From: Jannaschia sp. GRR-S6-38
Lineage (GTDB): Bacteria; Pseudomonadota; Alphaproteobacteria; Rhodobacterales; Rhodobacteraceae
Assembly: GCF_029853695.1 (NCBI RefSeq)
Contig: NZ_CP122537.1
Coordinates: 62,001-126,000 of the forward strand
Length of the DNA: 64,000 nt
Reading direction: 5' to 3'
Under the pieces are notes generated by a model. That model was given only the letters and a program-made list of their open reading frames with translations, did not search any database and had not been told where the DNA came from. Shown here piece after piece: positions 1 through 64,000 of this stretch (position 1 is the stretch's first letter; each line of letters opens with the position of its first letter). The translations under genes were made by a program, and so were the position numbers.

Positions 1-1234
1 CGACCGTCGCGAGAAGAAAGGCGCCCTGGACAAGGCAGAACAGGCGCCGTGCATCGAGGTAGATCAAGACGACGCTCGAGAGGATCACGATGAGATGCAT
101 GACCGAGCCCATCGCGGTGATCTGCATCACCGAGACCTGGCTCGATTGCAGGATATTCGCCTCCGCGGCGAGCGGGGCCGCCGCGACGAACGCGATCGCG
201 GTCAGGATCTGCGCTGCCACGAGCGTCACGGCGCTTCGCGCGACCAATGACGTCAGACGCGCCGCGGATGCTTGGAGCTGCTTCAGCGAGCCATGCTGCT
301 CGATCAGGTCGTGATGGCGTCGGAGACCTCTGAACAGGGTCGTCTCGAAAAACACGATCAACAGGGCAAAGCCCGGCACAAGCGCCAGAAGCCCGAAGAA
401 ATGCGGCGTGTCGTAGAGTTCGGCGGCCCGGAATCCGGAGGCATTGGTTTCGCCGAACGCGGACAGCCAGACGACCAAGGTGCTCGCCCAGATCGCGAGC
501 GCCCCCATGAAGGCGCCGAAGGATAGGTACGCGAATTTCGAGAGACTTCTCAGGACCCCGCGAATGGCCGATGTGGCCGACCGGATCGGAAACGGAAATG
601 ACGACAGAAAGACCGGGATCAGGGCACCGAGGCTGACCGCGAGCCCCGCGGCATAGGCCATCGCCATGACCCAGGCGATGCCGGTCTGAATTCCGGCGAT
701 GACGGCGGCGACGAGGCCGATCAACGTGCCTGTGAAATAGGCGGCCAGAACTGCGCGCACGGCGAAGATCGCGCTGCAGAACGTCGACGCCGTCCAAATC
801 ATCGCGACGAGGGTCGAAAACGTCACGCCCGTGAGAATGATCGCGATCGGCTGATCGAGGACGATTCCGAAGACGACAAGGGCCAGAGCGGCGGCTGCCA
901 ATCCGGCGACCGCGAAGCATGCGAAGAGAAGGGCCGGCGCCTTCTCCGGCTGTCGCTTGTAGAGCGCATCCGAGAACCGCCGCGTGGCGGGCAGCAGGAT
1001 GGCCGCGCTGCCGATCGAGGCTATCGCGAAGGAGTAGATCGCGATGAGGCGGAAGTCTTCCGAGACCGGCGCCGTGACCGAGATGCGGGAGACCGCGCTG
1101 ACCAGGCCGATCCCGAAGATCGTCAGCAACCAATGGCCCGAGGCGACGAGGGCGCCGGTGAAGACCGCCACGAGCCCCCCTGCCAACCCACCCTCGACCG
1201 CAAGGCGTTCGAGCCTGAACCCAATTCCCGCCAC
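1..1234 (-). CDS. pelG: Pel exopolysaccharide transporter PelG (partial, 3' end outside window)
   Basis: About 411 codons are visible, read leftward to the window edge. The frame opens at a GTG one base after the pelF stop. It begins with GIGFRLERL, matching the characteristic PelG N-terminus (usually MAGIGFELR). The rest is strongly hydrophobic, with many membrane spans, as in a MATE/Wzx-like flippase. PelG is the inner-membrane component thought to export the Pel polysaccharide polymerised by PelF. The usual length is about 455 residues, so only the C-terminal tail is missing. The tight spacing to pelF supports co-translation. The start is inferred from homology and spacing. Confidence 0.85.
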   Translation of the reverse strand, partial: MAGIGFRLERLAVEGGLAGGLVAVFTGALVASGHWLLTIFGIGLVSAVSRISVTAPVSEDFRLIAIYSFAIASIGSAAILLPATRRFSDALYKRQPEKAPALLFACFAVAGLAAAALALVVFGIVLDQPIAIILTGVTFSTLVAMIWTASTFCSAIFAVRAVLAAYFTGTLIGLVAAVIAGIQTGIAWVMAMAYAAGLAVSLGALIPVFLSSFPFPIRSATSAIRGVLRSLSKFAYLSFGAFMGALAIWASTLVVWLSAFGETNASGFRAAELYDTPHFFGLLALVPGFALLIVFFETTLFRGLRRHHDLIEQHGSLKQLQASAARLTSLVARSAVTLVAAQILTAIAFVAAAPLAAEANILQSSQVSVMQITAMGSVMHLIVILSSVVLIYLDARRLFCLVQGAFLLATV

Positions 1235-1235
1235 G

Positions 1236-2828
1236 CTATGCCTCCGAGACGTCCGGAAGCGCCTCGCGCCCCGAATGGGCCTCGTAGAGGTCGGCATAGG
1301 CCCTGCACATCTTCTCGAGACCGAATTGATCGCGGACACGGGCCTTCAACGCCGCACCCCGTCTGCGCGCTTCCTCAGGATCGTTGAGAAGCTTCATGAT
1401 CGCCTCGGCCGTTCCCTGAGGCGACATCAGCTCCGTGATGTAGCCACCGGGCGTCTCGTCCGAGGGGCCATCGCCGAATCCCTCGATGATATCGCGGCAG
1501 CTGCCGACATCCGTCGCCACGCATGGAAGCCCCGCGGCCCCCGCTTCGAGGAGGGTCAGCGGCTGGCCCTCGCTGAGGCTTGTCAGAACGATCATGTCGA
1601 CCTGCGCGATGATCTTCGCCACGTCGCGCATCCCGAGGAATTTCAGCTGACTGCCGATGCCGAGTGACGCCACCGTCTCGTGGCATTTGCGCGCGTATTC
1701 CGGTTCCTCGTCTTCGGGGCCCACGATCCATCCCTCGGCATCCGGATGCGCCTGGAACACGATGTCCATGGCGCGGATGAAGGTGTCGACATCCTTGATG
1801 GATACGACCCGGCCGATGAAGGCCACGACCTTCCCGGATCGCGGCCCTTTCAACTGGATGCCCGAAAACCGTTCGAGGTCGATCCCGTTGGCGATGACCT
1901 GCGTCTTCTCCGGGGCGGCCCCAAGGCGATGCTGCGCGGCCTGCGCGCTTCGAGACAGGCTCGTGATACGGCTGCTGCTGTCGTAGCAGAGCCTGCCCAT
2001 GCTCTCGAACGCCCTGATCCAGACGTCGCGCGCGTCCGGCCTCTGGTCGGAGAGATAGGCGTCGCTCTCGAAGCTGTCATGCAGCGCAACGGAGGCCATG
2101 AGCTCGACGGTCCTCTCGTTGGTGTAAATCCCGTGCTCCGTCAGGAGCAGAGGCCGCCCCGTGCGCCGGGTCGCGGCGGCCCCGAACAGCCCTGCATAGC
2201 CCGTTGAAATCGCGTGATAGACGCCGGCCCTCGGCGCCGCATACTGCAGGACTTGCATCACGCTGTTCTGAAGCGTGTACCAGACCCAAAAGAACTGCTG
2301 GAACGAAGTGGCCGGCGCGAGACGGTTGTACATGTCCCGCGCGAGGTTCCAGATCTCCGCGTCCCGGGCATTCCTGAGAGGCGCGGATGGCGGCAGCAGG
2401 TCAATCAGCTCGGCGAAATCCTTTGCGGACGCCTCGAAGAAGGCCCCTTCGAGCACGTCAGCCAGGGGCCGCTCTCCGCGGAGCGCGGCCCTGGGCAAGG
2501 ACCGGTCGCGCTTCAGAATGATCGTCGTCTGGCCGATCAAGTTCGGAAGCGGCCCGTATTTCGAGGTCAGATCGGCGCCTTCGGGCTGAATCGACACGAC
2601 GTGGAAGGTCGTCTCGGGCAAGGACGCAATCAGCGTATGGGTCCAGCTGCTGACACCGCCAAAGACAAAGGGGTAGCAGCCCTCGAGGATGAGGCAGACA
2701 TCCGCGATATCCGTATCTGGACTGCTGGCCGACAAGATCGCTGTCCCGGCGGTTGGGTCTGGGCGCGTTGAACCGTATCTCAAGAGAGTACCCCTCTCCC
2801 GGATGCAGTCTTCGGACAGATGAACCAT
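1236..2828 (-). CDS. pelF: Pel polysaccharide glycosyltransferase PelF (GT4 family)
   Basis: A 530-residue cytosolic glycosyltransferase that polymerises the Pel polysaccharide from nucleotide sugars. The signature DVCLILEG...GGVSSW at residues 43-62 is diagnostic for PelF, EHGIYTNER lies at 231-239 and NGID at 314-317. The GT4 E-x7-E motif is at E420/E428. The family usually starts about 40 residues later, so the N-terminus is extended; ATG at 2828 is the only clear ATG and is kept as start. It is the first gene after the tRNA on this strand, so pelA-E are not upstream as in the Pseudomonas order and must lie elsewhere or beyond the left edge. G+C appears lower than in the neighbouring core genes. 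Confidence 0.9.
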   Translation of the reverse strand: MVHLSEDCIRERGTLLRYGSTRPDPTAGTAILSASSPDTDIADVCLILEGCYPFVFGGVSSWTHTLIASLPETTFHVVSIQPEGADLTSKYGPLPNLIGQTTIILKRDRSLPRAALRGERPLADVLEGAFFEASAKDFAELIDLLPPSAPLRNARDAEIWNLARDMYNRLAPATSFQQFFWVWYTLQNSVMQVLQYAAPRAGVYHAISTGYAGLFGAAATRRTGRPLLLTEHGIYTNERTVELMASVALHDSFESDAYLSDQRPDARDVWIRAFESMGRLCYDSSSRITSLSRSAQAAQHRLGAAPEKTQVIANGIDLERFSGIQLKGPRSGKVVAFIGRVVSIKDVDTFIRAMDIVFQAHPDAEGWIVGPEDEEPEYARKCHETVASLGIGSQLKFLGMRDVAKIIAQVDMIVLTSLSEGQPLTLLEAGAAGLPCVATDVGSCRDIIEGFGDGPSDETPGGYITELMSPQGTAEAIMKLLNDPEEARRRGAALKARVRDQFGLEKMCRAYADLYEAHSGREALPDVSEA

Positions 2829-2965
2829 TTGGCAAGGCTGATGATTTTCGCGCGGTCTTCCGTGACCGTCGCGTCCACGGATGCCGATGGCGCGCCCCGC
2901 ACCCCGTTCAGATGATCCGGCACCTGCCAGAGCGACAAACGGCGATGCATGATCTGTATGTGAAG

Positions 2966-3042
2966 TGGCGCACCCATCAGGATTCGAACCTGAGACCTCT
3001 GCCTTCGGAGGGCAGCGCTCTATCCAGCTGAGCTATGGGTGC
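2966..3042 (-). tRNA. tRNA-Arg (anticodon CCG), CCA encoded
   Basis: On the minus strand the 77 nt fold as a cloverleaf: acceptor GCACCCA pairs with TGGGTGC, the anticodon stem is CTGCC/GGCAG, and the loop CTCCGAA gives anticodon CCG (codon CGG). The T-arm contains GGTTCGAATCC. The discriminator is G and CCA is encoded. Its 3' end faces pelF, 137 bp away, which is the usual geometry for integration of a genomic island at a tRNA. Confidence 0.95.
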
Positions 3043-3084
3043 CTTGCGCGTCGGGATAGCCGGGATGACCCGGCCCCGCAAGCG

Positions 3085-4221
3085 TCACCTGTCGAGCTGT
3101 GCCAGCACCGAGCGCGCGGCGCGCAGGCCCGGCGCCTCGCCGCCCTGCCCCAGCCGCTCCATCGTCACGGCCATCGCGTCGCGCTGGCGTTCGCGCTGCG
3201 AGGGAACCAGCATCAGCGCGGCGAAGGCGCGGCCCACATCTTCGGCGCGGCAGGCCGGACCCAGGAATTCCGGAACGGCCCGGGTCTCCGAAATCAGGTT
3301 GACCAGCGTGACGGTATCGACCCGCATCATCCGCGAGATGACCTGCCAGCTGAACCAGTTCATGTCGTAGGCGATCACCATCGGCACGGCGTTCGCCGCG
3401 AGCTCCAGGCTGACGGTGCCCGACGCGGCCAGCGCCGCGCGGGCGCTCGCAAAGGCCGCCCGCCGTTCGGCCGGGTCGGTCACGAGGACGGCGGCGCCCT
3501 TCCATCCGCGCGACGCCTCGCGGAGCGCGCCCTCGAGATGCGGCAGGGTCGGGATGACGACCCGCGCGTCGTCGGGCAGCCGCGCCAGCGCCGCGCCGAA
3601 GATCGGCACGAGGCGCGAGATCTCGCCGCGGCGGGATCCGGGCAGGACCAGCGCCACCGGCCCGTCGATGCCGTGGGCCGCGCGGAACGCGGTGACCTCC
3701 TCGGGCGTGGCGCGCGGCTCGGCCACGACCGGGTGGCCCACGAAATCGCAGCTCATCCCGGCGCGCTCCATATAGGGCGGCTCAAAGGGCAGGAGCGCGA
3801 GCACGTGGTCGATGACGCGCGCCATGCGGTCCGCGCGGGCGGGCCGCCAGGCCCAGACTGAGGGGGCCACGTAGTGGATCGTCTTCAGGTCGGGCCGCGC
3901 GTCGCGGGCCTTGCGGGCGACGCGGAGGCAGAAATCGGGGCTGTCGATCGTGACAAGCGCGTCCGGCCGGGCGTCGGCGATGGCGGCGACCGCCTCGTCG
4001 CGGCGGCGAAACAGCTCGGGCAGGCGTGGCAGCACCTCGGCCAGGCCCATCACCGAGAGCGCCTCCATCGGGAAGAGGCTGTCGAGCCCTTGCTCCGCCA
4101 TCAGCGGGCCGCCGATGCCCGAGACCGTCAGGCCCGGCTCGAGCTGGCGCAGCCCGGCGATCAGTGCGGCACCCAGCCGGTCGCCCGACGGCTCGCCCGC
4201 GATCAGGAAGAGATGCGTCAC
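3085..4221 (-). CDS. lpxB: Lipid-A-disaccharide synthase LpxB
   Basis: A 378-residue GT19 glycosyltransferase that condenses UDP-2,3-diacylglucosamine with 2,3-diacylglucosamine-1-phosphate (lipid X) to make lipid A disaccharide at the inner membrane. The N-terminal motif IAGEPSGD, the SPDF segment and [10 protein letters not shown] are family hallmarks, and [11 protein letters not shown] is the C-lobe signature. The frame is open further upstream, but the start is set at GTG 4221, which overlaps the lpxI stop as GTGA and places IAGEPSGD about seven residues in, as in the family. It is the last gene of the envelope operon, before tRNA-Arg. Confidence 0.93.
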
Positions 4222-5105
4222 CGCGACCAGGCGGCGAGGAACAGGCCCGCGCCGCGCAGCTGGGCGGCCACCTCGTCGCGCTCCAGCACGAGCACGCCGC
4301 CCGCCTCGACCGCGATCCCGTTCAGCCCGGCCGCGGCCGCGCGCCGGACGGTTTCGGGGCCGATCGTGGGCAGGTCCACGCGGCGATCCTGGCCGAGTTT
4401 CGGCGCCTTGAAGAACACGCCGCCCTCGGGCCGCTCGAAGGCGGGAAGGCCGGGCTGCGCGCCGCCGCCCGACAGCCAATCCGCGGCCCCGCCGAAAAGG
4501 TCGAACCCGCCGGCGCCCCGCGGCGGGGCGGCCGGACGCCGGGCGAGGCTCGCCAGCATCCAATCCGTGCCGGGCAGCGTCTCGACCGCGAGGACCTGGC
4601 CGCCGGCCACGACGCAGCCCTGCCCGATATCGAGCGCGGAGAGCCCCTCATGCACCTCGGCGGCGCGGGCGATATCGACCAGGTCCCGCTCGGAAGGCGT
4701 GCCCTGCGTGGGCAAGTCCAGAAGCTGCGGGGCCACCTCCTGCGGGGCGAGCACCGCGATGCCCGCCTCCTCGAAGATCTCCATGACGGCGCGCAACGCC
4801 GCGTCGTCGCCCGCGCCCAGCACCTGCATGATGCGCGGCACCAGCGGCGCGGTGGCCGCGTCGATGGCGGACGGGTCGACCTTCGGCCGCGACACGGCCC
4901 CGGCGAAACAGGCGCGGTCCACGCCGCGGTCGCGCAGATCGGCGATGAAGCTGCCCAGATGCTCCAGCCGGAATGCGCGGGACTGGCCGACCCCCTCCGG
5001 CGCGAAGCCCTGCAGGTGACAGGCGAACCAGTCCTGCCCGGCCAACGCGTTGGCCAGCACGCGGGGCAGGCCGCCCCGCCCCGCGATCAGCGCGAGACGG
5101 CTCAT
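4218..5105 (-). CDS. lpxI: UDP-2,3-diacylglucosamine pyrophosphatase LpxI
   Basis: A 295-residue protein of the DUF1009/LpxI family, which hydrolyses UDP-2,3-diacylglucosamine to lipid X and UMP. Alphaproteobacteria use LpxI where E. coli uses the unrelated LpxH. The N-terminus LALIAGRGGLP and the central GAGDDAAL and C-terminal DLPTIGPETV segments fit the family. It overlaps lpxA upstream (ATGA) and lpxB downstream (GTGA). It acts between LpxA/LpxC/LpxD and LpxB; no lpxD is present in this window. Confidence 0.92.
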   Translation of the reverse strand: MSRLALIAGRGGLPRVLANALAGQDWFACHLQGFAPEGVGQSRAFRLEHLGSFIADLRDRGVDRACFAGAVSRPKVDPSAIDAATAPLVPRIMQVLGAGDDAALRAVMEIFEEAGIAVLAPQEVAPQLLDLPTQGTPSERDLVDIARAAEVHEGLSALDIGQGCVVAGGQVLAVETLPGTDWMLASLARRPAAPPRGAGGFDLFGGAADWLSGGGAQPGLPAFERPEGGVFFKAPKLGQDRRVDLPTIGPETVRRAAAAGLNGIAVEAGGVLVLERDEVAAQLRGAGLFLAAWSR

Positions 5106-5899
5106 TTCGGGACCAGGAAGCTGCGGTCCGAGGCGCCGGTGATGAACTGCACCATGTCTTGCACGTATTGGCTCTCGGTCTCCTCACCGAGACGGCGGGC
5201 CCGCTCGAGAAAGGTGCCCTCGCCCTGTTTCAGCGTCAGAAGCGCGATGCGCAGCGCCTGGATATCGGCCCGGGGCACGCCGCGCCGTTTCAGCCCCACG
5301 AGGTTCAGCCCGTCGAGCTCGGCCCGGGGCCCCTGCACCAGGCCGTAGGGCACGACATCGTTCGTGACCATCGACAGCGCGCCGATGATCGCGCCGCGCC
5401 CGATGCGCACGAATTGGTGGATGCCCGACAGGCCGCCGATGATGACGTCGTCCTCGACCACGCAATGCCCGGCCACGGCGGTCTGGTTCACGACGATCAC
5501 CCGGTCGCCGATCTGGCAATCATGGGCGACGTGGCAGCCCGCCATGAACAGCCCATCATCCCCGATCCGGGTCAGCCCGCCCCCGCCCGCGGTGCCCGCG
5601 TTGATGGTGACGTGTTCGCGGATCCGGTTGCGCGCGCCGATCACCAGCCGCGTGCGTTCGCCGCCGAATTTCAGGTCCTGGGGGATCTCGCCGATCGAGG
5701 CGAAGGAGAACACGGTCGTGCCGGGGCCGATGTCGGTCCAGCCGGCAACGACCACGTGGCTGCGCAGCTCGACCCCTTCGCCGAGCGTGACCTCGGGCCC
5801 GACGATGCAGAACGGGCCGACCCGGCAGGACGCGCCGATCGTGGCGCCCTCCTCGACGATGGCCGAGGCATGGATCCGGGCCGAGGGGTCGACGCTCAC
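5102..5899 (-). CDS. lpxA: Acyl-ACP:UDP-N-acetylglucosamine O-acyltransferase LpxA
   Basis: A 265-residue left-handed beta-helix acyltransferase that transfers 3-hydroxyacyl from ACP to UDP-GlcNAc, the first step of lipid A synthesis. Hexapeptide repeats run through the N-terminal two thirds ([21 protein letters not shown] onward), [12 protein letters not shown] carries the catalytic histidine region, and [13 protein letters not shown] and the alpha-helical C-terminus follow. The start codon is GTG, overlapping the fabZ stop as GTGA. Length matches the family (about 260). Confidence 0.94.
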
Positions 5900-6357
5900 T
5901 TCGGCACGTCCAACATGGCCATCAGCTCGGCCTCGGCGGCCATCTCGCCCTCGACCGAGCCGACGCCCTTGAAGCGCCAGACCTTGCCCCCCGGCTTGCC
6001 GCGCAGCACCTCGAGCCGCAGCTCGAGCACGTCGCCGGGCACGACCTTGCGGCGGAACTTGGCGTTGTCGATGCCCATGAAATAGACGAGGAAGCCCGTA
6101 TCGATGAGGTTCTGGCTGATCCCCACCAGAACCGCCGCAGTCTGCGCCATCGCCTCGATGATCGTGACGCCGGGCATGATCGGCGTGCCGGGGAAATGGC
6201 CCTGGAAATGCGGCTCGTTGAAGGTGACGTTCTTGATGCCGGTGGCCGAGACGTTCGGCTCGATATCGCGCACCTTGTCGATCAATAGGAAGGGATAGCG
6301 ATGCGGGATGATCCGCTGGATCAGGTGGATGTCGGCCTCGGTGGCGATTTCGGTCAT
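5896..6357 (-). CDS. fabZ: 3-hydroxyacyl-ACP dehydratase FabZ
   Basis: A 153-residue hot-dog dehydratase that removes water from 3-hydroxyacyl-ACP in type II fatty acid synthesis. [30 protein letters not shown] (catalytic His) and the following [10 protein letters not shown] (catalytic Glu) are present. Its position beside lpxA reflects competition for the shared 3-hydroxyacyl-ACP pool between phospholipid and lipid A synthesis. A 79-bp gap separates it from skp upstream, and it overlaps lpxA by 4 nt downstream. Confidence 0.95.
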
Positions 6358-6436
6358 GCGGTCTTTCCCTGTCGCGGCTCTCGGGCGGGCTTAGCGCGCG
6401 GCCGGTGCGGGACGCAAGCGTGGGGCCTGTCCGGCG

Positions 6437-7060
6437 TCAGTCGGCGGGATCGGGGCTCGCCTCCGGGGCGGCGAGCGGCGCGTCGGGCCGCGGGCCGGGC
6501 GGGGCGTTTCCGATATCGCCACCCTCGCCCAGGACCGCGTCGATGCGCTGTGCGGCGAGCGCGGTGATGTCGACCTGATCGGCGCTGGCCAGCACAAAGC
6601 GGCGATCGAGGATCACCAGCGCGCCCGTCTCGCGGGCCAGGTCGACGAGGATCGGGTTCGCGCGTTCCAGAAACAGCTGCTGTGCCCGCTCGCTCTGCTG
6701 GGCGATGGCGCGCGCCTTGGCGTCCTGCGTCTCACGAATCTCGGTCACGCGGGCGTCGAAATCCCCGGCCAGCGCGCGGAACTCCTCCGCCGGCAGCGTC
6801 GCCCGGCGCTCAGTCAGGTCCCGCTCCTCGGCCTGAAGCTCCTGCTCGATGCGGCGGTTTTCGCGCGCCAGCTCCTGCGAGGCGGCCTCGATATCGCGCG
6901 CAACGCGCTGGCCGAACAGGCTGCCGGAATAGAGCGCGTCGCGATCGAGCACGACGACCGCCGATTGCGGAATGCCCTGCCGCATCGGCTGGCCCTCGGC
7001 CGGCGCGAGCGCCGGCCACAGGCCCAGGGCGACCGAGATCGCGGCCGCGAGACGTCGCAT
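6437..7060 (-). CDS. skp: Periplasmic OmpH/Skp-family chaperone
   Basis: A 207-residue secreted protein. The signal peptide covers roughly residues 1-22, followed by a long charged alpha-helical region rich in E, R, Q and A (about 55-150) with the heptad look of the Skp tentacles. The family chaperones unfolded outer-membrane proteins on their way to BamA. The tail after about residue 185 is Pro/Asp-rich and probably disordered. Its ATG shares one base with the bamA stop (TGATG), indicating translational coupling, and the neighbour fits its role. Confidence 0.85.
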   Translation of the reverse strand: MRRLAAAISVALGLWPALAPAEGQPMRQGIPQSAVVVLDRDALYSGSLFGQRVARDIEAASQELARENRRIEQELQAEERDLTERRATLPAEEFRALAGDFDARVTEIRETQDAKARAIAQQSERAQQLFLERANPILVDLARETGALVILDRRFVLASADQVDITALAAQRIDAVLGEGGDIGNAPPGPRPDAPLAAPEASPDPAD

Positions 7061-9429
7061 CAGAAGCGCGTCGAGATCGTCAGATCGAAGGTCTGCTCGC
7101 GGTCGTAATCGCGCTTGTTGATCGCGCGCGTGAAGTTGAACCGAAGCGGTCCGATCTGCGTGTCCCAGAGGATCCCGAAGCCCACCGCCGAGTTCAGGAA
7201 GAAGCTGTCATCCACCGGGTCGAGGCCGGCGGTCCCGCCATTGGTGTCGTCCAGACCCCAGATCGACGCAGCGTCCAGGAAGGCCGCGCCCGAGATGCCG
7301 TATTCCTCCGGAAAGATACCGAGCGGGAACTGCGCTTCGAGCCGGGCCGCGACGAAATAGTTGCCGCCGAGCGAGGCGTTGTTGGCATTAAGGTCGCGCG
7401 GGCCGATGCCGCCGGACTCGAAGCCGCGGATGATGGACTGGGTGTTGAAGAAGCGGTTGGCCTGAAGCGAGTTCTGGCCGCTGTTCGAGATCAGGGCCCC
7501 GCCTTCCAGAACACCGTTCAGGATGACCTCCTCGTTGCGGATCGCGCGCCGGCCGACCAGGGCGAAGGTATTCTTCACGAACTCGGCGTCGCCGCCCAGC
7601 CCCGCGAAGGACTGGCCGAAGCTCAGCCGCACGCCGCGCGTCGGATCGAGGCCCCGGCCGATGGTGTTGATGCTGTAGGTATAGCCGATCTCGGAGGTCA
7701 CGTTCGAGCCGACATCGGCGGCCAGGATCGCCGAGAGGTCGGCGGGCGTGCCGTCGCGCGCGCTAAGCTTGTCGTCCGAGTAGGAGTAGCGCAGCGCCAG
7801 CCGGCGGAACTCGCCCACGGGGAAGGAGACGCCGAAGGACAGCCCTGCGGAGCGAGTGTCGAAGGTGAAGTTGTCGTTGTCGCTCTCGCGGTAGAAGATC
7901 GAGAAGCTGGCGGCCAGATCGCGGCCCAGGAAATAGGGCTCCACGAAGGTCAGGTTCGAGGCCGAGGACTGGCTGCTGGTGTCGAAGGCAAAGGCGAGGC
8001 GCTGGCCACGGCCGAGGAAGTTGCTCTCCGAGAAGCTGACGGACGCGCCGGCGCCAGAGTCTTCCGAATAGCTGACGCCGAAGCCCAGCGAGCCGGTGGG
8101 CTGCTCTTCGACATCGACATCGACGATCACCTGCTCCGGCGCGGTGCCCTCGCGCGCGCTGACCTCGGCCTGGCTGAAATAGCCGAGGGCGCGGATGCGT
8201 TCGGCCGCGGCGCGGATCTCGCGCGGGTTGAAGGGGTCGCCCTCGACCGTGTTGAACTCGCGCCGGATGACGCGGTCCAGCGTGGTTGCGTTGCCCTCGA
8301 TGTCGATGCGCTCGACGAAGAGCCGCTCGCCGCGCTCGACCACGAAATCGACGTCCAGCGTCAGGTCGCGGTCGTTGCGGGTGATCTGCGGCGTGACGCG
8401 GATGAAAGTCAGGCCCTGGCGCGTCGCCAGAAGCTCCAGCCGCTCGATCGTGCGCTCGATCGCCTGGGGCGAGAAGACGTTGCCGGGCCGGACGCGGATC
8501 TCGGATTGGTACTCGGCCACGTCGATCTGCGGCAGGTCCGAGACGGCGGTCAGCTGGCCGAAGCGGAACTGCTGCCCTTCCTGAACGCGGAAGGTCAGGA
8601 AATACGCGTCGCGCGAGGGCGACAGCTCCGGCGTCGCGGAGAGCAGCTGGAAATCGGCATAGCCGCGCGACAGGTAGAAATCGCGCAGAAGCTGGCTGTC
8701 GAACGCGATGCGGTCGGCGACGAAGGTGTCCGAGCCGATCAGCAGGCGGAAGATGCCCGCCTGCGTCGTCTCGAGCACCCGGCGCAGCCGCCGGTCCGAG
8801 AAGGCGCGGTTGCCGACGAAGCTGATGCGCTCGATCTCGGAGACGCGGCCCTCGGCCACCTCGAAGACGAGATCGACGCGGTTGTCGCTGCGGCGGATGA
8901 TCTTGGGCTGCACGGTCGCGGCGAGCCGCCCGGCGGCCACATAGGCGTCGGTGATCGCGGCGGCGTCCTGTTCGGCCAGCGTGGGGCTGTAGACCCGGCG
9001 CGGCTGGCTCTGGATGACGCTTTCCAGGTCCTCGTCGGCGATGCGGCGATTGCCCTCGATCGAGATGCGGCTGATCGTGGGATATTCCTCGACGATGACC
9101 AGCAGGCGGTTGCCCTGCGGCACGATCTCGACGGTTTCGAACAAGCCCGAGGCCTGGAGGCGCTGGAACCCGTCATTGAGCGTGGCCGCGTCGATCGCCT
9201 GGCCGCGGGCGACACCGAGATTCGTCAGGATGGTCGCGGTCTCAATGCGCTGGTTGCCCTGCACCTCGAAGCTGTCGAAGCGGAAGGTCTGCGCCTGGAC
9301 CGATTGGGACGCGACGACCAGCACGAAGGCCGCCAACGCCGCGACCGCCATGCGGAAGCCCCTGCGAAACAGGGGCTCGCGCCCCCGACCGGCCCGTGTG
9401 CAGGCCTTGCCGAAATCGTCCATGTCCAT
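7060..9429 (-). CDS. bamA: Outer membrane protein assembly factor BamA
   Basis: A 789-residue Omp85 protein that inserts beta-barrel proteins into the outer membrane. A signal peptide ends near residue 46 (SVQA/QTF). POTRA domains follow (about 48-400, for example FEVQGNQRIETATI and ISIEGNRRI), then a beta-barrel that ends in the typical C-terminal aromatic Phe (TISTRF). The motif GIGPRD and the FVAARLEAQFPLG strand fit the family barrel. ATG 9429 gives an N-terminus longer than usual; an internal Met at residue 27 directly before the hydrophobic core is an alternative start. A small membrane protein gene lies just upstream. Confidence 0.94.
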   Translation of the reverse strand: MDMDDFGKACTRAGRGREPLFRRGFRMAVAALAAFVLVVASQSVQAQTFRFDSFEVQGNQRIETATILTNLGVARGQAIDAATLNDGFQRLQASGLFETVEIVPQGNRLLVIVEEYPTISRISIEGNRRIADEDLESVIQSQPRRVYSPTLAEQDAAAITDAYVAAGRLAATVQPKIIRRSDNRVDLVFEVAEGRVSEIERISFVGNRAFSDRRLRRVLETTQAGIFRLLIGSDTFVADRIAFDSQLLRDFYLSRGYADFQLLSATPELSPSRDAYFLTFRVQEGQQFRFGQLTAVSDLPQIDVAEYQSEIRVRPGNVFSPQAIERTIERLELLATRQGLTFIRVTPQITRNDRDLTLDVDFVVERGERLFVERIDIEGNATTLDRVIRREFNTVEGDPFNPREIRAAAERIRALGYFSQAEVSAREGTAPEQVIVDVDVEEQPTGSLGFGVSYSEDSGAGASVSFSESNFLGRGQRLAFAFDTSSQSSASNLTFVEPYFLGRDLAASFSIFYRESDNDNFTFDTRSAGLSFGVSFPVGEFRRLALRYSYSDDKLSARDGTPADLSAILAADVGSNVTSEIGYTYSINTIGRGLDPTRGVRLSFGQSFAGLGGDAEFVKNTFALVGRRAIRNEEVILNGVLEGGALISNSGQNSLQANRFFNTQSIIRGFESGGIGPRDLNANNASLGGNYFVAARLEAQFPLGIFPEEYGISGAAFLDAASIWGLDDTNGGTAGLDPVDDSFFLNSAVGFGILWDTQIGPLRFNFTRAINKRDYDREQTFDLTISTRF

Positions 9430-9492
9430 CCGCCCCGTCCTCGCAATTCTTGCGTCGAGTCAGTAGCGAAGGGGCGGAGGCCTGTCAAAGCG

Positions 9493-9518
9493 ACAGCCGC
9501 CCCGAACGGAGCGGCTGT
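9493..9518 (-). terminator. Hairpin between small ORF and bamA
   Basis: An 8-bp perfect stem (ACAGCCGC/GCGGCTGT) with a 10-nt loop. On the minus strand it is followed only by a short TTT, so it is a weak attenuator or processing site rather than a full terminator. It sits between the small membrane ORF and bamA. Confidence 0.35.
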
Positions 9519-9549
9519 AGCGGGAATGAAACAGCTGGGTCGAATGGCG

Positions 9550-9675
9550 TCAGATCGACTGGATCCAGCCCGCCAGCATCATGGCAAGCGCGATCGCGAA
9601 GACCGACAGAAAGCGGTCGATATTCAGGCCCATGAAGACGGAAAGCCCGCGATATCCGTTTTGCACGTGACGCAT
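9550..9675 (-). CDS. Small membrane protein, 41 aa, upstream of bamA
   Basis: A 41-codon frame with a very good ribosome binding site: CGGAGGATCTCAGG ends directly before the ATG, putting GGAGG about 8 bases upstream. The peptide starts MRHVQNGYRG, then carries one hydrophobic helix (about residues 22-38, FLSVFAIALAMMLAGWI) and ends WIQSI. It lies on the same strand between rseP and bamA, 120 bp before bamA. I do not recognise a named family. The binding site, single transmembrane helix and position make it likely to be real; function is unknown. Confidence 0.7.
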   Translation of the reverse strand: MRHVQNGYRGLSVFMGLNIDRFLSVFAIALAMMLAGWIQSI

Positions 9676-9778
9676 CCTGAGATCCTCCGGCGTTGCTCGA
9701 CGGATGTGGAATGCCGAGGCAACATGGCAGGAATTGGGCGGCCTTTGGGCGATTTCGCGCAGGCGCGCGGAAGCCCCC

Positions 9779-11113
9779 TCAGGGACAGGTCAGGTCGTTG
9801 AAGAGCGCGAAGACCATCAGCGCGCCCATCAGCGCAAGCCCCACCGTCATCAACACCTTGACCGCCCCGTCGGATGGCGCCCGCCCCGAGACGGCCTCGT
9901 AGGCGTGGAACACCAGGTGGCCGCCATCGAGCACGGGGATCGGGAACAGGTTCAGCATGCCCACCGCCGCCGACAGGACCGCGATGAACCAGATGAAATT
10001 GGCGAAGCCTTGGCTGGCCGCGGCGCCCGAGGTTTCGGCGATGCCGATCGGGCCGGACAGGTTGCAGGTGCTGATCTGGCCGGTGACGATATGGCTGAGC
10101 GCCGAAAGCGAGGAGCGCAGGATGAACAGCGTCTGGTCGACGCCGTAGCCCAAAGCCGCGATCGGGCCCGCCCGCTCGGTGACCGGCTCGAAGAACAGCC
10201 CGCCCGAAATGCCCAGAAGATAGCGCGTCTCGAAGCCGCCATCGGGCAGCGGCAGGTCGCTGCTGCGCGGCGCGATAGTGAAGTCCAGAAGCTCGCCGTC
10301 GCGCCAGACGGTGATCGCGAGCGGCGCGCCCTCGCTGGCGGCGACGCGGTCCTGAAGCTCGCCGAAGGAATGGATCGGCTCGCCCTCGACCGCGCGGATG
10401 GTGTCGCCCGGCTGCAGCCCGATATCCCAGGCGGCGGAGCGCGGCTGCACCACGTCGACGCGTGCCGGCATGGGCGGCGCCGCCTCGACGTCGAGGACGG
10501 CCCCGTCGCGGCGGATCTCGTAGGGTAGCGTCCGCGCCGGCGGCTGCGCGCGCCCGGCCTCGGTCAGCTCGGCCAGGGTGGCGACGGGCTGGCCCGCGAT
10601 GGACAGCACCTCGTCGCCGGGCTGCAGCGTCTGAACGTCGGCCGGCAAGTCCTTGATTTCACCTATAACGGGCCGTTCGACCGCCTGGCCCGCGACGATC
10701 ACGAACGCCCCGAAGACCAGGATCGATAGGATGAAGTTGAAGATCGGTCCCGCCGCCACGGTCGCGGCGCGGCGCCAGAGCGCGGCGCCCGTCATGGTCT
10801 GCGCCCGTTCCTCCGCCGACATGGTCGCGACCTCGCCATCCGCGCCCACCGACGCGGCATTGGCATCGCCGCGGAACTTGACGTAGCCGCCCAGCGGCAG
10901 CGCGGCGACCTGCCATCGGGTGCCGTGCCGGTCCATGCGCGAGAACAAGATCGGGCCGAAGCCGATCGAGAAGACATCCGCCTTGATGCCGCACCAGCGC
11001 CCGACGATGTAATGCCCGTATTCGTGGATCGCGACGATGATCGACAGCGCCACGACGAAGGCCAGCACCGTGTAGATCAGGCCGCCGAATTGCGGGATGA
11101 GGCTGAGATCCAT
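9779..11113 (-). CDS. rseP: Site-2 (RseP-type) intramembrane zinc metalloprotease
   Basis: A 444-residue S2P protease that cleaves anti-sigma factors within the inner membrane during envelope stress. HEYGH at residues 30-34 supplies the zinc ligands and catalytic Glu in the first membrane helix. Two PDZ-like segments occupy about 125-290 (LQPGDEVLSIAGQPV and LQPGDTIRAVEGEPI). The C-terminal helix has PVLDGGHLVFHAYE with the third ligand Asp. Its ATG directly abuts the dxr stop (TGAATG). Placement before bamA is the common gammaproteobacterial and alphaproteobacterial order. Confidence 0.94.
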   Translation of the reverse strand: MDLSLIPQFGGLIYTVLAFVVALSIIVAIHEYGHYIVGRWCGIKADVFSIGFGPILFSRMDRHGTRWQVAALPLGGYVKFRGDANAASVGADGEVATMSAEERAQTMTGAALWRRAATVAAGPIFNFILSILVFGAFVIVAGQAVERPVIGEIKDLPADVQTLQPGDEVLSIAGQPVATLAELTEAGRAQPPARTLPYEIRRDGAVLDVEAAPPMPARVDVVQPRSAAWDIGLQPGDTIRAVEGEPIHSFGELQDRVAASEGAPLAITVWRDGELLDFTIAPRSSDLPLPDGGFETRYLLGISGGLFFEPVTERAGPIAALGYGVDQTLFILRSSLSALSHIVTGQISTCNLSGPIGIAETSGAAASQGFANFIWFIAVLSAAVGMLNLFPIPVLDGGHLVFHAYEAVSGRAPSDGAVKVLMTVGLALMGALMVFALFNDLTCP

Positions 11114-12298
11114 TCAGGCGGTCCTTACGTCTGCGCGCGCCAGCTCACACGCGATCGCGCGGGCGGCCCGGTCGGTGTGAAGCACCATATCGAGATCCAA
11201 GGTGTCAGCTTCAAGGCGACCATCGGCCGCCATCCGGTCGAGAACCGTCTCGACCAGCGGCGCCATCCCGGTGAAGGGCAGCGCGCGGTCGAGGAACAGG
11301 TCCAGCGCCGCCTCCTTGGCGGCGTTGAAGGCCGCGCCGGTCAGGCCGCCCTCCTCCATCACGCGGGTGGCCAGCGCCAGCGCCGGATAGCGCGCGGGAT
11401 CGGGCGCGTGGAAGTCGAGGCATGCGACGCGGGCGAGGTCCAGCCGTTCGACCGGCAGGTGCCGGCGCTCGGGCCAGTGCAGCGCGTAGCCGATGGCGTG
11501 GCGCATGTCCGGCGCGCCCAGATGCGCCATCAGCGCGCCGTCGTTGAACTGCACCAGCGCGTGGACCAGCGATTGGGGATGAATGACCGTGGCGATCTTC
11601 TCGGGCGGCAGGCCGAAGAATTCCTTGGTCTCGATCAGCTCCATCGCCTTGTTGAACATGGTGGCCGAGTCGATCGTGATGCGCTGGCCCATGTCCCAGT
11701 TCGGATGCGTGCCCGCCTGCTCGGGCGAGGCCGAGGCCAGGTGCTCCAGCGGCCAGTCGCGCAGCCCCCCGCCGGAGCCGGTGATGACGACCTGCTCGAC
11801 CGCCTCCATCCGCTCGCCGACGAGCGCCTGGAAGACGGCGGAATGCTCGCTGTCGACGGGCAGGACGGTCGCGCCGTGGCGCCGGGCCTCGGCCATCAGG
11901 AGCGGGCCCGCGCAGACCAGGCTCTCCTTGTTGGCCAGCGCCAGCGTGCCGCCGTGGTGCAGCGCGCGCAGCCCGGGGACGAGGCCCGCGGCGCCGACGA
12001 TGGCGCTCATCACCCAGTCGGCCGGCCGGTCGGCGGCCTCCTCCAGCGCGCCCTGCCCCGCGGCGGCCTCGACGCCCGATCCCGCGAGCGCCGCGCGCAG
12101 CTCCGGCAGCCGCTCCTCGTAGGCGGTGACGGCCAGCGCGGCTCCGAGCCGACGGGCATCCTCGGCCAGGCACGCGATATTGGCGCCGCCCGTCAGCACC
12201 ACCACCTCGTAGGCCTCGGGGTCGCGCCCGATCAGATCGAGCGTGTTCTGCCCGATGCTGCCAGTGGCTCCGAAGACGCTGACGCGGCGGCGGGTCAT
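11114..12298 (-). CDS. dxr: 1-deoxy-D-xylulose 5-phosphate reductoisomerase
   Basis: A 394-residue NADPH enzyme that converts DXP to 2-C-methylerythritol 4-phosphate, the committed step of the MEP isoprenoid pathway. The N-terminal Rossmann motif VFGATGSIGQNTLDLI is at residues 8-23. ANKESLVCAG, PVDSEHSAVFQ (metal-binding D and E) and TMFNKAMELIE with the flexible-loop HPQSLVHALVQ are all present. The start is set at ATG 12298, which overlaps the cdsA stop (ATGA) and places the Rossmann motif at the usual distance. Length is typical. Confidence 0.95.
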   Translation of the reverse strand: MTRRRVSVFGATGSIGQNTLDLIGRDPEAYEVVVLTGGANIACLAEDARRLGAALAVTAYEERLPELRAALAGSGVEAAAGQGALEEAADRPADWVMSAIVGAAGLVPGLRALHHGGTLALANKESLVCAGPLLMAEARRHGATVLPVDSEHSAVFQALVGERMEAVEQVVITGSGGGLRDWPLEHLASASPEQAGTHPNWDMGQRITIDSATMFNKAMELIETKEFFGLPPEKIATVIHPQSLVHALVQFNDGALMAHLGAPDMRHAIGYALHWPERRHLPVERLDLARVACLDFHAPDPARYPALALATRVMEEGGLTGAAFNAAKEAALDLFLDRALPFTGMAPLVETVLDRMAADGRLEADTLDLDMVLHTDRAARAIACELARADVRTA

Positions 12299-13164
12299 CC
12301 GACCCCCGGCACCGGCGGGAATTCCGAGATCGACTCGATCACCAGCAGCATGAGCGCCGCGCCCAGCATGGCGTCGAACCGGTCGAACAGTCCGCCATGA
12401 CCGGGCAAGAGGTTCGAGCTGTCCTTCACGCCGACCTTCCGCTTCACCGCCGATTCCGCGATGTCCCCCATCTGCGCCATCATCGCCAGCGCGACGGAGA
12501 TGCCGATCGTCTCCCACCCGGCATCGAGCCAGACCGCCCAGACGAGGCCCACCAGGGCCGCGCCGATCCAGCCCGCGATCGTGCCCGACCAGGTCTTCTT
12601 CGGGCTGACCCGCGGCCAGAACTTCGGCCCGCCCAGCATGCGGCCGGCGAAATAGCCCGCCACGTCGGACATCACCACGACGGCGATGAGCCAGAGCATC
12701 CAGAGCAGGCCGAACTGCGTCAGGTGCTGCGTAAGGCTGAGCCCCGCCAGCACGATGGCCGCCGAGAAGCCCACCATGATGCGGCGGTGGCGGTGCAGGA
12801 AAGCCACGCCCGCCATCGGCACCAGCATGAGGATCGGCAGACCGAAGCCGATGGGCAGCAGGTTGGCCAGGAACAGCCCGCCCCCGCCCAGCCCGGCCAT
12901 CAGGCGCGCGCGCTTGGGTCCGCAGCGCAGCATGGTCGCCAGTTCCCACAGCATCAGCCCCACGGCGAGCGAAATCAGCGCCACAAACCAGAGCCCGCCG
13001 ATCCAGATCGCGACGCCGCCGACCGCGGCCAGGACGACCGCCGTCATCAGACGCGGCGCGAGGTCCTGGAAGCGGCCCGCGACCTGCGGCTCGAGCGGCG
13101 GGTCGAGCGCGAAGTCGAAGAGCGGCGGCTCCTCCGCCTCGCTGTCCTCGGGCTCTCGGCTCAC
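12295..13164 (-). CDS. cdsA: Phosphatidate cytidylyltransferase CdsA
   Basis: A 289-residue polytopic membrane enzyme making CDP-diacylglycerol from phosphatidic acid and CTP for phospholipid synthesis. The C-terminal signature region SDVAGYFAGRMLGGPKFWPRVSPKKT...G and the terminal LLPGHGGLFDRFDAM are diagnostic (broken here at position 20). An acidic cytosolic N-terminus of about 40 residues precedes seven or eight hydrophobic helices. It overlaps uppS upstream and dxr downstream, each by ATGA. Confidence 0.94.
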   Translation of the reverse strand: MSREPEDSEAEEPPLFDFALDPPLEPQVAGRFQDLAPRLMTAVVLAAVGGVAIWIGGLWFVALISLAVGLMLWELATMLRCGPKRARLMAGLGGGGLFLANLLPIGFGLPILMLVPMAGVAFLHRHRRIMVGFSAAIVLAGLSLTQHLTQFGLLWMLWLIAVVVMSDVAGYFAGRMLGGPKFWPRVSPKKTWSGTIAGWIGAALVGLVWAVWLDAGWETIGISVALAMMAQMGDIAESAVKRKVGVKDSSNLLPGHGGLFDRFDAMLGAALMLLVIESISEFPPVPGVG

Positions 13165-13910
13165 GCCGTGACGCCGCCGTATCGGCGCTCGCGCCGCCCA
13201 TAGCGGGCGATCACGTCTTCGAAATGCGCGCGCGTGAAATCGGGCCAGAGCGTGTCGACGAACTCGTACTCCGAATAGGCCGACTGCCAGAGCAGGAAAT
13301 TCGAGATGCGCGCCTCGCCCGAGGTGCGGATGACCAGATCCGGATCGGGCAGGACATGGGTGTCGAGATAGCGCGGCAGCGTCTCGTCGCAGATCGCCTC
13401 GGGGTCGAGCTTCCCGGCGGCGACGTCGCGGGCCAGCCGCTTGGTGGCGCGCGCGACCTCGTCCCGGCCGCCGTAATTCAGCGCGATGGTCAGGTTGATC
13501 CGCGTGTTATGCGCGGTCAGCGCTTCGATCATGTCCATGAGGCCGCGCAGCTTGGCATCGAGCCGCACCCGGTCGCCGATAAAGCGCACGCGCACGCCCT
13601 CGGCCAGCAGGTTCTGCGCCTCGGCCTCGATGTAGCGGCGGAACAGGCCCATCAGGCCCGACACCTCCTCCTGGGTGCGTTTCCAGTTCTCGGTCGAGAA
13701 GGCGAAGATCGTCACGAAGCTGATGCCCAGGTCGGGGCAGGCCTGGACGATCTCGCGCACGCGCCGCGCGCCGGCGCGGTGGCCCAGAAGGCGGGGACGG
13801 CCCCGCTTCTCGGCCCAGCGGCCGTTGCCGTCCATGATGATCGCGACGTGGCGGGGCCCCGTGCCGGGGCCGTCCGGCCCCGCGGTGATGGCTTTCGCCG
13901 CTTCGCTCAT
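13161..13910 (-). CDS. uppS: Undecaprenyl diphosphate synthase (cis-prenyltransferase)
   Basis: A 249-residue enzyme that elongates farnesyl diphosphate with isopentenyl diphosphate to C55-PP, the lipid carrier for peptidoglycan and O-antigen. HVAIIMDGNGRWA (catalytic Asp), RPRLLGHRAGA, FAFSTENWKR, LNYGGRDE and DLVIRTSGEARISNFLLWQ are all family signatures. It is 40 bp downstream of frr and overlaps cdsA by 4 nt. Length is normal. Confidence 0.95.
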   Translation of the reverse strand: MSEAAKAITAGPDGPGTGPRHVAIIMDGNGRWAEKRGRPRLLGHRAGARRVREIVQACPDLGISFVTIFAFSTENWKRTQEEVSGLMGLFRRYIEAEAQNLLAEGVRVRFIGDRVRLDAKLRGLMDMIEALTAHNTRINLTIALNYGGRDEVARATKRLARDVAAGKLDPEAICDETLPRYLDTHVLPDPDLVIRTSGEARISNFLLWQSAYSEYEFVDTLWPDFTRAHFEDVIARYGRRERRYGGVTA

Positions 13911-13950
13911 CTCATCCGCCCTTCCTGGCCTGCGGCCCGCATCAACCCGG

Positions 13951-14505
13951 TCAAACCTGCATGATCTCGGCTTGCTTGCGCTCCAGCGCCTCGTCGACGG
14001 CCTTGATGTAGCGGTCGGTCATCTCCTGGACCTCGCTTTCCCACATCTTGCGCTCGTCCTCGGGCGGCTCGCCCTTCTTGATCTGGTCCATGCCGTCGCG
14101 GCGGACGTTGCGGATCGAGACGCGGGCGTTCTCGGCATATTGGCCGGCGACCTTGGTCAGGTCGCGGCGCCGCTCCTCGTTGAGCTCGGGGATGGGCAGC
14201 ATGATGATGGTGCCGTTGAGCTGCGGATTGATGCCGAGGCCGCTTTCCCGGATGGCCTTCTCGACCTTGCCGACCAGCGACTTGTCCCAGACGTTGACGG
14301 TTACCATCCGCGGCTCGGGGACGTTGACGGTGCCGACCTGATTGATCGGGGTGGGCTGGCCGTAGGCGTCGACCATCACCGGCTCCAGCATCGAGGCGGA
14401 GGCCCGCCCGGTGCGCAGCGAGCCGAACTCGGTGCGCAGATTGGTCATCGCGCCATCCATCCGGCGTTCGAGATCATCGGTGTCCAGCTCGAAATCGTCT
14501 GCCAT
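13951..14505 (-). CDS. frr: Ribosome recycling factor
   Basis: A 184-residue protein that, with EF-G, splits post-termination ribosomes. The [21 protein letters not shown] core, the N-terminal helix ([17 protein letters not shown]), [19 protein letters not shown] strand and the C-terminal three-helix bundle with [13 protein letters not shown] are present. A GGAAGGACGAGAG leader gives a good binding site ahead of ATG 14505. A 187-bp gap with no recognisable gene separates it from pyrH; the next gene downstream is uppS. Confidence 0.95.
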
Positions 14506-14692
14506 CTCTCGTCCTTCCGTGGCCTCGGAACGCTATAGCTGGCGCGTCCCGGGGAGGGAAGCGGGCAGATGCGGCATGCCGGGCGCAGGCTTGCAGGAAA
14601 TCATCACCCCCTCCCGCATCGCTGCGGCCGACGGGGTACGACGAAAGACGTGAAGATGGTCTTTCCGGGTCGGCGGGACCCGGGACCGCAGG

Positions 14693-15436
14693 TTAATCGG
14701 ACACCCGCGTATAGGTCCCCTCGCCCGCGAGGATGCCGCGGAAGCCGCCCGGCGTGTCCAGCGAGAAGACAATGATCGGCAGCCCGTTCTCGCGCGCCAG
14801 CGCGATGGCCGAGGCGTCCATGACCTTGAGATGCTTCGACAGCACCTCGTCGTAGCTGATCTGCTCGTAGCGCTTGGCGTCGGCGTGCTTCATCGGGTCC
14901 TTGTCGTAGACCCCGTCCACCTTGGTGCCCTTGAAGATCGCTTCGCAGGCCATCTCGGAGGCGCGCAGCGTGGCCGCCGTGTCGGTGGTGAAATACGGGT
15001 TTCCGGTGCCGGCGGCGAAGATGACGATCCGCTTCTTCTCGAGGTGGCGCACGGCGCGGCGGCGGATATAAGGCTCGCAGACCTGGTCCATCGGGATGGC
15101 CGAGATGACGCGGGTGTGCAGGCCGAGCGCCTCCAGCGCGCCCTGCATCGCCAGCGCGTTCATCACCGTGGCGAGCATCCCCATGTAATCGGCCGTCGTC
15201 CGCTCCATCCCCTGGGCCGAGCCCTGCAGCCCGCGAAAGATGTTGCCGCCGCCGATCACCATGCAGACCTCGACGCCCATCTGCTGGACGGATTGCACCT
15301 CGCGGGCGATGCGTTCGACGGTGGGCGGATGCAGGCCGAACCCCTGGTCGCCCATCAGCGCCTCGCCCGAGATCTTCAGCATGACGCGGTTCAGAACGGG
15401 GCGGGCGGGGATGGCTTCGGACTGGGCTTCGGTCAT
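14693..15436 (-). CDS. pyrH: UMP kinase PyrH
   Basis: A 247-residue amino-acid-kinase fold enzyme phosphorylating UMP to UDP, usually hexameric, GTP-activated and UTP-inhibited. [59 protein letters not shown] and the C-terminal [12 protein letters not shown] end identify it. The start at ATG 15436 leaves a 16-residue tail before the kinase core, as in other Rhodobacteraceae. It is the first gene of the minus-strand envelope run and divergent from miaA; the 99-bp gap must hold both promoters. Confidence 0.95.
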
Positions 15437-15535
15437 GTCGGATCCCCCGCGGCTGTTGCGGGCCCGTCTATGGCCGAATACCCCCTCGGGGGCAACCGGA
15501 CCGGATCGGTCCGCGGGGGAGAGACGGGAGCCCGG

Positions 15536-16423
15536 ATGAAGCGGCTGATCGAGGATATCGCGGCGGACCGGCCCGTGCTGATCGCGGGGCCGACGGCCAG
15601 CGGGAAATCGGCGCTGGCGCTGGCGCTGGCCGAGGCGCAGGAGCGCCCCGTCGTCAATGCCGACGCCCTGCAGGTCTTCGCGGATTGGCGCGTCCTGACG
15701 GCCCGGCCCTCGCCCGACGAGGAAGCGCGCGCGCCGCACCATCTCTATGGCCATGTCGAATGGACCCGGGCCTATTCCGTAGGCGACTGGCTGCGCGACG
15801 TGACGCCGCTTCTGGACCGCCGCCCGGTGATCGTCGGCGGCACGGGGCTCTATTTCCGGGTCCTGACGGAAGGGCTGGCCGACATCCCGCCGACCCCGCC
15901 CGCGATCCGGGCCGAGGCGGAGGCCCGGCTGCGCGACTGCGGGCTGCCCGCACTGGTGGCCGATCTGGATCCCGCGACGGCGGCGGGGCTCGACCGCAAC
16001 AACCCGATGCGGGTGATGCGCGCCTGGGAGGTGGCGCGCGCCACCGGCCGCTCGATCCGCGACTGGCAGGCCGAGACGCCGCCCCCCGCCCTGCTCTTGT
16101 CCGCCGCGACCGCGCTGGTCCTCGACGCGCCGAAGGAATGGCTCGATCCCCGGATCGTCCGCCGGTTCGACCAGATGCTGGCCGCCGGCGCGCTGGAGGA
16201 GGCGCGCCGGGTCCTGCCGCGCTGGGATCCGACGCTCAATGCCGCGCAGGCCATCGGCGCGCCCGAGCTCATCGCGCATCTGCGCGGCGAGCTTCCGCTC
16301 AGCGAGGCGCGCGACCGCGCCATCCTGGCCTCGCGCCGCTACGCCAAGCGCCAGCGGACCTGGTTCCGCGCGCGGATGGGCGGCTGGCGGCGCATCTCGG
16401 CGCCGGAACTGGCGTCCGGCTGA
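15536..16423 (+). CDS. miaA: tRNA dimethylallyltransferase MiaA
   Basis: A 295-residue prenyltransferase that adds dimethylallyl to A37 of tRNAs reading UNN codons. The P-loop [11 protein letters not shown] is near residue 18. [13 protein letters not shown] has A-D-A-L-Q-V in place of the common D-S-x-Q-Y/V, followed by [24 protein letters not shown] and [11 protein letters not shown]. The C-terminal [11 protein letters not shown] motif contacts tRNA. The frame is open well upstream, but the P-loop position fixes the start at ATG 15536. It is divergent from pyrH. Confidence 0.93.
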
Positions 16424-16476
16424 CCTCGCGCCCGAGGGGCTTTGACATCCCCGCCCGGGACATGGAGGCTCGACCC

Positions 16477-17370
16477 ATGTCGCGCATCCGCCTCTTCGAG
16501 TCGCGCGGGCTGTCCGAGGCCGACCGCCTTGCCGGCCTGCATCAGGAGATGGTGACGCCGCTGGCCCGCGTCGGGCGCTGGCGGCGCGAGCGCCCGCATG
16601 TCGAAAACCACGCCGTCCTGATCTGGATCCCCCGCGGGCAGGGCCGTATCACCACCCTGGCCAAGACCCGGGGCTATGCGCCCGCCACGGCGATCGTCCT
16701 GCCGCCGCGCACGCCCTTCGCGATCCAGCCCGGCGCGATGACCGAAGGCAGCCTGACCCGCCTGCCCGACCTTTTCGAGGCGCCGATGCCGTCCGAGCCG
16801 CGGACGCTGCGCGTGTCCGACATGGCCACGCAGGGCGAGCTGTCGGGCCTGCTCGACCGGCTGGGGCGCGCCGGCGACCTGGCCGATCCGCCCACGGGCC
16901 GCGCGGCGCTCGCGCGCGTCATCCTGCTCTCGGCGCTGGTCGAGCGGATCGACCGGCTGCACCCCGACCGCCCCCGCAACGCCGCCGACCGGCTGGCCGC
17001 CGCCTTCGCCCGCGCCGTCGAGGACCGGCTCTGCGAGGGACTCCGGCTGGAGGACATGGCCGGCCTGCTGGACGTCACGCCCACGCATCTGACCCGCACG
17101 ATCCGCGCCACCTGCGGCATCACCGCGGCGCGCTACATGAGCGAGCGCGTGATGCACGAAGCGCGCCGGCGCCTGGCCGATACCGACGACAGCGCGGCGA
17201 CCATCGCGGCGGCGCTGGGCTTCGGCTCCGCGGCCTATTTCACCCGCGCCTTCGGTCGCGTCACAGGCGAGACCCCGTCCGCCTTTCGCAAGCGCGAGCG
17301 CCGGGTTGCCGTTGCGTCACCTGCGACATCGCGCCCGGACAGAGGGCCCCGATCGCGCGCGATTGTCTGA
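16477..17370 (+). CDS. AraC-family transcriptional regulator
   Basis: A 297-residue regulator. The C-terminal AraC/XylS double helix-turn-helix spans about residues 175-275: [20 protein letters not shown] for the first helix-turn-helix, then [20 protein letters not shown] and the terminal ETPSAFRK signature. The N-terminal part is a cupin-like sensor ([17 protein letters not shown], then [13 protein letters not shown]). The start is ATG 16477, with GGAGG seven bases upstream; an in-frame ATG at 16462 would place that site inside the gene. It is followed after 182 bp by an ABC importer operon on the same strand, which it may control. Effector unknown. Confidence 0.85.
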
Positions 17371-17552
17371 AAGCGACACCAGAAAGCGGGCTCCGTTGTC
17401 GTTTTCAGGCGGAGTCAAGTCGATTTGCGCCGTTGACCCTCGGGGGTCGATGGGCCCTATTGGCACGGTCCCGGGGTTCGACTGGATCCCGGCAAGGCCC
17501 GCAGCCCGAAAATGAGGCCGCGGGAGAAACGAATAAAGGGAGATGACGACGT

Positions 17553-19223
17553 ATGACGAAGCACGATCCGAACCTGGCCGAGGGGATCCACCCCGGCGCC
17601 GTGATGTTTGCGGACGAACACAAGCGCGGCCTGATGGACCGGCGCGAGTTCCTGACGCGGGCCACGGCGCTCGGTGTGTCGATCCCGGCCGCTTACGCGA
17701 TGATCGGCGCGACACCCGCCAAGGCGGATGCCCACATGCAGCAGGGCGGCACCGTCCGCATGCAGATGGAAGTCCGTGCGCTGAAGGATCCGCGCACCTT
17801 CGACTGGACCCAGATGTCCTATGTCGCCGCCGGCTGGCTGGAATACCTCGTCGAGTACAATTCCGACGGCTCGTTCCGCGGCATGCTGCTCGACAGCTGG
17901 GAAACCAATGACGACGCCACGGTCTACACGCTGAAGGTCCGCCCGGGTGTGACCTGGAACAACGGTGATCCGTTCACCGCCGAGCATGTCGCCTTCAACT
18001 TCGCCCGCTGGGCCGAAGCCGACGCCGAGGGCAACTCGATGGCCGCGCGCGTTACCTCCATCGTCGATCCGGAGACCAACATGGCCGCCGAGGGCGCGAT
18101 CGAGGTCGTGGACGACCTGACCGTCCGCCTGAACCTGCTGCAGCCCGACATCACGCTGATCCCGGGCATCGCCGACTACCCGGCGCATGTCATCCACCCC
18201 GATCAGGACCCGACGGACCTGCTGGGGCAGCAGCTCGGCACCGGCCCCTATCTCAGCGAAAGCCACGAGGTCGGCGTGAAGTCGGTCCTGGTCCGCAACA
18301 CCGATCACGACTGGTGGGGCTACGACGCCGGCTGGGGCGCCGCGCTGGACCGGATCGAATATGTCGATTACGGCACGGACCCCTCGGCCTGGCTGGCCGC
18401 CGCCGAGTCCGAGGAAGTCGACGCGATCTACGAGAACGTGGGCGAATATGTCGACATCTTCGACAGCATCGGCTGGGCCAAGTCGGAAGTGGTCACGGGC
18501 TCGACCATCGTGATCCGCCCGAACCAGCAGACCGAAGTCAACGGCATGCGCCCCTACGAGGACAAGCGCGTCCGCCAGGCGTTGGTCATGGCCTGCGACA
18601 ACTCGGTCCTGCTCGAGCTGGGCTATGCCGGCCAGGGCGTGGACGCGATCAACTGCCATGTCGGCCCGGTGCACCCGGAATTCGACGACACGGCCGAGCG
18701 TCTGCCCTATGATCCGGCCCGCGCGCTGGAGCTTCTGCAGGAAGCCGGGATGGCCGATTTCGAGCACGAGCTGTTCTCGATCGACGACGACTGGCGCCGC
18801 AACACCACCGATGCCGTGGCAGCCCAGCTGCGCGACGCGGGCATCCCGGTGAAGCGGACGATCCTGCCCGGCTCCACCTTCTGGAACGACTGGACGAAAT
18901 ACCCGTTCAGCTCGACCAACTGGAACCACCGCCCGCTGGGCACGCAGGTCCTGGGTCTCGCCTACAAGTCGGGCGTCGCTTGGAACGAGTTCGGCTGGTC
19001 CAATGCCGAGTTCGACGCCCTGCTTGCGGAGGCCAACGCCATCGCCGACGCCGACACGCGTCGCGAGGTGATGGGCAAGATCGAGCGGATCGTCATCGAG
19101 GAGGGCGTGACCATCCAGCCCTACTGGCGCTCGCTCTTCCGGCACTATCGCGAGGGCGTGGTCGGCATCGACATGCACATCGCCTACCTGCCGCAGATGT
19201 ATAAGTGGGGCCTCGCGGCCTGA
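17553..19223 (+). CDS. ABC transporter substrate-binding protein (peptide/nickel type, Tat-exported)
   Basis: A 556-residue family-5 solute-binding protein of an ABC importer. The N-terminus is unusual: about 28 residues precede a twin-arginine signal (DRREFLTRATA, residues 29-39), with likely cleavage after AKADA near residue 60. The body has YTLKVRPGVTWNNGDPFTAEHVAFNF and RVRQALVMACDN, characteristic of the DppA/OppA group. It likely binds an oligopeptide or similar amine-rich solute; the ligand cannot be read from the sequence. First gene of an importer operon with two permeases and a double ATPase. A strong hairpin follows it, which usually keeps binding-protein mRNA in excess. Confidence 0.88.
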   Translation: MTKHDPNLAEGIHPGAVMFADEHKRGLMDRREFLTRATALGVSIPAAYAMIGATPAKADAHMQQGGTVRMQMEVRALKDPRTFDWTQMSYVAAGWLEYLVEYNSDGSFRGMLLDSWETNDDATVYTLKVRPGVTWNNGDPFTAEHVAFNFARWAEADAEGNSMAARVTSIVDPETNMAAEGAIEVVDDLTVRLNLLQPDITLIPGIADYPAHVIHPDQDPTDLLGQQLGTGPYLSESHEVGVKSVLVRNTDHDWWGYDAGWGAALDRIEYVDYGTDPSAWLAAAESEEVDAIYENVGEYVDIFDSIGWAKSEVVTGSTIVIRPNQQTEVNGMRPYEDKRVRQALVMACDNSVLLELGYAGQGVDAINCHVGPVHPEFDDTAERLPYDPARALELLQEAGMADFEHELFSIDDDWRRNTTDAVAAQLRDAGIPVKRTILPGSTFWNDWTKYPFSSTNWNHRPLGTQVLGLAYKSGVAWNEFGWSNAEFDALLAEANAIADADTRREVMGKIERIVIEEGVTIQPYWRSLFRHYREGVVGIDMHIAYLPQMYKWGLAA

Positions 19224-19233
19224 CGACCTGATC

Positions 19234-19259
19234 GGGGCCGCCCTTCGCCGGGCGGCCCC
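19234..19259 (+). terminator. GC-rich hairpin between binding protein and permease genes
   Basis: A 10-bp perfect stem (GGGGCCGCCC/GGGCGGCCCC) with a 6-nt loop, 10 bp after the binding-protein stop. There is no run of T afterwards, so it is more likely an mRNA-stabilising or partially terminating element than a full terminator. This arrangement is usual in importer operons. Confidence 0.6.
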
Positions 19260-19327
19260 GGTTCACTTCACGCCCGGAGGTGCGATCAAACCTCCGCAAA
19301 AAGAACGACAGGGACCGGGGGCACCAC

Positions 19328-20374
19328 ATGGGTCTGTTCATCCTGCGTCGCGTCGGCGTCATGCTGCTGACGGCGCTTTGCCTGACATTCATCGTCTTCC
19401 TGCTGACCAATCTCGAACCCAATCTCGAGAAGCTGGCGAAGAACCAGGCCAACAACCGCATGTCGGACGAGCAGGTGGTCACCTGGCTCGACTCGCGCGG
19501 CTATCTCGATCCGATGCCGATCAAATACGCGCGCTGGCTGGGCCTCGCGCCGGCCTTCACCCGCGAGGAAGGCGGCGAGGTCGTGTTCTCGCGCTGCGCC
19601 ACGCCGGGGGTCGATCCCGCGGATGCGCCATCCTTCTGCGGCGTGCTGCAGGGCTCCTGGGGGTTCTCGACGGTCTTCAAGGCGGATGTGCTCGCGATCC
19701 TGGCCGAACGCGGCTGGCAGACGGCGAAGCTCATGTTCTTCGTGATGCTGGTCATGGTGCCCGGCGCGCTGATCCTCGGCGTGCTGGCCGGCATGAAAGA
19801 AGGCTCCAAGCTCGACCGCTCCCTCTCCACCGTCTCGATCGCCACGACGGCGACGCCGGAATACGTCTCGGGCGTGATCTTCATCGCGGTCTTCGCCTCC
19901 TCGGCGGTGGGCCTGCGATGGTTCAAGGGCACGGCCACCTCGGCGATGGAGAACATCACCTTCGAGAACTTCACCCTGCCGGTGCTGACGATCGCGCTTT
20001 ACGGGATGGGCTATATCGCGCGGATGACGCGGGCCTCGATGACCGAGGTCATGACCGCGCAATACATCCGCACCGCGCGGCTCAAGGGCGTCGCGTTCAA
20101 GACCATCGTCCTGCGCCACGCGCTGCGCAACGCGCTGATCGCGCCCTTCACCGTCATCATGCTGCAGTTCCCGTGGCTGCTGAACGGCGTGGTGATCGTC
20201 GAGACCCTGTTCAACTACAAGGGCTTCGGCTGGACGCTGGTGCAGGCCGCCGGCAACAACGACATCGACCTGCTTCTGGGCGTGTCCATCATCTCGGTCG
20301 TGGTCGTTCTGGTCACGCAGCTGATCTCCGATATCGGCTACGTGTTCCTGAACCCGCGGATCCGAATGGCCTGA
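19328..20374 (+). CDS. ABC transporter permease (DppB/OppB type)
   Basis: A 348-residue inner-membrane permease. The first membrane helix is at residues 8-28, followed by a long periplasmic segment (about 30-125) with two Cys (CATPG, FCGVL), longer than in E. coli DppB. The remaining helices follow, and the EAA loop for ATPase contact reads YIRTARLKGVAFKTIVLRHALRN (broken in print: TARLKG...RHALRN) near residue 260. The start is at ATG 19328; the frame is open 16 codons upstream without a better site. It pairs with the next permease, 13 bp downstream. Confidence 0.88.
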   Translation: MGLFILRRVGVMLLTALCLTFIVFLLTNLEPNLEKLAKNQANNRMSDEQVVTWLDSRGYLDPMPIKYARWLGLAPAFTREEGGEVVFSRCATPGVDPADAPSFCGVLQGSWGFSTVFKADVLAILAERGWQTAKLMFFVMLVMVPGALILGVLAGMKEGSKLDRSLSTVSIATTATPEYVSGVIFIAVFASSAVGLRWFKGTATSAMENITFENFTLPVLTIALYGMGYIARMTRASMTEVMTAQYIRTARLKGVAFKTIVLRHALRNALIAPFTVIMLQFPWLLNGVVIVETLFNYKGFGWTLVQAAGNNDIDLLLGVSIISVVVVLVTQLISDIGYVFLNPRIRMA

Positions 20375-20387
20375 GGGAGGAGAGCTC

Positions 20388-21848
20388 ATGGAATTGCTAA
20401 CCTGGACCGGCGATCTCGGCGACGTTCTCGACCCGATCCTCGCCATCGCCGTCATCGCGCTTCTGGTGACCACCGCGCTCGCCGTCGCCACCAGCTTCGT
20501 CGCCACCGCCGACCGCGTGGTCATCAACACCGACGGCACCGCCGCCGTGGCCGAGGGCTTCCCCGGTCTCGTCAGCCGCGCCCAGACCTACGCGCTCTGG
20601 GCCACGGTCGCGACGATCGTGGCCTATATCGTCGCCGGCATGGTCGTCGGCCACGAAGGCGCCGGCATCTTCGGCGGGATGAGCCAGGCCTTCACCCCGG
20701 TCTGGCTGTCGCTCGCTGTGATGTTCACGCTGAGCTTCGTCTTCAAGCGGCGGCTGGGCCTTTACGGCAAGCTCTTCGATTCGACCATCGGGATGATCGG
20801 CTTCGCGCTGGTCATGTTCTGGACCTTCACCGCCTTCTATTCCGGCGTGACCGAGCTGATCTACACACATGATCCGCTCAGCCAGGTCTCGGGCATGAAG
20901 AACGAGCCGCCGGGCACGCCCCTGATGGGCGCCGAGGGCGCGGATTATCCGTTCTACCTCCTGGGCGGGGACAACCTCGCGCGCGACGTGTTCAGCCGAA
21001 TGGTGCAGGGCTCGACCATCGTCATGCAGATCGCGCCGCTGGCCACGCTCTTCGCCTTCATGGTCGGCATCACGCTGGGCCTGCCCGCGGGCTATTACGG
21101 CGGCCGGCTGGACACGGTCCTGTCCTTCATGGCGAACCTGATCCTCGCCTTCCCGGTGATCCTGCTCTTCTACCTGCTGGTCACGCCGGAAATCGTCGCG
21201 ACGGGCCTGCCCAACTACATGGCGGCGGTGCTGTTCATCTTCCCGCTGGCCTTCCTCGCGGTGCTGATCAACTCGCGCTACCGGACGCAGCCGCCGACGC
21301 GGAACCTCTATCTCGGGGTGACGATGGCGGTAGGGCTTCTGCTCTACTTCTCGCTCGTCTCCGACCAAACCTCCGAGATCGCGCTGTTCCGCGCCTGGCC
21401 GGGTTTCCTCGACCTGTTCGACATCCCGGGCCAGGTGCTGATCGTCTTCGTCTCGGTGGTGTTCGTGAACTCGCCCACGGTGTTCCGGATCGTCCGGGGC
21501 CTGACCCTCGACATCAAGACGCGCGACTATGTGGCCGCGGCCCAGACCCGGGGCGAGACGCCCTGGTACATCATGCTGTGGGAGATCCTGCCCAATGCGC
21601 GCGGGCCGCTGATCGTCGATTTCTGCCTGCGCATCGGCTACACGACGATCCTTCTGGGAACGCTCGGCTTCTTCGGCCTCGGCCTGCCGCCCGAAAGCCC
21701 GGATTGGGGATCCACGATCAACGAGGGCCGCAAGCTCCTGTCGATCTATCCGCATGCCGCCATCGTTCCGGCGCTGGCCCTGCTCAGCCTGGTGCTGGGT
21801 CTCAACCTGCTGGCCGACGGCCTGCGCGAGGAGAGCCTGCGCGACTGA
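20388..21848 (+). CDS. ABC transporter permease (DppC/OppC type) with N-terminal membrane extension
   Basis: A 486-residue permease, about 190 residues longer than DppC. The first 160 residues add roughly four membrane helices (about 17-38, 65-85, 100-117 and 130-150) before the segment GGDNLARDVFSRMVQGS that starts the canonical DppC domain near residue 203. A second insertion around 300-345 contributes another helix. The EAA loop is AAAQTRGETPWYIMLWEILPNA near 390-410, and GLGLPPESPDWG precedes the last helix. A GGGAGGAGAGCTC leader provides a strong binding site for ATG 20388. The extension's role is unknown. Confidence 0.87.
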   Translation: MELLTWTGDLGDVLDPILAIAVIALLVTTALAVATSFVATADRVVINTDGTAAVAEGFPGLVSRAQTYALWATVATIVAYIVAGMVVGHEGAGIFGGMSQAFTPVWLSLAVMFTLSFVFKRRLGLYGKLFDSTIGMIGFALVMFWTFTAFYSGVTELIYTHDPLSQVSGMKNEPPGTPLMGAEGADYPFYLLGGDNLARDVFSRMVQGSTIVMQIAPLATLFAFMVGITLGLPAGYYGGRLDTVLSFMANLILAFPVILLFYLLVTPEIVATGLPNYMAAVLFIFPLAFLAVLINSRYRTQPPTRNLYLGVTMAVGLLLYFSLVSDQTSEIALFRAWPGFLDLFDIPGQVLIVFVSVVFVNSPTVFRIVRGLTLDIKTRDYVAAAQTRGETPWYIMLWEILPNARGPLIVDFCLRIGYTTILLGTLGFFGLGLPPESPDWGSTINEGRKLLSIYPHAAIVPALALLSLVLGLNLLADGLREESLRD

Positions 21849-21858
21849 TCCTCACGGG

Positions 21859-21897
21859 TCCGAAAATACTCCGGGGGTCCGGGGGCAGTGCCCCCGG
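21859..21897. repeat. REP-like element: TCCGAAAATACTCC box plus hairpin
   Basis: Between the second permease and the ATPase gene lies TCCGAAAATACTCC, then a stem CCGGGGGC/GCCCCCGG with a 3-nt loop. A related unit (GGAAGTACTTCGGA box plus hairpins) lies at 50492-50557. Box plus short palindrome in gaps between genes of one operon resembles the dispersed palindromic elements of Rhodobacteraceae. Family membership is inferred from two copies only. Confidence 0.5.
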
Positions 21898-21924
21898 CGC
21901 CTTCCACCAGAGGGACGATACGAC

Positions 21925-24009
21925 ATGAAACAGAACCCCGACCACAAGGGTCCGATCCTCGAAATCGACCAGCTGTCGATCAGCTTCTTCACCCGCCTGC
22001 GCGAGATCCCGGCCGTGATGGATTTCTCGGTCTCGGTGGAACCCGGCGAGGCCGTGGGCCTCGTGGGCGAGTCGGGCTGCGGCAAGTCCACCGTGGCGCT
22101 GGGCGTGATGCAGGATCTCGGCAAGAACGGGCGCATCGTCGGCGGCTCGATCAAGTTCAAGGGCCGCGATCTGGGCGAGATGTCCCAGGAGGAGCTGCGC
22201 GACATCCGCGGCAACGAGATCGCGATGATCTACCAGGAGCCGATGGCCTCGCTGAACCCGGCCATGCGGATCGGCAAGCAGCTGATGGAAGTGCCGCAGA
22301 TCCACGACAACGTCTCCGAGGCGGAGGCTTACGAGCTCGCCCTGCAGGTCGTCACCGACGTGAAGCTGCCCGACCCGAAGCGGATGCTCGACAGCTATCC
22401 GCACCAGCTCTCTGGCGGCCAGCAGCAGCGGATCGTGATCGCGATGGCGCTGATGTCGAAGCCCGCGCTCCTGATCCTGGACGAGCCGACCACCGCGCTC
22501 GACGTGACCGTGGAGGCGGGCATCGTCGATCTCGTGAAGGATCTCGGCAAGAAATACGGGACCTCGATGCTGTTCATCTCGCACAACCTCGGTCTGGTGC
22601 TCGAAACCTGCGACCGTGTCTGCGTGATGTATTCCGGCGAGGCGGTCGAGGACGGCGCCATCGCCGAGGTGTTCGACCGGATGCGCCATCCCTACACCCA
22701 GGCGCTGTTCCGCTCGATCCCGCTGCCCGGCGCCAACAAGAACATGCGACCGCTGATCGCCATCCCGGGCAACTTCCCCCTGCCCCACGAACGCCCGCCG
22801 GGCTGCAATTTCGGCCCGCGCTGCGACTATTTCGAAGCTGGCCGCTGCGACCAGGGGTCGATCCCGATGCGCGACGCCGGACCCGGGCACCATTCGCGCT
22901 GCGTGAAGTTCGACGAGATCGACTGGAACGCCCCGCTCGCGGATGTGATTGAGGCCAGCTCGAACCCGATCGGCGACCCGGTCCTGAAGGTCCAGAAGCT
23001 GAAGAAATACTACGAGGTCTCGGCCAACGCGCTGTTCGGCGCGGGCGACGAGAAGGTCGTCAAGGCGAACGAGACCCTCGATTTCGAGGCCCGCGAATCC
23101 GAGACGCTGGCCATCGTGGGCGAGTCGGGCTGCGGCAAGTCAACGCTGGCCAAGGTCCTGATGGGGCTCGAGACCGCGACCGACGGCGCCATCACGATGG
23201 GCAACCAGGACATCCAGGACACCCCGATCGAGAAGCGCAGCACGAAGCAGATCGCCGACATCCAGATGGTGTTCCAGAACCCGTTCGATACGCTCAATCC
23301 CTCGATGACCGTGGGCCGCCAGATCATCCGCGCGCTCGAGGTCTTCGATGTCGGCGACAGCGACGCCGCCCGGCGCGAGCGGATGCTGCAGCTTCTGGAC
23401 CTCGTGAAGCTGCCGCGCGAATTCGCCGACCGGATGCCGCGCCAGCTCTCCGGCGGCCAGAAACAGCGCGTCGGCATCGCCCGCGCCTTCGCGGGCGACG
23501 CCCGGATCGTGGTCGCGGACGAGCCGGTCTCGGCGCTCGACGTCTCGGTCCAGGCCGCGGTGACGGACCTGCTGATGGAGATCCAGCGCGAGCACAAGAC
23601 GACGCTCCTCTTCATCAGCCACGACCTGTCGATCGTCCGCTACCTCGCGGATCGCGTCATGGTCATGTATCTCGGCCACGTCGTCGAGCTGGGCACCACG
23701 GACGAGGTCTTCGCCCCGCCCTACCACCCCTACACCGAGGCGCTGCTCTCGGCCGTGCCGATCGCGGATACGCGGGTGAAGAAGAAGCACATCGTGCTCG
23801 AAGGCGATATTCCCTCGGCGATGAACCCGCCGTCGGGCTGCCCCTTCCAGACCCGCTGCCGCTGGAAGTCGGAAGTGCCGGGCAATCTCTGCGAGACGCA
23901 GGTGCCCCCGATGAAGGGCTTCAACGGCCACCAGATCAAGTGCCACCTCTCGGACGAGAAGCTGCAGGGCATGGAGCCCGTCATCGAGATCGACACCGCG
24001 GCCGAGTAG
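21925..24009 (+). CDS. Double ABC ATPase (DppD-DppF fusion) of the importer
   Basis: A 694-residue protein with two complete ABC ATPase domains. The first Walker A (GESGCGKST) is at residues 48-56, with LSGGQQQRI and LLILDEPTTALD. The second half repeats GESGCGKST near residue 395, then LSGGQKQRVGIARAF and VVADEPVSALD. Each half ends in the oligopeptide-type C-terminal domain with a Cys cluster (CNFGPRCDYF...C and CPFQTRCRWK...C) typical of peptide importers, where it may bind an iron-sulphur cluster. Start at ATG 21925. It energises the two permeases upstream. It ends at a strong terminator. Confidence 0.92.
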   Translation: MKQNPDHKGPILEIDQLSISFFTRLREIPAVMDFSVSVEPGEAVGLVGESGCGKSTVALGVMQDLGKNGRIVGGSIKFKGRDLGEMSQEELRDIRGNEIAMIYQEPMASLNPAMRIGKQLMEVPQIHDNVSEAEAYELALQVVTDVKLPDPKRMLDSYPHQLSGGQQQRIVIAMALMSKPALLILDEPTTALDVTVEAGIVDLVKDLGKKYGTSMLFISHNLGLVLETCDRVCVMYSGEAVEDGAIAEVFDRMRHPYTQALFRSIPLPGANKNMRPLIAIPGNFPLPHERPPGCNFGPRCDYFEAGRCDQGSIPMRDAGPGHHSRCVKFDEIDWNAPLADVIEASSNPIGDPVLKVQKLKKYYEVSANALFGAGDEKVVKANETLDFEARESETLAIVGESGCGKSTLAKVLMGLETATDGAITMGNQDIQDTPIEKRSTKQIADIQMVFQNPFDTLNPSMTVGRQIIRALEVFDVGDSDAARRERMLQLLDLVKLPREFADRMPRQLSGGQKQRVGIARAFAGDARIVVADEPVSALDVSVQAAVTDLLMEIQREHKTTLLFISHDLSIVRYLADRVMVMYLGHVVELGTTDEVFAPPYHPYTEALLSAVPIADTRVKKKHIVLEGDIPSAMNPPSGCPFQTRCRWKSEVPGNLCETQVPPMKGFNGHQIKCHLSDEKLQGMEPVIEIDTAAE

Positions 24010-24034
24010 CCCGCGGGCGCGTCCCGGACATGAC

Positions 24035-24075
24035 AAGGCCCGGCACGCCGCCAGCGTGCCGGGCCTTTGCCTTTC
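24035..24075 (+). terminator. Intrinsic terminator of the ABC importer operon
   Basis: A 14-bp perfect stem (AAGGCCCGGCACGC pairing with GCGTGCCGGGCCTT), a 5-nt loop and then TGCCTTTCT, 25 bp after the ATPase stop. This is a clear rho-independent terminator for the plus-strand operon. Confidence 0.85.
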
Positions 24076-24114
24076 TCCCCTCCGGTCCGGCGCCGATTTC
24101 CTGCGCCGAGAATG

Positions 24115-24139
24115 AAAACGGGGGCCCCGAAGGGCCCCC
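24115..24139 (-). terminator. Intrinsic terminator downstream of nrdJ and the GIY-YIG gene
   Basis: On the minus strand GGGGGCCC and GGGCCCCC pair around the loop TTCG and are followed by CGTTTTCATT. It lies 18 bp after the second copy of the nrdJ tail, exactly where the original nrdJ terminator would be expected if the GIY-YIG gene is an insertion. Confidence 0.8.
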
Positions 24140-24157
24140 GCCGCCTGTCCGCCGGCC

Positions 24158-24208
24158 TCAGCTACACCCGCTTGTTCCGCCGCAGGTATTGCATTCCGAA
24201 CTCTTCAT
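24158..24208 (-). other. Duplicated nrdJ 3' end, readable as a 16-codon ORF
   Basis: Read on the minus strand this encodes [16 protein letters not shown] then TGA. The last 11 residues are identical to the C-terminus of NrdJ. Over 38 aligned bases the two copies differ at 6 positions, all at codon third positions and all silent (for example AAT/AAC, ACA/ACC, TGT/TGC). Its ATG overlaps the stop of the GIY-YIG gene (ATGA), so it could be translated by coupling. It is either the displaced original nrdJ end or a donor-derived end brought in with the nuclease gene. Whether the peptide is made is unknown. Confidence 0.75.
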
Positions 24209-24600
24209 TTGGCGCGACGCTGAAGAAGCGCTCGCACAATAGGGTTCGCGCTCGGGTTATCTCGAACGTTTAGAATCGGCTGGTACCTTTTGATCAGTCG
24301 CTCTTCCAAAGCGTCCAATCCAACCTCAGCGAGCGCATTCATTGGGTACACCGCAAGGTGTGTTGCGCCGAGTTCCCTCGCCACCTGGAGCTTCTCATGT
24401 CCTGAGATGCGCGCGCGAAGTCTCTTTGCCTTCCCGATGTAAAGGACCTGCCATGCAACTCCATCGTTGTAGCAAAAGGCGTAAATTGATGGGCCGAAGT
24501 CCGGAACGCCGAGTAGCTGCCATAAGCCGAAGCGATAGATGATGCCGCTCTCGTCGCTGAACGGAAGCTCTTTCTTCATTTCAGCCCCAAGGGCATTCAT
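24205..24600 (-). CDS. GIY-YIG nuclease-domain protein inserted at the 3' end of nrdJ
   Basis: A 131-residue protein whose centre is a GIY-YIG domain: SIY at 38-40, VLYIGKAKRLRAR at 52-64 with the conserved Arg, a GATH segment at 78-81, and the end LEERLIKRYQPILN (98-111) with the candidate catalytic Glu. Its ATG shares a base with the nrdJ stop (TGATG), suggesting coupled translation. Base composition is unlike its host: the 60 bases from 24241 contain 31 G/C, against 44 of 60 in nrdJ from 24901. It is followed by a second nrdJ tail. A selfish or homing-type insertion is the best reading. Small stand-alone GIY-YIG proteins with other roles also exist. Confidence 0.8.
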   Translation of the reverse strand: MNALGAEMKKELPFSDESGIIYRFGLWQLLGVPDFGPSIYAFCYNDGVAWQVLYIGKAKRLRARISGHEKLQVARELGATHLAVYPMNALAEVGLDALEERLIKRYQPILNVRDNPSANPIVRALLQRRAK

Positions 24601-27600
24601 CAGCTGCATCCGCTGGTCCCCCCGCAGGTGTTGCATTTCATGCAGGTGCCGTTCCGCACCAGCGTGTAGTTTCCGCACTCGCCACAAGCCTCGCCCTCGT
24701 AGCCCTGCATCTTCGCCTTCGTGCGGGCGTCCATGCTCGTGGCGGCCACGGCGATCGTCGAGGTCTCGGCCTTCAGCGCCACCGTGCCGCCCGTCTGGGC
24801 GATCTCGGCGGCGACGGCATCCATGCCGCCGCGCAGCGCGACCAGATCCTCGGGCAGGCGCTTGCGCAGGTAGCCCGAGGAGGTCACCGACTTGATCACC
24901 TCCAGCGACTTCGACGCCGCGGACTGGGTGGGCGCGCTGACATTGCCGTCGCCCGTCCCCGGGTCCTCCGCTTCGCCGATCGAGTCGAAGGTCGTGCCCT
25001 GCGGCTTCACATGGGCCAGGTCCTCGCGGTCGAGATAGCTGACGGCCAGTTCGCGGAAGATGTAGTCGAGCACCGAGGTGGCGTTCTTGATCGAGTCGTT
25101 GCCCTGCACCATCCCCGCCGGTTCGAACTTGGTGAAGGTGAAGGCGTCGACGAACTCCTCGAGCGGCACGCCGTATTGCAGCCCCACCGACACCGCGATG
25201 GCGAAGTTGTTCATCATCGCCCGGAAGCCCGCACCTTCCTTGTGCATGTCGATGAAGATCTCGCCTAGGTTGCCGTCGGCATATTCGCCGGTCCGCAGAT
25301 AGACCTTGTGCCCGCCCACGACCGCCTTCTGGGTGTAGCCCTTGCGGCGCTCGGGCATCTTCTCGCGGTGGCTGCGGACCATCTCCTTGACGATGATCTT
25401 CTCGATGACCTTCTCGGCCAGCACCTCGGCCTTCTGCGCTGAAGTGCCCGTCTCCAGAACCTCGGCGGCCTCGTCGTCATCCTCGACCAGCGAGGCGGCG
25501 AGCGGCTGGCTCAGCTTCGAGCCGTCGCGATAGAGCGCGTTGGCCTTCACCCCGAGGCTCCAGGACAGCTCGTAGGCCGCCTTGCAATCCTCGATCGTGG
25601 CCGCGTTCGGCATGTTGATCGTCTTCGAGATCGCCCCCGAGATGAAGCTCTGCGCGGCGGCCATCATCCGGATGTGGCTGTCCACCGACAGGAAGCGCTT
25701 GCCCTTCTTGCCGCAGGGATTGGCGCAGTCGAAGACGCTCAGATGCGCGTCCTTGAGGCCCGGCGCGCCTTCCAGCGTCATCGTCCCGCAGACATGGTCG
25801 TTCGCCGCGTCGATCTCGGCCTTCGAGAAGCCGAGATGGCGCAGCAGGTCGAAGCTGGGATCGTTCAGCTTGGCCGCCGGGATGCCCAGCGTCTGGGTGC
25901 AGAACTCCTCGCCCAGCGTCCACTGGTTGAAGACGAAGCGGATGTCGAAGGCCGAGGGCAGCGCGGCCTCGATCTTCTCGATCTCGGCCTTGCCGAAGCC
26001 GTGCCCGATCAGCGCCGTGTGGTTGATGCCGGGCGCCTGGCCGAGCGAGCCGTGACCCACCGCGTAGGCGATGATCTCGGCGATCTGCGCCTCGCCGTAA
26101 CCTAGCTTGCGCAGGGCGGCGGGGACCGACTGGTTGATGATCTTGAAATAGCCGCCGCCGGCCAGCTTCTTGAACTTCACCAGCGCGAAATCGGGCTCGA
26201 TCCCGGTGGTGTCGCAATCCATCACCAAGCCGATCGTGCCGGTGGGCGCGATCACCGTCGATTGCGCGTTGCGGAAGCCATGCTTCTCGCCCTGCGCGAC
26301 GACCTCGTCCCAGATCTCCGCGGCGAGCTTGGTCAGCGTGGTGTCAGGGCAGCCCGCGATATCCAGCGCGACCGGCGCGACGGCGAGCTGCTCGTAACCC
26401 TCGGTCTTGCCCATCGCGGCGTTGCGGTGGTTGCGCATGACCCGCAGCATATGCGCGCCATTCTTCTTGTAGCCCGGGAACGGGCCCAACTCGCCCGCCA
26501 TCTCGGCCGAGGTGGCGTAGCTGACGCCGGTCATCAGCGCGGTCAGCGCACCGCAGAGCGCGCGGCCCTCGCGGCTGTCATAGCCCAGCCCCATGTTCAT
26601 CAGCAGGCCGCCGATATTGGCATAGCCCAGGCCCAGCGTGCGGAAGTCGTAGCTGCGCTGCGCGATCTCCTTGGAGGGGAACTGCGCCATCATCACGCTG
26701 ATCTCCAGCGTAACGGTCCAGAGCCGCGAGGCGTGGATGTAGAGCTCGTGATCGAAGCCGCCGTCCGCCTTGAGGAACTTCAGCAGGTTCATCGAGGCCA
26801 GGTTGCAGGCCGTGTCGTCGAGGAACATGTATTCCGAGCACGGGTTCGAGCCGCGGATCGGGCCGTCTTTGGGGCAGGTGTGCCAATCGTTGACGGTGTC
26901 GTGGAACTGGATGCCCGGATCGGCGCAGGCCCAGGCGGCGTGGCCCACCTTGTCCCACAGATCGCGCGCCTTGACGGTCTTGGAGACCTTCCCGTCGGTG
27001 CGGTTGGTCAGCTCCCAATCGGCATCCTTCTCGACGGCGTGCAGGAAGGCGTTGGTGACGCGGACCGAGTTGTTGGAGTTCTGGCCCGAGACCGAGTTGT
27101 AGGCCTCCGAGTCCCAGTCGGTGTCGTAGGTCGGGAATTCGATGCTGTCATAGCCCTGCCGCGCGTATTGCAGGACGCGCATGATATAGGCTTCGGGGAT
27201 CATGTGCTTCTTGGCGGTGCGGATCACCGCCTTGAGCGACTCGTTGACCGCCGGGTCGCAGGCATCGTCGAGCGAGCCGTCCCAGGCGCGCACGGCCTGC
27301 ATGACCTCGGTCAGCTGCGCCTGGTGCGCCTTGGAGCCCGCGACCAGCGCCGCGACCTTCTGCTCCTCGATCACCTTCCAGTCGATGAACTGCTCGATAT
27401 CGGGATGGTCCATGTCGACGATGACCATCTTGGCCGCGCGGCGCGTGGTGCCGCCCGACTTGATCGCGCCCGCCGCGCGGTCGCCGATCTTCAGGAAGCC
27501 CATCAGACCGCTCGACTTGCCGCCGCCCGACAGGCGCTCGCCCTCACCGCGCAGATGGCTGAAATTCGTCCCCGTGCCCGAGCCGTACTTGAAGAGCCGC

Positions 27601-28265
27601 GCCTCGCGGACCCACAGGTCCATGATGCCGCCATCGTTCACCAGGTCGTCGCCAACGGACTGGATGAAGCAGGCATGGGGCTGCGGATGCTCGTAGGAGG
27701 ATTTCGACTTCACCAGCTTGCCGGTGAACGGATCGACATAGTGGTGGCCCTGCGCGGGGCCATCGATGCCATAGGCCCAGTGCAGGCCGGTGTTGAACCA
27801 TTGCGGGCTGTTCGGCGCGCCCATCTGGCGGGCGAGCATGACGCGCATCTCGTCGAAATAGGCGCGCGCGTCGTCTTCGGAGGAGAAATAGCCGCCCTTC
27901 CAGCCCCAATAGGCCCAGGCGCCCGCCAGCCGGTCGAAGACCTGCTTGGACGAGGTCTCGCCGCCGTAGCGCGCCTCCTCGGGCAGCTCGGCCAGTGCGG
28001 CCTCGTCGGCGGTGCGGCGCCACAGGAACTCGGGCACGCCCTTTTCCTTGACGGCCTTCAGCCGCGCCGGGACGCCGGCCTTGCGGAAGTATTTCTGCGC
28101 GATCACGTCGGAGGCGACCTGGCTCCAGCCCTCGGGGATCTCGACCGCGTCCAGCTTGAACACCGTGGTGCCGTCCGGATTGCGGATCTCCGAGGTGGTC
28201 GTGGTGAAGGCCAGCGCCGCGTAGGCGTCCTTGCCGGCTTCGGTCAATTTCCGTTCGATGCGCAT
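24600..28265 (-). CDS. nrdJ: Adenosylcobalamin-dependent (class II) ribonucleotide reductase NrdJ
   Basis: A 1221-residue enzyme reducing ribonucleotides to deoxyribonucleotides without oxygen, using a B12-generated thiyl radical. The catalytic N-x-C-x-E is SNPCSE with C476 as the thiyl site; C487 in ACNLASMNL and C199 in HACFIQS are the redox pair, with the 11-residue C476-C487 spacing seen in other class II enzymes. The C-terminus (about 1191-1221) is a Cys-rich tail (CGECG, then CMKCNTCGG) that passes electrons to the active site. Start at ATG 28265, with AGGAG upstream. An NrdR box precedes it, and the stop is shared with a GIY-YIG gene. Confidence 0.95.
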
Positions 28266-28746
28266 AATCGGGGCTCTCCTGCCAAATGTCCGTGTCCTGC
28301 CGGACGCGCGCACTCTCCCGCCCCCGGCGTCTGCCACCCGGGCGGGCCCCTTTCGCCGGGGCCGGTGCTTTCGTCCTGTTCCGCCGGACCGCACCATATA
28401 TGGTGTATACCCCCGACAGGACCGCAAATTAGAGGGCGTTCGCGCAAAGCGTCAACGATTCGTCACAAAGAAATTGTGGGCCGTTCCTGTGGGTAAGTTG
28501 TGAGCCCCGGCTGAGCGCTTGTCGCCGCCGCGCCGAGGCGGTGGAGCGTCGCGCGCGGGGCCCGTTTCGCAGGGGTTTACGCAAGGTCCTCCCTGTGGAG
28601 CGATCGGGGAGAAATCGCCGTACCCCGTCGCCGGCGATGTGGTTTTCGGAGCACAGCGAAGCCCGGACCCCGCACCACGACATGCCCTCGCCGCCCCGCA
28701 CCCCTCGGGGCGATGCCCCTCCGGGCCGCAAGATCTTGTGTCCGAC
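28266..28746 (-). other. nrdJ leader and promoter region, no gene
   Basis: This 481-bp stretch between nrdJ and tRNA-Pro shows no convincing coding frame. It contains the NrdR-type palindrome at 28391-28406, an AT-richer block at about 28435-28500 and a DnaA-box-like TTACCCACA (minus strand, 28496-28488). The leader between the palindrome and the start codon is about 125 nt and G+C-rich. I looked for a cobalamin riboswitch B12 box and saw none. Confidence 0.6.
28391..28406. promoter_or_regulatory. NrdR box upstream of nrdJ
   Basis: CACCATATATGGTG (28392-28405) is a perfect 14-bp palindrome and fits the NrdR consensus ACAC-W-ATATAT-W-GTGT closely. NrdR is the zinc/ATP-cone repressor of ribonucleotide reductase genes. 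Boxes usually come in pairs about 21 or 31 bp apart; only one is evident here. It lies about 126 bp before the nrdJ start. Confidence 0.75.
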
Positions 28747-28823
28747 TGGTCGGGGCGGCGAGATTCGAACTCACGACCCCCTGTACCCAAAACAGGTGCG
28801 CTACCAGACTGCGCCACGCCCCG
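28747..28823 (-). tRNA. tRNA-Pro (anticodon TGG), CCA encoded
   Basis: The minus strand folds as a 77-nt cloverleaf: acceptor CGGGGCG with CGCCCCG, anticodon stem CCTGT/ACAGG around loop TTTGGGT (anticodon TGG), and T-arm GAGTTCGAATC. The discriminator is A and CCA is encoded. Confidence 0.95.
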
Positions 28824-28853
28824 ACCTGCGCGGCGGGTTAGCAGGGACGCGCG

Positions 28854-29354
28854 CTATTGGGAAGCATCCTCGCAGGGCCATGCCGCGCCGTCCTGCGGCA
28901 TCACGGGCGAGCGCAGCTCGTCGCCCGCATCGATGCCCAGCGTCTCCGCCATCCCGCCATTGATCTCGAGCACCGCGCGCGTGGGCGCGCCGGAGCGGAT
29001 CACCGTCTCGTCGCGCGGGATCGCGTTGGCATGGACCTTCACCACGCGCCCCGCTTCGTCGAGGAAGATCATGTCGAGCGGGATCAGCGTGTTGCGCATC
29101 CAGAAGCCGACCTCCTGCGTGCGCGGGTAGACGAAGAGCATGCCCGCCATGCGCGCCAGCTCCTCGCGGAACATCAGACCCCGCGCCTGCTCCTCGGTGG
29201 TGAGCGCCAGCTCGACCCGAAATTGCGCCTTGCCGAATTCGCCCCGGATATCGACGCGGTCGGCGGCGCAGGCCGCGAGGGCCGCGCCGCAGGTCAGGGC
29301 CCAGGCGGCTGCACCGCCGAGCCCCCGCCGGATCAGGCGATGTAGTATTCCCAC
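28854..29354 (-). CDS. DUF192 family secreted protein
   Basis: A 166-residue protein. A signal-peptide-like stretch ([16 protein letters not shown]) covers about residues 12-28, followed by the DUF192 domain: [45 protein letters not shown] and the C-terminal [15 protein letters not shown]. The function of this family is unknown. The only plausible start is GTG 29354, which overlaps the end of the cold-shock gene by 22 bp; in related genomes a cold-shock gene and DUF192 gene are often adjacent in this order. It ends 30 bp from tRNA-Pro. Confidence 0.82.
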
Positions 29355-29870
29355 CGGCGCACCTCGACTGCCTGACGTCCCCGTTCGCCGTCGATGGCGC
29401 GGAGGCAGATCGCCTCCCCCGCCGCGAGATCGGCCAGACCGAAGCGCCGGAGCACCTCCATATGCACGAAGATGTCGTCGGTCTCGCCGAAGCTGTTGGC
29501 GAAGCCGAATCCCTTGTTCTTGTCGAACCACTTCACGCGCGCGGCCAGGAACGGCAGGTCGGAGGGCACGTCGGCCAGGAAGGCGGGCGGCTCCTCGGCC
29601 AGGGCCGGCGCGGGCGCGTCGACGGCCAGGACCTCGGTGATCTGCAATCCGCGCGGCGTCGCCTGGTGGCGGAAGCGCACGGCGCTGCCATCGGCGACCG
29701 AGCTCTGCCCGTAATTGCGCAGCACGTTCACATGCAGAAGGGCGTCGCGTTCGAGGTCATCGGCCACGACGAGATCCGAAGCCGCGCGTCGGGTCGAACC
29801 ATTTGACGACCCCCTCGACGATGACGTCTTCCCCGCCACCCATCGCCGCCTCGCGATCCACATCCTTCAT
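29333..29870 (-). pseudogene. Tandem cold-shock-domain protein with a single-base frameshift
   Basis: Two cold-shock domains are encoded in one gene, as usual in this family. From ATG 29870 the frame reads [10 protein letters not shown], then [13 protein letters not shown], and is then lost. In the neighbouring frame it resumes as [24 protein letters not shown] and continues through the second domain ([15 protein letters not shown]...DDIFVH) to the stop. Seven bases (GGATCTC, about 29777-29771) stand where six are expected for Gly-Phe of the RNP1 motif, so there is one extra base. If real, the gene is broken or needs frameshifting; a sequencing error is equally possible. A downstream restart could still yield the second domain. 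Confidence 0.7.
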
Positions 29871-29927
29871 CCCACTGCCCTTTTGTTCTTGCCATCGCCC
29901 GTCGAGGGCCTCTTCGCAAAGGCCCCT

Positions 29928-29955
29928 TCCATAGTCAGGAAATGAATGAAGACAA
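29928..29955 (-). promoter_or_regulatory. Possible promoter of the cold-shock gene
   Basis: In the only AT-rich stretch nearby (about 29930-29985), the minus strand has TTGTCT, a 16-nt spacer and TATGGA. This would give a leader of about 50 nt ahead of ATG 29870. Only weak resemblance to a housekeeping promoter. Confidence 0.35.
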
Positions 29956-30020
29956 TCTTAATAAAGAATGGACATAGTTTTCGTGGGGTCAGGCGGCAAA
30001 TACCCGCCGTCGAAGGCCCC

Positions 30021-30638
30021 TCAGGGGTTGAGACGCTGCACCTCCCACGTGCCATCCATGCGTCGCGACCATCTGAATCGGTCATGTAGGCGAAATGCGC
30101 CGTCTGCCCAGAACTCAATTTCCACCGGCCGAATCCGGAAGCCGCCCCAAAATGGCGGCCGCTTCGGATTAGGGCCATGCGACGCGGTGACCTTGGCCAC
30201 CTCCGACATCAGCGCGGTCCGGCTCTCCAGCGGGCGCGACTGCTTGGAGGCCCAGGCCCCCAGGCGCGACTTCAGGCTGCGCGAGGCGTAATAGGCGTCG
30301 GCCTGCGCGTCCGAGACGCGCTCCACGGGCCCGCGGACCCGGATCTGGCGCCGCAAGCTCTTCCAGTGCACGACGAAGGCCGCCTTCGGCGTCTCGGCCA
30401 GCTCGCGCCCCTTCTTACCGTCGAAATTGGTGTAGAAGACGAAGCCGCCATCCGCGCCGCCGACGATCTCGATCTCCTTGAGCAGGACCATCCGGACATT
30501 GGGCAGACCGTCGGCATCGACGGTCGCCAGCGCGATGGCGTTCGCGTCCTCGGGCTCGCTGCCCTCGGCCTCGGTCAGCCAGGCCTGCGCCAACGCAAAG
30601 GGATCGTCGCCCGCGAAAATGCCGTCCCGTTCGGCCAT
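30021..30638 (-). CDS. pdxH: Pyridoxamine 5'-phosphate oxidase
   Basis: A 205-residue FMN enzyme oxidising pyridoxine or pyridoxamine 5'-phosphate to pyridoxal 5'-phosphate. [24 protein letters not shown] FMN-binding start ([20 protein letters not shown]), [33 protein letters not shown] and the C-terminal [21 protein letters not shown]...W..QRLNP motif identify it (strings shortened where long). Start at ATG 30638, placing the flavin domain as usual. Divergent from fabI across a 79-bp gap. Confidence 0.94.
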
Positions 30639-30717
30639 CCTGTCCCCGTACCCGTTATCCTTGCCGGTATAGGGGCAATCGCCTAAAGCCGGTTGGGACG
30701 CAAGGCGGAGGGGACGA

Positions 30718-31533
30718 ATGGCGGGGATCATGCAAGGCAAGCGCGGGCTCATCATGGGCCTCGCCAATGACAAGTCGATCGCATGGGGCATCGCCAAGGC
30801 CTGCGCCGAACAAGGGGCCGAGCTGGCCTTCTCCTACCAGGGCGAGGCGCTGAAGAAGCGCGTCGATCCGCTGGCCGCCCAGGTGGGCAGCGACATCGTG
30901 CTGCCCTGCGACGTGGGCGACGGCGCCTCGATCGACGCGCTCTTCGCCGGGCTGGCCGAGCACTGGGACCGGCTGGATTTCGTCGTCCACGCCATCGGCT
31001 TCTCCGACAAGTCCGAGCTGCGTGGCCGCTATCTCGACACCTCGCTCGAGAACTTCCTGACCACCATGAACATCTCGGTCTTCAGCTTCACCGCCGTGAT
31101 GCAGCGCGCCGAGAAGATGATGACCGAAGGCGGCAGCGCCCTGACGCTCAGCTATCTCGGTGCCGAGCGGGTGATGCCGCATTACAACGTTATGGGCCTC
31201 GCCAAATCGGCGCTCGAGACCAGCGTGAAATACCTCGCCGAGGATCTGGGCCGCGACGGCATCCGGGTGAACGCGATCAGCGCGGGCACGATCAAGACGC
31301 TCGCGGCCTCGGGCATCGGCGATTTCCGCTACATCCTGAAATGGAACGAATACAACTCGCCCCTGCGCCGCACCGTCACGCAGGAGGAGGTCGGCAAATC
31401 CGCCATGTACCTGCTCTCGGACCTGGCCTCGGCCGTCACCGGCGAGGTACACCATGTCGATAGCGGCTATCATGTCATCGGCATGAAGAACCCCGACGCG
31501 CCCGACATCACGCGGGAGAAGAAGCCCGAGTGA
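30718..31533 (+). CDS. fabI: Enoyl-ACP reductase FabI (NADH)
   Basis: A 271-residue short-chain dehydrogenase-type enoyl reductase, the last step of the fatty-acid elongation cycle. The catalytic set Y146, Y156 and K163 (SYLGAE and HYNVMGLAK) has the same numbering as E. coli FabI. The NADH-binding N-terminus [16 protein letters not shown] and the substrate loop [11 protein letters not shown] are present. A GGAGGGGACGA leader precedes ATG 30718. Its stop overlaps the next gene (TGATG), so fabI heads an operon with two LysE-type exporters, an unusual partnership. Confidence 0.95.
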
Positions 31534-32147
31534 TGGAGACCCTCACGGTCGCCCAGCTCGCCGCCTTCAACGCGGCGCTCTTCGTCGCCTGTGCCGCACC
31601 CGGGCCGGCTTTCCTGGTCTGCACCCAGGCCAGCCTGCGGGGCGGACGCAAGGAAGGCGTCGTCACCGGCCTCGGGCTCGCCGTCATGGCCGGGCTCTGG
31701 ACGCTGGCCGCGCTCCTCGGGCTCGAGGCGCTGTTCGAGCTCTTCCCGCTGGCCTACACCGCGATGAAGCTGGGCGGCGCGCTCCTGGTTCTCGTCTTCG
31801 CGATCCAGATCTGGCGCGGCGCGCATGCGCCGGTGACCGCGGCTCCGCCGGTGTCGCGCCGGCGGGCCTTCCTGCGGGGCTTCCTTCTGAATCTCGGCAA
31901 TCCGAAATCCATCCTCTTCGCCGCGGGCGTGTTGCTGGTGATCTTCCCGCCCGGCCTGTCGGCGGCCGAGATCGCGCTGATCACCGCGAACCACATCGCG
32001 CTCGAAATCGCGGTCTATTCCACCCTCGCCTTCCTGATGTCGCGCGACCGCGTCCGCGCGCGTTACCTCGCCTTCAAGCCGCTGATCAGCCGCGCCATGG
32101 CGCTCGTGCTGGGCGGGCTGGGCCTGCGGCTTCTGGTGACGGCATGA
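31533..32147 (+). CDS. LysE/RhtB-family exporter (first copy)
   Basis: A 204-residue membrane protein with about six hydrophobic helices. The family motif CAAPGPAFLVCTQASLRGGRKEG is near residue 18-40 (signature PGPAFL and GGRKEG), and LNLGNPKSILF is the second signature. The family exports amino acids or related small solutes; substrate unknown. ATG 31533 overlaps the fabI stop by one base; a GTG three bases earlier is an alternative. It overlaps the second copy by 4 nt. Confidence 0.85.
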   Translation: METLTVAQLAAFNAALFVACAAPGPAFLVCTQASLRGGRKEGVVTGLGLAVMAGLWTLAALLGLEALFELFPLAYTAMKLGGALLVLVFAIQIWRGAHAPVTAAPPVSRRRAFLRGFLLNLGNPKSILFAAGVLLVIFPPGLSAAEIALITANHIALEIAVYSTLAFLMSRDRVRARYLAFKPLISRAMALVLGGLGLRLLVTA

Positions 32148-32755
32148 GCGCGCTGGCCTTCGTCACGCTGGCGCTGGCGCATCTGCTGGCTGCGATCTCA
32201 CCCGGCCCGTCCTTCGTGCTGTCGGTCAAGACCGCCGCGGCCGAGGGCTACCGCCCGGCACTGGGCCTCGCCCTCGGCTTCGGCCTCGCCGCGACGATCT
32301 GGGCGGGCGCGGCGCTGCTGGGGCTGTCGCTTCTGTTCGAGATCGCGCCGCTGCTCTTCACCGCGCTCAAGTTCCTGGGCGCGGCCTTCCTCGTCTGGCT
32401 GGCCGTGCGGATGTGGCGCCACGCGCCCGACCCGATCCCCGCCGCCGAAGCCGGCCCGCCGCGGGGCATGCGCTCGGCCATCCGGCTGGGTACGCTGGCG
32501 ATGCTGGCCAACCCCAAGCCCGCGATCTTCTTCGGCGCGATCTTCGTGGGCCTCGTCCCGGCCACCTCAACGCCGGCCGAGAAGGCGCTGGTCCTATTCA
32601 ACATCTTCTGGGTCGAGGCGGCGTGGTACATCCTCGTCGCCCGGCTCTTCTCACTGCCGCGCGCCCGCGCCGCCTACGGCCGGTTCAAGACCGCGCTCGA
32701 CCGGTCGCTGGGCGTGGCGCTGGGCGCGCTGGGCGTCCGCCTCGTCCTTCCCTGA
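32144..32755 (+). CDS. LysE/RhtB-family exporter (second copy)
   Basis: A 203-residue paralogue of the preceding gene, overlapping it by ATGA. It has SPGPSFVLSVKTAAAEG at the first family signature and MLANPKPAIFFGAIF at the second, with about six membrane helices. Two LysE-type genes in tandem may give two substrate ranges or a heterodimer; neither can be decided from sequence. An 18-bp gap leads to gpt. Confidence 0.85.
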   Translation: MSALAFVTLALAHLLAAISPGPSFVLSVKTAAAEGYRPALGLALGFGLAATIWAGAALLGLSLLFEIAPLLFTALKFLGAAFLVWLAVRMWRHAPDPIPAAEAGPPRGMRSAIRLGTLAMLANPKPAIFFGAIFVGLVPATSTPAEKALVLFNIFWVEAAWYILVARLFSLPRARAAYGRFKTALDRSLGVALGALGVRLVLP

Positions 32756-32773
32756 TCCGTCCCGGAGGCTTCC

Positions 32774-33277
32774 ATGTCCGAAAAACTGCCCCATGAAAAA
32801 GGCTTTCACATCAGCTGGGACCAAATCCATCGCGACAGCCGCGCCCTGGCCTGGCGCCTGGACGGGCGCGGCCCCGACGATGGCGGCTGGCGCGCGATCG
32901 TGGCCATCACCCGCGGCGGCATGGCGCCGGCCATGATCGTCGCGCGCGAGTTGGACATCCGGCTGGTCGACACGATTTCGGTCAAGTCCTACGACCACCA
33001 GACCCAGGGCGAGGCGCAGGTCCTGTCGAAGCCCGAGGAGAGCATGGTCGGCGACGGCACGGGCGTTCTGGTGATCGACGACCTCGTCGACTCGGGCAAG
33101 ACGCTGGAAGTCGTCCGCAAGCTCTATCCCAAGGCGCATTTCGCCACCGTCTACGCCAAGCCCAAGGGCGAGCCGATGGTCGACACCTTCATCACCGGGG
33201 TCAGCCAGGACACCTGGATCTTCTTTCCCTGGGATATGGCGCTGCAATATGTGCAGCCCTATCGCGGCACCGACTGA
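32774..33277 (+). CDS. gpt: Xanthine-guanine phosphoribosyltransferase
   Basis: A 167-residue type I phosphoribosyltransferase salvaging xanthine and guanine with PRPP. The PRPP loop [11 protein letters not shown] is at residues 100-110, [16 protein letters not shown] lies upstream, and the C-terminal WIFFPWDMA is typical of Gpt. GGAGG lies six bases ahead of ATG 32774. Convergent with the P450 gene downstream. Confidence 0.93.
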
Positions 33278-33283
33278 CGGCGC

Positions 33284-34624
33284 TCAGCGGCGGGCGAAGC
33301 GCAGCCGGATGCCGTCGCGCGCCCGCACCGTCAGATGCGCGACCGGCACCGGCGGCGGGCCTACCGGCGCGACCCGAAATGCGGCGATCATGCGCGCCAG
33401 CAGCACCACGCCCTCGGCCATCGCGAAGCCCGCGCCGGTGCAGACCCGCGGCCCGGCGCTGAACGGCATATAGGCGCGCCGCGCGCTCTCGGCCGTCGCC
33501 GCCCGGCCCCACCTGTCGGGGTCAAACCCGTCGGGGTCGTCCCACAGCCGCTCGTGGCGGTGCAGGTGCCAGGGGCTCAGCACCACCTGCGCGCCCTTCG
33601 GCGCGGCCCGGTCGCGGAAACTCTCGGGCCGCGTGGTCTGCCGCACCATCATCGGCACGGGCGGATAGAGCCGCAGCGTCTCGCGGAAAACATCGCGCGT
33701 GAAGGGCAGCCGGGACAGATCGCCGATCGCCATGCCATCCCAGTCGCGCGCCGCCTCCGCCGCGACGCGGTCCTGCGCGTCTGGATGGGTGGCGAGCAGG
33801 TAGAGCGCCCAGGCCAGCGCCGAGGCGCTGGTCTCGTGGCCCGCGAGGAAGAAGATCGCGACCTGGTCCACCATTTCCCCGGGCGAGAAGCGGTGGCCCG
33901 TCTCCGGGTCGGCGAAGGTCATGATCTTGGTCGCCAGGTCGTCGGGCGCCGTCCCCGCCGCGATCTGGGCCCCGCGCCGCTCGACCAGGGCCGCGATGGC
34001 CGCCCGGATCGACCGCGCGGCGGCCAGCGTCCCGCGCCGGTGCGGGCGCGGCAGCCAGCGCGGCAGCGGCACCAGCGCGGCGAGGTTCAGGAGCGGCTGG
34101 CTCCGCTGGTAGGCGCGGAACTCGGCGAAGACCTGCGCCGCGAGGCGGTCCTCGATCGGGACCGAGAAGAGCGTCCGGAAGATCACGTCCGCGGCCGCAT
34201 AGCTCGCCAGCCGCTCGACTTCGTGCTCCCCGTCCTCCTGCCGCGCGACCATCGCCGCGGCGGCGTCCAGCATCCCCGGAAACGCGTCGCGTAGCCGCCC
34301 GCCCGCGAAGGCCGGATCGATGATCCGGCGCTGTCGCTTCCACTCGGCGCCGTTCGTGACAAAGACGGACCGCCCGAGAAGCGGCGCCAGCCCCTCGCGC
34401 ACCCGGTCGGATTTCGGAAAGTCGTCGGGCCGCTGCAGCAGCACGAGATCGATCAGCGCCGGGTCGTTCATCATGTAGCTGCGGAAGAACGGCGTCCGGA
34501 ACTCGGCCATCCAGGCCCGGTAGAGCCGCGCGGGCTGGGCCGAGAGGATGTCGGCCCGAAAGGCGCGCGCATAGGCCAGAAGCCCGACCGTCCCCGCCCG
34601 CGCCGACGGCTTGGGCGGGATCAC
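33284..34624 (-). CDS. Cytochrome P450
   Basis: A 446-residue soluble bacterial P450. The haem-binding loop FSAGPRVCTGAGFA has its Cys near residue 395. The oxygen-activating I-helix carries FFLAGHETSASA (about 253-264), and the K-helix ETLRLYPPVP has the E-x-x-R pair. No membrane anchor is seen. The start is GTG 34624, overlapping the upstream hydrolase stop (GTGA). Fatty acids, terpenes or aromatics are possible substrates; nothing in the sequence decides. No ferredoxin gene is adjacent. Confidence 0.9.
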   Translation of the reverse strand: MIPPKPSARAGTVGLLAYARAFRADILSAQPARLYRAWMAEFRTPFFRSYMMNDPALIDLVLLQRPDDFPKSDRVREGLAPLLGRSVFVTNGAEWKRQRRIIDPAFAGGRLRDAFPGMLDAAAAMVARQEDGEHEVERLASYAAADVIFRTLFSVPIEDRLAAQVFAEFRAYQRSQPLLNLAALVPLPRWLPRPHRRGTLAAARSIRAAIAALVERRGAQIAAGTAPDDLATKIMTFADPETGHRFSPGEMVDQVAIFFLAGHETSASALAWALYLLATHPDAQDRVAAEAARDWDGMAIGDLSRLPFTRDVFRETLRLYPPVPMMVRQTTRPESFRDRAAPKGAQVVLSPWHLHRHERLWDDPDGFDPDRWGRAATAESARRAYMPFSAGPRVCTGAGFAMAEGVVLLARMIAAFRVAPVGPPPVPVAHLTVRARDGIRLRFARR

Positions 34625-35853
34625 GCGGCCATCGCCGTGAAGCCGTTCACCGGCGCCGTCAGGCGCGAGGGGCTGGGCGCGCGGCCCGCGAACCGCTGGC
34701 CCAGCGTCAGGGGCCCGGCGGTGATGCGGAAATAGTCGTAATCGCCGGGCCGGTCGAAGGCGCAGAGATACTGGAAATGCAGCCGGAAATAGCGCCGCTT
34801 CAGCGCCGCCTGCGCCGCGAGGCTCAGCGTCTGGGTGAAGGCCGCCGAGATCACCAGAGGGCCGGTCTGCGTCTCAGGCGCGACGCCCGAGACGGCGACC
34901 GGGTCGCAGAGCGCGAAGGCGCAGCCGTCGCCGGGCGCCGTCACGTCCAGCCAGGCGATCCGGTCCTGCCCGCCCATGACGTGAAGATCGGCGCGCAACC
35001 GATTGGCCTGCGGCAGGAAACTGACCATCGGAACGACATGCCCGAGGCTCAGGAAGGCGCATTTGCCGGCCGGCACCCGCCCCGCCCGGATCATGTCGGC
35101 CAGAACCGAGATCGCCAGATGCGCCCCCGAGGAATGGCCCACGACCAGCACCTCGTCCACCTCCGAGGCCAGTGCCGCGGCGATCCTGTCGCCGAACTCC
35201 GCCAGCCGCGCCTCGAGCCGGGGCGGATAGGCGCCGTCCCACCGCGCGGTGAAGGCGAAATCATGCATCAGGTAGTAGGCGAAGATCCGGCCATCGAGCC
35301 GCTTGAACCAGCGCAGCAGGGCCCAGGCGACGCCGAGGCCCGCCAGCCCGGAGACAACGCCGATCGTCACCGCGAAATCCCAGATCGGGCCCGCGACGGC
35401 CCAGGTCAGGGCCTGGACCAGCGCGCAGATCACCAGGGCGCCGATCCCGGCCGCCACCAGAAGCTGCCCTAGCAGCACGGCGATCGGATAGAGCGCGGCC
35501 AGCACCGGCCCCTGCCGCAGCCGCATCAGGCGAAACAGCGCGCCCGAGCCGATATAGGCCCAGGCCGTGCGGACGAGTTGGGCATAGGTCGCGGGGATCG
35601 TCGCCTCCATGCTCTCGGCGACGATATCCGACCAGACGAGCACCTCGATCTCGGCCTCGGTCACCGCCCCGTCCATTTCGCTGCGGACGCGCCAGGCGCA
35701 GAGACCGTCGCCCTTCTCCTGCGAGATCGCATAGCCCGAGATCGCCGCCTGTTTCGCACCCTCGCTGCGATAGAGCTCCCGGTAGCGGCGCGGGTGGAAC
35801 GGGTCGTAGCCCGGAACATAGAGCACCTTGCGGCGCCGAACGGTCTGCGTCAT
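34621..35853 (-). CDS. Membrane-anchored alpha/beta-hydrolase-like protein
   Basis: A 410-residue protein not assigned to a named family. It begins VLYVPGYDPFHPRRYRELY, resembling the first strand and oxyanion loop of alpha/beta hydrolases. About three hydrophobic helices lie between residues 118 and 190, and the nucleophile-elbow-like GHSSG lies in EVLVVGHSSGAHLAI near residue 235-250. It could be a lipase or esterase facing the cytosol with a membrane insertion. Overlapped stop/start with the P450 gene suggests that the two act on the same lipid-like compound; this is inference. Confidence 0.65.
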   Translation of the reverse strand: MTQTVRRRKVLYVPGYDPFHPRRYRELYRSEGAKQAAISGYAISQEKGDGLCAWRVRSEMDGAVTEAEIEVLVWSDIVAESMEATIPATYAQLVRTAWAYIGSGALFRLMRLRQGPVLAALYPIAVLLGQLLVAAGIGALVICALVQALTWAVAGPIWDFAVTIGVVSGLAGLGVAWALLRWFKRLDGRIFAYYLMHDFAFTARWDGAYPPRLEARLAEFGDRIAAALASEVDEVLVVGHSSGAHLAISVLADMIRAGRVPAGKCAFLSLGHVVPMVSFLPQANRLRADLHVMGGQDRIAWLDVTAPGDGCAFALCDPVAVSGVAPETQTGPLVISAAFTQTLSLAAQAALKRRYFRLHFQYLCAFDRPGDYDYFRITAGPLTLGQRFAGRAPSPSRLTAPVNGFTAMAA

Positions 35854-35924
35854 CGGGTCGTCATGCCTTGTCCTGCCTTGCGCGATACTGGCAGATGCCC
35901 GCGGCGAAATTAAGGACCATGATG

Positions 35925-36137
35925 ATGGCGGATCTGGAGATCGACGCGCTGGGACTTCTCTGCCCGCTCCCCGTCCTGCGGCTGCGCAAGCGGATGGGGT
36001 CGCTGCCCGCGGGCGCGCTCGTCATCCTTCATGCCGACGATCCCGCCGCCCATGTCGACGTGCCGCATTTCTGCGCCGAGGCCGGGCATGAATTCGTCGG
36101 CGTCGACGGCCACGCCTTCACCATCCGCAAGCGCTGA
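35925..36137 (+). CDS. TusA/SirA-family sulfur carrier protein
   Basis: A 70-residue protein with the single TusA motif LLCPLPVLRLRK, in which C13 of CPLP would carry persulfide sulfur. AAGHEF and the C-terminal beta-strand fit the fold. Three in-frame ATGs occur (35919, 35922, 35925); AAGGA ending at 35916 favours one of the last two. Members act in tRNA thiolation, molybdenum cofactor or sulfur oxidation; the actual partner is not shown by the neighbours. Confidence 0.85.
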   Translation: MADLEIDALGLLCPLPVLRLRKRMGSLPAGALVILHADDPAAHVDVPHFCAEAGHEFVGVDGHAFTIRKR

Positions 36138-36146
36138 GGCGCGGCG

Positions 36147-39100
36147 CTATTCCGCCGCCTGCGCCAGGTTCGGCCCGCCGGCCCGGATGGCGGCCAGCAA
36201 GTCCTCGCGGCGCTTGGCGGCCTTCCGGGCATTGGCGTCCTTGACCGGCCCGAAGCCGCGGATGCTCAGCGGCAGTTCGGCGAGCGCCACCACGGCCTCG
36301 CGCGTCCGGTCGGTCACCAGCGGCAGCACCGCGTCGAGATCGCGCTCGTATTCCGCGATCAGCGCGCGCTCCATGCGACGCTCGGCGGTGCGGCCGAACG
36401 GGTCGAGCGGCGTGCCGCGCAGGACCTTGCCGCGCGCGAGCAGCGGATAGAACCGCTCGATCCACTGGCCGAAGGATCGCTTCTGCGGGCGGCCGTCGGG
36501 ACCCGGCTTCGACAGGAAGGGCGGGGCCAGGTGATAGGTCAGCTTCAGATCGCCGTCGAAGGCGGCGCGGGCCTTGGCGCGCGTCTCCGTCAGGAGGCGC
36601 GCGACCTCGTACTCGTCCTTGTAGGCCAGAAGCTTGTGATAGCCCTTCGCGACCGCGTCCCGGACCGCCGGGTCGGCGATCGTTTCCAGCCGCTCGGTAT
36701 AGCGGCGGGCATAGCGCTTGGACTGGTAGGCGCGCAGGTGCGCCGCGCGCAGCGCCTCGGCCCGCTCGGGCGTCTCGGGCAGCGCGACCACGCTCGGCGC
36801 CAGGACACGCGTCACCTCCTCGGGGTTCAGCACCGCCCAGCGGCCCAGCTCGAAGGCGCGCTGGTTGCGCTCGACCGCCGCGCCGTTCAGCTCGATCGCG
36901 CGGTGGATCGCTTCGTGGCTGAGCGGCACCAGGCCCTTTTGCCAGGCCGCGCCCAGGATCATCATGTTCGAGAAGATCGTGTCGCCCAGCGTCGCCTCGG
37001 CCAGCGCGGAGGCGTCGAACATCGTCAGCCCGTCCCGCAGGCGCGCCTTAAGCGACAGCGTCAGCTGGTCGGCGGGCAGCTTGAAATCGGGGTTGCCGGT
37101 GAAATCGCCGGTGACGATCTCGTGGGCGTTGACCACCGCGCCAGTGCGGCCCGTCGTCGTCAGCGCCAGGGTCTTCGCTCCCGCGCTGACCACCAGGTCG
37201 CCGCCGATCAGCGCGTCGGCCTCGCCCAGCGCGACGCGGATGGCCGAGATGTCGTCGGGCGTCTCGCCCAGCCGGCAATGCAGCGCGACGGCCCCGCCCT
37301 TCTGTGCCAGGCCCGCCATCTCCATCAGACCGGCGCCCTTGCCGTCCAGATGCGCGGCCATAGCCATCACCGCGCCGATGGTCATCACGCCGGTGCCTCC
37401 CACGCCGGTGATGACGGTGTTCCAAGTATGGTCGATCACCGGCAGCTCAGGCTGGGCCAGGTGGCCCGTGTCGATCTCGGTCGTCGCGCGTTTCTTCAGC
37501 TCGGCCCCCTCGACCGACACGAAGGACGGGCAGAAGCCGTTCACGCAGGAATAGTCCTTGTTGCAGGTCGACTGGTCGACCGCGCGCTTGGTCCCGAAGG
37601 CCGTCTCGACCGGCACCAGGCTCACGCAGTTCGACTGCACCCCGCAATCGCCGCAGCCCTCGCAGACATCGGTGTTGATGAAGATGCGGCGGTCGGGATC
37701 GGGGAACTGGCCGCGCTTGCGGCGGCGGCGCTTCTCGGCGGCGCAGGTCTGGATGTAGAGGATCGCGCTGACCCCCTTCACCTGGGTCATCGCCGCCTGC
37801 ACCTGCGGCATCTCGGCCCGTTCATGCCAGTCCAGCCCGGACGGGAAGAGCGAGCGGTCGACGCCCTCCTTCTCGTCGTAGACCACGGCGATGGTCTTCA
37901 CGCCCATCGCCTGCAGCTCGCGCGCGATCTGCTCGGGCTGCAGGTCGCCCTCGTTGTGCTGGCCGCCGGTCATGGCGACGGCGTCGTTGTAGAGGATCTT
38001 GTAGGTGATGGTGGTGTTCGCGGCGAGCGCGGCGCGGATCGCCAGGATACCGGAATGGTTGTAGGTGCCCTCGCCCAGGTTCTGGAACACGTGCTCGCGG
38101 GTCGAGAACTGGCTTTCGCCCACCCAGTTGACGCCTTCGGCGCCCATATGGGTGTAGCCCTCGGTGTTGCGGTCCATCCAGAGCGCCATGACATGGCAGC
38201 CGATGCCCGCACCCGCGCGCGAACCTTCGGGCACCTTGGTCGAGGTGTTGTGCGGACAGCCCGAGCAGTACCAGGGCGTGCGGGTGGCGATCTCGGGGGC
38301 GTTGTCGGCGCGCTTGGCCTCGGTCACGCGGGCCAGGCCCGCCTCGATCCGGTCGGTGCCGCGGCCTTCCTCCTTCAGGATGCCGCCCAGCTTCAGCGCG
38401 ATGTCGGCGGGGTCGAGCGCATAGGCCTGCGGGAAGAGGATCGGCCCGGCGCTGGACTTGCGATAGCCGTAGACGCGGCGCCCGCGGCGGTCGTCGAAGA
38501 TCGCCTCCTTGACCTGCACCTCGATCAGCTTGCGCTTTTCCTCGACGCAGACGATCAGCTCCAGCCCCTCGGCCCAGTCATGCAGGCCGCGCATGTCCAT
38601 CGGCCAGGTCTGCCCGACCTTGTAGGTGGTGATGCCCAGCCGCTCGCATTCGGCCGCGTCGAGCCCCAGCAGGTTCATCGCGTGCACGAGATCCAGCCAG
38701 TTCTTGCCCGCCGCGACGAAGCCGATCTTGGCGCCGGGCTTGCCATGCATGCGCTTGTCGATGCCGTTGGCGTGGGCGAAGGCCTCGGCCGCCCAGCGCT
38801 TGTAGCCCAACAGCCGGTCCTCCTGCGGGATCCAGTGATCGTTGAGGCGGATATTGACGCCGCCCTCGGGCAGGTCGAACTCGGGCGTGATGAAGCTCAG
38901 CCGGTCGGGACGGCCGTCGACCACGCTGGTGACCTCGACCGTGTCCTTCATCGTCTTCAGCCCGACCCAGACCCCCGCGTAGCGCGACAGCGCCCAGCCG
39001 TAGAGGCCGAAATCCAGGATCTCCTGCACGCCCGCGGGCGACAGCACCGGCATGTGCACGTCGACCAGCGCCCAGTCGGACTGGTGACAGGTGGTCGAGG

Positions 39101-39551
39101 ACTCGCCCGTGTGGTCGTCGCCCATCGCCATCAGCACGCCGCCATGCTTCGAGGTGCCGGCCATGTTCGCATGCCGCATCACGTCGCCGGAACGGTCGAC
39201 GCCGGGGCCCTTGCCGTACCAGAGGCCGAACACCCCGTCGAACTTGCCCTCGCCGCGCAGCTCCGCCTGCTGGCTGCCCCAGAGCGCGGTCGCGGCCAGG
39301 TCCTCGTTCAGACCCGGCTGGAAGGTGATGTCGTTGGGCTCCAGCACCTTGCGGGCCTTCGCCATATTCAGGTCGACCCCGCCCAAGGGCGAGCCGCGAT
39401 AGCCGGTGCAGTAGCCGGCCGTGTTGAGCCCGGCCCGGCGGTCCCGCTCCTTCTGCATCAGCATCAGACGGACGAGCGCCTGCGTGCCGTTCAGCAGGAC
39501 GGTATCCTTCGTCAGGTCGTAGCGGTCCGAAAGAGAGACGTCGTGGCGCAT
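36147..39551 (-). CDS. Indolepyruvate ferredoxin oxidoreductase (fused alpha/beta)
   Basis: A 1134-residue fused enzyme oxidatively decarboxylating aryl 2-oxoacids such as indolepyruvate to acyl-CoA with ferredoxin as acceptor. The N-terminal domain has LNGTQALVRLML and GYRGSPLGGVD. The thiamine-diphosphate domain has the GAGIGCHVMALW and DAVAMTGGQHNEG segments. A 4Fe-4S motif CEGCGDCGVQSNC is central (about residue 630), and the gamma domain starts at GVGGTGVMTIGAVMA near 720. The C-terminal part (about 900-1134) carries the DUF6537 extension usual in proteobacterial fusions. GGGAGG precedes ATG 39551. It is divergent from a LysR gene, the likely regulator. Confidence 0.92.
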   Translation of the reverse strand: MRHDVSLSDRYDLTKDTVLLNGTQALVRLMLMQKERDRRAGLNTAGYCTGYRGSPLGGVDLNMAKARKVLEPNDITFQPGLNEDLAATALWGSQQAELRGEGKFDGVFGLWYGKGPGVDRSGDVMRHANMAGTSKHGGVLMAMGDDHTGESSTTCHQSDWALVDVHMPVLSPAGVQEILDFGLYGWALSRYAGVWVGLKTMKDTVEVTSVVDGRPDRLSFITPEFDLPEGGVNIRLNDHWIPQEDRLLGYKRWAAEAFAHANGIDKRMHGKPGAKIGFVAAGKNWLDLVHAMNLLGLDAAECERLGITTYKVGQTWPMDMRGLHDWAEGLELIVCVEEKRKLIEVQVKEAIFDDRRGRRVYGYRKSSAGPILFPQAYALDPADIALKLGGILKEEGRGTDRIEAGLARVTEAKRADNAPEIATRTPWYCSGCPHNTSTKVPEGSRAGAGIGCHVMALWMDRNTEGYTHMGAEGVNWVGESQFSTREHVFQNLGEGTYNHSGILAIRAALAANTTITYKILYNDAVAMTGGQHNEGDLQPEQIARELQAMGVKTIAVVYDEKEGVDRSLFPSGLDWHERAEMPQVQAAMTQVKGVSAILYIQTCAAEKRRRRKRGQFPDPDRRIFINTDVCEGCGDCGVQSNCVSLVPVETAFGTKRAVDQSTCNKDYSCVNGFCPSFVSVEGAELKKRATTEIDTGHLAQPELPVIDHTWNTVITGVGGTGVMTIGAVMAMAAHLDGKGAGLMEMAGLAQKGGAVALHCRLGETPDDISAIRVALGEADALIGGDLVVSAGAKTLALTTTGRTGAVVNAHEIVTGDFTGNPDFKLPADQLTLSLKARLRDGLTMFDASALAEATLGDTIFSNMMILGAAWQKGLVPLSHEAIHRAIELNGAAVERNQRAFELGRWAVLNPEEVTRVLAPSVVALPETPERAEALRAAHLRAYQSKRYARRYTERLETIADPAVRDAVAKGYHKLLAYKDEYEVARLLTETRAKARAAFDGDLKLTYHLAPPFLSKPGPDGRPQKRSFGQWIERFYPLLARGKVLRGTPLDPFGRTAERRMERALIAEYERDLDAVLPLVTDRTREAVVALAELPLSIRGFGPVKDANARKAAKRREDLLAAIRAGGPNLAQAAE

Positions 39552-39576
39552 GGTCGTTCCTCCCGCAACGATTATA

Positions 39577-39593
39577 GGTCACAAATATTGACC
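39577..39593. promoter_or_regulatory. LysR-type operator between the oxidoreductase and lysR genes
   Basis: GGTCA, seven bases and TGACC form a perfect interrupted palindrome, giving the T-N11-A core expected for LysR-type regulators. It lies in the 126-bp divergent gap, 26 bp before the oxidoreductase start. An AT-rich centre (CAAATAT) supports a binding site. Confidence 0.55.
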
Positions 39594-39677
39594 CATAAAG
39601 CGGAATCTTTGTGCGCCGCCCAAGCTTATCTTGTGACGCCGAATGTGCCAAAGCCTTTCCAAACATGAGGGACGCCG

Positions 39678-40580
39678 GTGGACTGGGACAAGCTTCGTAT
39701 CTTTCATGCCGTCGCCGACGCGGGGTCGCTGACCCATGCGGGCGAAGTGCTGCTCCTGTCTCAATCCGCGGTCAGCCGGCAGATTCGCGCGCTGGAGGAA
39801 AGCCTCGACACCACGCTCTTCCACCGCCACGCCCGCGGGCTGATCCTGACCGAGCAGGGCGAGCTGCTCTTCGACGCGACGCAGCACATGACCAAGCGCC
39901 TGGAAGCGGCCGCCGCGCGGATCCGCGACGCGGAGGAGGAGGTGTTCGGCAACCTGCGCGTGACCACCACGATCGGGTTCGGCTCGATCTGGCTCGCGCC
40001 GCGCCTCCCCAAGCTCTACGAGCGCTTCCCCGACCTCAACCTCGACCTGATGCTCGAGGAGCGGGTCCTGGACCTGCCCATGCGCGAGGCCGATGTCGCC
40101 ATCCGCATGAAGGAGCCCAGCCAGGCGGACCTGGTCCGCAAGCGGCTGATGGACATCCGCATGCAGCTCTTCGCGACGCCCGCCTACATCGCCGCGAACG
40201 GCAAGCCCGAGACGCTGCACGACCTCGCCAAGCACCGCCTCATCTGCCAGAGCACCGGCGCCACGCAGGTCAGCGCCGGCGCCACGCTGGTGCGCGAGCT
40301 GATGGCCTACGAGCTGGGGCGCACGCTAATGGTGAACAACTATTTCGGGGTGCTGCAGGGCGTGCTGAGCGATCTCGGCATCGGCGTCCTGCCCGATTAT
40401 CTCAGCCAGGATTTTCCCAACCTCGTCCGGGTGCTGCCTTCGGTCGAATCCAACGAGGTTCCGGTCTTCCTGGCCTTCCCGGAGGAGCTGCGCGGCTCGC
40501 GCCGCATCGAGGCGTTCCGCGATTTCGTGGTCGAGGAGGTCGTGGCCTACCGCAAGGCCCGGCAGGAAAACCCGACCTGA
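39678..40580 (+). CDS. LysR-family transcriptional regulator
   Basis: A 300-residue regulator. The N-terminal winged helix-turn-helix has FHAVADAGSLTHAGEVLLLSQSAVSRQI (core SLTHAGEVLLLSQSAVSRQ at residues 17-35), and the C-terminal type-2 periplasmic-binding fold begins near residue 92. GTG 39678 is chosen as start because it gives MDWDKLRIFHAV, the standard N-terminus for this Rhodobacteraceae group. It is divergent from the indolepyruvate oxidoreductase, with a T-N11-A palindrome between them. A probable small RNA follows its stop. Confidence 0.88.
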   Translation: MDWDKLRIFHAVADAGSLTHAGEVLLLSQSAVSRQIRALEESLDTTLFHRHARGLILTEQGELLFDATQHMTKRLEAAAARIRDAEEEVFGNLRVTTTIGFGSIWLAPRLPKLYERFPDLNLDLMLEERVLDLPMREADVAIRMKEPSQADLVRKRLMDIRMQLFATPAYIAANGKPETLHDLAKHRLICQSTGATQVSAGATLVRELMAYELGRTLMVNNYFGVLQGVLSDLGIGVLPDYLSQDFPNLVRVLPSVESNEVPVFLAFPEELRGSRRIEAFRDFVVEEVVAYRKARQENPT

Positions 40581-40611
40581 CAGTCATGCGCGGGGCGCAT
40601 AGCTGGTTTGC

Positions 40612-40737
40612 ACCGATCGGTTCAGGTTCTGCCTTGTCCGAGGGCAAAGCGCAAACTATCTGGGCAATCGAAGGACGCGAAAGCGTGCTTCACCTCCCTG
40701 TTGGACTTGGCCGGGCCTCGTGCCCGGCTCTTTTTTT
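40612..40737 (+). ncRNA. Candidate small regulatory RNA downstream of lysR
   Basis: The 150-bp stretch after lysR has no convincing coding frame but is laid out like a bacterial small RNA. A hairpin ACGC-GAAA-GCGT (40675-40686) is followed by an apparently unpaired, C-rich stretch containing CACCTCCC (40691-40698), complementary to Shine-Dalgarno sequences, then a strong intrinsic terminator. The 5' end is a guess based on CTGACA (near 40577) and CATAGC (near 40602) as weak promoter elements. It could instead be the 3' UTR of lysR. I do not recognise a named family. Confidence 0.45.
40710..40737 (+). terminator. Strong intrinsic terminator
   Basis: GCCGGGC and GCCCGGC pair over a 5-nt loop and are followed by TC and seven T residues. 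It is a textbook rho-independent terminator on the plus strand, ending lysR or the small RNA before convergent sufE. Confidence 0.93.
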
Positions 40738-40754
40738 GTTCGGGGGCGCCGCCC

Positions 40755-41180
40755 TCAGGCCGCCTTGGCCGCGGCGACCGAGCGGATGCGCTCCACCATC
40801 GCGCGCAACCCGTTCGACCGCTGCGACGACAGATGGTCGTTCAGGCCCAGACGCCCCAGCTCGGCCGCGGCATCGACCTCCAGCACCTCCTGAAGCGACA
40901 GCCCGGCATAGAGCTCGTGCAGGATCGCGATCAGGCCGCGCACGATCATCGCATCCGACTCGCCCTCGAAATCGAACTGCGCCTGCGCGCCCTGCCCCTC
41001 GATCCGCGGATGCAGCCAGACCTGGCTGGCGCAGCCGTCGACCTTGGTCGCCGGCACCTTCAGCGCGTCGGGCAGCGGCGGCATCGCCTTGCCCATGTCG
41101 ATCACGTGGCGATAGCGGTCTTCCCAGTCGTCGAGGAACGCGAAGGTCTCGACCAGCTCCTCGAAACGTTCCTGTGCCAT
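40755..41180 (-). CDS. sufE: SufE-family sulfur acceptor
   Basis: A 141-residue protein that accepts persulfide sulfur from the cysteine desulfurase SufS for iron-sulphur cluster assembly. The family core RYRHVIDMG, KVDGCASQVWL with the sulfur-accepting Cys (about residue 53), and RGLIAILHELYAG are present. Start at ATG 41180, with GGAGG six bases upstream; ATG 41186 would abut that site. No other suf gene is adjacent. Confidence 0.9.
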   Translation of the reverse strand: MAQERFEELVETFAFLDDWEDRYRHVIDMGKAMPPLPDALKVPATKVDGCASQVWLHPRIEGQGAQAQFDFEGESDAMIVRGLIAILHELYAGLSLQEVLEVDAAAELGRLGLNDHLSSQRSNGLRAMVERIRSVAAAKAA

Positions 41181-41295
41181 CGCCATCCTCCATTCGCCTG
41201 TCCCGCAGGTAGGCGCGCCGCCCGCCGAGGTCCAGCCCGCTTCCCAAAGCGCGACGTTTGGGCTAGCCCCTTCGGGCAAGAGACGGAGGGACGGT

Positions 41296-41745
41296 ATGGG
41301 ATGGACGGGACGGATCGCCGCGGCGGCCGCGCTGCTGGCACTTGTGGGCTGCGGACTTGGCCAGACGCGGCTCAATCCGCTGAACTGGTTCGGCCGCGAC
41401 AGCTCCGAGCGGATCGAGGCCGCCGCCGCCGTGCCGACGCGGCCGGTCGTGGATCAGGTCGTCTCGCTCTCGGCGGCGCCGATGCCGGGCGGCGCGATCA
41501 TCTCGACCGTGGGCCTGCCGCCGACCCAGGGCTTCTGGGAGGCCCAGCTCGTCCGCCTGCCCACCGAAGCGCCGGGCACGCTGCTCCTGGAATTCCGCAT
41601 CCTTCCGCCGATCGAGCCCAAGCCCGCCGGCACCCAGCCCTCGCGCGAAGTGCTCGCCGGCACCTTCATCAGTGACCAGGACCTCGCCGGGATCCGGACG
41701 ATCACCGTCCAGGGCCGCCAGAACCGCCGCAGCATCCGCCGCTGA
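41296..41745 (+). CDS. Putative lipoprotein
   Basis: A 149-residue protein of unknown function. A signal peptide with lipobox LVGC puts the lipidated Cys at residue 19. The mature part has a WFGRDSS segment, a Pro-rich middle and a basic end (NRRSIRR). GGAGGGACGGT precedes the ATG. It stands alone between divergent sufE and a convergent MetE-like gene. Confidence 0.78.
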   Translation: MGWTGRIAAAAALLALVGCGLGQTRLNPLNWFGRDSSERIEAAAAVPTRPVVDQVVSLSAAPMPGGAIISTVGLPPTQGFWEAQLVRLPTEAPGTLLLEFRILPPIEPKPAGTQPSREVLAGTFISDQDLAGIRTITVQGRQNRRSIRR

Positions 41746-41778
41746 GGCGCTAGGGCTTGGGGGCGGCGCGCCGCGCGC

Positions 41779-42909
41779 TTAGACGCGCGCGCTCGCCAGC
41801 CGGGCGCCTTCCGCCATGGCGGCGAGCTTGGCATAGGCGATATCGGGATCGACTGCGCCGAACCCCGCGAAGGTGCCGAAGCCGCAATCGCTGCCCGCGA
41901 TGACGCGCTCGGGGCCGACGATACGGGCGAAACGCTCCAGCCGCTCGGCCACGACCTCCGGATGTTCGACGAAATTCGTCGTGGTGTCGACGACGCCCGG
42001 CACCAGCACCTTGTCGTCGGGGATCTCGGCGGCGCGGTCGCGCCAGACCTGCCATTCATGCGCGTGGCGCGGGTTCGACGTCTCGAACAGAAGCTGCGAG
42101 GCGGCGACCTTCAGGAAGGTCGCGAAGACCGCGTCCATCGGGATGTCGCAGACATGCGGCCCCTCGTAATTGCCCCAGCAGATATGCACCCGCACCCGGC
42201 TCGGATCGATGCCCGACAGCGCGGCATTCAGCGCCGCGACATGGCTTTCGGCGATCTTGACGAATTCCGCGTCGCTCAGGTCCTGGAACAGCATGTGCCG
42301 CGACAGCGCGAGGTCGGGGCAGTCGAGCTGCAGATAGAGGCCGGCATCCACGATCGTGCGGTATTCCGCGGCCATCGCGTCCGACAGCGCGGCCAGATAG
42401 GCGTCGCGCGTCGGGTAATGGTCGTTCTGCAGGAACAGGCTGATGACGCCGGGGCTGGCCGCGTTCATGAAGCCCTCGGTCGCGCCATGCGCGGCCATCG
42501 CGGATTTCAGGTTGGCGATATCGGCCTGCAACTCGCCCTGCCCCTTCGAGCGGACCTCGCCCGTGCACATCGGCCGCGCGTATTTCGGCGTGCCCCCATC
42601 CGCCGCCAGGCGCTTCAGGAAGCTCGGAAACAGCTTCAGATCGGCCGGCGCGTTGCGCGGACTGTCGCCCGAGAAGCCGGTATAGCGATCCTTCACATAG
42701 GTGGCGTAGCTGATCTTCGACGTCTCGCCGTCCGAGACGATATCCACCCCCGCCTCGACCTGCCGGCGCACCGTCTCGGCGCAGGCATCGCGCATCTGTG
42801 CGGCGAAGGCGTCCGGGTCGTAGGGCTCGCCGCGTTCGCGGGCGAAGATCATGTCCACCGTTTCCTGCGTTCGCGGCAGCGAGCCGACATGGGTTGTGCG
42901 GATGGTCAT
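41779..42909 (-). CDS. MetE-like methyltransferase (C-terminal catalytic domain only)
   Basis: A 376-residue protein of the cobalamin-independent methionine synthase C-terminal family. THVGSLPR begins the barrel, VDIVSDGETSK follows, and the zinc-site region has VHICWGNYEGPH and GSDCGFGTF. It is half the length of full MetE, lacking the N-terminal barrel that helps bind folate. Such core proteins often use another methyl donor, in some cases a methyl-corrinoid protein. Start at ATG 42909. Methyl donor and acceptor cannot be decided here; the C1 genes 15 kb away may or may not be related. Confidence 0.8.
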   Translation of the reverse strand: MTIRTTHVGSLPRTQETVDMIFARERGEPYDPDAFAAQMRDACAETVRRQVEAGVDIVSDGETSKISYATYVKDRYTGFSGDSPRNAPADLKLFPSFLKRLAADGGTPKYARPMCTGEVRSKGQGELQADIANLKSAMAAHGATEGFMNAASPGVISLFLQNDHYPTRDAYLAALSDAMAAEYRTIVDAGLYLQLDCPDLALSRHMLFQDLSDAEFVKIAESHVAALNAALSGIDPSRVRVHICWGNYEGPHVCDIPMDAVFATFLKVAASQLLFETSNPRHAHEWQVWRDRAAEIPDDKVLVPGVVDTTTNFVEHPEVVAERLERFARIVGPERVIAGSDCGFGTFAGFGAVDPDIAYAKLAAMAEGARLASARV

Positions 42910-42996
42910 TCGGCGGCCCTCCCCTGATCGCGCAGGGCCTGCGTGCCACGCAGCCCTCGCGCGCACAAGCCAAGGCCGCCGCTCGCCGCGTGTCGC

Positions 42997-44007
42997 TCAG
43001 GACGACGCCGTCGCGGCCCCGGCCGGCAGGCGCCGCGCGCCGCGCGCGCGGATCGGGGACCCGAAGCGGCCATCGACCGGCGGGAGGATCCGGACCGGGC
43101 CCCGCTTCCAGGCCGACAGGCGCATCAGCGCGCGAATGTCCTCGACCTCGGCCGGCGCGATGCCCAAGCCAGCGATCGCGTCTTCCGACAGACCGCGATC
43201 CAGCGCGTCGATGACGGTATCGATGACCGCGTAGTCATGCCCGATCCCGAACTCGTCGGTGACGCCGCGGGCCATGTCGGGCGACGGCTTCTGAGCCACG
43301 ATGTCGGGCGGAATGTCCAGCGCCACCGCCAGCTGCCGCAGCTGCGTTTTCAGAAGGCCGGTCATCGGCTGATAGGGCAAATCGTCGATGCCGTCCTTCA
43401 CGAACCAACCGACTTCGCATTCGGAGCGGTTGGCGGCCCCCACGGGCAGCAGGTTCCGGCTGGCCGCCATCTCCTCCAGAAGCGTGCGCCGGAAGATATG
43501 CCGGACGCGAAAGCCGGCATCCACCTGGCGCATCGAGAAATCGAAGAGCAGCCGCTTGTACCACGGGCGCAGCCTCTCTCCGCCCCCGGCCCGCAGGCTG
43601 GAGCGGAACGGATTCTCGCGGCAGATGCGCCAATAGCTTGCCGAGGACAGGCGCGCGACGAGCGGCGAGACCTGGAGCAGGCGCAGGAAGAGCGGGCGAT
43701 AGACCCCGGTCCCGACCAGATCCGCCGTGATGTCGCGCCGTTCGAGATCGAGGCCCAGCGCCTCCGCGACCCGGCGCGCCTTCCGGTCCAGTTCGGGCTC
43801 GCTCACCCGGTCCCCCATATAGACGGCCGTGCATCCCGCAGGCCCGACGGCGCGGACGGCCAGCGCCGCGAGGACAGCACTGTCCAGCCCGCCGCTGAGC
43901 CCGAAGATCAGCCCCTCCGCCCGCGCCTCCGCCACCCTTGCGCGCAGGTCGGCGACCAGCGCGTCGATCGCGTCATCTGTCGAGATCGTCAGATCGAGAT
44001 TTTCCAT
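42997..44007 (-). CDS. NAD synthetase-like amidotransferase (NadE family)
   Basis: A 336-residue ATP-pyrophosphatase. The P-loop SGGLDSA is at residues 38-44 and the second nucleotide region FEIGHDYA-like GIGHDYAVID near residue 250. The family makes NAD from deamido-NAD and ammonia; there is no glutaminase domain. RNLLPVGAANRSECEVGWFVKDG resembles the NadE loop GTxNxSE. It is longer and more divergent than housekeeping NadE, so it may be a paralogue. GGAGGG precedes ATG 44007. The 286 bp to the channel gene show no gene. Confidence 0.75.
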   Translation of the reverse strand: MENLDLTISTDDAIDALVADLRARVAEARAEGLIFGLSGGLDSAVLAALAVRAVGPAGCTAVYMGDRVSEPELDRKARRVAEALGLDLERRDITADLVGTGVYRPLFLRLLQVSPLVARLSSASYWRICRENPFRSSLRAGGGERLRPWYKRLLFDFSMRQVDAGFRVRHIFRRTLLEEMAASRNLLPVGAANRSECEVGWFVKDGIDDLPYQPMTGLLKTQLRQLAVALDIPPDIVAQKPSPDMARGVTDEFGIGHDYAVIDTVIDALDRGLSEDAIAGLGIAPAEVEDIRALMRLSAWKRGPVRILPPVDGRFGSPIRARGARRLPAGAATASS

Positions 44008-44293
44008 GGGCCCTCCGCCATTTGCGCGAAGCCTTGCCACGGATCGGAACGGGCGGCCTTGACGCACGGCAATCCGGTCCGGCCCGGGTGGCCACCGGGG
44101 CGATCGCCCATCCGTCCACCGCTTAGGGCGTCGTCCGCGCAAGGGGACGGCACCCATCCCGCTGCCGACGGGCCCGATCCGGATGACGCGCCCTAGGAAT
44201 GCGGGCCACCCGGCACGCGCGACCCGGCATTTCGCCCTTGAACACCCGCCCCCCGGTCCGCATCTGCCCTGAGGGACAACAGGAAGAACGGAC

Positions 44294-45085
44294 ATGCGGG
44301 ACCGGATCAGGGCGCTTGTCGATCACCCCCTCTTCGAACGGGCGGTGATCGGGCTCATCGTGGCCAATGCGATCAGCCTCGGGCTCGAGACCGTCGATCC
44401 CGTGATGGCCGCGATCGGCGATCTGCTGACAGCCTTCGACCGCCTGGTAGTGATGATCTTCGTGGCCGAATTGGCGCTGCGCTTCGTCGCCTCGCCCACG
44501 CGCTTCGTCCGGGATCCGTGGCGATGGTTCGACACGGTGATCGTCGCGGTCGCGCTGATCCCGACGACGGGGGCGCTCTCGGCGCTGCGGGCCTTCCGGG
44601 TGCTGCGCGGCCTGCGACTCATCTCGACGGTGCCGGCGATGCGACGCGTGGTGCAGGGCCTTCTGGACGCGCTGCCGGGCATGGGATCGATCGTGCTGTT
44701 GCTGGGCCTGATCTTCTACATCTTCTCGGTCCTGACGACCAAGGCCTTCGGCGCCGACTTCCCGGACTGGTTCGGCGATCTGGGCCGGTCGGCCTACACG
44801 CTCTTCCAGATCATGACGCTGGAAAGCTGGTCGATGGGGATCGTCCGCCCGGTGATGGAGGCCTATCCCTGGGCTTGGGCGGTGTTCCTGCCCTTCATCC
44901 TCGCCACGGCCTTCACCGTGCTCAACCTCTTCATCGGGGTCATCGTCGACGCCATGCAATCCGAGCACGCGCGCGAGGCCGCGGCCGAGCGCGAGGGGCT
45001 GATGGGCGAGACCGAGATGATCCTCGCCGAGGTGCGCGCCCTGCGGGCCGAGGTGGCCGAGATGAAGCGTCCGCCCCGCGCGTGA
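44294..45085 (+). CDS. Bacterial voltage-gated sodium channel (NaChBac/NavBac type)
   Basis: A 263-residue six-helix channel subunit, tetrameric in the family. The S4 sensor has Arg at 99, 102, 105 and 108, each third position, in LRAFRVLRGLRL. The selectivity filter is TLESW at 175-179, as in NaChBac, which favours sodium. S6 (about 195-222) ends in a C-terminal neck and coiled coil with repeated Glu/Ala/Leu (about 225-258). Such channels occur in marine alphaproteobacteria. AGGAAG precedes ATG 44294. Convergent with the bicupin gene. Confidence 0.9.
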   Translation: MRDRIRALVDHPLFERAVIGLIVANAISLGLETVDPVMAAIGDLLTAFDRLVVMIFVAELALRFVASPTRFVRDPWRWFDTVIVAVALIPTTGALSALRAFRVLRGLRLISTVPAMRRVVQGLLDALPGMGSIVLLLGLIFYIFSVLTTKAFGADFPDWFGDLGRSAYTLFQIMTLESWSMGIVRPVMEAYPWAWAVFLPFILATAFTVLNLFIGVIVDAMQSEHAREAAAEREGLMGETEMILAEVRALRAEVAEMKRPPRA

Positions 45086-45089
45086 CGCC

Positions 45090-46040
45090 TCAGCCGATGG
45101 CGCTGGGGCCCGCGGGGTCGTCCGTCGCCACGACGTGGTAGAGCGCGGCCTCGCCCTCCATCGACGGCCAGGCCGCGTGATCCAGCCCGCCGGGCACCGA
45201 GGCCGTGTCCCCCGGCGCCAGCACCGTCTCGCCGCCCTCCCAGACGAGCTTCCAATGCCCCTTCGCGGGCATAAGGACCGAAGGCCGGTCGTGGCGGTGC
45301 CGCGTCTCGGTCGCCGAGCTCCGCGTGATCAAATCGACCTCGAAGCCCGGCCGGTCGCGGATGATCCCGGTCGCGCCGATCACCTTGACCGGCTTGTCCT
45401 TCGCCAGCGCCACCATGTCCCAGTAGCGCCGCACGCCCCAGCCCACGACCTGCATCGGCGACATCTCGGGATAGTCGGCCAGCTCCGCCTCGGTCAGCTT
45501 GGGCATCGGGCCCACACCCGCGGGCAGGCGCTCGCCGCGCTTCGTGTCGTAGAGCTTGCCGTTCGCGCCCAGCACCAGCCCGTGATCGGCCGCGTCCTCG
45601 ATGACCTGCGGCGCCCAGATCACGCCGCCGCCCGCGTCGTCGCCGCCCAGGATCGCCATGATCATCGCGTAATCGGTGCCGATATTTTCGAATCCGCGGA
45701 AGATGCCGGTCGGGATGTCGATGATGTCGCCTTCCTCCAGCACGACCTCGCCCGCGTCGCCATGCCGGCCCCAGAAGAAGCGCCAGCGCCCCGACAGCAC
45801 GAAGAACACCTCCGCCGTCCGGTGGCTGTGCAGCGAGTTGCGGCATTTCGGCGGCTGCCCCGCCGCGCCGATGTTGAAGCCGTGCGGCGTGGTGATGTGG
45901 ACGAACTGGTCGGCCGATTCCGACACGCCGCCGCCGATGATGGTGAAGTTCTCCTTGCGGTCCGATCCGGGCGTATGCGCGTCGATGAAGGCGGTCTTGC
46001 AGGGCCGAAGCTCGCCGTAGCGGACGATGTCGGGGGTCAT
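45090..46040 (-). CDS. Bicupin protein (gentisate-dioxygenase-like fold)
   Basis: A 316-residue protein with two cupin domains. The first (about 65-140) has SLHSHRTAEVFFVLSGRW with metal-ligand-like His and Glu and the second-motif GDIIDIPTGIFRGFEN. The second (about 230-300) has TRHRHDRPSVLMPAKGHWKL and PGDTASVPGGLDHAAW. It could be a ring-cleaving dioxygenase or an isomerase; substrate unknown. GAGGAGGAGAGAG precedes the ATG. It is last in a minus-strand set SDR, LacI, SnoaL-like and bicupin. Confidence 0.72.
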   Translation of the reverse strand: MTPDIVRYGELRPCKTAFIDAHTPGSDRKENFTIIGGGVSESADQFVHITTPHGFNIGAAGQPPKCRNSLHSHRTAEVFFVLSGRWRFFWGRHGDAGEVVLEEGDIIDIPTGIFRGFENIGTDYAMIMAILGGDDAGGGVIWAPQVIEDAADHGLVLGANGKLYDTKRGERLPAGVGPMPKLTEAELADYPEMSPMQVVGWGVRRYWDMVALAKDKPVKVIGATGIIRDRPGFEVDLITRSSATETRHRHDRPSVLMPAKGHWKLVWEGGETVLAPGDTASVPGGLDHAAWPSMEGEAALYHVVATDDPAGPSAIG

Positions 46041-46070
46041 GATCTCTCTCCTCCTCGCGGGGCCGTCCGG

Positions 46071-47039
46071 TCAGGCCTGGCCCAGATGGATCTGCTTCCA
46101 GATCGCCGTCTCGTCATAGAGCGTCCATTCCCGCCGCAGCCCCCAGGGTCCGAACTCGGCATGGGTGATGCCCAGCACGTAGACCATCGCGCCCGACGGC
46201 GCGCCGAAGCCGCCCCAGCCCGAATGCCGCCCCCAGAGCGACCAGCGCACCGCCGCGCGCGGCGGCATCATCGGGTCCTCGCGGCCGATCACGTGATGGA
46301 CGGCGAATTCCGCGTCGGGGAAGGACGCGCGCAGCTGCATCCAGAACCGGTCGGCCTCCGCCGGGCCGTGACAGGTCTGGCCGCCGGGATATTCCAGCTG
46401 CGCCGCCCGGTCGTAGGTCTGCCCGATCAGCCGCAGGTCGGCGCCCATGATCCGGGTGAGCAACTCCTCCAGCCGCGCGCCCCATTCATTGTCATTGCCG
46501 CGGCCCGAGTAAGGCCCGGGCCGGTCGGTCTCGGGCGTCAGCGGCCGGATGCAGGCCTCGGGGCCGCCCTCGCGCGCGATCAGGTCGGCGGCATAGTCGC
46601 GCGGGGCCATGCCCAGCTGATGCGCGATCGCGCCCTGGTCGCGGATCAGCCATTCGTCGTCGATCCGGATGCCCGCGACATGGCAATCGGCCATGATCCG
46701 GTAGGTCAGCCGCTTCCCCGTCGCGGGGCCATAGACGCCGTCGCCCAGATGGGTGGCCTGGCTGAACAGCCGGTGCGAGGACAGGACCCCCGTCTCCGGT
46801 TCGCCCGACCAGATCACGTCCTCGCCCAGCAGCGTCCGGTCCGGAAACTCCGCCAGCGTCGCCATGGTCGCGCCGATCACATTGCGGTTGCCCTCGACCA
46901 CCGAGCCGGGCGAGCGCACGATGATGTCCGGCGCGTAATAGTCGTGGAGGGTCGCGATCCCCCGATCCTCCCAGATCTCCTTGGTGATGCCGATGATGTA
47001 GCCGGGGATATCCGCCCAGCGGTCCATGTAGCCGGTCAT
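46071..47039 (-). CDS. SnoaL-like (NTF2-fold) protein, two domains
   Basis: A 322-residue protein with two NTF2/SnoaL-like halves, one at about 10-140 (YYAPDIIVRSPGSVVEG) and the other at about 170-310 (YDRAAQLEYPGGQTCHG, FPDAEFAVHHVIG). Relatives are called ester cyclases or polyketide cyclases. The start at ATG 47039 overlaps the LacI stop (ATGA) and has an AAGGA site; ATG 47048 abuts that site. A second, related two-domain protein lies at 49527-50474. Function unknown, probably enzymatic in the adjacent catabolic set. Confidence 0.7.
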   Translation of the reverse strand: MTGYMDRWADIPGYIIGITKEIWEDRGIATLHDYYAPDIIVRSPGSVVEGNRNVIGATMATLAEFPDRTLLGEDVIWSGEPETGVLSSHRLFSQATHLGDGVYGPATGKRLTYRIMADCHVAGIRIDDEWLIRDQGAIAHQLGMAPRDYAADLIAREGGPEACIRPLTPETDRPGPYSGRGNDNEWGARLEELLTRIMGADLRLIGQTYDRAAQLEYPGGQTCHGPAEADRFWMQLRASFPDAEFAVHHVIGREDPMMPPRAAVRWSLWGRHSGWGGFGAPSGAMVYVLGITHAEFGPWGLRREWTLYDETAIWKQIHLGQA

Positions 47040-48055
47040 TCGGTCCATCCTTCGGGTATCCGCGCCGAGCCGCGCAGGACCAGCGGGCCCTCGATCTCGA
47101 TGCGCTGCGGCTGGCGCTGCGGGGTCTCGATCAGCGCCAGGATCTCGGCGACCGCGGCCTCGACCAGGCGGCGCACGGGCTGGCGCACCGTCGTCAGGTC
47201 ATAGGCGGCCCAGCCCGCGGGCGCGCTGTCGTCATAGCCCACCACGCTGACATCCTCCGGCACCGACAGGCCCAGGTCGTGGCGCAACAGGTCCATCACC
47301 GCCAGCGCCATGTGGTCGTTGCCCACGAAGATCGCGTCGGGCGGATCGGACCGCGCCATCATCGCGCGGGCGGCCTCGGCGGCGGCGTCGCGGCGGTAGA
47401 GCCCGTCGGCCAGCGCGTGCAGCGCCCGGCCCTCGCCCGCCAGCGCGTCGCGGAACCCCTCCAGCCGGTCGCGCCCGGTGGACGAGCCCTGCCAGCCCGA
47501 GACATGGGCGATCCGCCGATGGCCGCCCGCCATCAGGAACCGCGCCACCTTCCCGCCGCCCGCCCGATTGGCCGAGGTCACCGCCGACAGCCCCGAGCCC
47601 GCGACCCCGCGATTGAAGAGCACCACCGGCAGCCCCGCCGCCGCGCAGCGCCGCACCAGCTCGCCCGACAGGTTGACCGAGGCCGCGATCAGCCCGTCCA
47701 CCTGGTAATCCATCAGCTCGCCCACGACGCGGTCCAGCTCGGCCCCGGAATTGCCCACGGTGAAGATCAGCAGGTGATAGCCCCGCGCCTGCAGCGCATG
47801 GCTCAGCTTCTCGACCGCGTCGGCGAAGAAGGCATTGTCCAGATAGGCCACCACCAGCCCGATGATCCGCGACCGCCCGGTGATCAGGCTGCGCGCCAAC
47901 ACGTTCGGCCGGTAGCCCAGCGTCTCGGCCGCCGCGCGGACCCGCGCCTCCATCCCCGCGCTGACCGAGCTACCCTTCGAGAAGACGCGGCTCACCGCCG
48001 ACTGGCTGACCCCCGCCGCCCGCGCCACGTCGAGCGATGTGACCCGCTTGCCCAT
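47036..48055 (-). CDS. LacI-family transcriptional regulator
   Basis: A 339-residue regulator. The N-terminal LacI helix-turn-helix reads TSLDVARAAGVSQSAVSRVF, with the hinge-helix LGYRPNVLARSLITGRS. The sugar-binding-type domain follows from about residue 62 (IIGLVVAYLDNAFF) and contains VGYDDSAPAGW. ATG 48055 shares a base with the SDR stop (TGATG), and the downstream SnoaL gene overlaps by 4 nt, so it sits inside the operon it probably controls. Effector unknown. Confidence 0.88.
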   Translation of the reverse strand: MGKRVTSLDVARAAGVSQSAVSRVFSKGSSVSAGMEARVRAAAETLGYRPNVLARSLITGRSRIIGLVVAYLDNAFFADAVEKLSHALQARGYHLLIFTVGNSGAELDRVVGELMDYQVDGLIAASVNLSGELVRRCAAAGLPVVLFNRGVAGSGLSAVTSANRAGGGKVARFLMAGGHRRIAHVSGWQGSSTGRDRLEGFRDALAGEGRALHALADGLYRRDAAAEAARAMMARSDPPDAIFVGNDHMALAVMDLLRHDLGLSVPEDVSVVGYDDSAPAGWAAYDLTTVRQPVRRLVEAAVAEILALIETPQRQPQRIEIEGPLVLRGSARIPEGWTE

Positions 48056-48810
48056 CAGGCCGCCGTCCAGCCGCCATCGACCCGGAGCGCGGTGCCGGTG
48101 ACCAGCGCCGCGGCCTCGGAGGCCAGATAGACCACGGCGCCCATGATGTCCTCGACCCGGCCCACCCGCGGCAGCGCGATCTTGTCCTCGATCCAGGCGC
48201 GGCGCGCGGGGTCGGCGAAGGTCGGCTCGGTCAAGGGCGTGCGGATGAAGGTCGGGCAGATCGTGTTCACCCGGATGCCGCGCGGCCCCCATTCCAGCGC
48301 CATCGCCTTGGTCATGCCCTCGACCCCGTGCTTGGTCGCGCAATAGACCGCCCGCTCCGGCCCGCCGACATGGCCCATCTGGCTGGAGATCTGGATGATC
48401 GAGCCCGGCCCGGTCATGCGCTTCGCCACGCCCTGCGCCAGGAAATAGGCCGCGCGCAGGTTGATCGCCGTCACCGCGTCGAAATCGCCGGGCATGGTGT
48501 CGAGGGCGGGCGTGTGCCGCGCGAGCCCCGCGGAATTGCACAGAATATCGAAGGGCGCGCGATCGTCGAGCGCCGCCTCCACCGCCGCCAGGTCGGTCAC
48601 GTCCAGCGCCAGCCCGTCCGCCTCCAGCCCGACTTCGCGCATGGCCTCCGCGGCCTCCGCGACGGCGGCGGCGCTGCGCGCGGCCAGCGTGACCGCGGCG
48701 CCCGCCTCGGCCAGCGCCACCGCGCAGCCCAGCCCGATCCCGCGCGAGCCGCCGGGCACGAAGGCGCGCCGACCGTCCAGCCGGAACGAGGGGGTGCGGG
48801 GCAGGTCCAT
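48055..48810 (-). CDS. SDR-family oxidoreductase
   Basis: A 251-residue short-chain dehydrogenase. The cofactor motif is GGSRGIGLG (residues 20-28, T-G replaced by P-G), NSAGLARH is the NAG-type motif, and the catalytic S-Y-K is SSQMGH...YCATK. The C-terminal GTALRVDGGWTA is standard. Start at ATG 48810, with GGAGAG upstream. It is first in the operon with LacI, SnoaL-like and bicupin genes. It is probably a dehydrogenase of a sugar acid, polyol or similar; substrate unknown. Confidence 0.85.
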   Translation of the reverse strand: MDLPRTPSFRLDGRRAFVPGGSRGIGLGCAVALAEAGAAVTLAARSAAAVAEAAEAMREVGLEADGLALDVTDLAAVEAALDDRAPFDILCNSAGLARHTPALDTMPGDFDAVTAINLRAAYFLAQGVAKRMTGPGSIIQISSQMGHVGGPERAVYCATKHGVEGMTKAMALEWGPRGIRVNTICPTFIRTPLTEPTFADPARRAWIEDKIALPRVGRVEDIMGAVVYLASEAAALVTGTALRVDGGWTAA

Positions 48811-48860
48811 GGGCTCTCCGGAAAGGTGCATACGTAGTCAACCACTCGCCCCCCACCCGT

Positions 48861-48872
48861 TCAAGCGCTATC
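48861..48872. promoter_or_regulatory. Possible LacI-type operator upstream of the SDR gene
   Basis: TCAAGCGCTATC is an imperfect palindrome around the central C-G step typical of LacI-family sites (ideal TCAAGCGCTTGA). It lies about 50 bp before the SDR start. On the minus strand a TTGACT lies 25 bp nearer the gene. Confidence 0.35.
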
Positions 48873-48948
48873 GCGGGATCGATATCTGAACCCGGCCCGC
48901 GCGCCCCGCGTTCGGGTTCCGACGCCCTCCGGAGAAGCCGAGACGCCG

Positions 48949-49530
48949 ATGCCGCAAGCCACCGACATCCTCGACCAGCTCGACGACCTGGCCGAGCAGG
49001 AAGAGCAGCCCAGCATCGGCGACGTGAACGAACGGCTGGGCAACCGGTCGGTCGGCGCGCTGATGGCCATCCCCGCCTCGCTGGAGCTGACGCCGATCGG
49101 CGGCGTCCCCGGCGTGCCCACGCTCCTCGCCACCGTCATCGCCATCCTCGCCGTCCAGGTCGCGCTGGGACGCGATCACATGTGGCTGCCGGGCCTTCTG
49201 GAGCGGCGCAGCGTCGCCTGGGAGAAACTGAGGAACGCGGTGAACCGGCTCCGGCCCGCCGCGCGCTGGGCGGATGCGCATTTCGGCCGAAACATGACCC
49301 TCTTCGTCGACCCGCCCGCGCAGCGCGTCGTCGCCGCCGCGATCCTCGCGCTCTGCCTGACCGTGCCGCCGCTCGAACTCATCCCCTTCGCCTCCTCGCT
49401 GCCTATGGGGACGATCGTGATCTTCGGGCTGGGGATCCTGTTCCAGGACGGTCGGCTGATGGCACTGGGCTGGGTGGCCTGGGTGGGCGCGCTGATCGGC
49501 GTGGTGACGCTCTGGCCCGGCGGCGGCTAG
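48949..49530 (+). CDS. ExoD-family membrane protein
   Basis: A 193-residue protein of the ExoD (exopolysaccharide synthesis) family. SIGDVNERLGNRSVGALMAIPASLELTPIGGVPGVPT is the family N-terminal block (core NRSVGALMAIPASLE). Three or four hydrophobic helices follow, and GTIVIFGLGILFQDGRLMA is near the end. ExoD mutants of rhizobia are altered in exopolysaccharide and alkali tolerance; the biochemical role is unclear. It is divergent from the SDR gene and its end overlaps the convergent SnoaL gene by 4 bp. Confidence 0.85.
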   Translation: MPQATDILDQLDDLAEQEEQPSIGDVNERLGNRSVGALMAIPASLELTPIGGVPGVPTLLATVIAILAVQVALGRDHMWLPGLLERRSVAWEKLRNAVNRLRPAARWADAHFGRNMTLFVDPPAQRVVAAAILALCLTVPPLELIPFASSLPMGTIVIFGLGILFQDGRLMALGWVAWVGALIGVVTLWPGGG

Positions 49531-50474
49531 CGCGCGGCCAGCACCCGCATCCGCGCCAGCACATCGGTGCCCAGCTGCGCATGCACGTCCAGCAGGTCCA
49601 CCGTCACCCAGTTCTCGCGGATCAACCCGTCCTCCACGCGCCAGAAATCGAGCGAGCGCATCGTGATCCGCCGCCCCGTGGCGGGCAGGCCGAGCCAGCC
49701 GCCGCCCGACAGCGTCATCTCCATCCCCGGCCAGGCGGTGAAGCCGACATAATCGCCTTGCGCGAAGAAATGCCCCTGGTCGACCAGTCCGCGGCGGTCG
49801 GGCATGGCGTCGAGGAACGGGATCTGGTGGTGATCGCGAAACCCGCGGATGCCGCGCGCCGTGCCGATCCCGCCCGGCCCGTACCAGCTGCAGCGCGGGT
49901 GCCAGAAATCGGGCAGGCGCATCGCGGCCTCGCCCTGCGGGCTCAGGTGCAGGTGATCCAGCATCGCGCCCACCACGCGCTTCGCCGCCGCGCCGTCGCC
50001 CGCGGCCCGCGTGCCGTCCTGCGTCATCGGCCCCGGCACCCGGCCCGGGGCGCCCAGCGGCGGGGCCATCGGCCAGACGCCCGCCTGCGCCATCAGGTCG
50101 GGCAGGTCCCAGATCGCCTGCATCTCGACCGCGCGGCCGTCCTCGATGCGGAAGAACTCGTGAAACCGCAGCGCCGCCAGCCGGCCGGTCGGCGGGATGC
50201 CGAGAAACGGCGTCGCGAAGCACCCCGCGTAGTGCCCCGCCTGCCCCAGCCAGTCCTGCCCGTGCCCGTCGCGGCCACGGATCGCGATATCGACCCGCCG
50301 CTCGACATCCGGCAGCGCCGCCCAGAGCGGATCGAACGCCGCCGAGGCCAGCGCTTCGGGGCCGCGCAGATCGCCCAGCGGGTGGAACAGGTGGATCGCC
50401 GCATCCGGCGCGAAATCCGCCCGCAGCGCCGCGCGCATGCCCCCGGCATCGCAATCCGTCAGCGCGGCGATCAT
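49527..50474 (-). CDS. SnoaL-like (NTF2-fold) protein, two domains (second)
   Basis: A 315-residue protein again built of two SnoaL-like halves, split near residue 165. Motifs are AAIHLFHPLGDLRGPE, ALRFHEFFRIEDGRAVEMQAIWDLP and, in the second half, GIGTARGIRGFRDHHQ and DFWRVEDGLIRENWVTVDL. The ester-cyclase type pattern (FFRIEDGRAVE, WRVEDGLIRE) is clear. It is distantly related to 46071-47039. It lies downstream of the HisD-family gene, separated by a palindromic repeat. Confidence 0.72.
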   Translation of the reverse strand: MIAALTDCDAGGMRAALRADFAPDAAIHLFHPLGDLRGPEALASAAFDPLWAALPDVERRVDIAIRGRDGHGQDWLGQAGHYAGCFATPFLGIPPTGRLAALRFHEFFRIEDGRAVEMQAIWDLPDLMAQAGVWPMAPPLGAPGRVPGPMTQDGTRAAGDGAAAKRVVGAMLDHLHLSPQGEAAMRLPDFWHPRCSWYGPGGIGTARGIRGFRDHHQIPFLDAMPDRRGLVDQGHFFAQGDYVGFTAWPGMEMTLSGGGWLGLPATGRRITMRSLDFWRVEDGLIRENWVTVDLLDVHAQLGTDVLARMRVLAAR

Positions 50475-50491
50475 GTCCGCTTCCCCTGGCC

Positions 50492-50557
50492 GGAAGTACT
50501 TCGGAGAGCGCGAGAGGCGGTGCCTCTCGCCGGGCGGTGCGGGGGTCGATCCCCCGC
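50492..50557. repeat. REP-like element: GGAAGTACTTCGGA box plus two hairpins
   Basis: A box GGAAGTACTTCGGA is followed by the stem GCGAGAGGC/GCCTCTCGC with a 3-nt loop, then a second stem GCGGGGG/CCCCCGC with a 5-nt loop. The box is similar on the opposite strand to the box at 21859. It fills the gap between the HisD-family and SnoaL-like genes and may also end or stabilise transcripts. Confidence 0.5.
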
Positions 50558-50567
50558 GCCGCGCGCC

Positions 50568-51893
50568 CTACTCGGCCGCATCGCGATGCGGCGCGCCCGC
50601 GCCATAGGGCACGTTGACCCCGCCATAGCGCCGCACGCGGATGTTGCACTGCTCGGCATGGCCGACGAACCCCTCCTGCATGCAGAGCCGCGAGCCGTAT
50701 TCCCCGACCATCGTTGCCGCCGCGTCGGTCAGGATCCTCTGATAGCTGTGGGTCTTCAGGAACTTGCCGACCCACAGCCCGCCGGTATAGCGCCCCGCCT
50801 TCCGCGTCGGCAGCGTGTGATTGGTGCCGATCACCTTGTCGCCATTCGCCACATTTGTGCGCGGGCCCAGGAACAGCGCGCCGTAGCTGTGCATGTGCTC
50901 GAGATACCAGTCGTCGCGATCGGTCATGACCTGCACGTGCTCGGACGCGATCTCGTTGGCGAGGCGCAGCATCTCGTCATGGTCGTCGCAAAGGATCACC
51001 TCGCCGTAGTCGCGCCAGCTCGCGCCGGCGGTCTCGGCCGTGGGCAGGATCGTCAGCAGCCGGTCGATCTCGACCAGCACCGCCTCGGCCAGCCGGCGCG
51101 AGGTCGTCAGAAGCACCGCGGGGCTGTCATAGCCATGCTCGGCCTGGCCCAGCAGGTCGGTGGCGACCATCTCGGCATCGACGGTGTCGTCGGCGATCAC
51201 CATGGTCTCGGTCGGCCCGGCGAAGAGGTCGATGCCCACCCGCCCGAAGAGCTGCCGTTTGGCCTCGGCCACATAGGCATTGCCGGGGCCGACCAGCATG
51301 TGCACCGGCTCCAGCGTCTGGGTGCCGATGGCCATCGCGCCGACGGCCTGGATGCCGCCCATGACGTAGATCTCATGCGCGCCGCCCAGATGCATCGCGG
51401 CGATCACGGCGGGGTTGGGGCGGCCCTTGAAGGGCGGCGTGCAGGCCACGATGCGCGGTACGCCCGCGACGCTGGCCGTGGCGACCGACATATGGGCCGA
51501 GGCCACCATCGGGAACTTGCCGCCGGGCACGTAGCAGCCGACCGATTGCACGGGGATGTTCTTGTGACCGAGGATCACGCCGGGCAGGGTCTCGACCTCG
51601 ACGTCGCGCATCGACTCGCGCTGGACCCGCGCGAAGTTGCGCACCTGCTCCTGCGCGAAGCGGATATCGGCCAGCTCGCGCTCCGACAGCGCGCCGATCA
51701 GCGCGTCGATCTCGCCCTGCGACACGCGGAAGCTCTCGGGCGCGTAGCCGTCGAAGCGCTCCGACAAGTCGCGCACCGCGGCGTCACCGCGGGCCTCGAT
51801 ATCCTTCAGGATCTCTTCGACCGTCGCGCGGACCCGGGCATCGGCCTCGGCGCGATCGGCCTGCGATTTCGCGGTCTTCAGATGCTCGGCCAT
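50568..51893 (-). CDS. Histidinol-dehydrogenase-family dehydrogenase (HpsN/HisD-like)
   Basis: A 441-residue HisD-superfamily NAD-dependent alcohol dehydrogenase. [54 protein letters not shown] and [16 protein letters not shown] are the family blocks; the last holds the QxEH metal-site residues (QAEH). The terminal [13 protein letters not shown] differs from biosynthetic HisD. Relatives oxidise 2,3-dihydroxypropanesulfonate (HpsN) or other diols and no his genes are near. A catabolic role is inferred; the substrate is not. GGAGGGCGCC precedes ATG 51893. Confidence 0.82.
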
Positions 51894-51978
51894 GGCGCCC
51901 TCCCCGGTGCTTGCAGGCAGGATAGGCCGCCCCGCCGCCCGGCGGAAGCGGCTTTTGCATACGATTGCAACCCGCGCG

Positions 51979-52968
51979 TCAGAGCCCGCGCAACCAATCC
52001 GCCATCGCCACGATGGCCGCCGGCGTGCCCCCCGGGCTCAGGATTTCGCCCGCGATGACATGCGCCAGCGGGTCGTCGCCCGCGGGCACCGTCACCCGCG
52101 AGACCGTCGCCGGCCCGCCCCAGGCGGCCGCGACCGACTCGGTCGCGGCGTGATCGACGACCCCGTCGGCGGGCGCGAACCAGAAGAGCGCGGGGACCTG
52201 CGCCGCGGCGAAATCGAGCGCCCTCGCATGGTCCAGCGCGGCCTGCATCGGCAACAGCGCGACGCTCGGGTATTCGGTCGTCCAATGGCGGCCATGGCGG
52301 TCGTTCAGGGGCGCGAAGCTGCGCGTCTCGCCCGCGACCAGCGGCACCCAGGCGCGGGCGGCGGGCCAGGACAGAAGCGCGCCGGCGGGGTTGGCGACGC
52401 GGAAATTGGGCGAGACGAGGATCAGGCCGGTCAGCGCCGCGCGCTGCGGCTCCAGCGCCGGATCGGCGGCGAGGATGGCGGCCAGCGTGCCGCCGGTCGA
52501 GGTGCCCATGACCACCACGCGCTCGCCCAGGCGGCGGCCGATCTCCATTGCCTCCGCCATGTCCTCCAGCCAGTCGCCCGCGCGGGCCTGCGCCAGCGCC
52601 GCGCCATCGCGCCCATGCCCCGTCAGCCGCGTGATGAAGACATTCGCGCCCAGCATCTCGCCCAGCCGGTCGGGCACGGGCCGCAGCTCCCACCCCGTGG
52701 CCGAGAAGCCGTGGACATAGATGAGGGCCAGGTCGGTCCGTTCGCCCGGCGCGCCGGCCCAGAGGATGCGCTTGGCCGCCTCGGGGTCCAGCCCCGCAAC
52801 CTGCGCCTCGGCATCGGCCAGCCAGCCCTCCAAGTCGGCGGGCATCGCGGAGGCGTCGAAGGCGATCTCGGTATCGACCGGCTCATAGGGCCCCGCGGCC
52901 CAGAGCCCGGCCAGCGCCACGCCCAGGCCCATGACCAGCGCCAGAAGCCCCCTCAGCAGCATCGTCAT
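51979..52968 (-). CDS. Alpha/beta hydrolase with N-terminal membrane anchor
   Basis: A 329-residue hydrolase. A hydrophobic N-terminus (residues 5-25) is a signal anchor or signal peptide. [23 protein letters not shown] begins the fold, and the nucleophile elbow is MGTSTGG (about 152-158). [12 protein letters not shown] supplies the acid and PLAHVI is near the catalytic His position. It resembles carboxylesterase and lysophospholipase-like enzymes. Substrate unknown. GGAGG lies upstream of ATG 52968. It stands alone on this strand. Confidence 0.8.
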
Positions 52969-53014
52969 CGTCGCGTCCTCCCCGCGCGGATGGGACAGGC
53001 GGGGCGTGCGCGCG

Positions 53015-53761
53015 TCAAGCGGTGGCGCGTTCGATCACCTCGGCGACGCTGCGTTCGATCAGGCGGAGCAGGTCGTCGGTCGAGAAGCGGTGATCGGCCC
53101 CGTCGACCAAGGTCAGCCGCATGTCCGGCCCCTCGGCGTGATCGAGCAGGCGCAGCGCGGTTTCGACCGAGACATCGGCATCCGCCGTGCCCTGCAGGAA
53201 CCGCGTCGGGACCGGCAGGGACAGCGGCGCGCGCAGGACCAGCCGGTCGCGCCCCTCCTCGATCAGGCGACGGGTGATGACATAGGGTTCGCCGTAATCC
53301 GACGGCAGCGCGACCCGGCCGTCGCGCGCCAGCGCCGCGCGCTGATCGGCGTCGAACCCGGCCCAGAACCCGTCCTCGGTGAAATCGGGCGCAGCGGCGA
53401 TGGTCACCAGCCCCGCGACCAGTTCGGGCCGGTCCCGCGCGATCAAAAGCGCGATCCAGCCGCCCATGGACGAGCCGAGCAGGACCTGCGGCCCCGTCGT
53501 GGCGGCGTCGATCACCGCCAGCGCATCCGCCGTCCAGTCGCCGATCGTGCCCTCTTCAAAGGCGCCCTCCGACTCGCCATGCCCGGAATAGTCGAGCCGC
53601 AGGAAGGCCCGGCCCTCCGTCCGGGCCCACTCCTCCAGCGCGACGGCCTTGGTGCCCTGCATGTCCGACTTGAACCCGCCCAGGAAGACGACGCCCGGCC
53701 CCCGCCCCGGCGTGGCGTGATAGGCGAGCCGGCGGCCCGCGCGGGTGATGTGATCGGGCAT
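53015..53761 (-). CDS. Alpha/beta hydrolase (ABHD10-like)
   Basis: A 248-residue soluble hydrolase. GVVFLGGFKSDMQGTKA is the oxyanion strand, FLRLDYSGHGESEG follows, the elbow is LGSSMGGW (Ser about residue 97), and DGADHRFS carries the catalytic His. The GFKSDM pattern resembles ABHD10-type thioesterases. Start at ATG 53761, with GGAGG six bases upstream; the frame is open much further but without support. It is divergent from the small charged protein gene. Confidence 0.83.
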   Translation of the reverse strand: MPDHITRAGRRLAYHATPGRGPGVVFLGGFKSDMQGTKAVALEEWARTEGRAFLRLDYSGHGESEGAFEEGTIGDWTADALAVIDAATTGPQVLLGSSMGGWIALLIARDRPELVAGLVTIAAAPDFTEDGFWAGFDADQRAALARDGRVALPSDYGEPYVITRRLIEEGRDRLVLRAPLSLPVPTRFLQGTADADVSVETALRLLDHAEGPDMRLTLVDGADHRFSTDDLLRLIERSVAEVIERATA

Positions 53762-53869
53762 CGGCGCCTCCCTCGTGGTTCCGCGAGCTTGGACCCGATG
53801 GCGCGGCGGCTTGCAAGCGCCGGGGACCCGATGGGGCCCGCCGGGCGTTGGGCGCGAAAGGAGGACCCG

Positions 53870-54085
53870 ATGGTCAAAGACAATCCCGACGGCCAGCAGC
53901 CGATGCCCGAAAGCCCCCACCGCCCCGGCGGCGACAAGGGCAACCCCTATGGCGAGAGCGAGGCCGCGCGCCGGCCCGAGGGCGGCAAGACGAAATACGA
54001 CAAGCCGGCGAAGGGCGCCGACGATTTCGCCACCGACGAGCTGCGCGAGAAGCGCATCCGCGGCAACGAGGCGCCGAAGGAATGA
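53870..54085 (+). CDS. Small highly charged disordered protein, 71 aa
   Basis: The ATG is preceded by AAAGGAGGACCCG, an excellent binding site. The 71-residue product is hydrophilic, rich in Pro, Gly, Lys, Glu and Asp (SPHRPGGDKGNPYGESE), without hydrophobic segments, and ends in RIRGNEAPKE. It looks intrinsically disordered. I do not recognise a family with a known function. It lies just before the ArsR-type gene. Confidence 0.7.
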   Translation: MVKDNPDGQQPMPESPHRPGGDKGNPYGESEAARRPEGGKTKYDKPAKGADDFATDELREKRIRGNEAPKE

Positions 54086-54099
54086 CATGAGACCCGCAA

Positions 54100-54139
54100 G
54101 TCACATGTCTTGACAAGTGACCAGATAGTCACCTATCAG
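54100..54139 (+). promoter_or_regulatory. Promoter with internal operator for the ArsR-AHSA1 gene
   Basis: TTGACA (54110-54115), an 18-bp spacer and TATCAG (54134-54139) form a good housekeeping-type promoter. Inside the spacer GTGAC and GTCAC (54117-54121, 54128-54132) form an inverted repeat, and another GTCAC is at 54100-54104. Seven bases after the -10 box comes ATG 54146, so the transcript would be leaderless. The layout fits autorepression by the encoded ArsR domain. Confidence 0.6.
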
Positions 54140-54145
54140 AATGCC

Positions 54146-54886
54146 ATGGATTCGGTCTTCAAGGCCCTCGCCGATCCGTCGCGGCGCGACCTTCTCGACG
54201 CGTTGCGGCGGGAAGACGGGCAGACGCTGTCCCAGCTCGAGGCGGCGCTGCCGATGTCGCGCTTCGGCACCGCCAAGCACCTGAAGGTCTTGGAGGAGGC
54301 GGGGCTGGTGACGCGGGTGAAGCGCGGGCGCTTCACCCATCACTACCTCAACGCGGTCCCGCTGGCGGAAGCCCTCGGGCGCTGGATCGAACCCTACAAG
54401 ATGGCGCCTGCCGTCCGGGGGGTGCTCGATCTCAAGGCTCGACTGGAGGGCACCATGGAACCGAAACCCGATTACGTGATGAGCACGTTCATCCGCTGCA
54501 CGCAGGACGCGCTCTGGGACGCGCTGACCCAGGCCGAGGCGGCGCGCCACTACCACCCCTTCACCCCAGAGGCGGTCCGCGACGGCGACGCGCTGGTCTA
54601 CAAGCTGCCCGATGGCAGCGACATGCTGGTCTGCCGCGAGCGGAGCCTGACGCCCAAGACCCGGATCGAGGCCACGTTCGAGCCGAAATGGGCCCCCGAC
54701 ATCCCGGCCTCGCGCTTCGTCTGGCTGATCGACCCGCAGGGGGAGTTCTGCCGCCTGACGATCGAGCATTACGATATCCCGCCCGGTGGCGAGGGCTATG
54801 TCGAAGGCTGGGAACGGCTGGTCGCCGGGCTCAAGACCTGGCTCGAGACGGGCGAGTCGGTCCGCTTCTCGGAGGGCGCGGCATGA
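54146..54886 (+). CDS. ArsR-family HTH fused to SRPBCC/AHSA1 domain
   Basis: A 246-residue two-domain protein. The N-terminal ArsR-type winged helix spans about residues 1-90 (VFKALADPSRRDLLDALRR, then MSRFGTAKHLKVLEEAGLVTRVKRGRF). The C-terminal SRPBCC/AHSA1 domain spans about 105-240 (YVMSTFIRCTQDALWDAL). No Cys metal site typical of metal sensors is seen; the AHSA1 half could bind a hydrophobic ligand. ATG 54146 is chosen; an earlier frame opening at 54110 would overlap the promoter. It overlaps the MAPEG gene by ATGA. Confidence 0.85.
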   Translation: MDSVFKALADPSRRDLLDALRREDGQTLSQLEAALPMSRFGTAKHLKVLEEAGLVTRVKRGRFTHHYLNAVPLAEALGRWIEPYKMAPAVRGVLDLKARLEGTMEPKPDYVMSTFIRCTQDALWDALTQAEAARHYHPFTPEAVRDGDALVYKLPDGSDMLVCRERSLTPKTRIEATFEPKWAPDIPASRFVWLIDPQGEFCRLTIEHYDIPPGGEGYVEGWERLVAGLKTWLETGESVRFSEGAA

Positions 54887-55296
54887 CCCCGGAACTCTGG
54901 TGGATGACCTGGACCGCGATCCTGGCCGGATCGCTGTGGATTCCATACATCGTGGGCATCAACACCGCCGCCCCGGGCACCTGGCCCGACGGGACCGACC
55001 CGTTCCGCACGCCGATGGATCCCAACCTGCAGCGGCCCTGGGTGCGGCGCGCCTTCCGCGCCCATCTCAACCTGCTGGAGCAGTTCCTGCCGATGCTGGC
55101 GTTGGTGCTGATCGCGCATGCGGCGGGCATCTCGAACGGGGCGACGGTCTGGGCGACGGGCGTCTTCTTCGCCCTGCGCCTGGCCCATGCGGCGGGGATG
55201 ATCACCGGGGTGGCGCGGATGCCGCTGCGCCCGATCATCTTCGTCTCAGGCTGGGTCTGCATCCTCGTGGTCGCCGGGGCCATCCTCCTGGCCTGA
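54883..55296 (+). CDS. MAPEG-family membrane protein
   Basis: A 137-residue protein with four membrane helices (about 8-25, 66-85, 90-108 and 115-136). The MAPEG motif region reads [20 protein letters not shown] (residues 55-74) with the family's R-x-x-x-x-H-x-N-x-x-E core. The family includes glutathione-dependent detoxifying enzymes. It overlaps the ArsR-AHSA1 gene upstream by 4 nt, and its last 51 bases overlap the end of convergent rlmE. Confidence 0.82.
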
Positions 55297-56010
55297 CCGG
55301 CCGCGGAAGCCCTGCGCGACGACGAATTTCTCCGAACTGTCGGCCCGGCTCGCGCCGGGCTTGACGTTCGCCACCTTCGCGAAGTTCGACTTCAGCCGCT
55401 TCTGCAGGTCGCCCTCGGCCCCGCCGGCCAGCACCTTGGCTACGAAGGTGCCGCCGGGCGCCAGCACGTCGAAGGCCAGCTCGGCCGCCGCTTCGCAGAG
55501 CGCGATGATCCGCAAATGGTCGGTCTGCTTGTGCCCCGAAGAGGCGGCGGCCATGTCCGACATGACCACATCCGCCTCGCCGCCCAGCCAGCCCTTCACG
55601 ATGTCGTCCGCACCGTCGGCCATGAAATCGAGCACGTGGATCTCGGCCCCGGGCACCGGCTCGACCTCCTGCAAGTCCAGCCCGATGATGCGGCCCTGTG
55701 CCTTCTTCGGGTTCGCCCCGTCGGAATTGATCCGCGGCACCGCCACCTGCAGCCAGCCCCCTGGCGCGCAGCCCAGATCCACGACGCGCGCGCCGGGCAC
55801 CAGGAAGCGGTACTTGTCGTCGAGTTCCATGATCTTGAACGCGGCGCGGCCGCGATAGCCCTCGGCCCGCGCGCGCTGCACGTAAGGGTCGTTGAGCTGC
55901 CGCTCCAGCCATAGCTTCGAGGACAGCTTGCGCCCTCGCGCGGTCTTGACCTTCACGGTCAGGTCGCGCCGTCCGCGGCCGGAGGTGTTCTTGATCGGTT
56001 TCTTCGCCAT
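55246..56010 (-). CDS. rlmE: 23S rRNA 2'-O-methyltransferase RlmE (FtsJ/RrmJ)
   Basis: A 254-residue SAM-dependent methyltransferase that modifies U2552 of 23S r[18 protein letters not shown] [31 protein letters not shown] (SAM motif) and [19 protein letters not shown] are present; the K-D-K-E tetrad is K59 (FKIMEL), D of MSDMA, K of FVAKVL and E of [13 protein letters not shown] 19-residue acidic tail ([11 protein letters not shown]) exceeds the usual family end and overlaps MAPEG on the other strand. Confidence 0.92.
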
Positions 56011-56053
56011 CGCCCGCCCTTAGCCGCGCCGCGCCGGGAAGCCAACGCCCGGC

Positions 56054-57208
56054 TCAGTAGGGCCCGTCGTCCAACACGCCATCCGCCGACATCTGCGCAT
56101 AGAGCAGCCCCTCGCGCAGGCCCCGGTCCGCGACCGACAGCCGGTCCGTGGGCCAGACCCGCAGCAGCGCCTGCAGGATCGCCGCGCCAGACATGATCAG
56201 CGCGTGGCGGTCGCGGCCGATGCGCGGGTCGTTGCGCCGCCCATCCGGCCCCATGGCGAGATAGCCGCGGATCACCCGGTCGATCTGCTGGGTCGTCATG
56301 CGCAGCCCATCCACCTTGTTGCGGTCGTAGCGGCGCAAGTTCAGATGGGTGGCCGCGACGGTCGTCACCGTGCCCGAGGTGCCAATGATCTGGAACCCCG
56401 GATCGCTGTCGCCGGCGGCGTCCTCATAGGGGCTGAACTCGGCCAGGCATTCCTCGAAATGCCACGACATCAGCGCGAAGCGCGCGGCGTCGTCGGTCAC
56501 GTCGCGGAACTGGTCCTTCAGCGTGGCGACGCCCAGCGGGATGCTGATCCAGTCCACCACCTTGGCGCGCGGGAACGGGTCGTCGGCCACGCCCTGGAAG
56601 CCCGCATGCAGCCGCATGATGGCGCGCGCCCGCTCGTGGCGGGGCACGCGGGTCAGGTCGATCCAGACCAGCTCGGTCGAGCCGCCGCCGATATCGACGA
56701 CCAGAAGCTGCTCGGCCTTCGAGGACACCAGCGGTGCGCAGGACACGACGGCGAGCCGCGCCTCCTCCTCGGGCTCGATGATCTCCAGCGGCAGCCCGGT
56801 CTCGCGCTCGACCAGCTTGATGAACTCGCCCGCGTTGCCCGCGCGGCGGCAGGCCTCGGTCGCCACCAGCCGCATGCGCTGTACGTCATGGGTTTCCAGC
56901 TTGCGGCGGCAGATCTTCAGCGCGCCGATCGTGCGCGCCATGGACGAGCGGGACAGCAGGCCAGACGCCTCCAGCCCGTTCCCGAGCTGCACCGATTTCG
57001 AGAAGCTGTCGACGACGTGGAGCTGGTTGCCCTTGGGCTGCGCGATCAGCATCCGGCACGAATTCGTGCCGAGATCCAGCGCGGCATAGAGCTCCGCGGG
57101 GTCGGGCCGGGGCCCGGAGGAGAGGGGCGCCACGGGCGCGGACCCGGCGGCGCGGATCGCGCCGGCGTCGGGCCCGGCCCCGGGGGCCGGATCGTCCGGT
57201 GGCATCAT
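56054..57208 (-). CDS. ppx: Ppx/GppA-family exopolyphosphatase/pppGpp phosphohydrolase
   Basis: A 384-residue ASKHA-fold phosphatase. YAALDLGTNSCRMLIA is the phosphate-1 loop (about residue 40-55), LVVDIGGGSTELVWID the phosphate-2 loop, and GTSGTVTTVAATHL follows. A Pro/Ala/Gly-rich tail of about 38 residues precedes the domain. Whether it acts on polyphosphate or pppGpp cannot be told from sequence. It lies 43 bp upstream of rlmE on the same strand, a common pair in alphaproteobacteria. Confidence 0.88.
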   Translation of the reverse strand: MMPPDDPAPGAGPDAGAIRAAGSAPVAPLSSGPRPDPAELYAALDLGTNSCRMLIAQPKGNQLHVVDSFSKSVQLGNGLEASGLLSRSSMARTIGALKICRRKLETHDVQRMRLVATEACRRAGNAGEFIKLVERETGLPLEIIEPEEEARLAVVSCAPLVSSKAEQLLVVDIGGGSTELVWIDLTRVPRHERARAIMRLHAGFQGVADDPFPRAKVVDWISIPLGVATLKDQFRDVTDDAARFALMSWHFEECLAEFSPYEDAAGDSDPGFQIIGTSGTVTTVAATHLNLRRYDRNKVDGLRMTTQQIDRVIRGYLAMGPDGRRNDPRIGRDRHALIMSGAAILQALLRVWPTDRLSVADRGLREGLLYAQMSADGVLDDGPY

Positions 57209-57433
57209 GGCCTCCGCATGTCAGGTTGCCCCGACCTTAAGCGGCAATGCGACGATCACACAAGCTTTGTTCAACTCCACCATGAGGGATTCGACGATGC
57301 GCCCCCCTCGCCCGCCGCGCGCGGACCGGGTAGGAGCGGGGCGTGTCGCCATCGGGCGCCACCACGTCGAAAAGCGGCGCGTCCGCGGGCGCGCGCGCCC
57401 TATCTGTGGACCACCGAAGCGAAGGGGGGTCTG

Positions 57434-57739
57434 ATGCCGCAGGTCACGGTCGTCTATTGGCGGGACATCCCCGCCCAGGTGCTTGTCGGCAAGGGGCGCC
57501 GGGCGGCGAAGCTGCCGCTGTCGGAACGCTTCGAGCAGGCGATCGACCGCGCCGCGATGCGCTCGGGCGCGTCGGAAACCGACGCCTATCTCGCCGATTG
57601 GCGCAAGGTGGCCGAGGGTGAGACCGAAGGCGAGGACGCGGCCGTCGCCGCCGCCCGCGCCGCCGCGCTGGAGGCCGAATGGACACCCGAACGACTGAAG
57701 GCCGCGGCCCTGGCCGGCGGCACCGAGGAACGCGTCTGA
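57434..57739 (+). CDS. Virulence-factor-like small protein (PF13769-type) of the C1 operon
   Basis: A 101-residue protein that begins MPQVTVVYWRDIPAQVLVGKG and continues with basic and alanine-rich segments (RRAAKLPLSERFEQAIDRAAM). This N-terminal block is the one usually labelled virulence factor in alphaproteobacterial annotation; no virulence role is implied and no mechanism is known. Its stop shares a base with the MetF-like gene (TGATG). It heads an operon of folate and corrinoid C1 genes, suggesting a part in that pathway. The 225 bp upstream are divergent from ppx and hold the promoter. Confidence 0.75.
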   Translation: MPQVTVVYWRDIPAQVLVGKGRRAAKLPLSERFEQAIDRAAMRSGASETDAYLADWRKVAEGETEGEDAAVAAARAAALEAEWTPERLKAAALAGGTEERV

Positions 57740-58641
57740 TGGCGCTTCTGAATTTCCTGCGCCCGGCCCCCGCCACGCCGCCCCGCGATGCGCATCTGCC
57801 CGCCTTCCTGCAGGGCGCCTCGATCGAGGTCATGCCCCGCACCGCCGAAAAGGTCGAGGATTTCGCCGCCATCCTGCCCCGCGGCACCCGCGTCTACATC
57901 GCCCATATCGACGGCACGCCCATCGCCGACATGGTCGCCACGGCCGCGCGGCTGCGCGCCGAGGGGATGGAGCCGATGCCGCATTTCCCCGCCCGCATCA
58001 TCGCGGACCGCGCCACGCTCGACGACTGGATCGCGCGCTACCGCGGCGAGGCCGATGCGCGGCAGGGCCTGATCCTCGCCGGCGGCGTCCCGCAAGCCGC
58101 GGGCGATTTCGAGACCTCGATGCAGCTTCTGGGCTCCGGCGCCTTCGACGGGTTCGAGCGGCTGCACGTCGCCGGCCACCCCGAGGGCAACCGCGACATC
58201 GACCCCGATGGCGGCGAGGCGGGCGTCTCCGAGGCGCTGCGCTGGAAGACCGAATTCGCCCGGCGCACCGACGCGAAGATGGCCATCGCCACGCAATTCT
58301 GCTTCGAGGCCGGCCCGGTCATCGAATGGGCCGAGGCGATCCGCGCCGCGGGCGTCGACCTGCCGGTTCATATCGGCGTGGCCGGTCCTGCCAAGCTGCA
58401 GACGCTGATCAAGTTCGCCATCGCCTGCGGCGTGGGCCCTTCCCTGCGGGTCCTGCAACGCCGCGCCGCCGATGTCACCAAGCTGCTCCTGCCCTTCGAG
58501 CCGACCGAGTTCCTCTCCGACTTGGCCGCCCACAAAGCGGCCCATCCGGAGTTCGCCATCGAAGGCGTCCACATCTTCCCGCTGGGCGGGATCAAGGCGT
58601 CGGCCAGCTGGCTCGACGCGAATTCCAAGGATCAAGAATGA
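57739..58641 (+). CDS. Methylenetetrahydrofolate reductase-like protein
   Basis: A 300-residue MTHFR-family barrel protein. GASIEVMPRTAEKVEDFAAILP opens it and MPHFPARII, AGGVPQAAGDFETSMQLL, HVAGHPEGN and the C-terminal GVHIFPLGGIKAS correspond to MetF blocks. Similarity is clear but distant from housekeeping MetF. In a demethylation pathway it could oxidise methyl-THF to methylene-THF. Start/stop overlaps on both sides (TGATG, ATGA) tie it to the corrinoid methyltransferase downstream. Confidence 0.83.
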   Translation: MALLNFLRPAPATPPRDAHLPAFLQGASIEVMPRTAEKVEDFAAILPRGTRVYIAHIDGTPIADMVATAARLRAEGMEPMPHFPARIIADRATLDDWIARYRGEADARQGLILAGGVPQAAGDFETSMQLLGSGAFDGFERLHVAGHPEGNRDIDPDGGEAGVSEALRWKTEFARRTDAKMAIATQFCFEAGPVIEWAEAIRAAGVDLPVHIGVAGPAKLQTLIKFAIACGVGPSLRVLQRRAADVTKLLLPFEPTEFLSDLAAHKAAHPEFAIEGVHIFPLGGIKASASWLDANSKDQE

Positions 58642-59624
58642 CCCGCACCGTACTGGAATCGAAGACGAAAACCGTCGTGATCGGCTTCGACGAGCCGTTC
58701 TGCGTCATCGGCGAGCGCATCAACCCGACGGGCCGCAAGAAGCTCGCGGCCGAGCTCGAGATGGACGATTTCTCGACCGTCGAGAAGGACGCGCTCGACC
58801 AGGTGGCCTGCGGCGCGATGGTGCTCGACGTCAATTCCGGCGCCGTCTTCACCAACAAGATGGCCGAGGATCCGCGCTACGCCGACAACAATTTCGTCGA
58901 GCCGATGCTGATGAAGGCGCTGGTCGAGAGGGTGCAGGCGCTGGTGGACGTGCCGCTCTGCATCGACAGCTCCGTGCCCGGCGCGCTCGAGAACGGACTC
59001 GAGGCGGCGGAGGGCCGCCCGCTGCTCAACTCCGTCACCGGCGAGGAGGACCGGCTCGAGCTCGTCCTGCCGCTGGTGAAGAAATACAATGTCCCCGTGG
59101 TGGCGATCTCGAACGACGATACCGGCATCAGCGAGGATCCCGACGTACGCTTCGCCGTCGCCAAGAAGATCGTCGAGCGGGCCGCCGATTTCGGCATCCC
59201 GGCGCATGACATCGTCGTCGACCCGCTGGTCATGCCCATCGGCGCCATGGCCAGCGCGGGCCAGCAGGTCTTCGCCCTCGTCCGCCGCCTGCGCGAGGAA
59301 CTGGGCGTCAACACCACTTGCGGCGCCTCGAACATCAGCTTCGGCCTGCCCAATCGCCACGGCGTCAACGCGGCCTTCCTGCCCATGGCCATCGGCGCGG
59401 GCATGACCAGCGCGATCATGAACCCGATCCGCTCGGTCGAGATGGAGGCAGTGTCGGCGGCCAACATGCTGATGAACCACGACGCCAATGGCGGCAAATG
59501 GATCGGGCTCAGCCGCGTGCTCGACGCGGTGCGCGCCGGCATGCCCTTCCCCGAAGCCGCCCGCGCCGCGCAGGCCTCCGGCGCGCGCTCCGGCGGCCGC
59601 CGCGGCGGACGGCGCCGGGCGTGA
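58638..59624 (+). CDS. Methyltetrahydrofolate:corrinoid methyltransferase (pterin-binding)
   Basis: A 328-residue pterin-binding TIM-barrel enzyme. FCVIGERINPTGRKKLAAEL is the start of the fold (residues 22-40), with ALDQVACGAMVLDVNSGA, PLCIDSSVPGALENGL, NDDTGI and the loop TTCGASNISFGLPNRHGVN. These are hallmarks of the MtgA/MetH pterin domain that exchanges methyl between a corrinoid protein and THF. The tail is Arg/Gly-rich (RSGGRRGGRRRA). No corrinoid protein gene is adjacent. It overlaps the upstream gene by ATGA. Confidence 0.88.
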   Translation: MTRTVLESKTKTVVIGFDEPFCVIGERINPTGRKKLAAELEMDDFSTVEKDALDQVACGAMVLDVNSGAVFTNKMAEDPRYADNNFVEPMLMKALVERVQALVDVPLCIDSSVPGALENGLEAAEGRPLLNSVTGEEDRLELVLPLVKKYNVPVVAISNDDTGISEDPDVRFAVAKKIVERAADFGIPAHDIVVDPLVMPIGAMASAGQQVFALVRRLREELGVNTTCGASNISFGLPNRHGVNAAFLPMAIGAGMTSAIMNPIRSVEMEAVSAANMLMNHDANGGKWIGLSRVLDAVRAGMPFPEAARAAQASGARSGGRRGGRRRA

Positions 59625-59666
59625 CCCTTTACCATTCGTCAAGCATGGCCCGTGCAGGATCGCGTC

Positions 59667-59906
59667 ATGACAGTCCCGCTGCGCCCTGCCCTTCCCGTTC
59701 CCTCCGCGCCCTGGGTGCGGCAGGTCTTCGGCGCCCGCGCGGCGCAGCGCGGCGGCGTGGTGCGCCGCTCGGCGCGCTGGGTGGAGCGGGAGGTCGGGCG
59801 CGCGATTTTCGAGGCGGAGGTCCGGCGCCGCGGCTTTCACCTCATCGAAACCGGCGGCCAGCTCATCGTGATCTGCAATGGCGGCGGGCTTCGGGTGATC
59901 TGCTGA
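59667..59906 (+). CDS. Small conserved-looking protein of the C1 operon, 79 aa
   Basis: A 79-residue basic protein (PSAPWVRQVFGARAAQRGG, RRSARWVEREVGR) ending in a short beta-like segment FHLIETGGQLIVICNGG. The frame can open at GTG 59652, but ATG 59667 is preferred. It sits 42 bp after the methyltransferase. I do not recognise its function; an equivalent small gene seems usual at this place in related clusters, which is from memory. Confidence 0.6.
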   Translation: MTVPLRPALPVPSAPWVRQVFGARAAQRGGVVRRSARWVEREVGRAIFEAEVRRRGFHLIETGGQLIVICNGGGLRVIC

Positions 59907-59918
59907 GTCCTTCCCAGA

Positions 59919-59965
59919 CGATTGTTCGTTCGAACAATCGTACCGATCTTTCGCATGAAAGATCG
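59919..59965. promoter_or_regulatory. Two adjacent related palindromes ahead of the corrinoid reactivase gene
   Basis: The first has arms CGATTGTTCG and CGAACAATCG around TT (59919-59940). Three bases on, the second has arms CGATCTTTC and GAAAGATCG around GCAT (59944-59965). Both span 22 bp and match at 15 of 22 positions (CGAT, TTCG, GAA and ATCG blocks). They end 12 bp before ATG 59978. A tandem operator is the best reading; RNA hairpins controlling translation are possible. Confidence 0.65.
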
Positions 59966-59977
59966 TAGGGCCTCGAT

Positions 59978-61981
59978 ATGACCGACCCCCTCGTCATCTT
60001 CATGCCCTCGGGCAAGCGCGGGCATTTCCCGTCCGGCACGCCCGTCCTGCAGGCCGCGCGCGCGCTGGGTGTCGATCTCGATTCGGTCTGCGGCGGGCGG
60101 GGCATCTGCTCGAAATGCCAGGTTCAGCCCGGCAGCGGATCCTTCCCGAAACTCGGCGTGACCGTCGCGCCCGACGCTCTTTCCGCCGTGAACGCGGTCG
60201 AGCGCCGCTACGACGAGAAGCGCGGGCTCAAGCCCGGCCGCCGCCTCGGCTGCCAAGCCACGGTGCAGGGCGACGTGGTGATCGACGTGCCGCCCGAAAG
60301 CCAGGTCCACCGGCAGGTCGTGCGCAAGGCCGCGAGCGGGCGCGCCATCGTCATGGACCCCGCGACCCGCCTCCACATGGTCACCGTCGAGGAGCCCGAC
60401 ATGGACGCCCCCTCGGGCGACCTGGAGCGGCTGCGCGCGGCGCTGGCCGATCAATGGGACCTGCGGGACCTCGCGGTCCCCCTGGCCCTCCTGCGCGGTT
60501 TGCAGGCCGCGCTGCGCAAGGGCGGCTGGCAGGTCACCGTCGCGGTCAACCACGACGAGAACCGGATCTCCGCCATCTGGCCCGGCCTGCGCGAGGCGCC
60601 GGTGCTGGGCCTCGCCGTCGATCTCGGCTCGACCACCATCGCGGCGCATCTCTGCGACCTGTCCACCGGCGCGGTGCTGGCCTCGGGCGGGGTGATGAAC
60701 CCGCAGATCCGCTTCGGCGAGGACCTGATGAGCCGGGTCAGCTACGCGATGATGAACACGGGCGGCGATGTCGAGATGACCGCCGCCGTGCGCGAGGCGC
60801 TGGACCGGCTCGCCGTCGAACTGGCCGCCGAGGCCGGGGTGCCGCCGGGCGACATCCTCGAGGCGGTGATCGTCTGCAACCCGGTGATGCACCACCTGCT
60901 GATCGGCGTAGACCCGGTCGAGCTGGGCCAGGCCCCCTTCGCGCTGGCCACCTCCGACGCGCTGCGCCTCGGCGCGGAGGAGATCGGCCTTGCCGCGCTG
61001 GGCCCCGGCGCGCGCGCCTATATCCTGCCCTGCATCGCGGGCCATGTCGGGGCCGACGCCGCCGCGGTCGCCCTTTCCGAGGCGCCCGACAAAACCGAGG
61101 CGCTGACCCTGATCGTCGATGTGGGCACCAATGCCGAGCTTCTGCTGGGCAATCGCGACCGGCTCCTGGCCTGCTCCTCGCCTACGGGCCCCGCCTTCGA
61201 AGGCGCGCAGATCAGCTCGGGCCAGCGCGCCGCGCCCGGCGCGATCGAACGCGTCGAGATCGACCCCGCGACGAAGGAGCCGCGCTTCCGCGTCATCGGC
61301 TGCGACCTCTGGTCCGACGATCCGGGCTTCGCCGCGGCGACCGAAGGCACGGGCATCACCGGCATCTGCGGCTCGGGCATCATCGAGGCGGTGGCCGAGA
61401 TGCGCATGGCAGGCATCGTCGACGCCAAGGGGCTGATCGGCTCGGCCGCGCAGGTCGGCACGCCGCGCTGCGTGGCCGAGGGGCGCACGCATGGCTACCT
61501 TCTCTGGGAGGATGGCGACCGGCGCATCCTGGTCACCCAAGGCGACATCCGCGCGATCCAGCTGGCGAAATCGGCGCTCTATGCGGGCGCGCGGCTCCTG
61601 ATGGACGAGGCCGGCGTCGACGGGGTCGAGCGCGTGGTGCTGGCCGGGGCCTTCGGCGCGCATATCTCGCCGCGCCACGCGATGGTGCTGGGCATGATCC
61701 CGGACGCCGCGCTGGACCACGTGACCAGCGCCGGCAACGCCGCCGGGCACGGCGCGCGCATGGCGCTCTGCAACCGTGCGGCGCGCGCCCATATCGAGGC
61801 GCTGGTGCGCCGGATCGAGAAGGTCGAGACCGCCGTCGCGCCCCGCTTCCAGGAGCATTTCGTCGCCGCCAACGCGATCCCGCACGCGACCGACCCCTTC
61901 GCGCATCTGGCAGGCACGGTGACCCTGCCGGACGTGTCCTTCAACACCGCGAACGAGGGGCGCAAGCGGCGGCGGCGCTGA
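59978..61981 (+). CDS. 2Fe-2S, ASKHA-domain corrinoid activation/reactivation protein (RamA/RACE-like)
   Basis: A 667-residue protein. The N-terminal ferredoxin domain has C38, C44, C47 and C92 (CGGRGICSKC...LGC), the ligand set of a plant-type 2Fe-2S cluster. A linker follows, then the DUF4445/ASKHA ATPase domain from about residue 208 (GLAVDLGSTTIAAHLCDL, NPQIRFGEDLMSRV, LIVDVGTNAELLLG, GICGSGIIEAVAEM). The family reduces inactive Co(II) corrinoid back to Co(I) using ATP. It serves the upstream methyltransferase. Two palindromes precede it, so it may be regulated separately. Confidence 0.88.
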   Translation: MTDPLVIFMPSGKRGHFPSGTPVLQAARALGVDLDSVCGGRGICSKCQVQPGSGSFPKLGVTVAPDALSAVNAVERRYDEKRGLKPGRRLGCQATVQGDVVIDVPPESQVHRQVVRKAASGRAIVMDPATRLHMVTVEEPDMDAPSGDLERLRAALADQWDLRDLAVPLALLRGLQAALRKGGWQVTVAVNHDENRISAIWPGLREAPVLGLAVDLGSTTIAAHLCDLSTGAVLASGGVMNPQIRFGEDLMSRVSYAMMNTGGDVEMTAAVREALDRLAVELAAEAGVPPGDILEAVIVCNPVMHHLLIGVDPVELGQAPFALATSDALRLGAEEIGLAALGPGARAYILPCIAGHVGADAAAVALSEAPDKTEALTLIVDVGTNAELLLGNRDRLLACSSPTGPAFEGAQISSGQRAAPGAIERVEIDPATKEPRFRVIGCDLWSDDPGFAAATEGTGITGICGSGIIEAVAEMRMAGIVDAKGLIGSAAQVGTPRCVAEGRTHGYLLWEDGDRRILVTQGDIRAIQLAKSALYAGARLLMDEAGVDGVERVVLAGAFGAHISPRHAMVLGMIPDAALDHVTSAGNAAGHGARMALCNRAARAHIEALVRRIEKVETAVAPRFQEHFVAANAIPHATDPFAHLAGTVTLPDVSFNTANEGRKRRRR

Positions 61982-61993
61982 GGCCGCGCCGCC

Positions 61994-63460
61994 TCAGCCG
62001 TAGAGATCGCCGAACTTCGCCTCGAGGTAGCGCAGCAGCGGCTCGGCCGAGGGCGCGTCGCCGGTCGCATGGGCGATCGTCTCCACCGGCTCGCGCAGCC
62101 CGCCGAAGCGCTGCAGCCGCTCCGCCATCCAGCCCGTCGCCGGCGACGGGTCGCCCTGCGCCAGCGCGGCGTCCAGATCGGGCAGCTCGCCGCGCAGCGC
62201 CGCGAAGAGGCACCCGGCATAGAGGTTGCCCAGCGAATAGGTCGGGAAATATCCCATCAGCCCGACCGACCAATGCACGTCCTGCAGGAAACCGTTCGAC
62301 GGCCGGTCGACCGCCTGCCCGAAATCGGCGGCGTAGCGATCGTTCCAGGCGGCCTCCAGATCCTCCACGTCCAGATCGCCGCGCAGCAGCGCGCGCTCCA
62401 GGTCGAAGCGCAGCATGACGTGCAGGTTGTAATGCAGCTCGTCCGCCTCGGTGCGGATATAGCCGCTATGGACCGCGTTCACCGCGCGGTAGAAATCGCG
62501 CTCCGACCCGACGCCGATCTCGCCGAAGCGGTCCCGCATCCGGCCGTAGAGCCAGCCGCAATAGGCCTCGGACCGGCCAATCTGGTTCTCGTAGCTGCGC
62601 GACTGGCTTTCATGCACGCCCATCGAAACGCCGCGACCCAGCGGCGTCAGGCGGTGGTCCGCGGCGATGTTCTGCTCGTAGCAGGCATGCCCGACCTCGT
62701 GGATCGTCGAGTAGATGCAGTTGAGCGGATCGGCCTCGTCCACCCGGGTCGTGATCCGCACGTCCAGCCCGGAGCCCGAGGAGAAGGGATGCACCGCCCG
62801 GTCGATCCGGCCGCGCTGCAGGTCGTAGCCGAAGGCCTGCGCGATCTCGTGGGCCAGCGCGATCTGCGCGGCCTCGGGGAAATGCCCCGACAGGCGGGGC
62901 GCGGGTGCGGCGTCGAGCGCGGTGGCGCGCAGTTCGACCAGCCGGGGGCGCAGCGCGTCGAACATGGCGGCCATTTCGTCCGATTTCGCGCCCGGCTCGT
63001 AATCCTGCATCAGCGCGTCATAGACATCGCCACCCTCGGCCAGCGCGGCCCCCTCCTCGCGGCGCAGGCGCACGATCTCGGCCAACACGGGCAGGAAGGG
63101 CGCGGGGTCGTCGGCCGCCCGCGCCGCGGCCCAGACGCCCTGCCCCAGCGAGGTGACGCGCGCGATCTCTGCGGCGAGCCTGCCCGGCACCTTGCGGTTG
63201 CGCACATAAGCACGGCGCATCAGACGCAGGTTCGCCGCGCCTTGCGTGTCGGGCGCCTCCGCCGCGTCCAGCCAGTCGCCGACCTGCGGGTCGGTGCGGC
63301 GCGCGTGCAGCACCTCCTCCAGCGCGGCCATCTCCTCGGCGCGCTGCGGGGCGGCGCCCTTCGGCATGGTCGTCTCCTGGTCCCAGCCGGTGCGGCCGGC
63401 CACCTGGCCCAGCGCCTCGGTCACGCGCGCATGGGCCATCAGATCGTCATAGGCAGCCAT
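61994..63460 (-). CDS. M32-family metallocarboxypeptidase (Taq type)
   Basis: A 488-residue zinc carboxypeptidase. The metal motif HEVGH lies near residue 245 in YSTIHEVGHACYEQN, followed by GVSMGVHESQSRSYENQIG with the third ligand Glu. The M32 N-terminal GRTGWDQETTMPKGA and the later HSGYIRTEADELHYNLHVMLRFDLE fit the family. Start at ATG 63460, sharing a base with the ctaA stop (TGATG). Length matches the family (about 490-500). Convergent with the C1 operon. Confidence 0.92.
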   Translation of the reverse strand: MAAYDDLMAHARVTEALGQVAGRTGWDQETTMPKGAAPQRAEEMAALEEVLHARRTDPQVGDWLDAAEAPDTQGAANLRLMRRAYVRNRKVPGRLAAEIARVTSLGQGVWAAARAADDPAPFLPVLAEIVRLRREEGAALAEGGDVYDALMQDYEPGAKSDEMAAMFDALRPRLVELRATALDAAPAPRLSGHFPEAAQIALAHEIAQAFGYDLQRGRIDRAVHPFSSGSGLDVRITTRVDEADPLNCIYSTIHEVGHACYEQNIAADHRLTPLGRGVSMGVHESQSRSYENQIGRSEAYCGWLYGRMRDRFGEIGVGSERDFYRAVNAVHSGYIRTEADELHYNLHVMLRFDLERALLRGDLDVEDLEAAWNDRYAADFGQAVDRPSNGFLQDVHWSVGLMGYFPTYSLGNLYAGCLFAALRGELPDLDAALAQGDPSPATGWMAERLQRFGGLREPVETIAHATGDAPSAEPLLRYLEAKFGDLYG

Positions 63461-64000
63461 CAGGCCCTCACGGATTGGGGAAGCGGGTACTTGGCGCGAT
63501 GCCGGGCGCGCACGGCGAGGCAGATCAGCACGACGGCGCCGAACTGGTGCAGGATCGCGAGCTGCCAGGGGGCGGAGTACATCACCGTCACGATGCCGAT
63601 CACCATCTGCAGCACCGCCACCGCCAGAACGGCCAGGAACGCTCCGCGCGTCGCGACATAGGCGGAGCGGCGCGCCCGCCACCAGGCCACGATGATCACC
63701 GCGAAGAGGACGTATCCCGACACCCGGTGGATGAACTGCACCGTGCCGTCATTCTCGAACAGGTTGCGCCACCAGGGCGACAGCTCCCACATCCCCGGCG
63801 GCGTGAAGCCGCCCGCCATCAAGGGCCAGTCGGTATAGCCGCGCCCGGCATCGATCCCCGCGACCAGCGCGCCGATCAGCACCTGCAGGAAGACGCCCGC
63901 GACCAGCACCGTGCCCCAGCTCATCAGCGTCGCGTCGCGGTCGCGCCGCGCCTGCAGAAGCGCGCCCTCGGGTCGCGACATCGACAGCACGTACCAGGCG
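63460..64000 (-). CDS. ctaA: Heme A synthase CtaA/COX15 (partial, 5' end outside window)
   Basis: The last 179 codons of a membrane enzyme that oxidises the C8 methyl of heme O to heme A for aa3-type oxidase. Visible blocks are GALVAGIDAGRGYTDWPLM with the family GxD/AGxxYNTFPLM pattern, FENDGTVQFIHRVSGYVLF with a haem-ligand His, and the C-terminal ILHQFGAVVLICLAV with the final His ligand. Four hydrophobic helices are visible. The frame stays open to the window edge (AWYVLSM), so the start lies to the right. Confidence 0.88.
   Translation of the reverse strand, partial: AWYVLSMSRPEGALLQARRDRDATLMSWGTVLVAGVFLQVLIGALVAGIDAGRGYTDWPLMAGGFTPPGMWELSPWWRNLFENDGTVQFIHRVSGYVLFAVIIVAWWRARRSAYVATRGAFLAVLAVAVLQMVIGIVTVMYSAPWQLAILHQFGAVVLICLAVRARHRAKYPLPQSVRA

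Follow-up and report, generated by a model that had tools for sequence, protein, structure and literature searches.

The 64-kb stretch of DNA analysed here (the window), from a Jannaschia-group alphaproteobacterium, carries, on its minus strand, the nrdJ gene of a class II (B12-dependent) ribonucleotide reductase (RNR) at 24600..28265, which matches the Pfam families Ribonuc_red_lgC, Ribonuc_red_2_N and TSCPD; we set its start at MRIERK..., and the mechanical ORF starts at 28427. A tRNA gene lies upstream of nrdJ on the same strand (28750-28823). The nrdJ reading frame is unbroken up to its stop at 24602-24600, with the last codons ...TGCAACACCTGCGGGGGGACCAGCGGATGCAGCTGA ending at 24600 (minus strand), and the final 11 codons, the stop and 2 bases (24600..24637, minus strand) make up tail 1, the 3′ end in use. 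On this stop begins a 131-aa ORF for a predicted GIY-YIG nuclease, P0001 (24205..24600, minus strand, stop at 24207-24205), whose ATG at 24600-24598 shares bases with the nrdJ stop (TGATG). A second ATG at 24609, within the nrdJ tail, would give a 134-aa version (P0002), and the two starts, ATGCAGCTGATG, lie at 24609-24598, bases that the nrdJ frame reads as Cys-Ser-stop. Visual comparison suggests that the longer version begins like a Roseobacter protein described below (MQLMNAL versus MILKNTNAL).

Nine bases behind the nuclease stop lies tail 2, a second copy of the nrdJ 3′ end (24158..24195, minus strand), contained in a predicted 16-codon ORF (24158..24208, minus strand) whose ATG overlaps the nuclease stop (ATGA). 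The nuclease ORF fills 396 of the 442 bases between the starts of the successive tail copies, and its G+C is 0.545 versus 0.66 for the nrdJ ORF. The sole terminator-like stem-loop between 24000 and 24800 lies 3′ of tail 2 (24117..24142, minus strand); as shuffled versions of this region average 0.7 such sites, the stem-loop is weak evidence when taken alone. The preliminary description of this DNA had reported the C-terminus encoded twice around the nuclease gene, only silent third-position differences between the copies, a nuclease start on the nrdJ stop, low G+C in the nuclease gene and a terminator only beyond the second copy, and our analysis confirmed each of these, adding the start at 24609.

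The two tails are identical at 32/38 bases, and all six differences are silent third positions, an outcome with a probability of about 5-6e-4 under random placement. When the 599 bases behind nrdJ were shuffled 2000 times, the best match did not exceed 24, and the next best match to the 38-base tail anywhere in the window was also 24. A repeat finder (20 bases) run on the window did not report the tail repeat; the tails share no exact match of 9 bases, its seed length. The tails are alike at 30/36 positions, and pairs of genus members agree on average at 30.5, so the divergence between the tails is like that between two species.

Either tail may be the native one, and both look foreign to the genus by some measure. 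The codon log-likelihood under the genus was -10.5 for tail 1 and -14.1 for tail 2. Tail 2 encodes its last Cys with TGT, as is typical of the genus, and its codons AAT and ACA are rare there (1/19 and 0/19, respectively); its best match was 34/36 outside the genus versus 31 inside, and 7/19 genus mates likewise matched better outside. Within the last 480 codons of the window's nrdJ, a gene that is otherwise genus-like (total +50.4), the least genus-like segment was the final 24 codons, which together with the stop (24600..24674, minus strand) form a possible co-converted foreign tract. The evidence for this tract is modest: the suffix score of the nrdJ end ranked second of 20, behind a gene that is un-genus-like throughout, in 5/19 genus mates a stronger segment of this kind occurs somewhere in nrdJ, and the 29-codon cut of the foreign-tract test was picked after inspecting the codons. 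The codon signal is modestly compatible with an imported tract that would span the nrdJ end, the nuclease gene and tail 2.

P0001 scored 33.5 bits against the Pfam family GIY_YIG_2 (PF20815; cut-off 22.4), with the match split in two stretches, and its residues at conserved columns are S38-I39-Y40, Y54-I55-G56, R64, E99 and N111. They comprise the GIY and YIG strands followed by the Arg, Glu and Asn positions and would have the usual roles of GIY-YIG residues, which are also given in PMC1564403. The predicted structure has a GIY-YIG fold (pLDDT 87.7), with the UvrC N-domain as the nearest solved fold, and the model of the 131 residues consists of the GIY-YIG domain plus a short N-terminal strand pair. 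By profile and by model, P0001 is a member of the GIY-YIG nuclease superfamily and a predicted nuclease. Homing nucleases usually carry a separate sequence-specific DNA-binding domain, and a single small domain is unusual among them; no separate DNA-binding domain was found for P0001 in Pfam, NCBIfam or the structure model.

Close relatives of P0001 are rare. Searched alone against 5.8 billion proteins, P0001 found only itself at E 0.001 (46 shared-word candidates), a joint profile with its Roseobacter homologue P0071 found just these two at E 0.01 (125 shared-word candidates), and a four-sequence profile recovered 63 proteins at E 0.01, among them P0001 and its relative P0004; the majority of the 63 are shorter than P0001. 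A PF20815 match is present in 5/390 genomes of the order, the window's genome among them, and P0001 itself matched mostly UvrC-length frames in these 390 genomes, the top standalone match lying at soxB in G215. The best match in PHROGs was an endonuclease (phrog_1111, E 1.6e-4). No close relatives were found in viral contigs, phages or species contigs, part of which were scanned with six short peptides, and the plasmid search returned two distant cyanobacterial matches. These two matches aside, the searches for P0001 gave no phage or plasmid carrier, and the same holds for the proteins P0067 and P0071.

As the preliminary description had proposed, we compared nrdJ 3′ ends among relatives, and empty sites were found. 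Each of the 19 other genomes of the genus that were compared has a single nrdJ tail, and their matches to P0001 lie elsewhere than at nrdJ. No second tail was found among 105 distinct other nrdJ loci (29/29 of one set and 79/80 of a named set, minus three duplicates), in a sample where one locus of the named set (L175) stops at a contig end and was not counted, and where L164, L183 and L195 have fewer than 300 bases behind nrdJ, such that a second tail could fall outside. The window's genome falls in the genus of Jannaschia, to which L127 and L130 (two Jannaschia sp.) and L200 (J. helgolandensis) belong; these are the loci of G012, G001 and G005, respectively. Since all 19 genus mates are single-tailed with no P0001 match at nrdJ, sequence comparison gives good support for a real insertion that entered the nrdJ 3′ end in the window recently.

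Among the 80 named loci, only Roseobacter sp. MH60115 (L144) has a nuclease homologue directly behind nrdJ; this protein, P0071, shares 31% identity with P0001. The locus has an empty-site twin in Roseobacter sp. WL0113 (L169), with an identity of 0.77-0.94 along nrdJ in 150-base windows, and the two form the one empty/occupied pair at the nucleotide level. The insert of 407 nt, nearly all of it nuclease ORF, lies between TGAG and GAAAACG, and homology resumes after it; because two bases at the join can be assigned to either side, it starts 1-3 nt past the nrdJ stop. No copy of the tail was found at L144. Insertion of such nuclease genes beside a conserved target gene recurs, with empty alleles.

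For the wider nuclease family, a 17-sequence profile was run on 385 genomes of the class and 390 of the order, setting UvrC aside. At most 11 first-look candidates were scored per genome, and all family counts are therefore lower bounds; the second G454 place, the places in G610, G594 and G337, and several weak matches were left out. We checked 27 alphaproteobacterial standalone loci (18 from the class and 9 from the order set) for RNR neighbours and found an RNR large-subunit gene directly before the nuclease gene at four, with nrdJ in the window, L087 (G034) and L099 (G549), and with nrdA at L090 (G600), where the nuclease gene lies between nrdA and nrdB; the families of these RNR genes were confirmed. 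The other 23 have no RNR neighbour. The probability of this adjacency is about 1.5e-7, assuming 3 RNR genes, two sides and 3500 genes. P0001 and P0004 (from L087) were part of the profile, and the location of P0004 was known when the profile was made; excluding the window and L087, 2/25 lie beside RNR genes (P about 9e-4). The preliminary description had reasoned that a nuclease gene found mostly away from nrdJ would speak against site-specific insertion, and this is the distribution of the wide family, whereas near relatives of P0001, just the window and the Roseobacter nrdJ case, are too few for a judgement.

Three members look active (window, L144 and L090) and have a low G+C of 0.545, 0.52 and 0.50, versus 0.66, 0.61 and 0.65 in their RNR genes. 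The nrdJ-linked members at L087 and L099 are degenerate-looking at the catalytic positions and host-like in G+C. In P0004 (L007 1489-1899) and P0069 (L099 1471-1818), several catalytic positions are missing and the frames are still open; from their sequences, the two look like decayed or domesticated nucleases. The distribution is patchy, as a family member lies behind nrdJ in 1/20 genomes of the genus, P0069 occurs in 2/17 genomes of its taxonomic family and P0067 in 1/4, the taxonomic family of P0004 consisting of one genome. The RNR-linked proteins are just 19-31% identical to P0001.

Family members also lie tail-to-tail with the 3′ end of soxB (sarcosine oxidase beta) in two genera, at L057/L116 (G215, 1462-1863) and L124 (G078, 1492-1907), and the member at L101 abuts an FAD oxidase gene related to soxB. 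The soxB 3′ end is, judging by these loci, a second recurrent insertion place of the nuclease family. ORFs near the members at L088, L117 and L119 look to us like IS1595-type transposases, and these members are possible passenger genes of insertion sequences. The genes beside the members at L100 and L122 we take, from their motifs, to be type I restriction-modification subunits.

A flanking direct repeat was found at 1/28 family loci, the window, with a score of 20 versus at most 10 in 8 shuffles. An ungapped scan of about 280 bases on each side found no second tail at the other 27, whose repeat scores stayed inside or close to the shuffle range, the highest being 12 versus 10 in shuffles (L097) and 11 versus 8 (L087). 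Insertion behind RNR genes recurs, and tail restoration is, as far as seen, a single case and not a rule of the family; it may have arisen incidentally during a single repair event. The preliminary description had seen in the insert a mobile gene that restores the nrdJ end, and of this view the recent insertion and the recurrent association with RNR genes were borne out, but tail restoration as a rule was not.

Taken together, a standalone GIY-YIG nuclease gene has probably entered the nrdJ 3′ end recently via homing-like double-strand-break repair, and homing is likely from the sequences at hand. The nuclease, or a relative of it, would have cut an empty nrdJ close to its end, and repair would have copied in a foreign segment consisting of an nrdJ 3′ end and the nuclease gene. 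Homology would have guided the join next to nrdJ, which would thereby remain intact and end in an imported or hybrid tail 1, and on the far side, which is intergenic and would lack homology, an end-joining or short-homology event would have kept or brought tail 2 before the terminator. The TGATG overlap would couple translation of the nuclease to the nrdJ stop, and the silent changes in tail 1 may shield the occupied site from cutting. We favor a homing-like insertion because of the single tails in genus mates, the Roseobacter empty/occupied pair, the enrichment at RNR genes, the low G+C, the conserved GIY-YIG positions and predicted fold, tails that differ like those of two species, and the final 24 codons being least genus-like. 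It is weakened by the 23/27 members not beside RNR genes, the modest tail-tract signal, a tail copy in only 1/28 loci, and the lack of a separate DNA-binding domain and of a carrier. That a minimal GIY-YIG homing nuclease targets class II RNR 3′ ends, carries a silently changed tail, immunises the occupied site and thereby invades an essential gene harmlessly, as a bacterial counterpart of the fungal C-terminus swappers discussed below, is a possible reading that we offer tentatively.

The foreign-looking final 24 nrdJ codons would suit any import, including one in which the nuclease gene was passive cargo, with an nrdJ tail and an unrelated nuclease gene arriving together on foreign DNA by ordinary homologous or illegitimate recombination that the nuclease did not drive. 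Such an import would also fit a single known double tail and a nuclease with no recognised DNA-binding domain, but we consider it unlikely, as one nuclease family lies behind RNR large-subunit genes at 4/27 loci and at L144, and the Roseobacter insert is hardly more than the nuclease ORF. A different role for the protein, as a useful gene of the RNR operon that serves the host in repair, phage defence or RNR control and is kept by selection, would be in line with the TGATG overlap and with P0004 and P0069, which lose catalytic positions yet stay open with host-like G+C; the patchy distribution and the low identity among the RNR-linked proteins make this improbable.

The 38-base direct repeat that flanks the insert could in principle come from a local duplication, in which the tail was copied inside this genome, for instance as a target-site duplication, and later diverged. 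However, six of six silent differences (P about 5e-4) are improbable for a drifting untranslated copy, and the species-like divergence of the tails equally argues against duplication followed by drift, so this origin is very improbable. A spliced or bypassed insert is hardly credible: phage RNR genes often harbour introns, inteins or translational bypass elements according to the available part of a review (PMC3653736), but nrdJ has its own intact tail and stop ahead of the insert, intron families gave no match up to E 1, and the insert is nearly filled by the nuclease ORF. A group I or II intron or an intein was rejected, as no intron RNA or splicing domain was found and the nrdJ frame is uninterrupted.

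Homing-like insertion, if cutting is true, would show how a nuclease gene invades an essential bacterial gene without disabling the host, and would offer a compact, testable system of 131 aa and a 38-base target tail. One family of very small nucleases lies repeatedly behind RNR large-subunit genes; one case has an exactly matching empty site, and another a silently diverged duplicate of the gene's tail.

Among known proteins, the UvrC N-domain and Cho are the nearest fold and profile matches of P0001. UvrC and Cho are repair nucleases with further domains. In contrast, P0001 is standalone and falls far under the NCBIfam cut-offs for UvrC and Cho.

Homing nucleases encoded by free-standing genes have been documented extensively in phages and organelles. 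Our literature search, which covered titles and the starts of abstracts with subscription literature sparsely represented, found no report of such nucleases at bacterial chromosomal RNR genes, or of a tail-restoring nuclease insertion in one, and the phrase "ribonucleotide reductase" is absent from the accessible main text of PMC1564403. For phages, the available parts of three papers describe T4 mobE at nrdA/nrdB, whose AUG overlaps the nrdA stop (UAAUGA; PMC2988022), phage T5orf172 nucleases, 33% of whose neighbourhoods contain RNR genes (PMC10448857), and split phage RNR genes in review (PMC3653736), and among them is also mobE inside nrdA of Aeh1, another phage nuclease at an RNR gene. The window nuclease resembles these in lying directly behind an RNR large-subunit gene, with a start that overlaps the stop of an essential neighbour. 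Unlike T4 mobE, which is an HNH nuclease, it is a GIY-YIG protein, chromosomal and with no phage carrier found, and the window has a restored C-terminus, which is not mentioned in the available text of the three papers.

The closest architecture is that of fungal mitochondrial genes. Although the preliminary description had presented the arrangement as unfamiliar, the available part of PMC3630166 already describes a swapped C-terminus, a nuclease ORF and a displaced native C-terminus in Glomus (atp6, atp9, cox2 and nad3) and, as cited there, in atp6 of Allomyces macrogynus. In the same text, the endonuclease ORF at Glomus atp9 is GIY-YIG, relatives have empty alleles, and the two atp6 copies are 63.5% alike in DNA and 91% in protein; PMC6279837 is another fungal mitochondrial paper. 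The window shares with these a working C-terminus, a nuclease ORF, a diverged second C-terminus and empty-site relatives. It differs in being a bacterial chromosome with a class II RNR gene, a 38-base tail, a single-domain nuclease and a mobility deduced from sequence, and in the window either tail may be native, tail 2 being no more genus-like than tail 1 by codon likelihood, so the fungal pattern of a native tail downstream is not evident. By analogy, we read the insertion in the window as a bacterial chromosomal variant of an architecture published for fungal mitochondria, with RNR-linked nucleases published for phages.
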